DNA from: Deltaproteobacteria bacterium
Lineage (GTDB): Bacteria; Desulfobacterota; WTBG01; JAGOGO01
Reading direction: 5' to 3'
Length of the DNA stretch: 46,619 nucleotides
NCBI GenBank assembly: GCA_017996625.1
Contig: JAGOGO010000008.1
Span: 1-46,619, forward strand
This document shows, piece by piece, positions 1 through 46,619 of the stretch. The notes beneath the pieces were generated by a model. That model was not told the origin of the DNA and did not search any database. It saw only the letters and a list, made by a program, of their open reading frames with translations. The position numbers were made by a program, and so were the translations under genes. The number at the start of each line of letters is the position of its first letter. Position 1 is the first letter of the stretch.

Positions 1-1415
1 GATTGATTCCTGGTGCCGAACAGTTCAAAACCGCTCACCGGAGCCGTGGAGGTGACGATGAACCAGGCTGCTTCTGCCGGGAAGGAGAGACCATCAGTCG
101 TGCCGACATATTTTCCCCGGCCGGGCACTAGCTGAGTCTGGCCGGGCAGGACCGTCCCCGTGGCGGTATAGGGCATGATCAGCAAGCCACAGTCTGTATC
201 CGAAGGATTGTAGGCCACAATACCGGTCCACCAGGTGCTGTCGCTGGCAATATGGGGATAATAGAGCGTGGTAGCGGTTCGATCACTCAGTGGTATGCCT
301 TCCAGCTCACTGGGGCTGCCGAAGAGCTCCAGCCCAATGATGCCGCTGGCATCTCGAATCATGGCTGACTGAAGGCCAGGCTGCGGCACGCCGCCATAGA
401 AGCCGTCTATACTGAAGGATTGATGCTCAAAGGGAGCGAGGGAGAGAGTATGGCTGTCACCAGTATTACACTCGATGGTGAGGTCCTTGACCGAGGCAGT
501 AGTGTTGACGAGGGCGAGCCCGGTCCACCAGAAGGCATCGGAAGCAATGTGCGTGACCGGCATATCACCGCCGGCAGCTTCGCTCACCGCCGGAACAGCC
601 ACCCGATAAAGGCCCGGCTGGTAAAACTTGGTGTATCCCTCAGCCATGGTGGAGTCGGACTCGAGAATCAGGTAGCTGATACTGTCCGGATCGGCAAACT
701 CCGACCCGATGCTCAGCTCCAGCCGCTGGTGCGGAGTCAGGCTGATATCGAGAGACTCGGGCAGCAAATCACCGCCGCGGTCAAAAGCGAGGAGGGTTCC
801 TTGCAGGGTGGAACTGGGACTGGCGTTGATGACTGCAATCTCGGTTTCCCAGAAGCTGGTGGTGTCGCAGTGCGGGAAGTAGAGATCGCCTCCGGGCACC
901 CGCGAAAAGACCTGGACACGGTCGTTGCCTTGGTCAACCACATAGACCAGACCGTTGCCGTCGACTGCCACATCGGTCGGGTTGTCAAACTCGCCCACAG
1001 CGTAGCCGGAGTTGCCCCATTTCGCAACGTACTCTCCGTCAGGAGTAAACTTTTGAATGCGGTTGTTCCAGGTATCAGCAACATACACGAAACCGCGGCG
1101 GTCCACCCCGATTCCCTGGGGAAAATCGAACTGGCCGTTGCCGCTGCCCTCGCTGCCCCACTCATCCACTAATTCGCCGTCCACCGAGAATTTCTTGATG
1201 ACATCGTCGGCGTTAGCAACGTAGATATTTCCGCTGCCGTCGCTGGCAGTGGCCTGAGGACCGTTGAAGTACCACGGATTCGACAGCTGGGGCCACATCC
1301 GCACGTACTGGTACTGCTCGGCCGCCCGGCCCGAAGAAACGATACTGAACACAATGGCGGCTAGAAAAAGCACCACCCTGATGCCCTGATGGTTATCCAT
1401 TCTCTGCCCGTTCAT
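1..1415 (-). CDS. Secreted NHL-repeat protein with tandem C-terminal repeats (3' end outside window)
   Basis: The reading frame is open from an ATG at 1415, preceded by a good AAGGAGG site, to the left edge, giving about 471 residues without a stop. Residues about 12-31 form a signal peptide ending near GRAA. Residues about 45-175 hold NHL-type propeller blades, with repeated motifs such as GIGVDRRGFVYVADTWNNRI and DVAVDGNGLVYVVDQGNDRV. From about residue 178 a different unit repeats roughly every 100-106 residues. Its landmarks are YFPH...FWETEIAVIN, THIASDAFWWTGLALVN and YYPHIASDSTWWTGIVAYN, starting near bases 881, 563 and 262. NHL propellers usually mediate protein or ligand contacts outside the cell. 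The repeated C-terminal module resembles a beta-sandwich, but I do not recognise it. No enzyme function is claimed. Confidence 0.85.
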   Translation of the reverse strand, partial: MNGQRMDNHQGIRVVLFLAAIVFSIVSSGRAAEQYQYVRMWPQLSNPWYFNGPQATASDGSGNIYVANADDVIKKFSVDGELVDEWGSEGSGNGQFDFPQGIGVDRRGFVYVADTWNNRIQKFTPDGEYVAKWGNSGYAVGEFDNPTDVAVDGNGLVYVVDQGNDRVQVFSRVPGGDLYFPHCDTTSFWETEIAVINASPSSTLQGTLLAFDRGGDLLPESLDISLTPHQRLELSIGSEFADPDSISYLILESDSTMAEGYTKFYQPGLYRVAVPAVSEAAGGDMPVTHIASDAFWWTGLALVNTTASVKDLTIECNTGDSHTLSLAPFEHQSFSIDGFYGGVPQPGLQSAMIRDASGIIGLELFGSPSELEGIPLSDRTATTLYYPHIASDSTWWTGIVAYNPSDTDCGLLIMPYTATGTVLPGQTQLVPGRGKYVGTTDGLSFPAEAAWFIVTSTAPVSGFELFGTRNQ

Positions 1416-1781
1416 AGCCGAACCTCCTTTCAGCCTTCCGCTCCGTGCAACAACCGCGAAACACAAAGGAGCAGCACGCACCTTTCTTTCAGGGTATTCT
1501 GCCTCAAAGATCGATTATGCTCTGGCTGCGGATGATAATCAATACAAAATAACGGCATAGTGTGTCCGCCTCGGTCCTAGCCGGATGGATTGCCTGAGCA
1601 GTGGTGTCCGGCCTGGTCAGAAAGAAAATGCTCTCTCCGAGAACAAGGGCTCAGCATAAAAACCGCGATTTCCCAAATAGCGATTGACAAGAATGGTCCA
1701 TTTTCGATACAGTAAAAGGTATTCGGGTAGGATTCAGCTTGTTTGTCGGTCTTCTCACCTTGTTGACTTGGAGGTCATCCT
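1416..1781. other. Divergent intergenic region
   Basis: This stretch separates the divergently transcribed NHL gene and thiamine-diphosphate enzyme gene. Besides the two ribosome binding sites and the plus-strand promoter listed separately, I see no ORF with a ribosome binding site and no RNA gene. Confidence 0.5.
1684..1713 (+). promoter_or_regulatory. Candidate sigma-70 promoter of the thiamine-diphosphate enzyme gene
   Basis: A perfect TTGACA at 1684-1689 is followed after 18 bp by TACAGT at 1708-1713 (4 of 6 to TATAAT). It would give a leader of about 60 nt before the ATG at 1782. Confidence 0.5.
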
Positions 1782-3509
1782 ATGAAGTCTATACACGAAA
1801 CAGGCTGTGGAGAGGCACTCCTTCATCTCCTTGAAACCCAACACATTGATTTTATTTTCTGCTCTCCACTTTCCGTCTGGGCGCCGCTCTGGGAGGCTCT
1901 TGCCCGCAAGCAGGCTGCGGGAAGTACCACCCCCCCCACCTATATCAATTGCCGTCATGAGGTTCTCGCGGCGGGACTGGCTGCAGGCTGCTATAAAACC
2001 ACCGGTCGCATGCAGACCATACTTCTCCCTACCGCTCTGGGAGTCCTCAATGCTGCCATGGCGATCCGGGGTGCCTATCAGGAACGTGTCCCTATGGTGG
2101 TGATGGCCCCGGATTCCTTCACCTTCGGTGAGATGCCGGGCCGCGATCCCGGAATGGAATGGCCGCCTCTGCTCGGGGATCTCGGAGGGCCGGCTCGGAT
2201 TGCGGAAGGATACGTTAAATGGGCCAAGGAGGTAAAGACTGCTCTTGAGCTTCCTGCTGCCTTTCGCCGCGCCTGCTATATCGCCGAAAGTGTACCCCGC
2301 GGTCCGGTGCTCCTGAGCATTCCTTTCGAAATACTCATCGACAGCATACCGTTTCAGCATCAGCAGCGCATCGTCCCCTACCCTCTGGTAGCTGCTGATG
2401 AAGCACTTAAAGCGGTGGCTCAACTGATTGTAAGCGCCAGCGAACCTATCATTATCACCGATCATGCAGGACGCTCAGGCCAGAATATCCGGACTCTCAC
2501 CTCGCTGGCGGAGCTCATCGGAGCGCCGGTCTTTGAGTTCTGGATGCCTACCTGCACTAACATTGCTTCGAACCATCCGCTCCACGGCGAAGGCATGGTG
2601 GAGGAAATGCTTGAGACTGCAGACTGCATTCTCGCTATCGCCAGCGATGCGCCGTGGCATCCGGCCGACAGGAAGCTCAAGAGAAATTGCAGTGTCATTG
2701 TGATCGAGGAAGACCCGATGAGGCCGCGCGCCTCCCACTGGGGCTACAAGACCGATTACTGCATTGCCGGCGACGTAGGAGCAAACCTGGCCGGTCTAGT
2801 ACGTCACGTGAAAAGCAGTTTCAGAAAAAAGCCGGATGCAGTTGCAGCCAGGGATAAGAGACTGAAACGGTGGCAGACACACAACGAACGCAGAAGAAAG
2901 GAATTCATACTTCAGGCCAACGAAGCGATGGCCGGCTCCTCTGATATCCATGCCGTGCAGCTCTTTCAGACGCTCGATGCTCTCCTTCCGAAGGATGCAA
3001 TCATCGTCGATGAAATCATTGCCCAGCTCAATCTCATGATGAAAGTCCTGTTTCAGCGAAACTCGTATCAGCATTATCGGGGGCTAATCGCCGGAGGCCT
3101 GGGAATGGGGATTTCTACTGCACTGGGCGTCAAGCTCGCAGACCCTCAGAGAACCGTGGTATGTATTATCGGCGACGGCTCATTCAGCTATAATCCCATT
3201 CCCGCCTGCTTCGGCATTGCTCAGCAGTACCGTCTTCCCCTGCTCGTTATTATCTGCAATAACCAGGGATACGCATCGCAGTCGTGGAACACATTCAAGT
3301 ACTTCCCTGATGGCTGGTCGGTCAAGACGAACACCTTTCTCGGCTCGACCATTGAACCGACTCCGGAATACTCAGCACTAGCTTCAGGCTTTGCCGGCTA
3401 CGGAGAGCGGGTTGACCATCCGGATGACCTGGAATCAGCCTTGCGCCGCGGTCTCGATGCTGTGCAAAGCGGCCGGCTGGCTGTGATCGACGTTCTGCTG
3501 AAGCCTTGA
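1782..3509 (+). CDS. Thiamine-diphosphate-dependent decarboxylase/synthase family enzyme
   Basis: This 575-residue protein has the three-domain layout of the acetolactate synthase, benzoylformate decarboxylase and oxalyl-CoA decarboxylase superfamily. The N-terminal pyrimidine-binding domain carries the catalytic glutamate in NCRHE (E60). The middle domain spans about 200-340. The C-terminal domain has the GDG...NN cofactor motif, GDGSFSYNPIPACFG near 464 and CNNQGY near 494. The ATG follows TTGGAGG at a normal distance and its own sigma-70 promoter. It converges with the Hdr/molybdoenzyme operon, ending 68 bp from it. The substrate cannot be read from the sequence. It could be a 2-oxo-acid decarboxylase or a carboligase; no CoA-binding or FAD-specific signature is obvious. 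Confidence 0.85.
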   Translation: MKSIHETGCGEALLHLLETQHIDFIFCSPLSVWAPLWEALARKQAAGSTTPPTYINCRHEVLAAGLAAGCYKTTGRMQTILLPTALGVLNAAMAIRGAYQERVPMVVMAPDSFTFGEMPGRDPGMEWPPLLGDLGGPARIAEGYVKWAKEVKTALELPAAFRRACYIAESVPRGPVLLSIPFEILIDSIPFQHQQRIVPYPLVAADEALKAVAQLIVSASEPIIITDHAGRSGQNIRTLTSLAELIGAPVFEFWMPTCTNIASNHPLHGEGMVEEMLETADCILAIASDAPWHPADRKLKRNCSVIVIEEDPMRPRASHWGYKTDYCIAGDVGANLAGLVRHVKSSFRKKPDAVAARDKRLKRWQTHNERRRKEFILQANEAMAGSSDIHAVQLFQTLDALLPKDAIIVDEIIAQLNLMMKVLFQRNSYQHYRGLIAGGLGMGISTALGVKLADPQRTVVCIIGDGSFSYNPIPACFGIAQQYRLPLLVIICNNQGYASQSWNTFKYFPDGWSVKTNTFLGSTIEPTPEYSALASGFAGYGERVDHPDDLESALRRGLDAVQSGRLAVIDVLLKP

Positions 3510-3529
3510 GAGGAAATTTAGAGGAAAAT

Positions 3530-3565
3530 CAGTATAGGTCTTATAGGCCTATATGACCTATACTG
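3530..3565. repeat. 36-bp near-perfect palindrome with 9-nt periodicity
   Basis: The 18-bp arms CAGTATAGGTCTTATAGG and CCTATATGACCTATACTG are reverse complements except for one mismatched pair, with no loop. The same stretch reads as 9-nt units (TATAGGTCT, TATAGGCCT, ATATGACCT). It lies between two convergent stop codons, so it may act as a bidirectional terminator, but it lacks a clear T-run. A related array lies at 10404-10444. Confidence 0.75.
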
Positions 3566-3577
3566 TTATCTCCCATC

Positions 3578-6448
3578 TCACTTCCCAGATCCCACACCCT
3601 TCTTTTGAGTGAAGTAATACGCTTCCGGTGCCGGCCGCACTGACCGGGGCAGCCACAGGGGCCGGCGCAGTCCGCCAGGGCCGGGCGCCGGGCGACAGAG
3701 CGCCTTCCATTTCATGTACACGTCCATCGATCGGTTGGTATCCACGAAGATGTCACCATACCGATCGTCGTGACCGGCTCTTTCAACCCGCACCATTTGG
3801 TGCCAGCAGTGCATTCCGCTCACCGGATCGGGATGAACCGGAAAGGCGATATCCTGATGCACTCCCGCATCATTCCACCATACCCGGCTGGTATCCGGAT
3901 CGGAACTCTGATACGGTCGCACACCCTCGATCTGGCGCATTTTCCATTGCCCTGGACCCAATTCCTTGAGCTCGACCCACGCGCTGGACGACCGCTCGAT
4001 CTGATCTTCCTGGTTCACTCGCCACCTACCCAGATGATGTGAGCAGGCTACCACCCCGGGTGCCAGGCCTTGAGTAACCCAGGCATGGAGGACAAAATAG
4101 CCGATCTCAGTATGTACTTTGAGCAGGTCGCCGGTCTTGATACCGCCGAGCTTCTCGGCGTCGACCGGATTGACCCACAGGGGGTTCTTATGGGATATCT
4201 CATACAGGTACTTGCCATTACCGGACCGTGTATGGATAAGGGTTGGAAGCCGAAAAATCGGCAGCAGCGTGTAGACTTTTCCCCGTGCATGATCCGGCCA
4301 CTTCACTGTCGGCAGGTACCGGTGATCGATCTGATCAGATGTCTTTCCTGATGATGCTTCCTGGCACGAGCGGTGAATGTGGCTGTGAATATACTCCGGC
4401 AGAGCGAATTCCGGCCACTTCCAGTCCGACAGGGTCTGCGAGAACAGCTCCAGCTTTCGAGACGGAGTATTGAAGCCATTCACCGCTCTCCCATCCACCA
4501 GTACTCCGATTGTTTTGCCTTCTTTAGCAATCACCCCGTTTTCAGCAATTGTAGCCCCGGCACAATCCTTTTCGGGAATCGTCCGTTCATGGAGCTGATA
4601 GACATCGGTCGTAACTTCAAAGGCCCCGTACTTTCTCATGTACGCCAACGGCGACAACGCTTCCTTCGCAGCTGCTTGAGGAAGACCAGGCACGGCATTC
4701 TCGAAAATCCAGCCGTAGTATTCATCCACTGTAATCTTCTGGCCGGGCCGATAGGGAGATTCAAACCACTGCCGGATTCCCATGGAACCGTCGGGATCAA
4801 TCGCCCAGGAAAGGTTGATCCAGAATTCGTCTTCTTCCCATACCTCGCCGGGATTCGCCTGATAGGTATAGTCCACCTTCTTGCCCTGCTTTTCCTGGAA
4901 CACACGCAGCACCGGCTGTCGGAAACCGATCCACCTGCTGGCGTGCGTTTCCTGGCTCATCAGGTCATGCCGCTCCGAGCTGTAGCCTACCGGCAATACG
5001 TAGTCTGCATACCAGGCAGTTTCGCTCCAGCTTGGCGTCAGCGCTGCATGCAGGCCGACATACTTCTCGTCACGGAGAACTTCAATCCAGGAGAATCCAT
5101 CCGGATACGTCCAGACCGGATTGAATACCCGGGTAACATAGACATCCACCCTACCGCGGCCTTCTTTCAGAAAATGCGGCAACAGGAAGGAAAGCTCATG
5201 ATGAGCCAGTGGCCACTCCGGCGGGTAGAGCAGTTCATTCCACTGCTTTTGCGGCGGCGGCGTCTTGAAGGTGGCGGGTACGAATTTGTTCCAAACGTTC
5301 AGGTTGTGGCCTCCTTTGCTGGCAACCGAACCAGTCAGTACATGCAGCAGCATCAATGCCCGTGCTGATTGCCAACCGCCGAGATTACCGGAAGCGCTGC
5401 CTCGCCAGAGATGCGATGAAAAACGGCTTCCGGCGTCAGCTATCTCCCGCGCCACTTGTACGATGGTCCGAGCGTCGATTCTGCTTTCACGAGCGGCAAA
5501 CTCAGGAGTGTACCGGGCATAATGCGCTCTCAGAGCCATGATCAGGGCATCGAAGTCCTTTCCATCAGTGTTGAAGCCAGGTATGTCCACCGCCTCCCAG
5601 TTGGTCCAGTTTTTCATGAAGAAAGCATCAAACCGTTCTTCATCCAGGATGACCTTGACCATGGCGAGCAACACTGCGGTCTCAGTGCCGGGATACGTGG
5701 GCAGCCAGTAATCGGCCATACTGGCGGTATTCGACAACCGCGGGTCCATGACCGCAAGCCTAGCGCCTGCCATCTTCCCATCAATAATGCGCTGCGCATG
5801 AGGATTGAAGTAGTGCCCTGTCTCCAGATGCGAGGACATCAAGAGAATGAATCGCGCGTTGGCGTGGTCCGGCGATGGCCGGTCGGCATGATGCCAGAGT
5901 ACATACCCGGTGCGTGCTGATGAAGAGCAGATATTGGTGTGGGAGTTATGCCCGTCAATGCCCCAGGCTTGCAGGGTCCGCTCCATAATGTAGTCATATC
6001 CCGGCCGGCCGACATGATACATCACCTCTTCACCGCGCTTTTCCTGAATCGCCCTTCGAATCCGCTGACCAAAGGTTCCCAGCACTTCTTCCCAGGAGAC
6101 GCGCACCCACTGACCGCTTCCTCGCGGCCCAACGCGCCGCAGAGGATAGAGCAGCCGGTCCGGATCATTAATCTGGTTTATTACCGCCGGACCTTTGGCG
6201 CAGACGCGGCCACGGCTGGCCGGATGCATCGGATTGCCTTCAAACTTTGCGACCTGGCCGGTTTCCTTATCAATGTACGCCAACAAACCGCAGGCAGATT
6301 CACAATTGAAACAGATGGTCGGGATCAGCTGATAATGCAGGCCCTTCTTCTGCGGCCATACGGATGGATCGTATTCGACCCAGTCCTCCCACTTTTCCAC
6401 CGGCGGATAGGAAGAAAGATGACCGCCGTCGCGTTTAAACGTAGTCAT
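3578..6448 (-). CDS. Molybdopterin (Mo/W-bisPGD) oxidoreductase catalytic subunit, cytoplasmic type
   Basis: This 956-residue protein belongs to the DMSO reductase superfamily. The N-terminal [4Fe-4S] site is Cys46-x2-Cys49-x3-Cys53-x29-Cys83, followed by the usual cofactor-binding domains and a C-terminal molydopterin dinucleotide-binding barrel (VNPVDAEKLGGIKTGDLLKV near 735). NICSSSARTGY places Cys174 where NapA and formate dehydrogenases have their metal-ligand Cys or Sec; this assignment is by eye. There is no twin-arginine signal: the protein starts MTTFKRDGGHLSS, so it should stay in the cytoplasm, unlike PsrA, PhsA or ArrA. The ATG follows CTGGAG. It is the last gene of the Hdr operon, 97 bp after the ferredoxin/NrfD gene. 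The substrate is unknown; context suggests a sulfur compound or another low-potential couple. Confidence 0.9.
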   Translation of the reverse strand: MTTFKRDGGHLSSYPPVEKWEDWVEYDPSVWPQKKGLHYQLIPTICFNCESACGLLAYIDKETGQVAKFEGNPMHPASRGRVCAKGPAVINQINDPDRLLYPLRRVGPRGSGQWVRVSWEEVLGTFGQRIRRAIQEKRGEEVMYHVGRPGYDYIMERTLQAWGIDGHNSHTNICSSSARTGYVLWHHADRPSPDHANARFILLMSSHLETGHYFNPHAQRIIDGKMAGARLAVMDPRLSNTASMADYWLPTYPGTETAVLLAMVKVILDEERFDAFFMKNWTNWEAVDIPGFNTDGKDFDALIMALRAHYARYTPEFAARESRIDARTIVQVAREIADAGSRFSSHLWRGSASGNLGGWQSARALMLLHVLTGSVASKGGHNLNVWNKFVPATFKTPPPQKQWNELLYPPEWPLAHHELSFLLPHFLKEGRGRVDVYVTRVFNPVWTYPDGFSWIEVLRDEKYVGLHAALTPSWSETAWYADYVLPVGYSSERHDLMSQETHASRWIGFRQPVLRVFQEKQGKKVDYTYQANPGEVWEEDEFWINLSWAIDPDGSMGIRQWFESPYRPGQKITVDEYYGWIFENAVPGLPQAAAKEALSPLAYMRKYGAFEVTTDVYQLHERTIPEKDCAGATIAENGVIAKEGKTIGVLVDGRAVNGFNTPSRKLELFSQTLSDWKWPEFALPEYIHSHIHRSCQEASSGKTSDQIDHRYLPTVKWPDHARGKVYTLLPIFRLPTLIHTRSGNGKYLYEISHKNPLWVNPVDAEKLGGIKTGDLLKVHTEIGYFVLHAWVTQGLAPGVVACSHHLGRWRVNQEDQIERSSSAWVELKELGPGQWKMRQIEGVRPYQSSDPDTSRVWWNDAGVHQDIAFPVHPDPVSGMHCWHQMVRVERAGHDDRYGDIFVDTNRSMDVYMKWKALCRPAPGPGGLRRPLWLPRSVRPAPEAYYFTQKKGVGSGK

Positions 6449-6545
6449 GGCAAATCTCCAGCAGATAATAGATGGTTATATACTACACAGGGACAGCACC
6501 AGAAAGCTATCGACGTTCGCACAACTGCTTGAAAACAAGGGACCG

Positions 6546-8096
6546 TCAACTATTCGGCACCCTCTGCCCGGCCATAATAAAGCACCAGTCATAGGCGAAA
6601 AGACCGGCGAGAACAAGCACGCTGGCACCAGCAGCCCACACCACACCGGCACCGGTGATGATAAGCACTGTCGGCACAATTCCGCCCAGGCCCACTGCTC
6701 CGATCCAGAAAAGAGCACGGTAGGGTCCATGGGTAATGAGATACGCGGCATAGCGGGCGTTATCGGTCGGATGTAGAATTGCCACTTCACCGAGAAGGAT
6801 CATCAGATGGATCAGCAGACTCATGATTACTACAATACGTCCGATTGCATACAGATGCGGGGTCATACCCAGACTCGCGGGAAAAAGCACAATCAATGCT
6901 CCTCCGGCGAGAACAGCCTGTATGATGTAATGAAGCGGCAGCAGTGGGGTCTGCCACAGGTCGCACCCTTCACACTGTCCGAACAGGAACCCGGTGTAGG
7001 CTGCCGCAAAAAAACCGGCCAGCACCGTCGGCCACATAAGCATGTCCGAAAACAGAGGAAAGCCAGTATAGTTCGTTGCCAGAAACAAACCGATGAAAAC
7101 GCTGTAGAGCGCCAGGCCGAAGGCGCCCCGGGTAAGCCACGATTTTCTGCTTGGATGCAGAACGATCTGGTAGAAACGCTCCTTGCGACTGAGATCAAAA
7201 ACCAGCATCACCGTAGTAGCCGCGATCAAAAGGAGCGCAAAAAAAGCAAGGGTCAGGTTAAGCAGTCGGCTGTACTGCAGCCAGCCGAACGTCAGACCAA
7301 CCGCCGGCACGGCGAAGAGACCGGAACCAAGCGACTTAAGCCAGAAGAGCGTCGGCACCTGCCATCCCCACGGTCGACCATGCGACACATCGTACGCTGC
7401 CAGCGTGTTCTTCTGCAGAAACGGACCGGTATCAAGAAAGGCAGCTTCTCCACCGTTGACGCTGGTGTTTCTTTCCGACCACATATAAAAAGCTTCATGC
7501 CTCGCAGCGGTCGGGTTCATGACGGATTCATCGGCTTCAATATAATAGACCTTAGGCCTGGTACCCTGCTCGGGCTTACGCACTCGAACACTTTGTCTGC
7601 TTGCGAGCCGGCTGATTTCGCTCTCACTTTGGTTCAGATCTCCCGCTACAATGGCATGTTCAGGGCACACCAGCACGCAGGCAGGTTCCAGTTCCGCTTC
7701 TATGCGATGAGCGCAATAATTGCACTTAGCCACGGTGTAGCGCTCAGGATCGACATAGATGGCATCATAGGGACAGGCCTGCATACAGGATTTACACCCC
7801 AGACAGCGGTTCGAATCGAAGTCAACGATGCCATCGCTGCGCTGGTACATCGCACCGACCGGACAGATCGCCACGCATGGCGGATTTTCGCAGTGGTTGC
7901 ACCGCATCACCAGAAATAATCTCCGGGCATGTGGAAATGTTCCCTTTTCGACATACTTCACCCAGGTGCGATTTACTCCTAAGGGAACACGATTCTCGGT
8001 TTTGCAGGCAACGGTGCAGGCATGACATCCAATGCACCTGCGCTGGTCGATCACAAAACCATACCGTTGAGTAGTCATATCACGTATTTTCTTCAT
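6546..8096 (-). CDS. Four-cluster ferredoxin fused to NrfD-type membrane subunit
   Basis: The ATG at 8096 (MKKIRDMTTQRYGF) is chosen over an in-frame ATG at 8129 because AAGGAG lies upstream of it; the product is 516 residues. Four cysteine clusters fill residues about 15-165: CIGCHACTVAC, CNHCENPPCVAIC, CLGCKSCMQAC and CNYC...CVLVC, the pattern of DmsB/PsrB electron-transfer subunits. From about 230 to the end there are about eight or more hydrophobic segments, matching NrfD/PsrC quinone-interacting subunits. Normally these are two proteins; here they are fused. With an uncleaved N-terminus lacking a signal, the ferredoxin part should face the cytoplasm, consistent with a non-exported catalytic partner encoded next door. 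It probably moves electrons between the molybdoenzyme and quinone. Confidence 0.88.
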   Translation of the reverse strand: MKKIRDMTTQRYGFVIDQRRCIGCHACTVACKTENRVPLGVNRTWVKYVEKGTFPHARRLFLVMRCNHCENPPCVAICPVGAMYQRSDGIVDFDSNRCLGCKSCMQACPYDAIYVDPERYTVAKCNYCAHRIEAELEPACVLVCPEHAIVAGDLNQSESEISRLASRQSVRVRKPEQGTRPKVYYIEADESVMNPTAARHEAFYMWSERNTSVNGGEAAFLDTGPFLQKNTLAAYDVSHGRPWGWQVPTLFWLKSLGSGLFAVPAVGLTFGWLQYSRLLNLTLAFFALLLIAATTVMLVFDLSRKERFYQIVLHPSRKSWLTRGAFGLALYSVFIGLFLATNYTGFPLFSDMLMWPTVLAGFFAAAYTGFLFGQCEGCDLWQTPLLPLHYIIQAVLAGGALIVLFPASLGMTPHLYAIGRIVVIMSLLIHLMILLGEVAILHPTDNARYAAYLITHGPYRALFWIGAVGLGGIVPTVLIITGAGVVWAAGASVLVLAGLFAYDWCFIMAGQRVPNS

Positions 8097-8159
8097 GGTG
8101 TAAGCGAATCTCCTTTGCAGACAGGGCATGTTTCCGCACTAGGACGGAAGCGGAACCCA

Positions 8160-9986
8160 TTACTGCTGATATACCTGTAATTTCAGTTCAGCATCACGTC
8201 CGGGCGCATGTCTCTTCCGATCCGGCCGGACAATGCTTTCGGCAACCACCTCCGCAATATCTCTGACCGGGATACTGGCACTACTGCCAAACGTCTTCTT
8301 GCAGAGCGGGCAGGCAGTCACCAGTATGTCCGGATTCTCTGCAGTCAGCGTGCGGTAGGCCTCAACGGTAATTGCCCGCCGCTGTTCATAGGTGATGACC
8401 GTGTTCGCCAGACTGCCGCCACAGCACAGGCTGTTTTTGCCTTCATGAGATACCGTTACCAAGACGGCGATACGGCTGAGCACCTCTCGCGGTTCTCGGT
8501 ATATTCCGGCTCTCCTTCCCAGTTCGCATGGATCATGGTAGGCTGCGGTCAACGTGGTCGGAAATACCTCGATGCTACCCTGCTCGATAAGGTTTCGAAT
8601 GAACTCCGTATGGTGCATCACTGCCAGATCGCTACTATACTCGCTGGCACAAACCTGATAGCAGATGGGGCAGGAGGTGACCAGCGTGTGAGCTCCTGAG
8701 TTTCTGATGGCGCGACGGTTGTGTTCGATGAGCGCTTTCGCTTCAGCTGCTTTTCCGACCAAAACCAGCGGCCTTCCGCAGCAAACAGTTCCCTGCTCAT
8801 CCATGTAGCAGTAGTGCACCCCGGCAGCATCAAAAATAGCTGTCATTGCTTTGCTCACCCCTGGGACAAGGTGGCCCATGCATCCAGCAAAGTAGAGCAC
8901 CTCAGCTTGCCGCGGTGTGCTCTCGTGCAGGTAATCATATCGGCTGGACGGCTCAGCCGCTGTCTGTTGCCGCGCGTTCAAGCGCAACCCGTCAGTGTTT
9001 ATTCCTACCGGACATGCTTCCTTGCAGCGGCCGCACAGCATGCAATTGTGAAGCGTGCTCTCAATGATCTTCCTGCTGCGTGTATCCCGAAGAAAATAGA
9101 CCGACTGCGTATGACACACATCTGCGGCTGCAGCCATCTGGCAGGTGCTGAGACAGATCCCGCATCGGGAGCACGAATCGATTTCCACTTCGCGGTATAC
9201 TTCTTCGTTCTTGTCCCGAAGGCTGTACTGACGAAACAAAATAAGACCAACCTCAGCCGGAATGTGCAGGTACCGGGAAAAAGGCAAAGAACAAAAAAAC
9301 GTGCCGAGCACCAGTGAATAAGCCCAATAGGCTGGTACAGCGAGTAATGTAACCGGAAGAAAGCCTGAAGCATAGTGCCCCAGCGGAACGGTGATAAAGC
9401 CACCATTACCGTTCACACCGGCCATAAGGCTTTCCGCTGCAAGGCGAAGCGGGAAAACGAGCCAGAGTGCCAGGAGAGCAAAACGGTCTCCGGTCGTATG
9501 GACGACGGGCCGGGCTGTACCGAAGGCATGGGGCACCATTCGTTTGAACCACGCTAGGCTGACACCCGAAAGTGTCAGCAGCAGCAATCCATCCATCACA
9601 TTGTTGAACACTGATTCGTGAGCCTGCAGACCAGCCGGTGATGCAAAAAATTGGTAGAAAACTGGAACGTAGGGAGGATGCAGTATGGTTCCGCTTGCCA
9701 TGATACAGTGCAGGTTGCCAACCGCAATGAGCAGAAACCAGCCGAACGCCAGACTCATGTGCATGTATCCGAGCAAGGCATTTTGGCGAAACAAATTCCG
9801 ATGCAGCAGACTTTCGAAAAAGATTTCCCGCAGCGCCGCGAGAGTTTTTCCGCTCAGAATACCTTTTAGCAGCTGTCTGCGGCTGTCACTGTCGAGTCTG
9901 ACCAACCATTGGCCGGACTTCCATCCTACTATTCCGAGCAGGAATAGAAGACCTCCACAGAAGGGAATAACGAACGGATGAAACAT
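8160..9986 (-). CDS. HdrE/HdrD-like fusion: NarI-like membrane domain plus ferredoxin plus two CCG domains
   Basis: This 608-residue protein begins with about five or six membrane segments resembling NarI/HdrE cytochrome-b-type subunits (residues 1-235). A dicluster ferredoxin follows (CSRCGICLSTC near 270, CMLCGRCKEAC near 312). Two complete cysteine-rich CCG domains come next. The first is GCMGHLVPG...VCCGRP...CPICYQVC and the second is DPCELGRRA...LCCGGS...CPLCKKTF. CCG domains bind the noncubane [4Fe-4S] cluster in HdrB/HdrD, so this looks like a membrane-anchored disulfide- or sulfur-handling subunit similar to HdrDE or DsrMK. The ATG follows AGAGGAC. It takes the position that HdrB2 holds in sHdr clusters. 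Haem ligands could not be assigned with confidence. Confidence 0.88.
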   Translation of the reverse strand: MFHPFVIPFCGGLLFLLGIVGWKSGQWLVRLDSDSRRQLLKGILSGKTLAALREIFFESLLHRNLFRQNALLGYMHMSLAFGWFLLIAVGNLHCIMASGTILHPPYVPVFYQFFASPAGLQAHESVFNNVMDGLLLLTLSGVSLAWFKRMVPHAFGTARPVVHTTGDRFALLALWLVFPLRLAAESLMAGVNGNGGFITVPLGHYASGFLPVTLLAVPAYWAYSLVLGTFFCSLPFSRYLHIPAEVGLILFRQYSLRDKNEEVYREVEIDSCSRCGICLSTCQMAAAADVCHTQSVYFLRDTRSRKIIESTLHNCMLCGRCKEACPVGINTDGLRLNARQQTAAEPSSRYDYLHESTPRQAEVLYFAGCMGHLVPGVSKAMTAIFDAAGVHYCYMDEQGTVCCGRPLVLVGKAAEAKALIEHNRRAIRNSGAHTLVTSCPICYQVCASEYSSDLAVMHHTEFIRNLIEQGSIEVFPTTLTAAYHDPCELGRRAGIYREPREVLSRIAVLVTVSHEGKNSLCCGGSLANTVITYEQRRAITVEAYRTLTAENPDILVTACPLCKKTFGSSASIPVRDIAEVVAESIVRPDRKRHAPGRDAELKLQVYQQ

Positions 9987-10037
9987 GGATCGTCCTCTCT
10001 GCGGACTGCGGAAACAAGCCTGCTGGCTATATATAGG

Positions 10038-10394
10038 TCACACTCCGATCACCCCTTCAGCACCCAGCAATTTTTCGATTGCCAGAATTGCTCCTCTCGT
10101 GTTAACACCGCGAGGGCATATGGTCTGGCACTTGCCACAGACCATGCACTTCCGGATTTCCTTGCGAAGGTTCTTGGTGCGTCCTATAGATAGCATCAGC
10201 ATCAGCCTCCGAAGGTTAAAAGAAGTGAATTGTCCCGCTGAACAGGTAGCTGCACACGTACCACAGGCAATACACACATCAAGAGAAGGCTCGGCCGCCC
10301 GCGCCTTCATCGCGAGTCCGATATCTGCCCGGTCGTAGTCAATCTGATTGTCTTTGTTGATGGAATAGCCCCACTCCACGGTTTTCTCCTGCAT
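10038..10394 (-). CDS. hdrC: HdrC-like dicluster ferredoxin (HdrC2 position)
   Basis: This is a small 118-residue protein with two classical [4Fe-4S] motifs, CIACGTCAATCSAG and CMVCGKCQTICPRG, separated by a helical spacer as in HdrC. The start is uncertain: ATG at 10394 (MQEKTVEW) or TTG at 10403. Neither has a strong ribosome binding site, because the upstream bases are taken up by a 9-nt-period repeat. It sits between hdrA and the HdrE/HdrD fusion and should pass electrons between them. The second cysteine of each cluster set is intact, so it is expected to be functional. Confidence 0.85.
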   Translation of the reverse strand: MQEKTVEWGYSINKDNQIDYDRADIGLAMKARAAEPSLDVCIACGTCAATCSAGQFTSFNLRRLMLMLSIGRTKNLRKEIRKCMVCGKCQTICPRGVNTRGAILAIEKLLGAEGVIGV

Positions 10395-10403
10395 GGTGTG
10401 CAA

Positions 10404-10444
10404 TATATGTCTTATATGTCGTATACGCCTTATATTACCTATAG
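10404..10444. repeat. 9-nt-period tandem array
   Basis: Four and a half degenerate 9-mers run in phase: TATATGTCT, TATATGTCG, TATACGCCT, TATATTACC, TATAG. The array overlaps the stop codon of hdrA and fills the spacer before hdrC2. It resembles the 3530-3565 element in period and sequence. Confidence 0.7.
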
Positions 10445-11470
10445 CCCCTTTCTCAACTCCTTCAAGTACTCCAATACCTGCAGACAGGCAGCCCGGGCAT
10501 CGGCAATCGTTCCCTGGATCGATTTCGGCCCGGTGCAGGTGCCGGCTAGAAAGACTCCGGGTATTTGAGCCTTGTTGTTCTGCGTGTGTTCGTCTGCCGG
10601 AACAATAAAGCCATCGCTGCCTCTGGCCAGGTCGAGCATGCGGGCAACACGTGTTGTGCCTTCTGACGGAACCATACCGACCATGAGTACCAGCAAATCT
10701 ACGGTCATCCGTAAAGGAAGCCCTCTGAGGGTATCCTCGACTTTCACGATAATGCGGCCCTGTGGATCATCACATGCTTCCGACAATCGTCCACGAATAA
10801 ACGTCACGCCATGTTTCTCCTGCGCCTCCCGGTACAGCTTTTCGTAGCCGCGGCCAAACATTCTCAGATCCATATAAAAACAAAACACCTGAGCATCAGG
10901 CAGTCGTTCTTTAACCGTGATGGATTGCTTCACTGCAGTCACACAGCAGACTCTTGAGCAGTATTCGTTACCTACCTTTTCATCTCGAGAGCCGACGCAG
11001 TGGATGAAGCCGATGCGTTGCGGAACCTGTCCGGCAGGATTGACCAGCGGCTTGCCGCCAGCTATCAGGCGCTCCAGGTCAGCTGAGGTGATCACGTTTT
11101 CGTAAATACCGTATCCGTATTCCTCTTTCTTTCGTGCATTAAACACGTCAAAACCGGTCGCAATCAGCACGGCATCGGCTTCTATCGCTTCTCTTCCCTG
11201 AACCGAAAGGAGGAATCCGTTCTTCGTTCGCTGTATCTGGGCAAGCTGAGCATTGGTAACCACATTGGTCTGCCCACTCATGCTCTTCTGCAAAAACGCC
11301 AGCACCTCCTGCGTGGGGCGGCGAGTAGGAAAGAGCTTGTCCCAGGTGAGGAGCTTGCCTCCCTGTTTATCAGCCTGTTCGAGCAAGGTGACCTGAACAC
11401 CGTTATGGTCGAGCCAGGCAGCCGCTTCCATACCTGCTATTCCGCCTCCGATAATGACTACCTGCTTCAT
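10439..11470 (-). CDS. hdrA: Short HdrA-like FAD / iron-sulfur subunit
   Basis: At 343 residues this is the compact form of HdrA found in sHdr clusters, lacking the N- and C-terminal ferredoxin insertions of methanogen HdrA (about 650 residues). The FAD-binding GGGIAGMEAA starts at residue 8. The HdrA-specific cluster motif is Cys158-VGSRD...Cys171-SRV-Cys175-Cys176. A second dinucleotide-binding region ends with LAGTCTGPKSIQGTIADA near 310. It should act as the flavin hub of the complex. The ATG is preceded by a modest AGAGAG. It lies 34 bp after hdrB and is co-directional, so one transcript is likely. Whether it bifurcates electrons is not shown; sHdrA proteins are not established bifurcators. 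Confidence 0.9.
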   Translation of the reverse strand: MKQVVIIGGGIAGMEAAAWLDHNGVQVTLLEQADKQGGKLLTWDKLFPTRRPTQEVLAFLQKSMSGQTNVVTNAQLAQIQRTKNGFLLSVQGREAIEADAVLIATGFDVFNARKKEEYGYGIYENVITSADLERLIAGGKPLVNPAGQVPQRIGFIHCVGSRDEKVGNEYCSRVCCVTAVKQSITVKERLPDAQVFCFYMDLRMFGRGYEKLYREAQEKHGVTFIRGRLSEACDDPQGRIIVKVEDTLRGLPLRMTVDLLVLMVGMVPSEGTTRVARMLDLARGSDGFIVPADEHTQNNKAQIPGVFLAGTCTGPKSIQGTIADARAACLQVLEYLKELRKGL

Positions 11471-11504
11471 AGTTTCACGTCTCTCTGTTTTTCAGCATTG
11501 ATTA

Positions 11505-12629
11505 TCAAAACACTTTGAGCACCTTCGGCTTATTCGGTCTTCCCAGCGGCCTTCCCTGTATATCGGAGTACTTTTTGTCAGGGTCATACGGCACACCCAT
11601 CTTATCGAGCAATGGCTCTATGGCTGCCTGATGCACCTGTAATCCGATATCCCACGGATCATAGCCAAGCACCAGGCCGGCAACCTCTTCAAAAGTGAAA
11701 ACCGGTATTCCGAAGCCATCCTTGCCGTAGGTAATTCCCTCGATCTCACTGATCGCATACTGCCAGCGATCCAGAAACAGCGAACATCCCGGACAATTGG
11801 TAATAATCATATCTGGCTCGTACGGCTGCATCGAGTTAAACTTTTTCTTGGAGCAGCCGATTGAGTACCCGCGATTGGCGCGCACAAAGTACTGCCGGAA
11901 ACCGAATCCGCAGCAATGGCGGCGTTCCGGGTAGTCGACCGCTTCTCCTCCCCAGGCGTCGATCATTCCTGCCAGGACATACGGGTACTCTGCTCCGCCG
12001 ATTCCTTTCTGAGGGAACATTTTGGCATAGTGGCACCCGATATGGTCGACAACCTTGAGCGGCTTTCCCGTATGCTGGTTGACTAGCCGGTACTTTGCCT
12101 GACTGGCAATGCTTTCTCTGAACCGGTAGAGCACATCGCTGGCGTGCGCCAGATTCCCGGGCTTCTCAAATTCACGGCCGGTGGCATTTTTTAAGTACCG
12201 CCGGACCTTTTCTTCTACGTCCGGAAAGTGACGCCAGGTTTCCAGTACCTCGGTATACACTCCAAAGGAGGTGACACAGGAAGGAACGAAGTTTTCATAA
12301 CCGGCTTCGGTCATGAGCGCAAACTGGCGGGCCACCACTGTCATCAAAGTATCAAGCGGAATGATGTCACTATGGTATCCAATCCCGGTACAGGTGGTAT
12401 GGCAGGGATGTTCATATACTGTTTTCCCCAGGTCGTCTCTCAGGATCTTCAGAAACGTCCATTCAGCTGCGGGAAAGAAATTCTGTCTGACACAGCTCCG
12501 CACATAAAAATAGCGGTCGTTAGCAATCTCCTTTTGGTATTCCTGCCAAACGGCTTGCTTACCGCTCACCTTCTGCGTCCCTGTCTGTGCCGGATTTATC
12601 TGGTTACCGTGTGCAGTTAGGTGACTCAT
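11505..12629 (-). CDS. hdrB: HdrB-like subunit with one complete and one degenerate CCG site
   Basis: This 374-residue protein has two cysteine-rich halves. The C-terminal half has the full noncubane-cluster pattern: Cys199, Cys239-Cys240, Cys279-x2-Cys282. The N-terminal half is degenerate: Cys46, Cys76, Cys80-Thr-Gly in place of CCG, and a single Cys118 where C-x2-C is expected (SCVTSF). In methanogens HdrB carries two noncubane clusters that cleave the CoM-CoB disulfide; here only one seems fully ligated. The start ATG overlaps the stop of hdrC (ATGA at 12626-12629), with GGGGGAAG upstream, so the two are translationally coupled. Confidence 0.88.
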   Translation of the reverse strand: MSHLTAHGNQINPAQTGTQKVSGKQAVWQEYQKEIANDRYFYVRSCVRQNFFPAAEWTFLKILRDDLGKTVYEHPCHTTCTGIGYHSDIIPLDTLMTVVARQFALMTEAGYENFVPSCVTSFGVYTEVLETWRHFPDVEEKVRRYLKNATGREFEKPGNLAHASDVLYRFRESIASQAKYRLVNQHTGKPLKVVDHIGCHYAKMFPQKGIGGAEYPYVLAGMIDAWGGEAVDYPERRHCCGFGFRQYFVRANRGYSIGCSKKKFNSMQPYEPDMIITNCPGCSLFLDRWQYAISEIEGITYGKDGFGIPVFTFEEVAGLVLGYDPWDIGLQVHQAAIEPLLDKMGVPYDPDKKYSDIQGRPLGRPNKPKVLKVF

Positions 12630-13342
12630 TCTTCCCCCTTTGCATGGTTTCCTGAATTTGCGGAATAAACGTGATGGAAATAAGCTTCTCGCCCCGATGT
12701 GCCATATTCAATGCCCATCTCCAACGCAATGTGTCGCGAGTGTTCTTCAACTGCTTCAAACCGGGACCAGCCTCCGGTGATTTCGAAGATTTTTCGCAGC
12801 TCCTGCAACGTATCATCGGGTATCTTCCTGAGACAGCCCTGACCTTCGACCTGGTATTGCGCACCCAGCCGTTCCATAACAGCTACCCAGTTTCGCTGTT
12901 GCCAGTCCCAAATCGGCCCGAGTTCCGGATGCAGATCGGTTCCGATATTTTCGAGGTACAGACAGTACCCGTGATTCAAAATCCATTCGCCGATGGTTCT
13001 CTTGATCGCCAGCTGCTGTCTCCCCTTTTCCGACTGAACGAAATACCCCGTCTCCTGAGCCAGGGAGCGAAGGGCAATAACGACCAGGCCCGGAGCATTT
13101 CCTCTCGGACAGCGAGTCTTGCATGACATGCACTCTCCGCAGTACCAGATGGTATCGGATTTCAATAGCCCCTTAATGGCGTCGTCATCTTTCGTTTGCA
13201 CGGTGGAGACAATAACCCGGGGATCGTAGTCGTAGAACTCGGCAGCAGGACAAATTGCGGTACAGGTCCCGCAGTTGATGCATGCCTTTAATCCTTCCCG
13301 GATTCTGACGTCCTGCATTAACATGTCGAATAGTGTTCCCAT
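12626..13342 (-). CDS. hdrC: HdrC-like dicluster subunit, first gene of operon
   Basis: This 238-residue protein carries two [4Fe-4S] motifs, CINCGTCTAICP (near 20) and CGECMSCKTRCPRG (near 75), in a helical HdrC fold. The C-terminal part is longer than in many HdrC proteins. The ATG is preceded by GGGAGG with a rather long 14-nt spacer. It is the promoter-proximal gene of a seven-gene minus-strand operon and its stop overlaps hdrB. HdrC normally wires HdrB to HdrA. Confidence 0.88.
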   Translation of the reverse strand: MGTLFDMLMQDVRIREGLKACINCGTCTAICPAAEFYDYDPRVIVSTVQTKDDDAIKGLLKSDTIWYCGECMSCKTRCPRGNAPGLVVIALRSLAQETGYFVQSEKGRQQLAIKRTIGEWILNHGYCLYLENIGTDLHPELGPIWDWQQRNWVAVMERLGAQYQVEGQGCLRKIPDDTLQELRKIFEITGGWSRFEAVEEHSRHIALEMGIEYGTSGREAYFHHVYSANSGNHAKGEE

Positions 13343-14040
13343 ATAGTCGTATCTAACCTCCCTGCGCGATATACAGAATCCTTTTTTCGAATCTTCCGGA
13401 CCCTAAAATCTGATTTCCTATATTTCCCATCAGGAGTGTCTGGAACCATTCCAAAAAAAATTTCCTTGTTCTATGGGTTGCCTTCGTCCTATTCAGCAGC
13501 GTCTGATCCAGCTATTCTCCGGAATCGTCATTGTTTCTGCCTATTCTCTATTTTTCCGATAGGAAATATCGACAACAATGCCATAAAAAAAATCGCGTAC
13601 TACTGATTCTTCTTCTTGCCTTATCTGCGTATCACATTCGTAATTCGCCTGCCGCATTCTCCTCGATTTCATTTTCATGATACCGACTACCGCGAATACA
13701 AGTTTATACTGTCCATCACGTATTTTTGGCACAAAAAGTTTGTATCTTAGCCAGGGGTCAGAATTGTTCGGTTGTCCGGTTCTTTTTTTGTCACCAATCA
13801 GGAAGTCTCCCTCGTGAGAGCACGTTTCTCTCCTCTTTCTCTAGACATAGTCTTCTCTAAGGATCCAGGAAAACTGCGCAACCAGGACCGCGTACAGTCG
13901 ACTCTTAGTACCAGAGTGCCTGCCTTGGTTATTCATGCAGCCGTGTCATTGTCCGGATATCGATCATGTGGTGCTTGTCGGGTATCAAACCGTCCCGGCA
14001 TGGTGGTGAGCCAAGATAGTGGACCAGCAAAACCAGTGCC
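13343..14040. other. Non-coding region upstream of the Hdr operon
   Basis: About 700 bp precede hdrC and must contain its promoter, but I could not find a convincing -35/-10 or sigma-54 site on the minus strand. Short AT-rich open frames here lack ribosome binding sites. No tRNA, terminator or strong repeat was seen. Confidence 0.4.
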
Positions 14041-14439
14041 TCACTCTGTGCTTGAGGCAGACTCTCCTTTCGCCTTCTCCTCATAGTGTTTCGCCATCTC
14101 CTCATAGTTCTGCTTGGCATTCTGGTAAGAGTGGATCAGGTTCTGGCAGTGGAGCTGCATCAGTTTGCCCTCTCCCTTTTCAACTTTCTCATAGGTGAAA
14201 GCATTTTTCATCTTTTCGTGAAGCTGAATTTTCTTCTGAGCGTTGTCGGCCTGCATGCGGAAGTACGCGGCAATGGCTTCGAAGTCCGCGCCAGTCTTGG
14301 CGTCCGAGATCCGCGGATAAATAGTATCCTCTGTTATCGGCTCTATGTCCTGAGAAAAAGCCGCAGAGCTGGAAGCGAGCACCGCAATGAAACAAATGGA
14401 AAAGAGAGCATGGATGCTGACAGCACGTGTGTTTTTCAT
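14041..14439 (-). CDS. Small secreted alpha-helical protein, function unknown
   Basis: This 132-residue protein has a clear signal peptide (FSICFIAVLASSSAAFSQ) and a charged, mostly helical mature part with repeated Lys/Glu heptads (ISDAKTGADFEAIAAYFRMQ, then NAKQNYEEMAKHYEEKAKG). No cysteines or catalytic motif are obvious. It looks like a conserved periplasmic helical-bundle protein, but I do not know its function. The ribosome binding site GGAG lies in the 6-nt loop of a 6-bp hairpin (listed separately). It is transcribed divergently from ftsH. Confidence 0.7.
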   Translation of the reverse strand: MKNTRAVSIHALFSICFIAVLASSSAAFSQDIEPITEDTIYPRISDAKTGADFEAIAAYFRMQADNAQKKIQLHEKMKNAFTYEKVEKGEGKLMQLHCQNLIHSYQNAKQNYEEMAKHYEEKAKGESASSTE

Positions 14440-14440
14440 G

Positions 14441-14458
14441 ACAGCACTCTCCTGCTGT
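14441..14458 (-). promoter_or_regulatory. Ribosome binding site held in a hairpin loop
   Basis: On the minus strand ACAGCA-GGAGAG-TGCTGT forms a 6-bp stem that displays the Shine-Dalgarno sequence in its loop, immediately before the ATG at 14439. It could be a protein- or RNA-binding control point; this is inference from the fold. Confidence 0.4.
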
Positions 14459-14489
14459 TAGATGATGTGATGACGACTGGTCGCTTGGT

Positions 14490-14517
14490 TTGTTCTTGTC
14501 TGGTCAACAATTATAAT
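14490..14517 (+). promoter_or_regulatory. AT-rich divergent promoter candidate
   Basis: TTGTTC (14490-14495), 16 bp, then a perfect TATAAT (14512-14517) on the plus strand, reading toward ftsH. The overlapping ATTATAAT also provides a TATAAT on the minus strand, suitable for the divergent secreted-protein gene. Confidence 0.4.
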
Positions 14518-14793
14518 ATCTTTTTATTTAATGGTACGTTGATACTGCGCTCCACGTATTCTCAGCGTGGAAGAGTTGTATTTCGTCCACGAGGCTGCTA
14601 AGCGAGGATGGCATCTGTTCAACGTGAGGCACGTGTTATTCCTGATGCCGTATCCCCCACAATCCTTCGGTCGCTATACGTACTCAGCTCGAGCAGAATA
14701 CAGCAAATCCCTACCTCATTATCTTCTGCAGCACGATTATTCTTGTATGAGTCTCCCGGGATTCCAATACATTTTTCATCAAGGAGGCTCACC

Positions 14794-14952
14794 ATGGCTG
14801 TACATGTTTTAGCCAGAATACTGTCAGCAATGATTCTTGGCATTATTGCTACCGAGTTTTTCCTTTTCGTGGCTTCCGGATCGGCGCTCGAGCAGCATGA
14901 TGAGATATCGTATTGTGGCCTCGAAACACACCAGCGCCGCGGTCAACGATGA
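14794..14952 (+). CDS. Small single-pass membrane peptide upstream of ftsH
   Basis: An ATG at 14794 with an excellent AAGGAGG 6 nt upstream opens a 52-codon frame: MAVHVLARILSAMILG at the start, a hydrophobic helix (about residues 10-31), then a polar tail with one cysteine. A longer frame extends upstream, but only this start has a ribosome binding site. It ends 36 bp before ftsH and probably shares its transcript. Small membrane peptides are known to tune FtsH in some bacteria; no homology to those is claimed. Confidence 0.5.
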   Translation: MAVHVLARILSAMILGIIATEFFLFVASGSALEQHDEISYCGLETHQRRGQR

Positions 14953-14988
14953 CGGCAGGCACGTTTTCCCGTACTAGACGAGGATGCG

Positions 14989-16845
14989 ATGGAAAAGACA
15001 ATTCGTTTTTCGCTATGGTATTTCATACTGGCGCTTCTAATCATGATCCTGCTGCAACGGTTTTTCTTCATGCCTCATGTGCAGGATATCACGTACAGCG
15101 AATTCAGGAAACTGGTGCAAGAGAAGAAGGTAAACGACCTCGTTATTTCCTCGGATACGATCCGGGGTAAGCTTGAAAAAGGGGCAGCGGATATCATTGC
15201 TGCTTCGAGAGAGGATCAGTCCGCCAAAGAACTGTTAAAGACTCTGGAAGAGGAGGGGCACGCCTTCAGCACTGTGAGAATGGAAGACCCGGATTTGGTC
15301 GACGTACTCCAGAATAATGACATCGAATACAAAGCTCAAATCGAGCAGACCTGGTTCACCACGCTCCTTTCCTGGCTGGTGCCGATACTGCTCTTTTTCG
15401 TCATCTGGGGATATCTCCTGAAGAGAATGCAGGCGGGCATGGGAGGCGGCCTCATGAGCATCGGAAAGAGCAAGGCACGGGTCTATGTTGAGGACGAAAC
15501 CAAGGTGACCTTCAGGGACGTAGCGGGAGTCGAAGAAGCCGAAGAGGAACTCAAAGAGGTCATTGAATTCTTGAAAAATCCGGAGAGGTTTCAGACTCTC
15601 GGAGGAAAAATCCCCAAGGGAGTCCTTCTGGTTGGACCGCCGGGCACAGGAAAAACCCTTCTTGCCAAAGCTGTTGCGGGAGAAGCCAGGGTACCGTTTT
15701 TCAGTCTGGTAGGATCGGACTTTGTGGAGATGTTCGTCGGCGTAGGCGCGGCACGGGTGAGAGACCTCTTTGCCCAGGCCCAGCAGAAAGCGCCGTGTAT
15801 CATTTTTATCGACGAGCTGGATGCCTTGGGAAGAGCGCGAGGGATAGGGCCTGTCATGGGCGGCCACGACGAGCGCGAGCAGACTCTCAATCAGCTCCTC
15901 TCGGAGATGGACGGGTTCGATACAAGAAAGGGCGTGATCATCATGGCAGCCACCAACCGGCCGGAAGTACTCGACCCGGCACTGCTGCGGCCGGGTCGGT
16001 TCGACCGTCATGTCCTGGTAGACAAACCCGATATCAGAGGTCGGGAGCAAATCTTCGAGGTACATTCAAGAGGCGTAAAACTTGGCCCAGGAGTCGACTT
16101 GAAGACACTGGCAGCCCGAACACCGGGCATGGTAGGAGCAGATATTGCCAATATAGTCAACGAAGCCGCCCTGCTGGCAGCACGAAAGAACAAGAAAGCA
16201 GTCGAGATGGATGACTTTGACGAGGCGATCGACCGGATCACAGCCGGCCTGGAGAGGAAAAGCCGGGTTATGAATAAAAAGGAAAAAGAGATCGTAGCCT
16301 ACCATGAGACCGGGCACGCACTCATCGCTGAATCACTGGGAACGACCGATCACGTCCACAAGATATCGATTGTACCTCGCGGAATTTCGGCCCTGGGGTA
16401 TACCCTTCAGCTTCCCACAGAGGACCGCTACCTTATGACCAAGCCCGAACTTCTCGACAAAGTTGCGGTGCTGCTCGGCGGTCGGGCAGCAGAAGAGGTC
16501 AGGTTCGGAGAGATATCGACCGGGGCGCATAATGATCTTTTTCGAGCCACGGATATTGCGCGCAGCATGGTCAAGGAATACGGTATGAGCGAGAAACTCG
16601 GCCCTTTAACGTTCGAGAAGGAGCGACGACCTCTTTTCCTTGAAACCGGAATGTCTTCCGGCAAGGAGTATAGCGAGGATACCGCCATGGAGATCGACCG
16701 GGAAGTGGCGCAGATCGTGCGAGAACGCTACGAAACGGTAAAAGGCATTCTCGAAGAGAAGAAGGACAAGCTGGAGAAGGTGGCAACCATCCTCCAGGAA
16801 AAAGAAGTGATTGAAGGTGAGGAGCTGAGAGAGTTGATCGACTGA
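14989..16845 (+). CDS. ftsH: ATP-dependent zinc metalloprotease FtsH
   Basis: This 618-residue membrane AAA+ protease has a first transmembrane helix at 9-29, a periplasmic domain to about 120 and a second helix at 125-145. The AAA+ module has Walker A GPPGTGKT at 216-223, Walker [16 protein letters not shown] near 270 and the second region of homology with [20 protein letters not shown]. The zinc-protease HETGH lies near 439-443, where HEAGH is more common. The length is near the family norm, slightly short at the C-terminus. The ATG follows GAGG closely. FtsH degrades misassembled membrane proteins and short-lived regulators. Confidence 0.97.
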
Positions 16846-16875
16846 CGGAAGCCGGTCCCATAGGCAAATTTGAGC

Positions 16876-17247
16876 TTAGGGAGCCACAGCATAAGCCAGC
16901 AGGAGTCCGAAAAGAAGGGCAATCCCTGACCAGGCGCGCTGGAAAAGTAATCCTTGACCGGACCACCAGGTAATAACCTGCTGTGAGCGGCCGGCTCCAA
17001 AAAAAGGCGTCACCACACCAGCAAGGATAATGAACAGACCGACGATACGAATGGCTGCGGGAGCGCGCGACTCGGGCGCAGCCAGGAAAAATGCCACGCC
17101 CATGATAATGCGTACCGTCGCAGCAGTCATGAGCCCGTACGGACGTGCGAACCACCGGGCGAACCGAAGGATCACTGCCGGTGAGACCACACCCACGATG
17201 CCGAGAGCAACAAGAACGAGACTAAAAACAAAAGCTAGCGTTTGCAT
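16876..17247 (-). CDS. Small hydrophobic membrane protein, unknown function
   Basis: The start is set at ATG 17247 (MQTLAFVFSLVLVALG), which has GGGAGGA upstream; a longer open frame reaching 17412 runs into repeat-rich DNA and has no such site. The product is 123 residues with about four hydrophobic segments and no charged catalytic motif. It converges with ftsH, 30 bp away. I do not recognise a named family. Confidence 0.65.
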   Translation of the reverse strand: MQTLAFVFSLVLVALGIVGVVSPAVILRFARWFARPYGLMTAATVRIIMGVAFFLAAPESRAPAAIRIVGLFIILAGVVTPFFGAGRSQQVITWWSGQGLLFQRAWSGIALLFGLLLAYAVAP

Positions 17248-17292
17248 AAACACGTCCTCCCTCTTCGTGTGAAAACTAAAGAAAATTTTTAT

Positions 17293-17318
17293 GGGCAGAC
17301 ACGCAGGTCTGCCCCTAC
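17293..17318. repeat. GC-rich hairpin of the GTAGGGGCAG type
   Basis: GGGCAGAC-acgcag-GTCTGCCC followed by CTAC forms an 8-bp stem. A sibling with a different stem sequence but the same ends lies at 42083-42106. Confidence 0.5.
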
Positions 17319-17433
17319 ACCGGCTTCGAAAACGGGGCTGGGGGAGTTCACGTCTCGTACCATATCCCCGGGTTTCGCTTCGCTCTACCCAGGCTTCTAC
17401 AGAACTGATCACTCAACAGTGAACATCTTTGCC

Positions 17434-17461
17434 GGTGAACGGTCAACGGGCAACGGTGAAC
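17434..17461. repeat. Heptamer tandem array (GGTGAAC)
   Basis: Four in-phase 7-mers: GGTGAAC, GGTCAAC, GGGCAAC, GGTGAAC, flanked by looser copies (AGTGAAC). Pyrimidine-rich 7-mers related to those at 31712 follow directly (TTTACTCC...). Confidence 0.65.
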
Positions 17462-17541
17462 AGTTTACTCCTTACCTTTTACTCCTCTTGCTCAGGATAC
17501 TCTCACCCGCTAGACAAAACAATCGGAATCTCCCTAGGATC

Positions 17542-17550
17542 TGCTATAAT
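17542..17550 (+). promoter_or_regulatory. Extended -10 promoter of the YeeE/YedE pair
   Basis: TGCTATAAT is a perfect extended -10 element (TGn plus TATAAT). No good -35 is visible at 16-18 bp. It would start transcription about 65 bp before the ATG at 17623. Confidence 0.55.
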
Positions 17551-17622
17551 GGGTGAGCGGCCGCAGATGAGCGCAGTGAATAGAACAGTGGCGCAGAAGA
17601 GTCAGCCGAGAAAGGAGGTACT

Positions 17623-18165
17623 ATGGCACGACGTATTGTCTGGAGACCGTACATTGCCGGAGCGCTCCTTGGTGTGGTGGCGACCATATCCGTGCTCGTT
17701 ACCACCCAGATCCTGGACAAGCCTCAGTACCTGGGCGCTTCCACAACCTTTGTCCGGGCAGCGGGGATGATCGAGCGTCTTATTGTTCCGAACCACGTTG
17801 CCCAGAATCCCTATTTCACAAAAGAAAAGGTGATAGTGGACTGGCAGTTCATGCTCCTCATCGGTGTTTTCGTCGGAGCATGCCTGGCTTCGCTGGCTGA
17901 CCGAAGTTTCAAGGCCGAATCCACGCCGCCGATCTGGCGTGAGCGTTTCGGCAGTAGGGTGGCAGTACGAGCCGTTGGCGCGTTTTTTGGAGGTATTCTC
18001 GCCATGTTCGGGGCCCGCATGGCTGATGGCTGTCCAAGCGGGCACGGGTTGAGCGGCCTGATGCAGCTGTCGGTGAGCGGCTTCCTCGCCCTGGCTTTGT
18101 TCTTCGCTACCGGCGTGCTGCTCGCCCATCTGATCTATCGAGGCAAGGAGGTGCGGCATGAATGA
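17623..18165 (+). CDS. YeeE/YedE-type permease, first half
   Basis: This 180-residue integral membrane protein of the YeeE/YedE (DUF395) family carries the family signature with its conserved cysteine in GARMADGCPSGHGLSG near 132-147. Several transmembrane helices flank it, including one at the N-terminus. E. coli YeeE takes up thiosulfate through cysteine relays; here the permease is split into two half-length proteins. A strong AAAGGAGG lies before the ATG. It overlaps the second half by 8 bp, so the two are co-translated. Substrate assignment to thiosulfate or another sulfur species is inference from the family. Confidence 0.85.
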   Translation: MARRIVWRPYIAGALLGVVATISVLVTTQILDKPQYLGASTTFVRAAGMIERLIVPNHVAQNPYFTKEKVIVDWQFMLLIGVFVGACLASLADRSFKAESTPPIWRERFGSRVAVRAVGAFFGGILAMFGARMADGCPSGHGLSGLMQLSVSGFLALALFFATGVLLAHLIYRGKEVRHE

Positions 18166-18685
18166 GCAGTGGCTTGGATTGATAACTGGGATTCTCTTCG
18201 GCGCGCTGCTCCAGCAAGGCAGAGTGCTGCGGTTCGAGAAACAGGTGGGCGCTATGCTTTTGAAGGACATGACCATCCTGAAATTCATGCTTTCGGCAAT
18301 TATCGTGGGTATGATCGGCATCAATCTGCTGGCATCGCTGGGACTGGTTGCGCTCAAGATCAAAGCCACTCAGCTGGGAGCGATCCTGGCCGGCGGTATT
18401 CTTTTCGGTGCCGGCTGGTCCCTGGCCGGGTACTGTCCGGGCACATCGATCGGCGCTGTTGCTGAAGGCCGCTGGCATGCAGTGTGGGCCATCCTCGGCA
18501 TGCTGGCCGGTGCGGCACTCTTTGCCGAGACATACCCATTCCTCAAAGGCAGTCTGCTTGCGTGGGGAAACTTCGGCACAATCACCCTTCCCGGTGTGCT
18601 TGGTATCAGCCCGTGGGCAGTCATTCCCCTTTTGACAGTAGTGTATATACTGATTTTCGTGTGGTTTGAAAAAAAGGGAATGTGA
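18158..18685 (+). CDS. YeeE/YedE-type permease, second half
   Basis: This 175-residue membrane protein has five or so helices and the matching family motif FGAGWSLAGYCPGTSIGA near 85-102, in which the cysteine is conserved. It begins inside the end of the preceding half-permease, with AAGGAGG just upstream of its ATG. The two halves likely form one heterodimeric transporter. Its presence about 4 kb from the Hdr operon supports, but does not prove, a sulfur-compound economy. Confidence 0.85.
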   Translation: MNEQWLGLITGILFGALLQQGRVLRFEKQVGAMLLKDMTILKFMLSAIIVGMIGINLLASLGLVALKIKATQLGAILAGGILFGAGWSLAGYCPGTSIGAVAEGRWHAVWAILGMLAGAALFAETYPFLKGSLLAWGNFGTITLPGVLGISPWAVIPLLTVVYILIFVWFEKKGM

Positions 18686-19142
18686 GTGGGCGAGCGACAC
18701 ATTCATCTGGATGCAAGTCCTGCGAAGGGCATACCACCATGGCGCTCCGAAAGAGCACCAGAACTGCATATTCGTGTATCACGCACGTGATCCTCTGGCC
18801 TTGCTCAATTGGCTCGCAGGACACACGTTCTAAACCATTGTTGTTCGCAATCGTTCTACCGTCGTCAGCCAAGAGGATGATTTGATACAGTCCGACTCAG
18901 TACCCTACGTGTTTACTCTCGCCTAAATACGGCCACGACCTTATTTCACAAAAGACAAGGAGAACCTTATCCTGTGGCCAGGAGTTCGCCGCTTTCTGAA
19001 GGCGAACAGTATCTCCACGCATGATCTAAACTGGAGCTTCCGCTCACTTCGGCCGCGCCTGCGAAGATATGTGATGCAGTGCTGCACCGTGCAGAAACCT
19101 TGTTCAGATGTTTAAATTATTTCGAATCCAAGGAGGAGGCTA
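18686..19142. other. Intergenic region before the TonB receptor gene
   Basis: About 450 bp without a convincing ORF. I searched by eye for cobalamin, TPP, FMN and c-di-GMP riboswitch cores and found none. A good AAGGAGG precedes the receptor start at its right end. Confidence 0.4.
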
Positions 19143-21242
19143 GTGGCGGTTCTGAGCCGGATGCGTACTAGCATTGCCGCAGTGACTTTTTTCCTGCTAA
19201 CCGGCACTGCGACAGGCTCTCTGTCAGCAGCAGACGCAGGAACTAACACGGTAGATACGCCAAAGCCATCTGGTCAACCTCTTATTCTGGAACCGGTAGT
19301 AGTTACCGCTCCTCGAATCCCGACTCCCCTGACCAGTGTCCCGGCTGCTGTGAGTGTCGTCGAGAAAGAGGAGATCCAGCCGGGCCGACCGGCGGTCACC
19401 CTGAACGAATCGCTGGTGAGCGTGCCGGGAGTATTTACTCAGAACCGCTACAACTTTGCCCAGGGCCTGCGCATTGCCATCCGTGGGTTCGGTGCTCGCT
19501 CGGCGTTCGGTGTTCGGGGGATCAGGGTCATTCAGGACGGCATTCCGCTCACGCTCCCGGACGGGCAGACTCAGATTGATGGAATTGACCCTGCCAGTCT
19601 CGAGCGCATCGAAATTATGCGCGGTCCCGCTTCCAGCCTCTACGGAAATTCCTCCGGCGGGGTGGTGAACATCGTTACCGAAGAAGGACCATCCACGCCC
19701 TCCCTGGGAACCAGAACCGTCAATGGGGAGTTCGGCCTCTGGAAGATGACCGCCAAAGGAGGAGGCGAATACGGTAGGATTAATTATTTTGCCGCCCTCT
19801 CGTATCTGGAGGATGACGGGTTTCGTGACCACAGTCGGACCGAGCAAACCACCTTCACTAGCAAGATACGCTACGATCTCGACCAGGCATCCGACCTCAC
19901 GCTGCTGCTCACTATCTTCGATTCGCCGGTCAATGATGATCCGGGAGGTCTGACGGCGGAGCAGGTACACGAAGACCGAGAACAAGCCTCGCCGCTTAGC
20001 CAGGAGTATAAGTCAGGTGAGGACATTTCGCAGACCCGGATCGGCTTGGTCTACCGAAGGTCGTTGACTCCTGGCTGCAACCTTCAGCTGACCGGGTACT
20101 ACGGCCATCGCGACTTAGACAATGCCGTCCCCTTCCGCTTCGTTAATCTGGAGCGGGACTTTTTCGGCAGCGGGGTGCAGTTCAGCAGTGCTGATACTCT
20201 CTGGGCTTGGCCCAGCCTGCTGATGCTGGGCATCGATGGAGAGTATCAGGATGATGACCGGGTCAACTTCGACAACGCTGCGGGCGAGCCTATCGAGCCT
20301 CTGCTGCTCGGCCAGGATGAACGGGTGACCAGCATCGGCCCGTACATTCAGGAAGAAATCACTCCCTGGAAGGACCTGTCCTTTTTTTTCGGCGGCCGGT
20401 ACGACTACGTTCGTTTTTCAGTCGACGATCGATTAACAACTGACAGCGATGATTCGGGTGATCGCACCTTCAACCAGTTTACCAGCCGGTTCGGGGTATT
20501 GTATAATCCGAGCCAGGGCCTGAATGCCTATGCTACTATTTCCCAATCGTTCGAAACTCCCACCACCACCGAGCTCGCCAATCAACCGGACGAAAGCGGC
20601 GGCATTAACCGGGACATCGACCCGCAGCAGGCAATCAACTATGAGGTCGGCGCCAAGGGCGAAATCGGAAGGCGGCTGGTGTATGAGCTTGCGCTGTTTT
20701 ACATCGATCTTTCCGACGAGCTGATCGCCTTCCGGAGCGAAACCGATGAGGTGTTCTACCGGAATGCCGGTGAATCATCCCGAATCGGACTTGAGCTGGC
20801 CACTGATCTGGTGCTTTTTCCGGGACTCACGGCCCGGTGTGCGTATACGTATCTTGACGCCGAGTTCGATGATTATCTGAAAGACGGGCAGGATCTGGCC
20901 GGAAATAGGGTTCCCGGTCTGCCCGAGCACCAGGTCTTTGCCGGGCTCGAGTATCAAAATCCGTGCGGATTTTCTGCTGGCGTTGATCTATTCTGGGTGA
21001 GTGACTTTTATGCTAATGATGAAAATACAGTAGAGAATGATTCCTACACGGTAACCGAAGTGCGGGCCGGCTATGAAGCAGCAATAGGCCGCTGGCTGCT
21101 CTCGCCGTTTTTCGGAATCGACAACCTCTTCGATGAAGAATACAACAGCAATGTGCGCATCAACGCCAACGGCGGCCGCTACTTCGAGCCGGCACCGGGA
21201 CGAAATATCTACGGGGGAATCGGACTGGCGTATAGCTGGTGA
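19143..21242 (+). CDS. TonB-dependent outer-membrane receptor
   Basis: This 699-residue protein starts at a GTG with AAGGAGG upstream. It has a signal peptide (VTFFLLTGTATGSLSAADA). A TonB-box-like VVVTAPRIPT lies near 52-61. A plug domain contains IRGFGARSAFGVRGIRV and MRGPASSLYGNSSGGVVNIV, and a 22-strand-type barrel ends in an aromatic residue (YGGIGLAYSW). The length fits siderophore/FecA-like receptors. There are no neighbouring TonB, ExbBD or ABC genes, so the substrate (iron chelate, cobalamin or other) stays open. It is convergent with the cfa gene. Confidence 0.93.
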   Translation: MAVLSRMRTSIAAVTFFLLTGTATGSLSAADAGTNTVDTPKPSGQPLILEPVVVTAPRIPTPLTSVPAAVSVVEKEEIQPGRPAVTLNESLVSVPGVFTQNRYNFAQGLRIAIRGFGARSAFGVRGIRVIQDGIPLTLPDGQTQIDGIDPASLERIEIMRGPASSLYGNSSGGVVNIVTEEGPSTPSLGTRTVNGEFGLWKMTAKGGGEYGRINYFAALSYLEDDGFRDHSRTEQTTFTSKIRYDLDQASDLTLLLTIFDSPVNDDPGGLTAEQVHEDREQASPLSQEYKSGEDISQTRIGLVYRRSLTPGCNLQLTGYYGHRDLDNAVPFRFVNLERDFFGSGVQFSSADTLWAWPSLLMLGIDGEYQDDDRVNFDNAAGEPIEPLLLGQDERVTSIGPYIQEEITPWKDLSFFFGGRYDYVRFSVDDRLTTDSDDSGDRTFNQFTSRFGVLYNPSQGLNAYATISQSFETPTTTELANQPDESGGINRDIDPQQAINYEVGAKGEIGRRLVYELALFYIDLSDELIAFRSETDEVFYRNAGESSRIGLELATDLVLFPGLTARCAYTYLDAEFDDYLKDGQDLAGNRVPGLPEHQVFAGLEYQNPCGFSAGVDLFWVSDFYANDENTVENDSYTVTEVRAGYEAAIGRWLLSPFFGIDNLFDEEYNSNVRINANGGRYFEPAPGRNIYGGIGLAYSW

Positions 21243-21261
21243 ACGTGGCATCAATCCAAGC

Positions 21262-22449
21262 TTACGGTCGGTAGATGTGTTCGCGCGTAATCGGCGCGTT
21301 ATTGCTCAACCCGTTGCTGAAGAGGATCTGATAGAGTCGGTTATCGCCGTACCTGAATGCTGCTGCACTCGCATGCAGGAAAAGTCTCCACATCCGCACA
21401 AAGGATTCCCCGAACAGCGCTCGCGCTTCCTCTTCATTCCTGTCGAAGTTCTCTGCCCAGAGATCCAGCGTACGGGCGTAATGCAGGCGGAGATTCTCAA
21501 CATCAAGAACCACAAGGCCGACTCTGCTCAGGTGGTGAATGATCTCCGACAGACTGGGAAGATACCCGCCCGGGAAAATGTACTTGTTTATCCAGGGATC
21601 GAGCGGTGTGGCAACGTCCTTGCCGATCGTATGCAGAAGTCCCAATCCGCCTTTCTTCAGGAGCCGGGAGACTTTCTGCATAAAGGTGGGGATGAACTTC
21701 TTTCCGACATGCTCAAACATACCGATGGAAACGATCTTGTCGAATTCTCCACTGAGATCACGATAATCCTGGAATCTGACGCTGATGCGACCCTGAAGGC
21801 CAAGGCTCTTGATCTTCTTATCAGCGTACTGGTATTGATTCTGTGAGATGGTATTTCCCAAGCCTTTGGTTGCGTATTGCTGAGCCGCATAGATAAGCAT
21901 GCCGCCCCATCCGCAACCAAGATCGAGCAGATGGTCGTTCGGGCCGAGCATGAGTTTTCGACTGATATGATCATACTTGTTCATCTGTGCCTGTTCGAGA
22001 GAATCACCGTCGTTCTTGAAATAGGCGCAGGAGTAAGCCATCGCGCTGTCCAGGTAGAGCTTATAGAGTTCGTCTCCCCGGTCATAGTGGCAGGCGATAT
22101 TTCTGGCCGCCTGTTTGGCAGTGTTGCGGCTATTGAGATAGGCGAAAAGGAGCTTGACTTTTTCGTGCAGCGGAACCTCGATCGTGTCGATGTGCGCCGC
22201 TATTCCCAATCGCAGGAGTTCCTGAAGATCCCCTTTTACATTCAAATCGCCGGCCATGTAGGCTTCACCGAAGCCGACGAATCCTCGGGACAGAATTGTA
22301 CCTAAGGCTTTTTCAGAATTCATGCTGACAACGACCCTGGGTTCACGGCCGATAACCAGACTTCCCCCCTCTCTCAGCTCGAAAGCAAACGCCGCGGATG
22401 GGTCAGCCCGGTGGAACAGTTCAGCAACGTTTCGTACCACGCTTTGCAT
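21262..22449 (-). CDS. cfa: Cyclopropane-fatty-acyl-phospholipid synthase
   Basis: This 395-residue protein has the N-terminal lipid-contact domain (about 1-110) and a SAM-dependent methyltransferase domain with motif I LLDLGCGWGG at 174-183. Other family hallmarks are HYDRGDELYKLYLD and MFEHVGKKF. It methylenates unsaturated acyl chains of membrane phospholipids using S-adenosylmethionine, typically under stress or in stationary phase. The ATG follows GGGGGAT. It is close to the usual CFA length (about 380-400). It lies downstream of, and co-directional with, a DUF2254 membrane protein. Confidence 0.95.
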   Translation of the reverse strand: MQSVVRNVAELFHRADPSAAFAFELREGGSLVIGREPRVVVSMNSEKALGTILSRGFVGFGEAYMAGDLNVKGDLQELLRLGIAAHIDTIEVPLHEKVKLLFAYLNSRNTAKQAARNIACHYDRGDELYKLYLDSAMAYSCAYFKNDGDSLEQAQMNKYDHISRKLMLGPNDHLLDLGCGWGGMLIYAAQQYATKGLGNTISQNQYQYADKKIKSLGLQGRISVRFQDYRDLSGEFDKIVSIGMFEHVGKKFIPTFMQKVSRLLKKGGLGLLHTIGKDVATPLDPWINKYIFPGGYLPSLSEIIHHLSRVGLVVLDVENLRLHYARTLDLWAENFDRNEEEARALFGESFVRMWRLFLHASAAAFRYGDNRLYQILFSNGLSNNAPITREHIYRP

Positions 22450-22580
22450 AGTATCCCCCTGGTGCTGGTATCCCGGAACTATATGAGCCTGATAGGCCGA
22501 TATCTGCTACGCTGCCTGATGCCATCCACAGACAAACCGGACCACAGGCTGAGCTTCGGCTAACGAGGAGATCTCGCCAG

Positions 22581-23912
22581 TCAGATTCTGTCTTTACGGC
22601 CGTCTCGCTGCTCCAGTACACGGAGTGCGCCTCGGTAGCGTTTCTCAAAATCCTCTCGATCATGCGAGATCATCATTATCTCGCGACTGCCCTCGTGGAT
22701 TGCTTTAGCCTGCTCCCGCAGCGCACTCCGAAAGGCAACCGGCAGCGAACGCTCCGCCAGTGAAGCAATGCTGTCCAACAGACGGATGCTCACTGCTATA
22801 TTTCCGCGGGAATTCTGCCGCACTTGATCAAAGCTTGCCTCAATAATGCCTTCATAGGTGAGCGGAATAGTAATCACACGTATCCGTTCTTCACTGTCGC
22901 GATGGAGTGATGGTGGAAGTTCACGTTCGCTCAGCAGCACCAGCGCTCCCGTCAAACGATCGATACAGTCCATAGCAGTAAAGGGATCATTAATACCCGG
23001 AGAAAGAGCTCGCAGCGCGATCTGGACAAGCTGTTCAACGGTAAATTCCGGATCCTGAGTGCCGGTGCGCTCATGGTTGTGTGCAAAACATTCCAAAATC
23101 TTATCGCTCAACGAATCATCCGCACTCTCGACCGGAGTCACAAGTGCAAGCGGGGAGCCTGCATCAATGAAATGGCCGCTCCGGCGCAGAAGCCTGATCA
23201 CCACGTCGTGCTTCTGCCCCAGCTTTATCAGTCGGTGCAGATCAATCATCTCGATATAATCATTAAATGGGGAGTAGATAATTCGGGCTGATTCCACCGG
23301 CACCAGGCGCAGATGAGGGTCTTCCTCTCCGGCGCTGTGGTTGTCGTTCTCCTGTCGTTCCGGAAAGGTCTCTCCCAGACTCTTCTTCAGTCGCTTGGCG
23401 GCGTCATCCAGAATACGCGGTGCATGGATAAATTCAGTGACGTGGTGAATGAAATAAATCAAGACCAAAAAGCTGGCAATGCCCAGGCATAATCCAATGA
23501 GCAACGAGACTTGTGGCACTCTCTTTTCCCGGATAAGCGCTAAGGTAATCAGGCAGTATATGAATACCGCAACGAAGGTACCTAACGCCAGCCGAGTACC
23601 GAAATGCGCCATAAAGTTTCTCAGCAGCCGGGGACCAAACTGAGTAGAGGAAATGCTTAAGACCAGTATAGTGATCGAGAACACTACGCCGGCGACACTG
23701 ATGGTTGCCCCGGTGATAGTTGAGAGAAGTTCCCGCGCCGCAGCATCCTCGAAAGGTGAAAGCTGCAGGCCTGGCAAAAACACTGAAAATCCGGTTAGGT
23801 CGGCTACATAGATCCCCAGCGCCAAACCTACTGCGGCTAAGGCCATCAATCCAGGCATGAACAGGAAGCTCACTCGCAGCTGATCCCACAGCTTTATTGC
23901 ACGAGCTTTCAC
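22581..23912 (-). CDS. DUF2254 family membrane protein
   Basis: This 443-residue protein starts at GTG with AAAGGAG upstream (an ATG two bases earlier is followed directly by a stop). Four transmembrane helices lie in the first about 150 residues, including STITGATISVAGVVFSITIL, the most recognisable DUF2254 segment. A large soluble C-terminal domain contains SPGINDPFTAMDCIDRLTGA. The biochemical role of DUF2254 is unknown; proteins of this family occur in many bacteria and are predicted inner-membrane proteins. Confidence 0.9.
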   Translation of the reverse strand: MKARAIKLWDQLRVSFLFMPGLMALAAVGLALGIYVADLTGFSVFLPGLQLSPFEDAAARELLSTITGATISVAGVVFSITILVLSISSTQFGPRLLRNFMAHFGTRLALGTFVAVFIYCLITLALIREKRVPQVSLLIGLCLGIASFLVLIYFIHHVTEFIHAPRILDDAAKRLKKSLGETFPERQENDNHSAGEEDPHLRLVPVESARIIYSPFNDYIEMIDLHRLIKLGQKHDVVIRLLRRSGHFIDAGSPLALVTPVESADDSLSDKILECFAHNHERTGTQDPEFTVEQLVQIALRALSPGINDPFTAMDCIDRLTGALVLLSERELPPSLHRDSEERIRVITIPLTYEGIIEASFDQVRQNSRGNIAVSIRLLDSIASLAERSLPVAFRSALREQAKAIHEGSREIMMISHDREDFEKRYRGALRVLEQRDGRKDRI

Positions 23913-24276
23913 ATGCCGCTCCTTTCAAGCGTCTCTACTGGTGGGAGTAATTCCGTACCCATAATACAGTACACGATCCGCCGAAGATATCGGGGAAAGC
24001 ATGTATTTCCCCCGCGAAACGATAGTAGACCGGCCGGGAAACTCCTGAGGCACATGATGCCGGTCCTTTTTCGATTCGTCTGTACTAAGGCCGAGAGCCT
24101 CGCCCGCACAATTGCTCAGCGTGAGTCGGTATTAAGGATCAACCGATTTCAGGGAATCACAGAATCTTGGACTTCCGGTAGTGAGAATTCCGAACGCTGA
24201 TGCTACAATAGGGCTACTGCGTATGAGATGCAGTTGACAATCGATTCACTGGCATCGAGCGGGGAGGATCTTTCAC
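23913..24276. other. Divergent intergenic region DUF2254 / mscS
   Basis: This 364-bp spacer holds start signals for both flanking genes. On the plus strand TGCTACAAT at 24201-24209 is an extended -10 element about 70 bp before mscS. On the minus strand a TATTAT lies near 23961-23966 without a good -35. No other element was seen. Confidence 0.45.
24201..24209 (+). promoter_or_regulatory. Extended -10 promoter of mscS
   Basis: TGC-TACAAT matches TGn plus 5 of 6 bases of TATAAT; no -35 at the proper distance. Confidence 0.45.
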
Positions 24277-25263
24277 ATGCCTGCGTTCATTGATCTCGTT
24301 GGTCCCAACAGAGCCGTCAGTATTCTTGGCGTCAAGCTGGTGGGATTTACTGCTGAAAACGGCGCCAAGCTGCTGCTTACCTTAGTGGTGATACTTATAT
24401 TCTGGTTGCTTGGCCGGACACTCCGGGCTTTTGCCCGTTCGCTGCTCCGCGGCCGCACTGATGAACGGGCGATGTTCTGGTCCAACCAGGCAATCAGAAT
24501 CACACTCACGGTTCTCTTTGTCATTATATTTGTATCGATCTGGTTCGATGATCCGTCGCGATTAACGACCGCTTTCGGGCTCATCTCTGCTGGTCTTGCT
24601 TTTGCTCTGCAGAAAGTGATTACCTCTATTGCCGGCTATTTCATCATCCTGCGCGGCATGCTTTTCAATGTGGGAGACAGGATCTCTATGGGTGGGGTTC
24701 GGGGTGACGTCATCAGACTTGGATTTACGTATACCACCGTGATGGAGATGGGGCAGCCGCCATCGGTGCAAATGGCGGACCCGGCCATGTGGGTTGAGGC
24801 GCGCCAGTATACCGGCCGCGTGGTCACGATTACCAACGACAAGATTTTCGACACTCCGGTGTACAACTACACCCGGGAATTCCCGTACCTGTGGGAGGAA
24901 ATGCATGTCATGATTCCCTACACTGCTGACCGGAACCGAGCCGAGCAGATCCTCCTGCAGATTGCTGACCGAGAAACCGTGCAGCTTGCTGAGATGGGCA
25001 GTGAAGCGCTCAAGGAGATGGAGCGGAGATATCTGGTCCGGGCATCAGAATTGAGACCGAAAGTGTACTATCGTATCACGGATAACTGGCTGGAACTGAC
25101 GGTTCGCTTCGTAGCCCGAACCTTCAATATCCGGGATTTAAAAGATGCAATGAGTAGAGGCATTGTGGAGCAGTTTGAACAGGCAGGTATTACTATCGCA
25201 TCCGCAACCATCGACGTAGTCGGTATCCCGCGGGTACAGGTTACTCTGGCGGAGGAACAGTAA
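24277..25263 (+). CDS. MscS-family mechanosensitive ion channel
   Basis: This 328-residue protein has three predicted transmembrane helices (about 27-45, 65-90 and 92-125). The pore helix segment LISAGLAFALQKVITSIAGYF is followed by the beta domain start FNVGDRISMGGVRGDVIRLG, typical of MscS. The cytosolic alpha/beta vestibule domain follows, with a modest insertion (VQMADPAMWVEARQYTG). It should open on membrane tension to release solutes during osmotic downshock. The ATG follows GGGGAGGA. It converges with typA, separated by about 108 bp containing a GGTGTCGACACC palindrome. Confidence 0.92.
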   Translation: MPAFIDLVGPNRAVSILGVKLVGFTAENGAKLLLTLVVILIFWLLGRTLRAFARSLLRGRTDERAMFWSNQAIRITLTVLFVIIFVSIWFDDPSRLTTAFGLISAGLAFALQKVITSIAGYFIILRGMLFNVGDRISMGGVRGDVIRLGFTYTTVMEMGQPPSVQMADPAMWVEARQYTGRVVTITNDKIFDTPVYNYTREFPYLWEEMHVMIPYTADRNRAEQILLQIADRETVQLAEMGSEALKEMERRYLVRASELRPKVYYRITDNWLELTVRFVARTFNIRDLKDAMSRGIVEQFEQAGITIASATIDVVGIPRVQVTLAEEQ

Positions 25264-25371
25264 CGATGAGGTATTCACACGAGGTGTCGACACCCCTGCC
25301 TCCGGCCGGGGCAACACCTGCACGCCCTTTGAAGGCATGAGAGTACAGCTTCTGATCAGTCAGATGGCACA

Positions 25372-27180
25372 TCAGGCCGCAGATAGTCTGCTCGGTTTTC
25401 CAAAAAACGCCTTGCGCAGCCGGATGGCTTTGGGGGTAATCTCCACCAGCTCATCATCATTGATATAGGACATACACTGCTCCAGGCTCATGGCAATGGG
25501 ACTGTCGAGCACCACGGCCTCGTCCGAGCCTGCAGAACGCATGTTGGTGAGCTTCTTTCCCTTGGCTGGATTCACTACGAGATCCTGTTCATGGCAGTGT
25601 TCACCGACAATCTGACCTGCATAGACGGGAATGCCGGGCCCGAGAAAGAGCTTACCCCGGTCTTGCAGATTGAAGAGCGCATAGGCAATAGTAGTGCAGG
25701 GATCCTTTACGACGAGCACACCGTTCTTGCGTTGTCGCAGGTCACCGGCATAAGGCCCGTATCCACTGAACACGTAATTCATGATTCCCATGCCCTTGGT
25801 AATCGTCATAAACTCCGGCCGGAATCCTAGCAGTCCACGGGTCGGAATGCGATACACAAGCCGCGCCATGCCGTTGCCGTTGGCCTGATGCAGGTGACAA
25901 AGCTGTCCTTTGCGGCTGCCCAGCCGCTCGATCACCGCGCCCATAAACGGCTCTTCCACATCCACGGTCAGCTCCTCATACGGCTCAAGAAGCTCCCCGT
26001 CATTCTGACGCATGATAACCTGCGGTCGGGTCACTTGGAATTCATACCCTTCACGCCGCATCCGTTCGATGAGAATTGACAGGTGCAGCTCCCCGCGTCC
26101 CGATACCGCATATCCCGATCGCCCTTCCAGCTCCTCAACGATCAGTGCAACATCAGCCAGGGTTTCTCGAATGAGCCGCTCGCCCAGGTGTCTCGATGTT
26201 ACAAATCGGCCTTCCTTTCCGGCAAAAGGAGAATCATTGGGAATAAAGCTCATGGAAATAGTGGGGGGATCGATATCCATCGGCGGCAGCGGAATGGGAT
26301 TCAGGGGATCGGTATAGGTTACTCCCACCGTTATCTCGTCCATGCCAGCGACAGCAACAATCTCGCCGGTACCAGCGTCATCGACAGCAACTTTGCGGTT
26401 TCCTTCAAAGTGATAGATCTTTGTGATCCGAGCCGGAATCAGCACCCCGTCGCGCCGGACCACAGCGATGTCCTTGTTTATACTGAGTGTGCCGCAAGTG
26501 ATCTTGCCGATTCCCAGCCGACCCAAATAGGGAGAATAGTCGATTGAACTCACCAGGAGCTGCAGCGGCCCGTCCGGGCTTCCGGCCGGCGGGGGGATGT
26601 GCTCGACTATTTTCCGGCAGAGCGGTTCCATGGATAGCGGCGATTCTCCAATCACATCCACTGCATACCCATCCCGTGCCGAGGCATAAACCAATGGGAA
26701 ATCGAGGATGTGGTCAGGTGCATCCAGCCTTACAAAGAGATCAAAGACCTCGTTGGCGGCCCATTCCGGACGGGCTGCAGGCTTGTCGATTTTGTTGATA
26801 ACGACAATGATGGGCAGCTGCAGAGCCAGCGCTTTCTTCAAAACAAAATAGGTCTGTGGCATAGGACCTTCTTGAGCATCTACCAGCAGGAGAGCGCCGT
26901 CAGCCATCTTCAGCACTCGCTCAACCTGCCCGCCGAAATCAGCGTGGCCGGGAGTATCGATTATATTGATGAGGAAATCCCGATAGCGAAAGGAACCGTT
27001 TTTTGAGGCTATGGTTATGCCCCGCTCCCGCTCAAGATCGAAGCTGTCCATAAGCCGTTCAGCCACGGTCTGATGCTCGTGGAACATCCCGCTGAAGGTA
27101 AACAGCTTATCAACGAGGGTGGTTTTCCCGTGATCGACGTGAGCAATGATGGCGATATTTCGTATTGCCTTCTGATCCAT
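25372..27180 (-). CDS. typA: Ribosome-associated GTPase TypA/BipA
   Basis: This 602-residue translational GTPase has G1 AHVDHGKTT at 14-22, G2 in RERGITI near 52, G3 DTPGH near 76 and G4 NKID near 130. Domain II follows, then EF-G-like domains III and V and the TypA-specific C-terminus (GLLGFRPEFMTITKGMGIMN; SLEQCMSYINDDELVEITP). The length is typical. TypA binds the ribosome at the EF-G site and aids 50S assembly and stress or cold adaptation. It is a monocistronic minus-strand gene with a long non-coding region upstream. Confidence 0.97.
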   Translation of the reverse strand: MDQKAIRNIAIIAHVDHGKTTLVDKLFTFSGMFHEHQTVAERLMDSFDLERERGITIASKNGSFRYRDFLINIIDTPGHADFGGQVERVLKMADGALLLVDAQEGPMPQTYFVLKKALALQLPIIVVINKIDKPAARPEWAANEVFDLFVRLDAPDHILDFPLVYASARDGYAVDVIGESPLSMEPLCRKIVEHIPPPAGSPDGPLQLLVSSIDYSPYLGRLGIGKITCGTLSINKDIAVVRRDGVLIPARITKIYHFEGNRKVAVDDAGTGEIVAVAGMDEITVGVTYTDPLNPIPLPPMDIDPPTISMSFIPNDSPFAGKEGRFVTSRHLGERLIRETLADVALIVEELEGRSGYAVSGRGELHLSILIERMRREGYEFQVTRPQVIMRQNDGELLEPYEELTVDVEEPFMGAVIERLGSRKGQLCHLHQANGNGMARLVYRIPTRGLLGFRPEFMTITKGMGIMNYVFSGYGPYAGDLRQRKNGVLVVKDPCTTIAYALFNLQDRGKLFLGPGIPVYAGQIVGEHCHEQDLVVNPAKGKKLTNMRSAGSDEAVVLDSPIAMSLEQCMSYINDDELVEITPKAIRLRKAFFGKPSRLSAA

Positions 27181-27657
27181 ACCTGTTTCCGAACCGACAA
27201 AAGCATGCCTAAACCGGAGTGAATTTCTGTTTTCACCTGCAGCCTCGCCAGAATGAGATACAGCCCGTTCGAGATCAGAACATTCCGCATCGTTTTCATC
27301 GCACCTAGGTCCTCGGATGAAAGAGCGTTCCGTCGCTCATCGCATGCTGCTGATCTACAGGGGATACAGGGAATTCTGCTGGACTAAGCCAAGGAATACC
27401 TTGGCTTTGGAGGCCACCGGCAAGAAAGACAAAGTAACTACATTGGCGTAAAAAATCAAGAAAAATCTTATCCTGGAGAGGAGAGAAAAACGTTAGGCAA
27501 CAATGGAACAGTATAATACATCGCTTGCGCTTAGACCGCGGCCAACAGAAGCACGCAATCAGAGCATCAGATGAGCCGGAAGGATGACCTGCAGAAAAGC
27601 AAACCTGGACGCCGTGCTAAAACCAGCCCGGCACGTAACCTCAGGGATGACGTGCTG

Positions 27658-27786
27658 TCAGCACGGAGGCCGTTTTGCCGTCCTTCGATGCTGCGGCATC
27701 CGCAAAGCGCACCCTGTTATCAGCAGGGCTGTCACTGCGTATACCGTAAACGCAAATACCATTACAAATAGTAACATCGCAATCAT
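27658..27786 (-). CDS. Possible 42-residue membrane peptide
   Basis: An ATG at 27786 with CAGGTG 5 nt upstream opens a 42-codon frame starting MIAMLLFVMVFAFTVYAVTA, a single hydrophobic helix followed by a basic tail (RMPQHRRTAKRPPC). The good ribosome binding site and helix favour a real small protein, but the surrounding DNA is repeat-rich and degenerate, and the function is unknown. Confidence 0.35.
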   Translation of the reverse strand: MIAMLLFVMVFAFTVYAVTALLITGCALRMPQHRRTAKRPPC

Positions 27787-28115
27787 CGTATCACCTGTTC
27801 CTTTCTCAGGCATCCATACCCCTTTATTCCGAGGTTGTGTCGCACTTCCTTTTCTGTCATTGCGGGCCACCGGAGGGAGCATCGCAATCTCAGAACCATC
27901 ATTGGCTTACGAGATTGCTTCAGTCGTTTCACTCCTTCACAAAGAGTTTGTGACACAGCCTCTCCATGTAAAAATACTACACACATCTGTAACAAATACC
28001 GTGCCATCTGCTGAGGTCAGTGAATTTACCGTATTGATTCGATTAATTCCAGATTTGGCAATGATCATACCGGTCCCGCTCAAGAAAATATTTCCTGGAG
28101 GGCAAAATAGTTTCC

Positions 28116-28141
28116 ATCGCACGTGTCCAAAACAGGTACTG
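28116..28141. repeat. 26-nt dispersed repeat, copy 1
   Basis: ATCGCACGTGTCCAAAACAG followed by GTACTG matches 41051-41076 at 24 of 26 positions. Confidence 0.6.
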
Positions 28142-28423
28142 GAGAACTGATGCATCGTGCTCACACGCACTGTCTTCCTGAGACCCGGTTAAAGCGGGAC
28201 GAAGAATATCGGGGACACGAGGGCTGCATTCCTAAGATTCTTCAGTCGTCCGCCTCGGGCGGAACTCCCTCATAATGACAGTTCCTTAAACTTGAAATCG
28301 AAAAGAGACTTAGAAGACATGGAACTGTCTAAATTGTCTACTTCCATAGTACTTTTCGATACTCTTGTGGAAGACATTGAATTTGAATAGAAAATCTCTT
28401 CCCCAACTATTTATTGCGGATTC

Positions 28424-28451
28424 TTGACTTTTTCTATGGGATTAGTAGATT
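28424..28451 (+). promoter_or_regulatory. Candidate sigma-70 promoter of the short RNA
   Basis: TTGACT (28424-28429) and TAGATT (28446-28451) are spaced 16 bp; a TATATT follows at 28452-28457. Transcription would begin about 28458-28462. Confidence 0.45.
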
Positions 28452-28458
28452 TATATTA

Positions 28459-28518
28459 CTTCATATCATTTCTCCTCCTTTTGCGGCCTCAGGAATTCAT
28501 TTCTTGGGGCCGTTTTTT
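28459..28518 (+). ncRNA. Candidate ~60-nt small RNA with anti-Shine-Dalgarno tract
   Basis: Between a plausible promoter and a strong intrinsic terminator there is no ORF. The predicted transcript has a single-stranded pyrimidine tract, TTTCTCCTCCTTTT at 28469-28482, then the terminator hairpin. The CUCCUCCUUU stretch resembles the 3' tail of 16S rRNA and could pair with Shine-Dalgarno sequences. It is inferred from architecture only; no known RNA family is recognised. Confidence 0.4.
28483..28518 (+). terminator. Strong rho-independent terminator
   Basis: A 12-bp stem CGGCCTCAGGAA / TTCTTGGGGCCG (two G-U pairs) with a 5-nt loop is followed by TTTTTT. No protein gene lies immediately upstream on this strand. 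Confidence 0.8.
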
Positions 28519-28636
28519 GATTCCCGAATCTGAGAGACATTGAGCTTTGCGCACTTTTCACCACTCCTGTTTTCTGGTACTCTTGCGAGGCGGAGAACTC
28601 CACCTTTAACCCGACGTGAAGTGTGAGGAGATTTTT

Positions 28637-29197
28637 ATGGAGAAGAGAAAGATCGAATCGCTTTCAGAGGCCACCCGGCTCATCAATCACGGGCCGTGTC
28701 TGATCATCAGCGTTGGTGATAAGACGAAGGATAATCTGTTTACCGTGGCTTGGAATATGCCACTACGCAAGGACCCACCCCTGGTTGCCATTGAAACGGG
28801 GAAAGGTCATTACTCGTACGACTTTATCGCCCGTACGGGTGAATTCGCCATGAACGTGCCTCCTGCAACTATAATAAAAAGCGTCGTGGCTGCGGGAACG
28901 ATTACCGGAGCAGCAGTGGAGGATAAGTTCCAAAAGGTAGGTCTTACCCGTGAAGCTGCCGAGCATATCAAAGCACCGCTCGTGGCTGAAGCAGTGGCCA
29001 ATCTGGAATGCCGAGTTTGCCAGGTGGTGGATATGGGAGCTTCGGCGCTTCTTATCGCTCAGGTGGTCAGTGCCCGGGTGTCATGCGGCCTGTTCGATGA
29101 AAACGGCTGGAATTTCACAAACGGACTTCAGTTCATGCATCACCTGGGGGGCAGCCACTTTGCCGTCAGCGAACGGAAAATACATTCAGGCTCTTGA
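28637..29197 (+). CDS. Flavin reductase family protein (FMN-binding split barrel)
   Basis: The ATG at 28637 is preferred over one at 28616 because GAGGAG precedes it, giving 186 residues. The protein shows the split-barrel flavin-binding pattern: CLIISVGDKTKDNLFTVAWN (strand-turn with the FMN-phosphate region), MPLRKDPPLVAIE and FIARTGEFAMNVP near 65-77. A C-terminal GLQFMHHLGGSHFAV follows. Related proteins in anaerobes act as flavoredoxins or flavin reductases moving electrons to oxygen-sensitive partners. It stands alone, so the partner is unknown. Confidence 0.85.
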   Translation: MEKRKIESLSEATRLINHGPCLIISVGDKTKDNLFTVAWNMPLRKDPPLVAIETGKGHYSYDFIARTGEFAMNVPPATIIKSVVAAGTITGAAVEDKFQKVGLTREAAEHIKAPLVAEAVANLECRVCQVVDMGASALLIAQVVSARVSCGLFDENGWNFTNGLQFMHHLGGSHFAVSERKIHSGS

Positions 29198-29249
29198 ACG
29201 GCAAGGCCTCGAAGAAGACCGCCTCCTCATGAACAAACCGTTTCGGAGC

Positions 29250-29294
29250 AAAAAAGTGCCGGCAGGGGCTGATTGGCAACGAGCCCCTGCCGGC
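29250..29294 (-). terminator. Rho-independent terminator of the zinc-ribbon gene
   Basis: A perfect 13-bp stem GCCGGCAGGGGCT / AGCCCCTGCCGGC (29258-29270 and 29282-29294) is followed on the minus strand by CAC then TTTTTT. It lies 35 bp after the stop of the small zinc-ribbon gene. Confidence 0.85.
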
Positions 29295-29328
29295 AAGGAC
29301 AATCGGTCAGCAGTCATCTCGCGGTATA

Positions 29329-29532
29329 TCAGAGTGGTTCAGGACTACAGAGGTTTTCCTTGTTCGCAGCGGCGCGGCCGCAGCTCTTACAGACAAACTT
29401 CGCATCCTTCACCAGCTTTTTGTACTCCTCCAGATTTTTTTCCACCTGCCCGATATTCTGAAGATAACACAGGTGCTGTTCATGCTGCTGGTGAGGCATG
29501 TCATACATGACCTTTACCTGAGGTTGCGTCAT
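29329..29532 (-). CDS. Small zinc-ribbon-like protein
   Basis: This 67-residue protein starts at an ATG 5 nt behind AAGGAGGA. The N-terminal half is helical and rich in His/Gln (YDMPHQQHEQHLCYLQN); the C-terminal half has DAKFVCKSCGRAAANKENLC with three cysteines that, with the Cys/His of the first half, could bind Zn or another metal. The gene has its own strong terminator, so it is a stand-alone, probably well-expressed unit. The function is unknown. Confidence 0.75.
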   Translation of the reverse strand: MTQPQVKVMYDMPHQQHEQHLCYLQNIGQVEKNLEEYKKLVKDAKFVCKSCGRAAANKENLCSPEPL

Positions 29533-29737
29533 ATCGTCCTCCTTCCTCTTTAGGATTGGTTACTTCGCGGATAGCAGCGCAAGCCGTTTCAACCGTTCAA
29601 AAAGTTCAAACCCCGCACTTCACGGAATTGAAGCCGCTGAAATCCCGCAAAGCGCGGGGTAAGAAGTCAAAACCAACGTACTCTGACCGGCTTGGTCGCA
29701 ACCCCTTCCAGCCCTCTCGTGACGCATCTGAAAGGGG
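29533..29737. other. Short repeat-bearing spacer
   Basis: Contains TTCAACCGTTCAAAAAGTTC-type short repeats and a GC hairpin CCCCGC...GCGGGG (29613-29660). No gene seen. Confidence 0.4.
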
Positions 29738-30175
29738 TCAATGCAATCGTTTTAATTCTGCTTCATTAAGCTCTATCCGTGCCTTGGCAAGCTTCTGATA
29801 GTACTTTCTGATCCTGGCCGGTTCGCCAGCGGCAAGCGCTTTGACCAAATCTCCCTCAACCTCAGCTACTTCAAGGAGCCGGTAATAGTCGAGGGATTCC
29901 TTAAAATGAGCAAGCACGATAAGGGCGGTAAGCACCGGATGATTGTTGGTCACATTGGCATCGGCAAAGGTGAGTCCGTGTTCCAGTTCCACCTCCAGAC
30001 CCTTGCGAAACTCCTCCAGGTCGATGGCCATCTTCTCCTTATTCACTTCCGCGAGCAGCACTTTCGCCTCCGCCGTGTTTACAGCCGCCTTTTTCTTCTT
30101 CGTCCAATCGCTGATGCCCAGTTCCTTGCAGACTCTTTTAACCTCTGCAACAGCTATGTATTCCGGGAGTATCAT
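29738..30175 (-). CDS. DUF5661-like protein
   Basis: The ATG at 30175 (MILPEYIAVAEVKRVC) has AAGGAGGA upstream; an in-frame extension to 30226 lacks one. The product has 145 residues. The stretch FRKGLEVELEHGLTFADANV, followed by a TNNHPVLTALIVLAHFKESLDYY helix, matches the signature I know from DUF5661 (VELEHG...NVTNDDPLLTGKIALAHLNE...DYY). A helical C-terminus follows, ending ARIELNEAELKRLH. The function is unknown; many members have a phage or environmental distribution. Confidence 0.7.
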   Translation of the reverse strand: MILPEYIAVAEVKRVCKELGISDWTKKKKAAVNTAEAKVLLAEVNKEKMAIDLEEFRKGLEVELEHGLTFADANVTNNHPVLTALIVLAHFKESLDYYRLLEVAEVEGDLVKALAAGEPARIRKYYQKLAKARIELNEAELKRLH

Positions 30176-30526
30176 ACGCTTCCTCCTTCTGAGGGGTTGA
30201 TAGACCACCAGCCGTTTTTCGATCAACCGCTACAGCGGCCGATCGGACAGGTGGAAGCCGCTAGCTCACGGTCGGACCTGCATCACCGTTGTGGCCGGGC
30301 CAGAAATCCGGTTCAACAGTACCACAGTACGTTCACGCTCATAAGAGCCAATTGCTTTCTCTCGTTCTCCTGCAAAATTCCTACACCGCATGAAGATGAT
30401 TTAGTATAATGTACTATTACTGGTCCTTACTCCGGCCAGTAGATAGTCCTCAACCCGAAACCATACACAGGCATAAATGCTGTTTTCCACACCAGTGGTG
30501 AACACAAACGGCCGCTTCACACAAAG
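30176..30526. other. Divergent spacer with a -10 element
   Basis: TATAAT at 30405-30410 on the plus strand lies about 120 bp before the M67 peptidase gene, without a clear -35. No ORF or RNA gene is otherwise supported. Confidence 0.35.
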
Positions 30527-31012
30527 ATGCTCATGCGAATACGTACAGAGGTTCTCGATGACATCTGCCGACATGCGCTGGAAACGTACCCTTCGGAGTG
30601 CTGCGGCTTTCTGACTGCACCTGATCTGGAAGAGCCGATCACTGATTCCATTCCCTGTGCAAATGCACAGGACCGCCTCCATGGAGAAGATCCGGTTCGC
30701 TATCCGAGAACATCACGTGAAGCTTTCTACATCGACGATGCCGAGCTCTTCAGCGTGTATCGCCACATTGCGGAACGAGAGTACCATATCGTCGGAGTCT
30801 ATCATTCCCATATTGACGTTGACGCCTTTTTTTCCGATGAAGATCGCCGTCTTGCAATTGTGAACGGCGAGCCAGTGTGGCCTGAAGCCCACTACGTGAT
30901 TCTCTCGGTCAGCAAAAGCGGAATAGAGCACATCAACTGTTACCACTGGAATTGCGAACAATCTGACTTTGTCGAAGAGACGATAGAGACAGAAGAAGCC
31001 CGGTCACTTTAG
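30527..31012 (+). CDS. M67/JAMM-family metallopeptidase
   Basis: This 161-residue protein has the complete JAMM zinc motif: Glu24 (PSECCGF), then H93-S-H95-x7-S103-x2-D106 (VYHSHIDVDAFFSDED). Bacterial stand-alone members (Mec/RadC-like) hydrolyse isopeptide bonds, for example releasing sulfur-carrier proteins from cysteine in cysteine or molybdopterin sulfur transfer. No ThiS/MoaD-like or E1-like gene is adjacent, so the partner is open. The start is uncertain (ATG 30527 or 30533); neither has a good ribosome binding site. Confidence 0.87.
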   Translation: MLMRIRTEVLDDICRHALETYPSECCGFLTAPDLEEPITDSIPCANAQDRLHGEDPVRYPRTSREAFYIDDAELFSVYRHIAEREYHIVGVYHSHIDVDAFFSDEDRRLAIVNGEPVWPEAHYVILSVSKSGIEHINCYHWNCEQSDFVEETIETEEARSL

Positions 31013-31035
31013 GGCCTGGCACGCCTCGCGGCTCC

Positions 31036-31344
31036 TTAGGCGTTCAACAGGTTTTTTTGCTCATCCACTGCCTGAGCATGCTCCGGCTCTGTACAACTGG
31101 GACCAGCAATGAGACCAGATTCCTTGCTCGAGGAAATCATCTCTCCTGCCCGGCTGCGCAGCTTTTCGGCGCTCTCCTGAACTCTCCTGCTCGCTTCTTC
31201 CATCTGAGACCGGGCACGATCCCGGGTCTCCCGACCGGATCGAGGAGCAAAAAGCAGGCCTGCTATCGCTCCCAGCAATCCTCCGGTTGCAAACGTCAAA
31301 ACAAACAGAGCGGTAGATTTGCGTTGGACACGCTGTTCCTCCAT
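31036..31344 (-). CDS. YtxH-domain protein
   Basis: This 102-residue protein has an N-terminal glycine-rich transmembrane helix with the YtxH signature (FATGGLLGAIAGLLFAPRSG) followed by a charged helical region with coiled-coil character (RARSQMEEASRRVQESAEKL). YtxH-like proteins are general-stress proteins of unknown mechanism in Bacillus and are widespread elsewhere. A good GGGAGA ribosome binding site precedes the ATG. It converges with the M67 gene, with a 23-bp gap. Confidence 0.85.
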   Translation of the reverse strand: MEEQRVQRKSTALFVLTFATGGLLGAIAGLLFAPRSGRETRDRARSQMEEASRRVQESAEKLRSRAGEMISSSKESGLIAGPSCTEPEHAQAVDEQKNLLNA

Positions 31345-31711
31345 AAGACTATCTCCCTTCTGATAGGAAGCTATTGAACAGTAAGGCGTAAGAAGTGAGG
31401 AGTTAGAAGAATATGCCCTCGCTGCTTACCCGTGATCTCGCGCAGGGACGCAGAGCACGCGGAGAAGAGGGTTTAGGAGATTGCGACGTCGACCCGCAGG
31501 GAACATGAGGAAAGAGGGTGGTCGTTGCGAGCGAGTTTCTAACGAGCGCGGCAATCTCAGCTTGAGGGCGGGTCTGCCCGCAATGACAATCCTTTTTCCC
31601 CTGCGCCCTCTGCGCCAGGAAACAGTAAAGAGTGAAGAGTCAGGAGTTAGAAATGTCCCTCGTGCCTGCCCGTGATTTCATGCGCAGGCTGGGCACCAGG
31701 GAAGGATCTCC

Positions 31712-31746
31712 TTACTCCTTACTCCTTACTCCTTACTTTTTACTTC
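31712..31746. repeat. Heptamer tandem array (TTACTCC)
   Basis: Five in-phase 7-mers: TTACTCC three times, TTACTTT, TTACTTC. It runs straight into the 63-bp tandem element. Confidence 0.85.
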
Positions 31747-31869
31747 CAACGAAGTGGGCATCACTTCGTTGCTCATAGGTTGCCGCCACGCGGCTTACTG
31801 GCGCTTTTCCAACGAAGTGGGCATCACTTCGTTGCTCATAGGTTGCCGCCACGCGGCTTACTGGCGCTT
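31744..31869. repeat. 63-bp element in perfect tandem duplication
   Basis: Bases 31744-31806 and 31807-31869 are identical 63-bp units beginning TTCCAACGAAGTGGGCATCA. Each has two hairpins: AACGAAGTG-ggcat-CACTTCGTT and GCCGC-cac-GCGGC. A third copy lies inverted at 35093-35158. The unit is open in several frames, so short ORFs here are repeat products. Confidence 0.92.
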
Positions 31870-31895
31870 TTTACTTTTCACGCCAGTCGCTGGTC

Positions 31896-33137
31896 TCAGG
31901 AGGTGCAGAGTAGTTTTTCCTTTATCGGAGTGCGGAGTTTTCTCAGTGCGTCCTGCTCGATCTGTCGAATGCGTTCCCGGGTCACTCCAAAATGCTCTCC
32001 AACCTCTTCCAGCGTGTATTCGGTCTTCTCTCCGATTCCGAACCGCATCCGGATCACCTTCTCTTCTCTCGGTGTAAGAGTAGTCAAGGCACTCTGAATC
32101 TTCTCGGCCATCTCTTTGCGCAGCACTTCCTGTGCCGGATCTTCACCTTTCTTGTTTTCCAGCAGTTCTCCAATCGTTGTGTCCTCATTCTCTCCGATTG
32201 GCGTTTCTAGGGATACCGGGCTGTACACGCTTCTGGCCAGGACCTCGATGTTCATGACTTCTTCGACCGGAAGATCTATCGCAGCGGCGATTTCTTCCAT
32301 CATCGGCTTGCGTCCGAGAACCTGCGTAAGGTCCTGTCGTATCTTATTCAGTTTCTCAACCGTATCGCTGAAGCGTACGGAAACCCTGATGGTGCGGCTT
32401 TGTTCGGTTATGGCGCGATTGATAGCCTGGTAGATCCACCAGCTGGCATAGGTGCTGAACTTGAATCCGCGCTCGTATTCAAATTTGTCCACCGCCTTTA
32501 GCAAGCCGAGGTTGCCCTCCTGAATCAGATCGAGAAGAGACAATCCCCGGTCCCGATGGGCATACTGCTGGGCAATGGTGATAACCAAACGCAGATTGGC
32601 TTCGACAATTGACTCCTTTTGCTCGTGAATTTCGGTCCGCAGCTCATCGGTACGCTGCTTGCAGCGCAAAAGGCGGGAAACGGAGAGGCCGGATTCCTGT
32701 TCAACCAGAGCTCTTTCAACCACCTTGAGCCGCTGACATGCCTCAGCGACCAAGTGAATGAATTCATTCACCATATTCTCATTCCAGTGGACCTGCATGA
32801 ACATCCCCACCATCTTTCGCTGTTTGCGTCCGTCATGCTGTGATCGATTCTTCTCCCTAATCTCTCGTGCTTCCCGGATTTGCGCCAAAAAGTCACGCTC
32901 CAGTTCTTCTTCGAGATCAGTGTTATGAGCTTCAACAATATCAAACACCGACATCGTCCGCGAAACCACTTCTCGTTCGAGCCGAAGTACTTCCTCCTGA
33001 ACCAGTGGAATTCCGAACAGGAGACGCAGCAAGGCTGACTTCTTTCTCTCCAGAAGCTTAAACGCCTCGCGTTCGGTTTCCCGATCAAACACTCTGTATT
33101 TTCCAACATCTTTAAAATAAGGAGTAGCAAGTTCCAT
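31896..33137 (-). CDS. Sigma-70 family RNA polymerase sigma factor (group 2-like)
   Basis: The start at ATG 33137 ([10 protein letters not shown]) is chosen because GAGG sits 9 nt upstream; a longer frame to 33305 encodes an unlikely N-terminus. The product has 413 residues with regions 1.2 ([10 protein letters not shown]), 2.2-2.4 ([20 protein letters not shown] and [19 protein letters not shown]), 3 and 4 (helix-turn-helix [19 protein letters not shown] near the end). After 2.4 it has [14 protein letters not shown] instead of the RpoD DQARTIRIPVHM, and a non-conserved spacer ([15 protein letters not shown]). It lacks region 1.1. It therefore looks like an alternative factor rather than the housekeeping RpoD. 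It has its own promoter and a structured leader. Confidence 0.93.
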
Positions 33138-33232
33138 TAGTATCATCCTCGTAGTGTGGAGACCACCATACTGTAGCTTCCGTCTTTGCCATTCTCGGCT
33201 ATTCAGAAAGCAAAGGCTTCGAAACAAATAAA

Positions 33233-33253
33233 CGCGAGCACAAACTGCTCGCG
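33233..33253 (-). promoter_or_regulatory. Leader hairpin of the sigma-factor gene
   Basis: A perfect 8-bp stem CGCGAGCA / TGCTCGCG with a 5-nt loop lies in the predicted 170-nt leader. On the minus strand it is followed by TTTATTTG, so it could act as an attenuator. Confidence 0.4.
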
Positions 33254-33312
33254 TATCAGTTTCCTCAGCCAGACCAACCGTCTCTCTGAAGTTGCAATTC
33301 TGCATAAAGCAT

Positions 33313-33341
33313 ATTCTACAATTAAGTTAATGAACTTTCAA
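33313..33341 (-). promoter_or_regulatory. Sigma-70 promoter of the sigma-factor gene
   Basis: On the minus strand TTGAAA (33341-33336), 17 bp, TAGAAT (33318-33313). This is the best-formed promoter seen in the window for a minus-strand gene. Confidence 0.6.
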
Positions 33342-33887
33342 CTAGATTCTTCAGTTTAGTTGCATCGTAGCGACATTTCCATCTCTGCTCCTTGCTCTAC
33401 AATCCATGCTCTCCTGAACGTTGCAACGAGGTTTTTTTACTCTGAAAGGCACGAACAGCCTCCAGGTCATGATACTTTATGAGTGATTCACGAGACTATC
33501 TGCAGCATGAAGCTAATACACCGCACCCGGCCGCAGTCACACATGATTACTCCTTGGCTCCAACCAGCCGGTGAAGTTGAGACACGTAAGCTGCAAAGGC
33601 AAGACACGTTCAACAGCAAGCTGTGTCCTCAAAGGGGGGCTGATGATGATCTTCCGCACCTCCTCTCAACTAACCCTGACCCCCCTTTTTCTTTTTAGTT
33701 CAAAGGCACTCTCCTGCCTGGCAACAGCGTCTCATATGGACGTTCCACGCATCAATCCGGCCTCAAGGCACGATAATCAGTCAATTATCTACGTTATCGA
33801 GCACCCGCTCTGACCGGGCTCCTTAGACGATCAATGAACAACGCCGACTCAGAGACTTAGCCAAGATCATGTCGACACGTGAAACCC
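33342..33887. other. Non-coding spacer
   Basis: About 545 bp between two minus-strand genes. Short plus-strand frames here have no ribosome binding site and low-complexity content. I see no RNA gene, repeat or terminator that I can support. Confidence 0.4.
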
Positions 33888-34892
33888 TTAGAACTTTCCT
33901 GCAATCAACGCTCCGCACTGTGGGCACGTTGAGTCCTTCATGATATTTCGACCCGAATACCCGTTCCGCGTAATCACGATTTGTCCGCATCGGGGGCATT
34001 CTGTATTGTTGACCTGCAAAGGAACATTGCCCAGATAGACAAAGTGAAGTCCATTCTTCTTTCCCAAATCAAAAGCCTGCTCCATGGTATCAAGTGGTGT
34101 AAGTTCCGATGCACTGAACTCCCCCGTTGGATAAAAGCGGCTTATATGCCAAGGAATGTCACGATCGACCTCTGCAATAAACCCGGCAATAGCCGCGAGT
34201 TCTTCCGGCGAGTCATTTTCATGCGGTACCACCAGCGTCGTAACCTCAGTCCAGATGCCGACCTCCCTCAGCCGGCGAATTGTTTCCAGTACCGGCTCCA
34301 GACGGGCATGGCAGATCTTCCGGTAAAACCGTTCCTGAAATGACTTGAGATCCACATTACAGGCATCAAGATAGGGCGCAATGCTCAGCAATGCCTCCGC
34401 GGTCATATAGCCGTTAGTTACAAAGATGTTGGCCAGCCCTTCTTTTTTGGCAAGTCGGGCAATGTCGAATGCATATTCAAAAAAAATCGTTGGTTCGGTA
34501 TAGGTGTACGCTATGCTTTCACATTCGTATTCTTTGGCCGCCCGAATAATCTGGTCTGGTGTGAGTTGATACCCGAGCCGGCTGGCCTCATCCCGATGCT
34601 GTGCTTGAGATATTTCCCAGTTCTGGCAGAAGCCACACTGAAAGTTGCAGCCCATTGCCGCGATTGAAAAAGTCAGCGAACCAGGTAGAAAATGGTAGAG
34701 CGGCTTTTTCTCGATGGGATCGCAGTTCGTCGCCACCACCGATCCATAGGTATGCGTGTAGAGAATACCGTCCCTGTTCTCCCGCACCCCGCACACTCCC
34801 CTCTGAGAGGGAGCAATAAGACAATGATGGGCACAGAGAAAGCACCGCACTTTGTGATTCCTGCTTGATCTCCACAGCATCGCTTCCTTCAT
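33888..34892 (-). CDS. amrS: AmrS-type radical SAM protein (AmmeMemoRadiSam system)
   Basis: The start at ATG 34892 (MKEAMLWRSS) has GGGAG 8 nt upstream and gives 334 residues, the family norm. Features are an N-terminal cysteine pair region (CFLCAHHCLIAPSQRGVCGV), the radical-SAM motif Cys82-x3-Cys86-x2-Cys89 (GCNFQCGFCQNWEIS), YTYTEPTIFFEYAFD, and a C-terminal zinc-ribbon (CPRCGQIV...CPQCGAL). AmrS is related to pyruvate-formate-lyase activating enzymes and is usually linked to Memo and AMMECR1 proteins. Neither partner is adjacent here; its exact substrate is unknown. Confidence 0.93.
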   Translation of the reverse strand: MKEAMLWRSSRNHKVRCFLCAHHCLIAPSQRGVCGVRENRDGILYTHTYGSVVATNCDPIEKKPLYHFLPGSLTFSIAAMGCNFQCGFCQNWEISQAQHRDEASRLGYQLTPDQIIRAAKEYECESIAYTYTEPTIFFEYAFDIARLAKKEGLANIFVTNGYMTAEALLSIAPYLDACNVDLKSFQERFYRKICHARLEPVLETIRRLREVGIWTEVTTLVVPHENDSPEELAAIAGFIAEVDRDIPWHISRFYPTGEFSASELTPLDTMEQAFDLGKKNGLHFVYLGNVPLQVNNTECPRCGQIVITRNGYSGRNIMKDSTCPQCGALIAGKF

Positions 34893-35092
34893 CAGTATTA
34901 CTCCCGACGATTCCATAGTATCGCGGTACACTGCCATCTCCTCTCTGGCATGCTTGTTACTTCCTCCCGCACTCGCCTCACGTTACGAGTATCGCGCCGG
35001 ATTAATTCCGAACCATAAATCCTGGCTCTTGATGAAGTGCGAGACAGAACCAAGGATCAGCGACCTCACGTCTTGAATGTCGATGACATCGT

Positions 35093-35158
35093 AAAAAGCG
35101 CCAGTAAGCCGCGTGGCGGCAACCTATGAGCAACGAAGTGATGCCCACTTCGTTGGAA
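35093..35158. repeat. 63-bp element, third copy, inverted
   Basis: Reads as the reverse complement of the unit at 31744-31869, with homology extending a few bases further (GTAAAAAGCGCC against GGCGCTTTTTAC). Confidence 0.9.
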
Positions 35159-35160
35159 GT

Positions 35161-35310
35161 CCCGCCTTCGGCGGGGGATATTGAACTGAGGCGCAACCCG
35201 CCTTCCGGGGATAAAGAGCTGATCCCGCTTCGAGCGGGACTTCGGCGGGGAATAATCACGCCAACGGCGTGACTGAAGCGCAGCCATCTGTCCCGCGCCA
35301 CGCGGGATTA
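35161..35310. repeat. Cluster of five consecutive GC-rich mini-hairpins
   Basis: Within 150 bp: CCCGCC-ttc-GGCGGG, CCCGCC-tt-CCGGGG (imperfect), TCCCGC-ttcga-GCGGGA, CACGCC-aac-GGCGTG, and TCCCGCG-cca-CGCGGGA (35291-35307). The last recurs at 39292-39308. The region continues into CGTCATTCCCAAG and a TTTTTACGACTCCATCAA motif at 35332-35349. No gene is supported between 34893 and 35375. Confidence 0.7.
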
Positions 35311-35375
35311 TTTCGTCATTCCCAAGTCGACTTTTTACGACTCCATCAATGTTGAATTGTGAATCTTGACTCCTT

Positions 35376-36167
35376 CTAGTACCTCTGACAGCTTTCACAC
35401 CAACATGCGGAATGACAGGCAATCATTCCCCAGGCAAGATCTCCTCCACATTTGGGACAGCTGCCACCCTTGCTGCGATCGGAAATCAGAAAACCGGATG
35501 GGAGCACCGAATGCCGTGCGGCACAAGCTACAGCAGCCGTAAGAACGTACCTGATTTTCCAAAAGATATTCTCAACCGCCTGTTCCTTGAGATCCCCGGC
35601 CTTGTGGCGTGGATGAACGCCCGCCTGAAAGAGGATTTCATCTGCATACACCGGCCCAATTCCAGCAACTACTTCCTGCTTCATCAGAGCCGACTTTGCC
35701 GTGATTCTTCGTTTTTCGAGCGATTCACACAAATAAGCAGCAGAGAAATCCGTCCCCAGAGCATCCGGCCCAATATGATGATCTTCGATAAAATGCTCGA
35801 CGCTTTTTGCCAGCATCACTCTTCCCGCTCTTCGCTGACAGTCATAAACAAAATGCTGCCCGTTCATGAAGGTAATATCGAGACAGTTGCCAACCGGTTG
35901 TTGAAACGCCTTATCCGTGCAGGTAGCGATTCCGGCACCGCTGAAATCCAGAACAAGAATCCACCCGTTTTCGGCAATAAGGAAAAGAACCTTTCCGTGC
36001 CGATGGACAGCACAAAAACGTGTTTCCATGAGGGAATTCCTGAGGTCGACGAAGGAAATACGCTCAAGGATGTCGTGGTTGTACACAGCAACAGCGTCGA
36101 TTGTCTCATGCAAAGCAGCGGCTTCCACCGACTGGCGGTAAATTTCTACCTGCGGCAGCTCGGGCAT
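35376..36167 (-). CDS. Fpg/MutM-family DNA glycosylase, divergent
   Basis: The start is fixed at ATG 36167 because mature Fpg needs Pro directly after Met (MPELPQVE), and AAGGGGGG lies upstream; 263 residues. Pro1, Glu2 and the beta-hairpin lysine (HGK, Lys59) are kept. The helix-two-turn-helix segment reads VVAGIGPVYADEILFQAGVHP, with Pro at 172 where nearly all Fpg have Asn. The zinc finger cysteines are present (237, 240, 257, 260), but the catalytic Arg region is replaced by IACHSACWCESC. The lesion-probing HLGMSG is LDFSGAG. It may be a glycosylase with changed specificity or reduced activity. Confidence 0.85.
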   Translation of the reverse strand: MPELPQVEIYRQSVEAAALHETIDAVAVYNHDILERISFVDLRNSLMETRFCAVHRHGKVLFLIAENGWILVLDFSGAGIATCTDKAFQQPVGNCLDITFMNGQHFVYDCQRRAGRVMLAKSVEHFIEDHHIGPDALGTDFSAAYLCESLEKRRITAKSALMKQEVVAGIGPVYADEILFQAGVHPRHKAGDLKEQAVENIFWKIRYVLTAAVACAARHSVLPSGFLISDRSKGGSCPKCGGDLAWGMIACHSACWCESCQRY

Positions 36168-37159
36168 GACTACTGCCCCCCTTCGTAGCATTTCACTCCC
36201 CATTTTTCCTGAACAAAATGTCTGCACTCAGCGCTGTCCGGTACGGTGGATCAGGCTCGTTCATTTCGACAGGCCAGCTCATTAACGATCACACCTTGTT
36301 CGTGAACTCTTCTTCGATCAGGAAAAATCTGCCCGCATCGCTCCTCTCCCATTACGGCCGGCCTTACGGGTATTCTTTTTCTGTTGTATGAGATCAAGCC
36401 ATACCTTGGAAATAGGGTAAACCTAGTATTTCCCCCTACAGCCATCGGTATTTTTTTGTAAGGTCGCGGCAGCATCAAGCAACCATGCCACCAGATCTTC
36501 TTCGAACACCGTGGAAAGCAGCCCACCAAGGTCAGGATGTTCCTGCTGCATTGTTGCAATTTGGACTGCCGAAGTTCCGCTGTCAGGCGCGGCCGACATC
36601 GTGCCACAGACGAAATACAGCACCCCACTGGCCTAAATACTGATAATCTTGCATATACGAACGGCTGTGGTGTTCTCACACTTGTAACAGTGTTGTTTGT
36701 GATGGGAACAAAATCGATGGAGTCATAAAAATCTTCTTGGAGACGACGAAATAATCCCGCGCCGTCAGGGATCGAAGAGTATAGGGCGACCGCGGCCGGC
36801 GCGAGCCGAAGAATCTCGTTTTGGAGGTGCTTGTCATCGTGAGATCCTTCGTCCTGCTACCAGCGGAACTCAGGATGACAAACACCTCTCTCGGCAAGTT
36901 ATCGGACAGGTTCTGCATCCCCCTCGCGAAGGGGAAATCTCCATCGACAAACAGCGGGCTGCGCGTTAGCTCAGTATACCCAGCTGACAAGCTGCTCTTT
37001 TTACGATTTCGTCAAATTGAAGAGCAGCTGACAAGGGCGAAAACATACTCGCTTCGAAGAAAGGGATCTGGTCAGTGAGTGACATGAACTCTGAGATCAC
37101 TCTAGACAGATTCCGATATCGAAATATCAAAAGGCCACTCGGCCGTAAGGAGGGCTTTC
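36168..37159. other. Nearly 1-kb spacer, no supported gene
   Basis: Between Fpg and Hsp20. Short minus-strand frames (for example 36423-36623, with coding-like composition but no ribosome binding site) may be a decayed gene. At 36820-36890 there is a GAGATCCTTCGTC...CAGGATGAC dispersed-repeat remnant. At 36990-37029 a stem-loop is listed separately. A small GGCC-actc-GGCC hairpin (37131-37144) precedes the hsp20 ribosome binding site. Confidence 0.45.
36990..37029. repeat. Stem-loop with TTTTTACGA motif in loop
   Basis: AGCTGCTCTT / AAGAGCAGCT form a 10-bp stem around a 20-nt loop containing TTTACGATTTCGTCAAATTG. CAGCTGACAAG occurs as a direct repeat at both ends. The loop motif resembles 35332-35349 and, inverted, 35083-35100. 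Confidence 0.6.
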
Positions 37160-37612
37160 ATGGGAAGACAGCGCACTTCATCGAAAGAGGGATCAGTACG
37201 GCCACTGTCAATGGATAAAAACCCGTTTGGCGATATAATCTTCGAACAGCTCAGTCCACAATGGGCAGGTGCGACAGGCAAGAAAGATCAGTGGATGCCG
37301 GATGTCGACTTTTATGAAATAGACGGCCACTATCATGTATGCATAGACCTGCCCGGGATGAAGAAAGAGGATATCATTATTGATATTGATGGAACATTGC
37401 TCTCGGTAAGCGGCAAGCGAGAAGCAGAAGCAGCAGCGGATCAGAATGCTGAATATTTCCTCAACGAACTGCCGTCAGGCTATTTTTCCCGTTGCCTGCA
37501 GCTTCCCGGAGAAGTGCAGGAAAAGAATGTGAAAGCGAACTATGAAGGCGGGGTACTCTCTCTGATTCTGCCGCCAAAAGAAATCAAGAAAAAGAAAATC
37601 GACATTTACTGA
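37160..37612 (+). CDS. Hsp20/alpha-crystallin small heat-shock protein
   Basis: This 150-residue protein has an alpha-crystallin domain at about 45-140 (PDVDFYEIDGHYHVCIDLPG, KKEDIIIDIDGTLLSVSGKR, ANYEGGVLSLILPPKE). The C-terminal IKKKKIDIY tail has I-x-I-like ends. A perfect AAGGAGG lies 6 nt before the ATG. Small heat-shock proteins hold unfolded proteins for refolding. It lies 151 bp ahead of and co-directional with htrA, forming a proteostasis pair; a shared promoter is possible but not seen. Confidence 0.93.
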   Translation: MGRQRTSSKEGSVRPLSMDKNPFGDIIFEQLSPQWAGATGKKDQWMPDVDFYEIDGHYHVCIDLPGMKKEDIIIDIDGTLLSVSGKREAEAAADQNAEYFLNELPSGYFSRCLQLPGEVQEKNVKANYEGGVLSLILPPKEIKKKKIDIY

Positions 37613-37763
37613 AAGAGCCAGATACCTGAGGGCACCACCAGAGAACAGTCGTACTCGCATTCTTCACAACAGAAACATTCCGCGATCCCCCGACACCAAA
37701 AAGAGATCAGTAGGGCGGACGTGTTATAACAAAGTCGACACCATGGCTTAGGAGAAACTGATC

Positions 37764-39251
37764 ATGGACAGCAAACAGCAGAGTATCGTTACGTCGGGGG
37801 TGAAACTGACTCCTTCGATCCTTTGTATCGTCATTGTGCTGTTCTCAGGCGTTGGCATTCTCGCTGCATGGTCACAGACAACCACACCTCTTTTTACGCT
37901 CGGACAGTTCTCTCAGGCACTCAACACTGCAGCCGAAGGGGCTATTCCGACTGTGGTATTTGTGCAGGTGGAGAAAACCGTGGGAGAGCCATCCGGAGAG
38001 GATCCTTTCAGCTCCAACAATCCCTTTGATCTTTTTAGTGATGAGCTTCTCAGACGATTCTTCGGACAGCAGTCTCCCCGGCCGGAATCTCAGCGTGGGT
38101 ATCGTCAGATGGAAATGGGATCAGGCTTTATCATTTCTTCTGATGGTGTGATCCTTACCAGCAACCATGTCGTAGGAGAAGCGAACAGTATACTGGTGCG
38201 GTTATCTAATGGGAAGGAGTTCCGTGCCCAGGTGATTGGTACCGACCCGCCGTCAGATGTAGCGGTCATCAAGATCAACAGTAGTGAAGCGCTGCCTGCT
38301 CTTCCTCTTGGAGATTCCGATGCTTTACTGGTAGGAGAATTGGTCATGGCGATAGGCAATCCATTTGGGCTATCCCAAACGCTGACCACCGGAATAGTTA
38401 GTGCCAAAGGCAGAGCGAACCTCGGTATTGCCGACTACGAGGACTTCATCCAAACTGATGCTTCCATTAATCCCGGAAATTCCGGAGGTCCGCTCATCAA
38501 TATGAGGGGTGAAGCCATAGGCGTCAATACGGCCATCTTTTCTCAGAGTGGAGGGAACCTGGGAATCGGCTTTGCCGTACCCATCAACATGGTCAAGGCG
38601 ATCATGAACCAGCTCATTGAGCACGGCGTTGTATCCCGAGGTTTCCTCGGCGTTTCCGTCCAAACCCTTACAGATACACTTCGAGAGTCATTCAACCTGG
38701 CCGATACTACACGAGGAGTTATCATCACTAATGTCATGCAGGATTCACCGGCCGACAAGGCAGGCCTGAAACGAGGAGATATCATCACCGGGTATACTAA
38801 CCAGCCAATAGAAGAAGCGGCCCCGTTCAGAAATCTGATCGCGATGGCAGCTCCGGGAAGCACCATAACGCTCACCCTTATTCGAGATAAAGAAGAGCAG
38901 CATGTTCCGGTCACTCTGGGGGCATTAAAAAGTGAACGTCCTTCTCGTCCTCAAAAAAATGAGACAACCGACAAGCTCGGTTTGACGGTAGAGGAGCTTA
39001 CTCCCGAAATTGTGACACGGCTCGGCTACCAAGGCTTAGAAGGTGTCGTCGTTACCCGGGTTGCTTCGAACAGCCTCTCAGCTGCAGCCGGTCTTGAGCC
39101 GGATATGCTGATCAGTGAAGTCAATAAGAAGCCGATTTCTTCAGTGGATGAATTTCTCGCAGAGATACGAAGCCAGTTAGATAAAAAGCAGATACTTCTG
39201 TTTGTACACTCCGGCACTTCTTCACAGTACCTCACAGTGCCGCTCGGATAA
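37764..39251 (+). CDS. degP: Periplasmic serine protease HtrA/DegP (Do family)
   Basis: This 495-residue protein has an N-terminal signal anchor (ILCIVIVLFSGVGILAAW), then a trypsin-like domain with His135 (TSNHVVGEA), Asp165 (PPSDVAVIKI) and Ser240 (INPGNSGGPLI). Two PDZ domains follow (about 300-390, GFLGVSVQTL, and about 405-495, KLGLTVEELTPEI), so it is the two-PDZ DegP-like type. The linker FSSNNPFDLFSDELLRRFFG is the usual LA-loop region. It degrades or chaperones misfolded envelope proteins. AGGAG lies 8 nt before the ATG. Confidence 0.95.
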   Translation: MDSKQQSIVTSGVKLTPSILCIVIVLFSGVGILAAWSQTTTPLFTLGQFSQALNTAAEGAIPTVVFVQVEKTVGEPSGEDPFSSNNPFDLFSDELLRRFFGQQSPRPESQRGYRQMEMGSGFIISSDGVILTSNHVVGEANSILVRLSNGKEFRAQVIGTDPPSDVAVIKINSSEALPALPLGDSDALLVGELVMAIGNPFGLSQTLTTGIVSAKGRANLGIADYEDFIQTDASINPGNSGGPLINMRGEAIGVNTAIFSQSGGNLGIGFAVPINMVKAIMNQLIEHGVVSRGFLGVSVQTLTDTLRESFNLADTTRGVIITNVMQDSPADKAGLKRGDIITGYTNQPIEEAAPFRNLIAMAAPGSTITLTLIRDKEEQHVPVTLGALKSERPSRPQKNETTDKLGLTVEELTPEIVTRLGYQGLEGVVVTRVASNSLSAAAGLEPDMLISEVNKKPISSVDEFLAEIRSQLDKKQILLFVHSGTSSQYLTVPLG

Positions 39252-39290
39252 GCAGTAGGGAGATAGAAGTGAAGCGCATGGAGCAGTGGA

Positions 39291-39309
39291 GTCCCGCGCC
39301 ACGCGGGAT
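39291..39309. repeat. Copy of the TCCCGCG-cca-CGCGGGA hairpin
   Basis: GTCCCGCGCCACGCGGGAT is identical over 19 nt to 35290-35308. It follows the htrA stop and may work as a weak transcription end; there is no T-run. The rest of the 205-bp spacer to glgC shows nothing else. Confidence 0.7.
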
Positions 39310-39456
39310 AACTCGCACCATTCTTCTCGTATGAAAATCACGATCATGCATCATTGTTGTCGGATCCAGGTGAGGGCACGCATACGTTAGACATTCGCGG
39401 CGGGGGCGCCGCTCCCACAAGGGCGGGGTTCAAGGGGAAATATTTACTCTTTTCGT

Positions 39457-40692
39457 TCAGTCCAGAATGCAGCCCTGAGGGACTACCACTACACCGGTTT
39501 CAGAAACCGTAAATCTGCGGCGGTCCTCGTCAGCATCATATCCGATTGAATAATGAGCAGGGATCACAATACCTTCATCGACAACTGTTTTTCGAAGCCG
39601 GGCATGCTCACCTACACTGACCCCTTTCATCAGAATTGAATGATCCACTACTGCCGAAGGCTCAACTCGCACAAAGGGCGAAAGGATCGAATCATGAACA
39701 TATCCATCGGTGATGACGCATCCGTTACACAGCAGCGCATTGTTGATCATACCTTCCTTATTCCCTTTTTTTCCTTCAGCAGACGCCTTCGAATTAATGA
39801 TCTTTGCCGGAGGAGCCTGCTCTTGAAACGTCCTCACCGGCCATTCCTCCTCATGCAGATTGAAGGGAGGATGCTCTTGCAGCAGTTCCTGGTGAGTTGC
39901 GTAGAATGCCGTGATGTTTCCCACATCCCGCCAGTAGTTGCTTTCCCCACACCCTTCGCTGCGAAAGGTATAGGCATAGACCGGGTTATTCTTGATCAGG
40001 AGCGGAATAATATCTTTTCCGAAATCATGATTTGTGTCGCGGCGTGCGTTATAGACCAGAGCTCGAACCAGCGATTCGGTCTTGAACACATATACGCCCA
40101 TGTTTGCCAGAGCCCGGGTCGGGTCGGTCGGCATTGGTCGAGGCCGTCTCGGTTTCTCTTGAAAACCGATTACCCGGAAGCGGTCGTCAACCTGGATAAC
40201 ACCCATGTGATGACATTCGCTGACCGGAAGAGGCACGCAGGCGAGGGTAGCATCGGCTTCTCTTTCCTGGTGAAACCTGATCATTTTTCGATAATCCATT
40301 TTATACACATGATCACCGGATAGGATCAGGACATGCTCCGGTCGATTCGCTTCAATCAACCCCAGATTCTGGAAGATAGAATCCGCTGTCCCCCGATACC
40401 ACGAATCCATATGCACTTTCTGTGGAGGCAGGTTGCGGACGAATTCTCCCAGCTCATGGTTGAAGATGCTCCATCCCCGCTGCATATGATCATCAAGGGT
40501 AGCATTGCTATACTGAGTAAGCAGATAAATGCGCCGGATGCCGGTATTGATACAGTTGGAAAGAGTGAAATCAATGATCCGGTAATTGCCGCCGAACGTT
40601 ACCGCCGGCTTGGCTTTGGATTTTGTAAGTGGATACAGCCGCTCTCCCTGGCCACCAGCCATAATCATAGTTAGAGTGGCATCCATACTCAT
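39457..40692 (-). CDS. glgC: Glucose-1-phosphate adenylyltransferase
   Basis: The start is taken at ATG 40692 (MSMDATLTMIMAGGQGERLY), with AGGTG upstream; ATG 40725 is an alternative. At 411 residues it is of normal length. The nucleotidyltransferase loop is GGQGERLYPLTKSKAKPAV, followed by the ADP-glucose-binding region (MDSWYRGTADSIFQNLGLI; LSGDHVYKMDY; GFQEKP). A left-handed beta-helix C-terminus contains a non-conserved insertion near 300-320 (SKASAEGKKGNKEG). It makes ADP-glucose, the committed step of bacterial glycogen synthesis. No other glycogen gene is adjacent. Confidence 0.96.
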   Translation of the reverse strand: MSMDATLTMIMAGGQGERLYPLTKSKAKPAVTFGGNYRIIDFTLSNCINTGIRRIYLLTQYSNATLDDHMQRGWSIFNHELGEFVRNLPPQKVHMDSWYRGTADSIFQNLGLIEANRPEHVLILSGDHVYKMDYRKMIRFHQEREADATLACVPLPVSECHHMGVIQVDDRFRVIGFQEKPRRPRPMPTDPTRALANMGVYVFKTESLVRALVYNARRDTNHDFGKDIIPLLIKNNPVYAYTFRSEGCGESNYWRDVGNITAFYATHQELLQEHPPFNLHEEEWPVRTFQEQAPPAKIINSKASAEGKKGNKEGMINNALLCNGCVITDGYVHDSILSPFVRVEPSAVVDHSILMKGVSVGEHARLRKTVVDEGIVIPAHYSIGYDADEDRRRFTVSETGVVVVPQGCILD

Positions 40693-40746
40693 AGGCAACG
40701 CACCTGTTCTCTGCATTGAAAGCACACTGGCGTACGATTCAATTGA

Positions 40747-40819
40747 TAAAAAAACATGAAGGGGTAAATCTGTACCCGCCCCTGGATGGCTCGTTTGAAT
40801 GCGTTCACCCCTTCATGTT
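40747..40819 (-). terminator. Long-loop terminator-like stem on the minus strand
   Basis: AACATGAAGGGGT (40753-40765) and ACCCCTTCATGTT (40807-40819) are perfect 13-bp arms around a 41-nt loop. On the minus strand the second arm runs into TTTTTTTATC. It lies between the LolA-like gene and glgC and probably ends the upstream transcript. Confidence 0.6.
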
Positions 40820-41174
40820 ATTTTGGCATCTGCATACAGCTGTCAGGATTTCTGGGGTCCTGGCAGGATATTGAAAAGGCTCATTCGCCCGTCGGCAGGA
40901 TACTGCCTGAAGCGCACCCACCGAAGCCTCTATCTACACCGGGAGGCGAGACTGACGAATTAGTGCTGCTGCTGACTCTGGCTTGTGAATTGCCGACTTC
41001 TGATTGCAGACTTTGGTCCTAAATTCAAAATCAGAACTCTCACATTCTAAATCGCACATGTCCAGAACAGGTACTGAAAGCTTTGATTTCCATAGTCCTG
41101 TTCCAGCCTATTGTCGCCAGCAGCGATCCCAAATCTTTAACCATTCTGCGACAGCCTGATTTCTAAGCAGCCTG
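40820..41174. other. Spacer with one dispersed repeat
   Basis: About 355 bp without a supported gene. It contains the second copy of the 26-nt repeat (41051-41076). Confidence 0.45.
41051..41076. repeat. 26-nt dispersed repeat, copy 2
   Basis: Direct copy of 28116-28141, 24 of 26 identical, nearly 13 kb away. Confidence 0.6.
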
Positions 41175-41894
41175 CTAAAGGCGCCAGAACTCTGATTCCA
41201 CTGCAGCAGGCAGCATTGTCAGAGAAAAGGCCTCATCCGGAACAGATGCCTCGTAGCGGACATCACTAATAGAACACTCTACCGTCGTTCCATCATAGTA
41301 GTCGATCGTCCGGACCGAAACCGGTGTGGGAACCCCTGTAACGAGAGTACTCTCTTCGAAAAGCTGACGTTTCCAAAGCCGACCGGCCATATCGTAAAGA
41401 TCCCGCTGTAGTGGAAGAAAAGTCTCATATGATATCCAGGTCACGAGTCGGGAGTAAAACCACTGTTCGCTTGGAATGGTTTCAACTTCATATGCTTCAG
41501 TGTTCCCGTGCATCGTAATGCCGTTCAGATGATGTTCTCCATCCAAAGCAAGAAAATCTGGATCAACGTAAGCTAAAGCAGTATCAAGTCGCACGTTGAA
41601 GTCCAGCATTCGCCGAACATCCTGTATTTCTCCTGCAGGAGATACAAGGATAAAGAATGCGTCCGTCTTTCCTTCCCTTTCGCTAATCAGACGGGCTACA
41701 CCTTTTACTTCTCGCGGTTGCACCAGTACAAGTAATGATTTTATACCGTCGGGAAGCTTTTTTCGTGCCTCCCGGGCCACCCACCAGCCAGTCCTTTCAT
41801 TTCCTTGCTTGAGAGTGACAGTCACGGTCCGCGTTGCAGCCGTGGCAGGCTCAAGAATATCTTTCATGAGCTTCCACGCAATGGTTCTCTGCAT
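41175..41894 (-). CDS. LolA-fold outer-membrane lipoprotein-sorting-like protein without signal peptide
   Basis: This 239-residue protein matches the beta-rich LolA-like family that contains SPADVKGT-type motifs (here QPREVKGVARLI, near 58-69) and the closing pattern YEASVPDEAFSLTML. Family members are normally periplasmic with a signal peptide and an N-terminal helix; this one begins MQRTIAWKLMKDILEPATAA and enters the first strands (RTVTVTLKQG) directly. AAGGAGA before the ATG and no good upstream start support this start. It could therefore be a cytoplasmic or truncated version. It lies upstream of the minus-strand terminator and glgC. Confidence 0.65.
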   Translation of the reverse strand: MQRTIAWKLMKDILEPATAATRTVTVTLKQGNERTGWWVAREARKKLPDGIKSLLVLVQPREVKGVARLISEREGKTDAFFILVSPAGEIQDVRRMLDFNVRLDTALAYVDPDFLALDGEHHLNGITMHGNTEAYEVETIPSEQWFYSRLVTWISYETFLPLQRDLYDMAGRLWKRQLFEESTLVTGVPTPVSVRTIDYYDGTTVECSISDVRYEASVPDEAFSLTMLPAAVESEFWRL

Positions 41895-42082
41895 TGTTCC
41901 GGTCTCCTTATATCCTGTCCGGTTCCAATACCGGATTCAAGCCATACTTCTTGGTATCCCATAATAGAAGTCACCTGGCGGACAGGAAATACGTGAATCC
42001 CTGTATTCTTCGCTACGCTTTCCGGTATTCTCCCGTACTGTCCATTAGTTCTGAGAGTACCATTAAAAGTGTAACGAGCGGA

Positions 42083-42106
42083 GGGCAGGCCAAGACCTGC
42101 CCCTAC
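42083..42106. repeat. GC-rich hairpin of the GTAGGGGCAG type
   Basis: GGGCAGG-ccaaga-CCTGCCC followed by CTAC; sibling of 17293-17318. Otherwise nothing was seen in the 282-bp spacer 41895-42176. Confidence 0.5.
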
Positions 42107-42176
42107 GTCGTATCCGGCCTATTACTGATTGCTCTTTGCTCTATGCTCAGCTGCTCCTTAGCTGTCTCCAAGTCTA

Positions 42177-42935
42177 TCAGCACCGAATCAGTGCCTTTAC
42201 CGGGAGATGATCGGAGACCTGCTGAGATTGAGGACTCTGTATGACTGTCATCCTGAGCAAGGATGACCGAGGCCGGATCAGAATGCGATCAAGGGCAAAA
42301 AGCGGGAAATGCGCCGGAAAGGTGGCTCCCGCAGATCCGGTGCCGCCAAACCACGTAATGAATCGCCAGAGAAAAATACTTGTAGGAAACCAGCAGTTGA
42401 AATCTCCCAGGAGAACAACGAAGTCACTGCGCCAGCGTGACAGCTCTTGTGCCAGAAGGTTGACCTGGTACCATCGTTCTCGAACCCGTAAGCCCAGGTG
42501 CGTTACAATGACGCGCACCAGCTTTCCTTCTATATAAAGGTCCGCATCTATTGCTCCGCGCGGCTCCGACCCAGGAATGCTGAGATCGACCCGGCGGACC
42601 TCTCCGGCCTTAAAGCGGGTAAGAAGCAGGTTACCGTAATGTGCGCCTTTGCGAAACAGTGTAGGTCCGGCAAAGACCCGCAATCCGGTCGCCCGGGACA
42701 GGGCCTGCTCAGCAAGCATCACATCCATACCACTGGCGAAGGAGACTTCCTGAAGTCCGATGACATCCGCCTGGAGAGCTCGAATAATCTGAATGGTACG
42801 ATGAGGATCGCGAACGCCATCGCTGCCGACCCACTGGTGAATATTGTAGGTGACAGCAGAAAAGGTATTCCGTAGAGCGGGAACAAACGCTGAATTCGTG
42901 GGGGTTCGTCGGACGCGGCCTTTTGGCAGAAGCAT
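42177..42935 (-). CDS. Endonuclease/exonuclease/phosphatase family protein
   Basis: This 252-residue protein has the DNase I-like metal site: Asn31 in TYNIHQ, Glu63 in GLQEVSF, GDFNCW near 195 and the C-terminal SDHLPV. It is a cytoplasmic or membrane-associated phosphodiesterase; family members cleave nucleic acids, inositol phosphates or sphingolipids. It lies 13 bp after the VTT membrane-protein gene in the same operon, which suggests a phospholipid-headgroup phosphodiesterase role. That is inference. CCGGAG precedes the ATG. Confidence 0.88.
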   Translation of the reverse strand: MLLPKGRVRRTPTNSAFVPALRNTFSAVTYNIHQWVGSDGVRDPHRTIQIIRALQADVIGLQEVSFASGMDVMLAEQALSRATGLRVFAGPTLFRKGAHYGNLLLTRFKAGEVRRVDLSIPGSEPRGAIDADLYIEGKLVRVIVTHLGLRVRERWYQVNLLAQELSRWRSDFVVLLGDFNCWFPTSIFLWRFITWFGGTGSAGATFPAHFPLFALDRILIRPRSSLLRMTVIQSPQSQQVSDHLPVKALIRC

Positions 42936-42948
42936 CGCACAGCTCCGG

Positions 42949-43614
42949 CTACTCTCGGCGCAACAGCCGTTTCTTGAACAAAGCGCTGGCTGTAATAAAA
43001 ACAGCGAGAAAAACTACAGCAACAACAGCCGTCACCCAATCAGGGTCCGTCAGAATAGTCCTGAATTGGTTCATTAGAATCGAAGCAGCAATAATGGAGG
43101 GGCTCATTCCCAGAATTGTTCCCAAAAGGAAATCACGAAATGTTACTCGCAATGCTCCAGCCATGAGGTTCACAAAGGAAAAGGGAGCAACAGGAATGTT
43201 CCGCACCAGGGCGACAGCGAGAATGCCCGGCTGGCTGAGTTGCTGCAGCAGCCGCTGAGTCCGGTCACCTTTAGCGTAACGCAGTACATCCTTTCCCAGC
43301 CATCGGCCTACTGCATAGAGAAGCGCCGCACTGGCCGCCGATCCTGCCAGACTGTAAAGGACGCTCCAATGCGGAGCAAACACCAAAGCGGTAGCCACAA
43401 TCAACACTGTGACCGGAAATACTACGAGGCCACCCAGAGCATAGGCAGCAACAACAATGAATGGTGCGGCAGTACTGTATTCCAGCGCATGAGCCAGGTC
43501 CGCGATCTTTTCAGCATTAACATACTCGCTCAGGCTGGTCCACTGCCATGCCCCGGCAAACATCAGAACTGCCAAAACGAGGAGTATTCGGCTAATCCAG
43601 GAGATGATGTTCAC
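42949..43614 (-). CDS. TVP38/TMEM64 (VTT) family membrane protein
   Basis: This 221-residue integral membrane protein has the VTT signature: FPVTVLIVATALVFAPHWSV then YSLAGSAASAALLYAVGRWLG near 85-106, and RNIPVAPFSFVNLMAG near 138-153. About five hydrophobic helices are present. The VTT/DedA superfamily includes lipid scramblase or flippase-like proteins. It is the middle gene of a three-gene operon, 25 bp after the M50 gene and 13 bp before the phosphodiesterase gene. That pairing hints at envelope-lipid turnover. Confidence 0.9.
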   Translation of the reverse strand: MNIISWISRILLVLAVLMFAGAWQWTSLSEYVNAEKIADLAHALEYSTAAPFIVVAAYALGGLVVFPVTVLIVATALVFAPHWSVLYSLAGSAASAALLYAVGRWLGKDVLRYAKGDRTQRLLQQLSQPGILAVALVRNIPVAPFSFVNLMAGALRVTFRDFLLGTILGMSPSIIAASILMNQFRTILTDPDWVTAVVAVVFLAVFITASALFKKRLLRRE

Positions 43615-43639
43615 GTCTCGTTGGCCGTAGTACCAGTAA

Positions 43640-44767
43640 TCACTGTCCCTCCAGCTCCAGCTTCATGGAGAGAAACCTCAGCATATCCTTCAGCGAGACA
43701 ATTCCTGCCAGACGACCGTCCTCCACTACCATGAGCCGGCTTTGATTAGTCTGGCTCATGCGTGCCAGCGCCTTAGTAGCATCAACATTGGGTTCAATGG
43801 TATTATCCTTGGAACATGGCGTTGCCATTTGTCCTACGCTGCTGCTGGGCCACATTTCCCGTGGGACTTCCTTAATCTGGGCAGTGGTGATACATCCCAT
43901 CAACGTGCCATTTTGCTGCACGGGAAACATCTTGAAGTTGTACTTGTATACGTACTCCTCCACCAAATCCTCCAGTGAAATGCCGGGAGGGACCGTCACC
44001 GGGTTGCGGTTGATGAACCGCTCGAGCGATTCTCCTTCCAAAGCACGCAAGGTCAGAAGACGCTGATAAGAATTCCGTGCTGCTCCATACAAAAACATAC
44101 CAATTAATGCCCACCACATACCGCCAATCACATTTCCTCCAAGGAGGCTGAAGAAGCCCACAACAATCAGTACGACTGCAAATCCGCTACCGATCTGCGA
44201 GGAAATACGGGTCGCCCACTGAATATTGTTTTTGGCTTTCCACAGGATTGATCTCAGAACGCGTCCCCCATCGAGAGGAAAAGCCGGAAGCAGATTGAAG
44301 ATGCCGAGTATCATATTGATCATTGCCAGATACCTCACCACTGCGGTGATTGGCGGCGACCACGTGCCTCTTCCAGCAAAGGAGAGTCCCCAGAAGATCA
44401 ATGCAATTCCGAAACTGGAAAGCGGGCCCACGATCGCCATGGTGAATTCCGCCTTAGCATTCGGAGGCTCTTCGTTCATTTCAGCCACACCGCCGAAGAC
44501 AAACAGCGTGATACCCTTCATCGGCATACCAAATCGCCGCGCCACGAGTGAGTGAGTCATCTCATGCACGATGATTGAGATGAACAGCCCCAATGCTCCA
44601 ACAATTCCCATAATCCAGTAGGTTCGTGCAGACAGGTCCTTGATCTGGAGTGGAAAAAACCCGACGGAGAGAGACCAGGCGATCAAAAAGGCCAGGAAGA
44701 TCCAGCTCAGATCAATATGGACATCAAACCCGAACAGCGTGAAGACCTTTAATCTCCTGCCAAACAT
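43640..44767 (-). CDS. M50 site-2-type membrane protease with C-terminal CBS domains
   Basis: This 375-residue protein has the intramembrane metalloprotease motif H68-E69-x2-H72 (VHEMTHSLVARRFG) and the second ligand segment NLLPAFPLDGGRVLRS near 157-172. About six membrane segments are followed by two CBS repeats (about 245-370, RFINRNPVTVPPG and LMVVEDGRLAGIVSLKDML). CBS domains often sense adenylates. It is the first gene of the operon with VTT and phosphodiesterase genes. Substrates may be membrane-bound anti-sigma factors or signal peptides; none is identifiable here. Confidence 0.94.
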   Translation of the reverse strand: MFGRRLKVFTLFGFDVHIDLSWIFLAFLIAWSLSVGFFPLQIKDLSARTYWIMGIVGALGLFISIIVHEMTHSLVARRFGMPMKGITLFVFGGVAEMNEEPPNAKAEFTMAIVGPLSSFGIALIFWGLSFAGRGTWSPPITAVVRYLAMINMILGIFNLLPAFPLDGGRVLRSILWKAKNNIQWATRISSQIGSGFAVVLIVVGFFSLLGGNVIGGMWWALIGMFLYGAARNSYQRLLTLRALEGESLERFINRNPVTVPPGISLEDLVEEYVYKYNFKMFPVQQNGTLMGCITTAQIKEVPREMWPSSSVGQMATPCSKDNTIEPNVDATKALARMSQTNQSRLMVVEDGRLAGIVSLKDMLRFLSMKLELEGQ

Positions 44768-44894
44768 GGCGATCCTCCTTCTGTGCTCTATTCACAAACA
44801 AAGAGTCCGCTGCCAGCCGTGCTGCGTGATATGCACTTCCGCACGCAAACCCAGTAGGCGAGCGTGTCCTCGGGCCAGATACGGGTGCAAACCG

Positions 44895-45659
44895 CTATTC
44901 GAGCATAGCCTGCAGCTGCTGAGCATTACGAACGGCATGGCCCGCCTGATCGTTATTGAAGTAACAGTAAACCTCTCTTCCGCGTTGCGCTGCAGCGTCG
45001 ATGAATCCGGCCCAGGTGGCAAGCACTTCAGCAGTATACGCACCCTCAGGAGAGCCTTCCTGGCCATGCAGTCGAATATACATAAATGTCGAGGTTACTT
45101 CGGCAGGAGACTGCCTTCCTCCGAGGTCATAGATACAAAATGCAACCTGGTGACTTTGCAGAAGCTCGTATGCTTCCGCAGTGAACCAGCTCGGATCACG
45201 GAACTCAAAGGCATACCGGTATGTCACCGGCAGCAGGTTGAGGAACTTTTCCAGTCGCCGGCCGTTGAAATTCCACCGGGGCGGCAGCTGAAACAGAATC
45301 GGGCCCAGGTGTTCATCAAGGACATCAATTGCCCGAAGGAAACGAGGTACGGTCTGCTCTCCATCGTTAAGCTTTTTCATGTGCGTGATATAGCGACTCG
45401 CTTTGACGGCAAAAAGGAACCCCGCCGGAACACTGTCCCGCCATCTCCGCAATGTTTCCCGGGGCGGAAGCTGATAAAAAGAATTGTTTATCTCCACCGT
45501 ATGAAAATGCTTTACGTAGTAGGCTAAGAAGTTATCCGTAGAAAGATTGCCAGGATAAAAAACCCTCTTCCAGTGGTCATAGTACCACCCTGAGGTTCCG
45601 ATATAGATAGCGGTGCTCTTTTTCATCAATTCGCTGCTTTTCTCATTACCTGCTTTCAT
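44895..45659 (-). CDS. DUF72 (YecE-like) protein
   Basis: This 254-residue TIM-barrel-type protein of the DUF72 family has YIGTSGWYYDHWKRVFYPGN at the start and HFHTVEINNSFYQLPPRETL near 52-71. Later motifs are GPILFQLPPRWNFN, AFEFRDPSWF, YIRLHGQEG and REVYCYFNNDQAGHAVRNA. An alternative start is ATG 45626 (MKKSTAIYIG), which matches most homologues better, but neither start has a strong ribosome binding site. The function is unknown. Confidence 0.92.
   Translation of the reverse strand: MKAGNEKSSELMKKSTAIYIGTSGWYYDHWKRVFYPGNLSTDNFLAYYVKHFHTVEINNSFYQLPPRETLRRWRDSVPAGFLFAVKASRYITHMKKLNDGEQTVPRFLRAIDVLDEHLGPILFQLPPRWNFNGRRLEKFLNLLPVTYRYAFEFRDPSWFTAEAYELLQSHQVAFCIYDLGGRQSPAEVTSTFMYIRLHGQEGSPEGAYTAEVLATWAGFIDAAAQRGREVYCYFNNDQAGHAVRNAQQLQAMLE

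Positions 45660-46619
<960 letters not shown>

Follow-up and report, generated by a model that had tools for sequence, protein, structure and literature searches.

An Hdr-type and a molybdoenzyme-type membrane module, adjacent in one deltaproteobacterial gene cluster and probably able to pass electrons to the quinone pool

How might two quite different quinone-type membrane proteins, encoded side by side, serve one gene cluster? The question is raised by the window analysed here (46,619 nucleotides; positions 1 to 46,619 of contig JAGOGO010000008.1, assembly GCA_017996625.1, Deltaproteobacteria bacterium). A sequence-only reading had taken the two proteins to contain a NarI/HdrE-like domain with CCG domains and an NrfD-like domain, and had suggested that two quinone sites would allow a loop or confurcation between sulfur chemistry and the molybdoenzyme. 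Our analysis points to two adjacent but different membrane anchors, Hdr-type and molybdoenzyme-type, each with a probable route for electrons into the quinone pool.

Table 1. Features of the seven-gene cluster and of its two membrane modules (window coordinates).
Feature	Position	Strand	Evidence
HdrC-like protein, 238 aa, two [4Fe-4S] sites	12626..13342	-	Pfam Fer4_8 4.6e-11; NCBIfam HdrC 1.1e-25, below cut-off; member of Bacteroidota core
HdrB-like protein, 374 aa	11505..12629	-	alignment to solved HdrB chains
HdrA-like flavoprotein of the short form, 343 aa	10439..11470	-	residues 1-334 vs 1-338 of 6TJR_A (349 aa), E 1.8e-57
Small HdrC'-like ferredoxin, 121 aa, TTG start	10038..10403	-	Pfam Fer4_17 2.4e-9
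HdrDE/EtfD-type fusion (DE), 608 aa: predicted one-haem cytochrome b with five TM helices, plus two [4Fe-4S] and two complete CCG domains	8160..9986	-	Pfam, alignment, predicted structure
Membrane quinone module 1 (putative), DE residues 1-260; H76/H241, W83/F230, R149	9207..9986	-	conservation in 70 sequences; EtfD spacing
Fused FeS-NrfD protein; 527 aa in the called ORF, 516 aa from the likely start at 8096	6546..8129	-	ORF, Pfam, ribosome-binding site
Four-cluster PsrB/TtrB-type ferredoxin domain, FeS-NrfD residues 22-200	7530..8066	-	phmmer to PsrB 2vpw_B, E 2.3e-53
Membrane quinone module 2 (putative), NrfD domain, residues 253-524; S330, D312, Y342 kept; L261, K265, D514 unusual	6558..7373	-	PF03916, alignments
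Catalytic subunit (956 aa) of a molybdopterin oxidoreductase; C174 as candidate Mo ligand, Tat motif absent	3578..6448	-	Pfam; PsrA alignment

The seven genes run co-directionally from 13342 to 3578, with one 4-base overlap and otherwise gaps of 30 to 97 bases, and their GC3 is similar throughout (0.58-0.64). The two membrane modules do adjoin, in the 608-aa and 527-aa ORFs where they had been placed; for the latter the best ribosome-binding site favours a start at 8096 over 8129. A scan for promoter-like sites (4, with 7.8 expected) and terminator-like sites (22, with 8.3 expected) was not used as evidence, many of the sites being intragenic.

The first module lies in DE, a single chain in which five membrane helices are combined with two [4Fe-4S] sites and with two CCG sites, both complete; Pfam recognises the two CCG stretches plus Fer4 in DE, and no credible membrane family in DE and its relatives. 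Across 70 sequences, the only invariant His residues of the membrane part are His62, His76 and His241, and W83, F230 and R149 are invariant as well (70/70). According to an excerpt of PMC13083937, M. smegmatis EtfD has a single haem b on His78/His241 and a menaquinone stack of Phe85/Phe230; these correspond to H76/H241 and W83/F230 of DE at identical spacing, W83 standing 7 residues after the first haem His and F230 11 before the second. By this correspondence (PMC13083937, same excerpt) the putative haem ligands are one His in TM2 and one after TM5. The sequence-only reading had proposed a search for haem b ligands in residues 1-235; H76 lies there, and its partner H241 just beyond that range. 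Both CCG sites have all five Cys (the first as C369, C402, C403, C439 and C442), and these ten Cys are invariant in all 70 sequences. In the alignment with the fusions that we call FadF-type, Y223 of DE occupies the position of NarI H187; by spacing, L86 stands ten residues past the first haem His, at the place of NarI H66. H187 and H66 are haem ligands of NarI. The membrane part of DE is accordingly predicted to hold ligands for one haem, which corrects the two-haem NarI identity.

The relationship to NarI is indirect. PF02665 (NarI) matched none of 27 sequences (DE and 26 relatives) at E <= 10 and nothing in the window's own genome at E <= 0.001; a profile of the DE membrane domain found nothing among PDB sequences at E <= 10 and gave no link when compared directly to NarI (1.8%) or to a DsrM-type set (0.6%). 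It does match the FadF-type set (97%, E 4.5e-11), which comprises five NarI+HdrD fusions of the phylum (both set names are our own), and the profile of that set matches NarI (96%, E 1e-8). Judged from these profiles, homology between the membrane part of DE and NarI is transitive, via the FadF-type bridge and the fold only. The predicted structure of DE (pLDDT 88, pTM 0.80) aligns with EtfD 9ojn at Z 22.1 (residues 1-591; 552 aligned, rmsd 6.5) and with NarI 1q16_C at Z 9.3 (residues 2-259); beyond EtfD, LutA, HdrB and NarI, the VIA fold matches, racemases among them, were set aside as single-domain resemblance. The NarI/HdrE-like label therefore stands for the fold, but not as a Pfam family, nor for two haems.

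Of the Hdr proteins encoded beside DE, the HdrB-like one has a complete second CCG site (C199, C239, C240, C279 and C282, by alignment to solved HdrB chains) and three of five Cys left in the first (C46, C80 and C118), all of them kept in 72/72 sequences. At 343 aa, HdrA is about half as long as the methanogen HdrA chains to which it matches in part (643-671 aa). The complete five-gene core HdrC-B-A-C'-DE recurs in 72 of 80 Bacteroidota loci and forms a testable system in its own right; molybdoenzyme genes of the second module are present at 0/80 of these loci, within the stretches examined. In a set of 395 genomes from the phylum, DE at E <= 1e-60 occurs in that of the window alone, and the FeS-NrfD/molybdoenzyme pair is found elsewhere without Hdr genes. 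Each module thus occurs without the other, and the two have separate histories; neither the 80 Bacteroidota loci nor the DE search of the 395 genomes yielded a second genome with both. Literature searches on the Hdr core in Bacteroidota and on fused SoeBC turned up nothing naming either.

In the second module, the Pfam NrfD domain (E 1.6e-22), preceded by Fer4 (E 1.7e-24), gave a divided answer when its proton-path and quinone residues were aligned, as the sequence-only reading had proposed. S330, D312 and Y342 are conserved. The window protein has Leu261, however, where 12/12 subfamily relatives have a Tyr in TM1, and the TM8 'gate' Arg of 6/6 references is D514, with Asp or Glu in 13/13 fused proteins. 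L261 and D514 mean that quinone-site residues are in part missing from one module, the NrfD one, which is the kind of finding that the sequence-only reading had named as refuting it. That the modules are of two distinct quinone types is nevertheless borne out, the haem module keeping the haem and menaquinone residues of EtfD and the NrfD domain the three named above. C174 of the catalytic subunit aligns to a conserved Cys of PsrA and is present in 13/13 family members; the best solved match of this subunit is the PsrA chain, and its best curated models, all below cut-off, are the reductases DmsA/YnfE and PhsA. In Rhodococcus, an aerobe, a relative of module 2 has DsrE, TusA and MBL-fold genes for neighbours, and in two haloarchaea with one common arrangement the neighbours are rhodanese and TauE/SafE genes. 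No sulfur-transfer gene is near module 2 in two of five annotated neighbourhoods (Thermomicrobium and Natrinema halophilum), and none was recognised by eye in six further genomes.

A loop across the membrane would require the modules to face different sides, and several observations point instead to the same side for both. A Tat motif is absent from 13/13 catalytic subunits of the module-2 family, the window's included, and present in 5/5 control proteins. By K/R charge bias, the FeS side is inside for 13/13 fused NrfD domains and outside for 5/5 canonical ones, which suggests that the NrfD domain is probably upside-down relative to canonical ones in all 13 compared. The loop charges of DE fit a cytoplasmic FeS domain in 70/70 sequences, and the helices of the predicted model put its haem ligands close to where TM2 and TM5 end on the cytoplasmic side. 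Both quinone sites are thus probably on the cytoplasmic (N) side, so the proposed transmembrane loop is not supported; the short HdrA, of which residues 1-334 are matched by sHdrA 6TJR, speaks in turn against the proposed confurcation.

The genome has futalosine-type menaquinone genes (recognised by eye). Its TusA genes lie on another contig, in an apparent row yedE-tusA-cysteine desulfurase-yedF-selD (names by eye) of selenium type, and its sole DsrE-family match, under cut-off, shares its frame with the second TusA; a YTD-type sulfur disproportionation, as described in an excerpt of PMC12998232, was therefore dropped. AprA matched short of cut-off, PF01077 was found in one frame only, and LbpA/GCV_H had no match at E <= 0.001 in this genome (91.6% complete). 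Contamination was considered and rejected: in GC and tetranucleotides the window agrees with five stretches taken from elsewhere in its genome (r 0.88-0.93) and not with three Bacteroidota loci (0.05-0.62). The Hdr stretch has the lowest value, 0.884, next to 0.885 for own stretch L120, the five own stretches doubling as reference, which inflates their own r values.

We tentatively favour, with slightly more doubt than belief, the reading that two pre-existing modules were joined. Module 1 (HdrC-HdrB-HdrA-HdrC'-DE) would be a thiol/disulfide (or persulfide) : menaquinone oxidoreductase, in which electrons might move between Hdr-type non-cubane sites, FAD and [4Fe-4S] and leave, as in EtfD, via one haem b beside a menaquinone site. 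Module 2 (catalytic subunit and fused FeS-NrfD) would be a cytoplasm-facing complex iron-sulfur molybdoenzyme, SoeABC-like in its working, with its own quinone site within the inverted NrfD domain. As both sites would be on the cytoplasmic side, the modules would work in parallel as electroneutral ports to one menaquinone pool, coupled by that pool only or perhaps also by a shared sulfur intermediate, for instance sulfite that module 1 produces and module 2 oxidises. Computation establishes the anatomy, the ligand residues, the homologies and the occurrence of each module apart from the other; how the modules are oriented, that they use quinone, that they share a complex or pathway, which sulfur compound is the substrate and that the process is oxidative are inferred. 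Such coupling of sulfur chemistry to the molybdoenzyme would be plausible. The joined-module reading has in its favour the fold, ligands and orientation set out above, the futalosine-type genes and, as a link to sulfur, the DsrE/TusA or rhodanese and TauE/SafE genes beside module-2 relatives; counting against it are the lack of a second genome with both modules, the deviating NrfD quinone site (L261), the selenium-type TusA locus, the sub-cut-off AprA, the single PF01077 frame and the module-2 neighbourhoods without a sulfur-transfer gene.

The two systems could instead be independent and adjacent by gene transfer, with the quinone pool all that they share. The occurrence of either module alone in other genomes and the absence of DE from 394 of the 395 genomes would fit this, yet one strand, small gaps and similar GC3 over seven genes argue against it, and we consider it unlikely, if by no means far-fetched. 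The same anatomy might also run in reverse, menaquinol driving cytoplasmic reduction of a sulfur compound or disulfide; the AprA, PF01077 and GCV_H/LbpA results and the reductase and PsrA matches of the catalytic subunit point that way, but a relative beside sulfur-transfer genes in aerobic Rhodococcus does not, and this appears rather improbable. Transmembrane quinone cycling, with quinone reduced on one side, quinol oxidised on the other and charge moved, has a precedent in the quinone cycle proposed between DsrM (NarI type) and DsrP (NrfD type) in an excerpt of PMC8076601; it is, however, quite improbable here, where both modules look N-side, DE has one haem ligand pair with Y223 and L86 at the other NarI positions, and none of the seven genes was recognised as DsrJ-like. 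A flavin-based confurcation in which HdrA works with both quinone modules would be in keeping with the homologues of HdrA, HdrB and HdrC, but the half-length HdrA, and the lack of a recognised hydrogenase or formate partner among the seven genes, make it very improbable.

Carrying the joined-module reading further, the Hdr core might, without LbpA, free sulfite (or a related oxyanion) from persulfide and pass electrons to menaquinone via the one-haem HdrDE/EtfD hybrid, with a docked molybdoenzyme oxidising the product and passing electrons via an upside-down NrfD with an acidic gate residue. We regard so specific a scheme as improbable; if true, it would be a menaquinone-reducing supercomplex of a kind that we did not find described in the literature searched. 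If the modules cooperate, they would offer a compact case in which to study proton handling by an inverted NrfD domain, with the TM8 Arg replaced by an acid in 13/13, and for Hdr chemistry feeding the quinone pool without a transmembrane loop.

Among known systems, the cluster resembles sHdr of sulfur oxidisers in having HdrC and HdrB next to a short, 6TJR-like HdrA. A second soluble HdrB belongs to the sHdr gene order, whereas the window has the membrane fusion in its place, and LbpA, the lipoate-binding protein that is the defining sHdr partner, was not found in the 91.6% complete genome. Methanogen HdrDE likewise links a double CCG site of HdrD type to a cytochrome b, but DE is a bacterial single chain with HdrC-B-A-C' alongside, and it has a single invariant haem ligand pair among three invariant His. 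HdrE itself has two haems.

Like DsrMKJOP, as outlined in an excerpt of PMC8076601, the window combines in one gene set a NarI-fold module with a CCG protein and an FeS protein with an NrfD-type subunit. It differs in having one haem pair rather than the two haems of DsrM, with no profile match to the DsrM-type set; in the lack of a recognised DsrJ or cytochrome c gene among its seven; in an FeS protein predicted on the N-side, unlike periplasmic DsrO; and in the added molybdoenzyme and HdrABC. Its Tat-less molybdoenzyme, four-cluster FeS part and apparently inverted NrfD domain recall SoeABC, the cytoplasmic sulfite dehydrogenase, for which the SoeC orientation is itself a prediction in the same excerpt; here, however, FeS and NrfD parts are fused in one ORF instead of separate SoeB and SoeC, and D514 (Asp/Glu in 13/13) stands for SoeC TM8 Arg297, a position taken from that excerpt. 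DE also resembles EtfD/FadF (M. smegmatis EtfD, ETF:menaquinone oxidoreductase). The first CCG site is complete in DE (CC and CPIC) and a four-Cys site with a linear [3Fe-4S] cluster in EtfD, and the window clusters DE with Hdr genes, with no ETF partner among the seven; yet both proteins combine in one chain a five-TM, one-haem b, two [4Fe-4S] and two CCG architecture, with haem His and menaquinone aromatics at the matching spacing reported in the PMC13083937 excerpt.

Two distinct quinone-type membrane modules, which the sequence-only reading had placed side by side in one operon, are indeed encoded here, and most of the quinone-site residues tested are kept in both. Module 1 is an Hdr core with DE, a 608-aa HdrDE/EtfD-type fusion; module 2 is a 527-aa ferredoxin-NrfD fusion (FeS-NrfD) with a molybdopterin catalytic subunit. 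Their seven genes overlap once, by 4 bases, and otherwise lie 30 to 97 bases apart; the reading at issue is about the fifth and sixth, DE and FeS-NrfD. Parts of all seven were confirmed with Pfam and NCBIfam, and 0/7 reached a curated cut-off in NCBIfam listings of up to 25 families per protein.

Coordinates of the gene row and of features discussed with it (in the window unless a contig is named)
Feature	Position	Strand	Remark
HdrC, HdrB, HdrA, HdrC', DE, FeS-NrfD, molybdopterin subunit	13342 to 3578	-	seven co-directional genes
HdrB	11505-12629	-	
DE	8160-9986	-	
FeS-NrfD	6546-8129	-	
D514 of FeS-NrfD	6588-6590	-	TM8 Arg position
Molybdopterin catalytic subunit	3578-6448	-	
Thiamine-diphosphate enzyme	1782-3509	+	nearest PRK08327 (below its cut-off); faces molybdoenzyme gene, 68 bases between the two gene ends
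Two half-size YeeE/TsuA-type transporter ORFs	17623-18685	+	overlapping; 4.3 kb from Hdr gene start
Second molybdoenzyme, FeS and NrfD genes separate	7175-11818		own contig C157 (L230)

No Pfam family was found for the membrane part of DE. Profile comparison links this membrane part to five NarI+HdrD fusions from the phylum (97%, E 4.5e-11), named 'FadF-type' in this analysis, and these in turn to NarI (96%, E 1e-8). The best match of the AlphaFold model of DE is EtfD of M. smegmatis (Foldseek E 1.4e-19; VIA Z 22.1, rmsd 6.5, 552 aligned); the match to E. coli NarI (VIA Z 9.3, rmsd 5.0, 177 aligned) carries weight only in combination with the profile chain, because its Z is below 13, the warning level for helical bundles. 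Of the proteins encoded at the 80 Bacteroidota loci described below, the 69 that measure 575-640 aa were aligned with DE (n=70; the rest excluded), and the only invariant His are 62, 76 and 241. In NarI we take H56, H66, H187 and H205 to be the haem ligands. L86 of DE lies ten residues after H76, as NarI H66 lies ten after H56. Y223 precedes H241 by 18 residues, as H187 precedes H205; in the profile alignment it takes the place of a FadF-type His that sits two turns ahead of the final one.

EtfD, in the portion of its description available (PMC13083937), holds one haem b, whose ligands are His78 and His241. Phe85 and Phe230 stack a putative menaquinone at 4-5 A from this haem, and arginines lie at its carboxy groups. 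In a comparison by sequence, H76, W83, F230 and H241 of DE have the same spacing as in EtfD and are kept in 70/70, and R149 is also kept in 70/70. The haem ligands sought in this fusion are thus found as H76 and H241, and by its match to the EtfD positions DE carries the haem and quinone residues for a single haem. Unlike EtfD, DE has all five Cys at both of its CCG sites (non-cubane cluster sites of Hdr type), an HdrB-like feature. The HdrB of this core has only three of the five Cys at its first CCG site (72/72 sequences), and therefore the complete double site lies in DE; despite this reduced site, HdrB is the most similar core protein (60-74% identity to Bacteroidota ORFs).

In the 527-aa protein the FeS part belongs to the PsrB/TtrB-type ferredoxins, with PsrB as its best match among solved structures (E 2.3e-53). 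Its NrfD domain and those of 12 fused relatives (a Natrinema gelatinilyticum record, listed for its catalytic subunit, was excluded) were compared with six references: E. coli NrfD, E. coli HybB and four unfused PsrC/QrcD-type proteins. Residues tested in QrcCD, as far as the accessible text of PMC13059093 goes, are S138, D120, Y150, Y110 and Y113. The quinone-site Ser (S138) is present in 13/13 fused proteins and the Asp (D120) in 12/13 (D312 in the window), the references having His in 2/6; Y150 is Tyr in six (window Y342), Phe in six and Val in one of the 13; Y110 occurs in 0/13, yet in only 1/6 references; and for the ferredoxin Tyr (Y113), whose equivalent was located here by its place between two Cys, nine have Ser and four Ala. 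The Arg of TM helix 8, common to many NrfD families and present in 6/6 references, is replaced by Asp in 3/13 and Glu in 10/13 fused proteins; four further proteins have Arg (two), Lys (Sulfurovum) and Leu (own contig C157). PMC8076601, in the part available, lists this Arg in 13 subunits including SoeC, the exceptions being Lys in one DsrP type and a lack of conservation in ActF, the other DsrP type and SreC. The TM1 Tyr of 12/12 relatives is Leu261 in the window; it is absent from two other NrfD proteins of the same genome (Ala, Val), where the alignment is less certain. All 13 fused proteins share a TM1 Lys (K265), which occurs in 0/6 references but is present in Sulfurovum. The residues expected of the NrfD domain therefore stand only in part: the Ser, D312 and Y342 are kept, and the TM1 Tyr and TM8 Arg are exchanged for Leu261 and D514.

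A motif test, as distinct from a signal predictor, on the N-terminal 60 residues found a Tat motif in 0/13 catalytic subunits and in 5/5 unfused controls; the L136 subunit was tested from nearer starts, its ORF having been read from too far upstream. When K and R were counted near eight helices picked by hydropathy, the N-terminal (FeS) side was more positive in 13/13 fused NrfD domains (9 to 2 in the window) and the opposite side in 5/5 canonical ones (HybB excluded from the count); unfused Azoarcus and Sulfurovum proteins have the canonical pattern, and the NrfD domain of C157, the one with Leu at the TM8 position, the inverted one. For the DE proteins, loop borders taken from the window's model place the FeS side inside in 70/70; by the helices of that model, H76 sits close to where TM2 ends on the cytoplasmic side, and H241 directly follows TM5. 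The missing Tat motif, the K/R bias, and the DE loops and haem-His positions together lead us to predict that both quinone sites are probably on the cytoplasmic side.

This bears on the suggestion that two quinone sites would allow a loop or confurcation between sulfur chemistry and the molybdoenzyme. A loop is not supported, both sites being probably cytoplasmic, and confurcation is disfavoured because HdrA is of the short form; two parallel ports on the cytoplasmic (N-) side fit better than either. Module 1 would resemble a disulfide:menaquinone oxidoreductase and module 2 a cytoplasmic SoeABC-type enzyme.

Each module was also sought elsewhere. A scan of genome_contigs gave 316 relatives, of which the best 80 were kept, all titled as Bacteroidota groups; the complete order HdrC-HdrB-HdrA-HdrC'-DE is present in 72 of these 80 loci, and a FeS-NrfD or molybdoenzyme gene in 0/80 in the stretch covered (at least 3 kb after DE in 63/72). 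Named by eye, the genes downstream of DE there include a small secreted-type protein directly following DE (27 loci) and a purL-like gene on the other strand (28); in 9 loci DE is followed instead by a KBL-like (2-amino-3-ketobutyrate CoA ligase) gene. Within the stretch covered, YeeE-like ORFs lie upstream of the core in three loci (L008, L043, L054). Among 395 genomes of the phylum, DE was found at E <= 1e-60 in the window's own genome only and FeS-NrfD at E <= 1e-75 in at least 11, both counts being lower bounds since three candidates were scored per genome. In four of the 11 (G193, G205, G335, G388) the FeS and NrfD parts are unfused and the catalytic subunit is of Tat type; seven, including the window, are fused, and around the pair in the other six no Hdr gene was seen among the ORFs viewed (partly six each side). 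The pair also occurs on plasmid records of Rhodococcus jostii RHA1, Thermomicrobium roseum and haloarchaea. It adjoins DsrE, TusA, MBL-fold and Mrp genes in Rhodococcus, and rhodanese, TauE/SafE and MobA genes in two haloarchaea of one arrangement; the neighbourhood has Mrp and no sulfur-transfer gene in Natrinema halophilum, and no sulfur-transfer gene in Thermomicrobium. The Halomarina record is without annotation.

The assembly to which the window belongs, as contig C92, measures 3.14 Mb, and its completeness of 91.6% bounds any absence. This genome has ATP sulfurylase, an AprA match below its cut-off only, a PF01077 domain in one 299-aa frame, no GCV_H/LbpA match, and TusA in a selenium-type locus only; on contig C49 (L208) a yedE-tusA-cysteine desulfurase-yedF-selD-like row lies near futalosine-type menaquinone genes, all named by eye. 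Two further NrfD proteins score above cut-off and one below; one is HybB-like and one lies beside another catalytic subunit.

The literature searched, so far as the texts available extend, showed no case in which an Hdr core with a one-haem HdrDE/EtfD hybrid adjoins a molybdoenzyme whose fused NrfD domain is inverted and has an acid at the gate position. The pairing itself is not new, since DsrMKJOP, as described in the available part of PMC8076601, is a published precedent for a NarI-type and NrfD-type pair.

What the first reader, a model, noticed from the sequence alone, without database searches (positions are those of the whole stretch)
28424..28518. Candidate small RNA with 16S-tail-like anti-Shine-Dalgarno tract
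A promoter (TTGACT, 16 bp, TAGATT) and a very good terminator enclose about 60 nt with no ORF, containing TTTCTCCTCCTTTT. The C-rich tract is where trans-acting RNAs that block ribosome binding keep their seed. It lies within a repeat-littered non-coding region, yet the terminator is intact.
Basis: partly seen in the sequence, partly recalled or inferred. Interest (0 to 1): 0.6.

Follow-up and report, generated by a model that had tools for sequence, protein, structure and literature searches.

The report
Multi-copy anti-Shine-Dalgarno small RNA family
The spot looks like one of several ~60-letter RNA genes in this uncultured bacterial lineage that carry a copy of the ribosome's mRNA-binding sequence and, in all copies but this one, sit behind a membrane-stress promoter, so they probably shut off translation of envelope proteins.

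Summary
In detail: TTGACT-N16-TAGATT, then TTTCTCCTCCTTTT, then a strong terminator (dG about -22, z -6.6). The promoter alone is at chance level. The case rests on comparison. The genome holds exactly three TCTCCTCCTTTT 12-mers, and all three are followed within 3 nt by an intrinsic terminator. A relative in the same family (G002) adds five units. Outside these two genomes 0 of 40 such 12-mers have a terminator (Fisher 4e-6). The other seven units share a sigmaE-like promoter (TGAACTT-N14-TGTCTA). The same motif precedes the lineage's own rpoE/anti-sigma/rseB operons. Hairpins and flanks are unrelated in sequence, and in five of seven loci the downstream gene is convergent, so these are standalone short RNAs rather than repeats or leaders. 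Predicted pairing to ribosome-binding sites is stronger for exported-protein genes than for others. No hfq was found. The window copy alone lacks the sigmaE promoter, so it is either a sigma70-driven paralogue or a decaying one. Best reading: a new multi-copy sRNA family that blocks ribosome binding, analogous to FoxI/FoxJ, RybB/MicA and LhrC. Transcription and targets are untested.

The parts
28424..28429 (+). -35-like hexamer TTGACT
   Evidence: sigma70-type 9/12 with the -10; not sigmaE-like
28446..28451 (+). -10-like hexamer TAGATT
   Evidence: lies 17 nt upstream of the tract; the GTCT box of the other copies lies 24-31 nt upstream and GTAGA here 26 nt
28458..28519 (+). predicted ~62-nt small RNA (5' end inferred)
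28469..28482 (+). anti-Shine-Dalgarno tract UUUCUCCUCCUUUU, the proposed seed
28483..28518 (+). intrinsic terminator, 13-pair stem and T6
   Evidence: only copy of this hairpin in the genome
28116..28357 (.). degenerate dispersed repeat upstream; not part of the sRNA
28646..29197 (+). downstream flavin-reductase gene (PF01613), 128 nt after the terminator; possible cis target only

Best explanation
28458-28519 encodes a ~62-nt small RNA, one of at least three paralogues in this genome; a related genome has five. Each is a short, mostly unstructured 5' part (13-22 nt) followed by UCUCCUCC(UUUU) and then directly by the terminator. Like the 16S tail it mimics, the tract pairs with Shine-Dalgarno sequences and blocks 30S binding in trans, with targets selected by the letters next to the SD. 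Seven of the eight copies have a sigmaE-like promoter matching the one upstream of the rpoE/anti-sigma/rseB operon, so the family is probably the noncoding, repressing arm of an envelope-stress response, acting without Hfq. The window copy has exchanged that promoter for a sigma70-type one, so it would supply the same seed outside sigmaE control. Shown here: recurrent architecture, promoter motif, unpaired seed, absence of a detectable hfq. Inferred: transcription, repression, targets, and the role of the window copy.
For: All three exact 12-mers in the genome, and 2 of 3 in G002, are followed within 8 nt by terminators of -21.6 to -24.9 kcal/mol, versus 0 of 40 in the other class genomes, Fisher 4.4e-6. 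The pattern GAAC-N15-19-GTCT-N-CTCCTCCT finds 6 units in these two genomes, all with terminators, and 2 sites without elsewhere in the class. In 395 phylum genomes the strict pattern hits only these six and one unit in G205; the reversed control pattern hits once. A further tandem unit lies at G002:C166. Promoter 7-mers are spaced 14 nt in 8 of 9 sites, and no 55-nt stretch of the window scores as high as any of the seven units. The same motif lies upstream of both rpoE-like genes; that operon is RpoE-like sigma (TIGR02939 4e-54, below its cutoff), zf-HC2 anti-sigma and MucB_RseB 2e-14. Copies share only the tract and a few nt. Exported-protein genes have stronger predicted pairing, median -17.9 vs -15.1, p 4e-4; 0 of 200 scrambled baits match this, and p = 0.004 after correcting for SD strength. 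No Hfq (PF17209) in 4 genomes.
Against: No RNA evidence exists. The window copy itself has no sigmaE-like promoter (22% of random stretches score as well), and its sigma70 match is at chance level by itself. No copy is found in the third family member, G001 (76% complete). Only two genomes carry the family, with no shared gene neighbourhood seen. The target test used a partial gene set, simple gene calling, loci fetched partly for this motif, and a hydrophobicity rule for export. The Hfq search covered draft genomes, except that G205 is a single contig.
Confidence: 0.66

Rival explanations
1. The window copy is a decaying paralogue: the family is real, but this copy has lost its sigmaE promoter and is no longer transcribed.
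For: It is the only copy without the sigmaE-like motif; it sits beside degenerate repeats; its tract lacks the preceding C that the others have.
Against: The 13-pair terminator and the full 12-mer tract are intact, and a sigma70-type promoter sits at the matching distance. Without selection the tract would be expected to drift.
Confidence: 0.2
2. It is a cis-acting leader/attenuator of the flavin-reductase gene: the terminator stops most transcripts, and the CU tract pairs with that gene's SD in the read-through RNA.
For: The gene is co-directional, 128 nt downstream. The long RNA can fold with UCUCCUC paired to GAGGAGA, and the predicted duplex with the leader is -21.8 kcal/mol.
Against: The long fold is weak (z -1.56). 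In five of seven copies examined the downstream gene is convergent. Orthologous flavin-reductase genes lack the element. No Rfam riboswitch. A CCTCC tract pairs with most SDs.
Confidence: 0.08
3. Chance: the tract is just the reverse complement of a strong SD, next to an ordinary terminator.
For: AAAAGGAGGAGAA followed by ATG reads on the minus strand; several 1-mismatch copies elsewhere are true SDs.
Against: The minus-strand frames stop after two codons, and the tract-terminator coupling is 5/6 versus 0/40.
Confidence: 0.05

Closest known systems
FoxI and FoxJ sRNAs of Fusobacterium nucleatum (PMC11005410)
   Same: SigmaE-dependent promoter shared with rpoE, C-rich seed (in a linear stretch in FoxI, in a loop in FoxJ), repression of envelope proteins, bacterium lacking Hfq and ProQ.
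   Different: Different phylum and sequence; FoxJ is ~156 nt; two sRNAs rather than a 3-5 copy family; here nothing is shown experimentally.
RybB, MicA and VrrA sigmaE-dependent sRNAs (PMC1804206, PMC2628432)
   Same: SigmaE promoter, short RNA ending in an intrinsic terminator, predicted bias to envelope mRNAs; VrrA does not strictly need Hfq.
   Different: Their seeds are not 16S-tail mimics (from general knowledge); VrrA is 140 nt; Rfam models VrrA, Spot 42 and nse_sRNA match here only far below cutoff.
LhrC multicopy sRNAs of Listeria (PMC4132741)
   Same: Multicopy, CU-rich sites that can block the SD, envelope-stress induced, Hfq dispensable.
   Different: 111-114 nt, three redundant CU sites, controlled by the LisRK two-component system, copies almost identical in sequence.
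CcsR ('cuckoo') sRNAs of Rhodobacter and relatives (PMC10253847)
   Same: Several related stress-regulated sRNAs under an alternative sigma factor; anti-SD loops (from general knowledge).
   Different: Tandem, processed by RNase E from one transcript with a DUF1127 gene, RpoHI/RpoHII promoter; here separate promoters and terminators.

Membership tests
Trans-acting anti-SD sRNA | Own promoter and intrinsic terminator around a short non-coding stretch | tested here: met
   Terminators in all copies; sigmaE-like promoter in seven; sigma70-like (chance-level by itself) in the window copy
Trans-acting anti-SD sRNA | Accessible seed complementary to SD | tested here: met
   P(unpaired) 0.86-1.0 in eight predicted RNAs
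Trans-acting anti-SD sRNA | A transcript exists and represses mRNAs | not testable with these tools
   No RNA data
SigmaE-dependent sRNA | Promoter of the sigmaE type shared with rpoE (the other copies of the family) | tested here: met
   Seven of eight copies and both rpoE-like genes
SigmaE-dependent sRNA | The window copy itself has this promoter | tested here: not met
   Score 1.97 against 18.5-20.1 in the other copies
SigmaE-dependent sRNA | Envelope-protein mRNAs as targets | tested here: inconclusive
   Stronger predicted pairing for exported genes, p 4e-4, partial gene set
VrrA / nse_sRNA / Spot 42 (Rfam) | Covariance score above gathering threshold | tested here: not met
   17-18 bits against 50-80
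Cis leader/attenuator | Conserved position before a co-directional gene | tested here: not met
   Downstream gene convergent in five of seven loci
LhrC family | Near-identical ~112-nt copies with three CU sites | tested here: not met
   54-71 nt predicted, hairpins unrelated between copies; one CU site except G2C166a, which has a second in its loop

The most novel reading that the evidence does not exclude
An Hfq-less lineage of Desulfobacterota (Thermodesulfobacteriota) runs its envelope-stress response through a multi-copy family of minimal '16S-tail mimic' RNAs, each little more than an anti-SD followed by a terminator, and one paralogue has been re-wired to a housekeeping promoter. A related unit in G205 puts the same motif in a hairpin loop behind the same promoter type, suggesting the arrangement is old or has evolved repeatedly in the phylum.
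Probability: 0.45. Interest if true: 0.75.

Novelty: new variant of a known kind. Interest (0 to 1): 0.6.

Why it matters
SigmaE-dependent repressor sRNAs are known in Proteobacteria and, recently, Fusobacteria. A third phylum with an independent, multi-copy, Hfq-free version would support the idea that a noncoding repressing arm is a general part of envelope-stress responses. The units are so small that they also ask how a near-universal anti-SD seed obtains specificity.

Tried and rejected
DNA searches of the element in relatives, phages, plasmids and viral contigs gave nothing beyond chance, because only the tract and promoter are conserved, not the hairpin. Rfam gave only sub-threshold hits. 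The flavin-reductase orthologues' upstream regions have no such element. A minus-strand gene using the tract as SD was rejected (frames stop after two codons). The + strand 35-codon frame was rejected (no SD, no family). G011's many TCTCCTCCTTTT copies are a different repeat without a terminator. MAFFT alignments misplace the unrelated hairpins, so I did not build a covariance model and used promoter-tract patterns instead.

Full report
The window is contig C92 of a 3.1-Mb metagenome-assembled genome (G000). A same-class relative is labelled Thermodesulfobacteriota. The element lies in a 1.4-kb gap between a BipA/TypA gene on the minus strand and a flavin-reductase gene on the plus strand.

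Observation. The terminator is strong. The promoter match taken alone is at chance density. The tract shares CCTCCTTT with this genome's own 16S 3' end, GGATCACCTCCTTTCTA.

Is it a family? The 14-mer tract with at most one mismatch occurs 14 times in the genome. Two other sites, C60:10340 and C98:9164, have TCTCTCCTCCTTTT followed at once by strong terminators of unrelated sequence. Searching the exact 12-mer in 17 class genomes gave 46 sites. In G000 3 of 3 and in G002 (same family) 2 of 3 have a terminator within 8 nt; none of 40 elsewhere does (Fisher 4.4e-6, or 1.4e-5 without G011's repeat copies).

Promoter. Upstream of the other copies is GAAC(T/C)-N-TGTCT(A/T). A pattern joining this motif to the tract found six units in G000 and G002, all with terminators, and two sites elsewhere without. 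In 395 genomes of the phylum the strict pattern gave the same six plus one in G205; the reversed pattern gave one. G002:C166 holds a second unit in tandem, GAACTT-N-GGTCTTA, CTCTCCCCTCC, terminator. With a weight matrix from nine sites (built from these sites, so their own scores are favoured), no 55-nt stretch of the window reaches the score of any of the seven units; the window copy scores like 22% of stretches. The same motif lies upstream of the ECF gene in G000 (TGAACTT-N14-GGTCATT) and G002 (TGAACTT-N14-TGTCTTA). In both genomes the ECF gene is followed by an anti-sigma-like gene and an rseB-like gene; for G000 these are RpoE-like (TIGR02939), zf-HC2 and MucB_RseB.

Standalone units. The copies share only the tract and a few neighbouring bases, and in five of seven loci the next downstream gene is convergent. 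Predicted RNAs are 54-71 nt with the tract starting at nt 14-23 and unpaired.

Targets. Among 287 roughly called gene starts in the fetched parts of G000 and G002, genes with an N-terminal hydrophobic export-like segment have stronger predicted pairing than others. None of 200 scrambled baits shows this, and it holds after correction for 16S-SD strength (p = 0.004). The top hits include putative secreted proteins and a pilin. The sample is partial and partly selected by the motif, so this is suggestive only. Hfq was not found in G000, G001, G002 or G205; other RNA chaperones were not searched.

Window copy. It has the tract and terminator at the family's spacing but a sigma70-type promoter. 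A working paralogue outside sigmaE control is my first choice; decay is the main rival. A cis leader is unlikely.

Known systems. FoxI/FoxJ (PMC11005410) are the closest functional analogue; RybB/MicA/VrrA (PMC1804206, PMC2628432) and LhrC (PMC4132741) are next. No sequence relationship to any of these was found; Rfam matches are below threshold. I found no paper with UCUCCUCC and sRNA in the held library.

G205 carries a related but longer design: same promoter type, CUCUCCUCCU in a hairpin loop, a later terminator, next to two small heat-shock-protein-like genes. Common descent with the G000/G002 family is not shown.

Noticed in passing
window 28116-28357 (another partial copy at 41051-41076): About 240-nt degenerate dispersed repeat with at least eight copies in the genome, some in inverted orientation.
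   Followed up: partly
window 27658-27786, minus strand: 42-aa membrane-peptide frame (MIAMLLFVMVFAFTVYAV...) with a plausible SD and no significant Pfam match.
   Followed up: no
L151 (G205), minus strand, about 1440-1560: SigmaE-like promoter followed by CUCUCCUCCU in the loop of a small hairpin and a long terminator, beside a pair of hsp20-like genes.
   Followed up: partly
L150 (G002:C166): Tandem pair of units; the first has a second CUCCUCCC in its terminator loop.
   Followed up: partly
L079, L090, L098, L105, L107, L109-L113 (G011): At least nine copies of a repeat AAGACGCTACGCGTCTTCTCCTCCTTTTCTTTG..., unrelated to the sRNA family.
   Followed up: no
window 31672-32097: Short tandem duplication (FQRSGHHFVAHRLPPRGLLALF twice in translation) just beyond the 3' end of the sigma-70 gene on the minus strand.
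   Followed up: no
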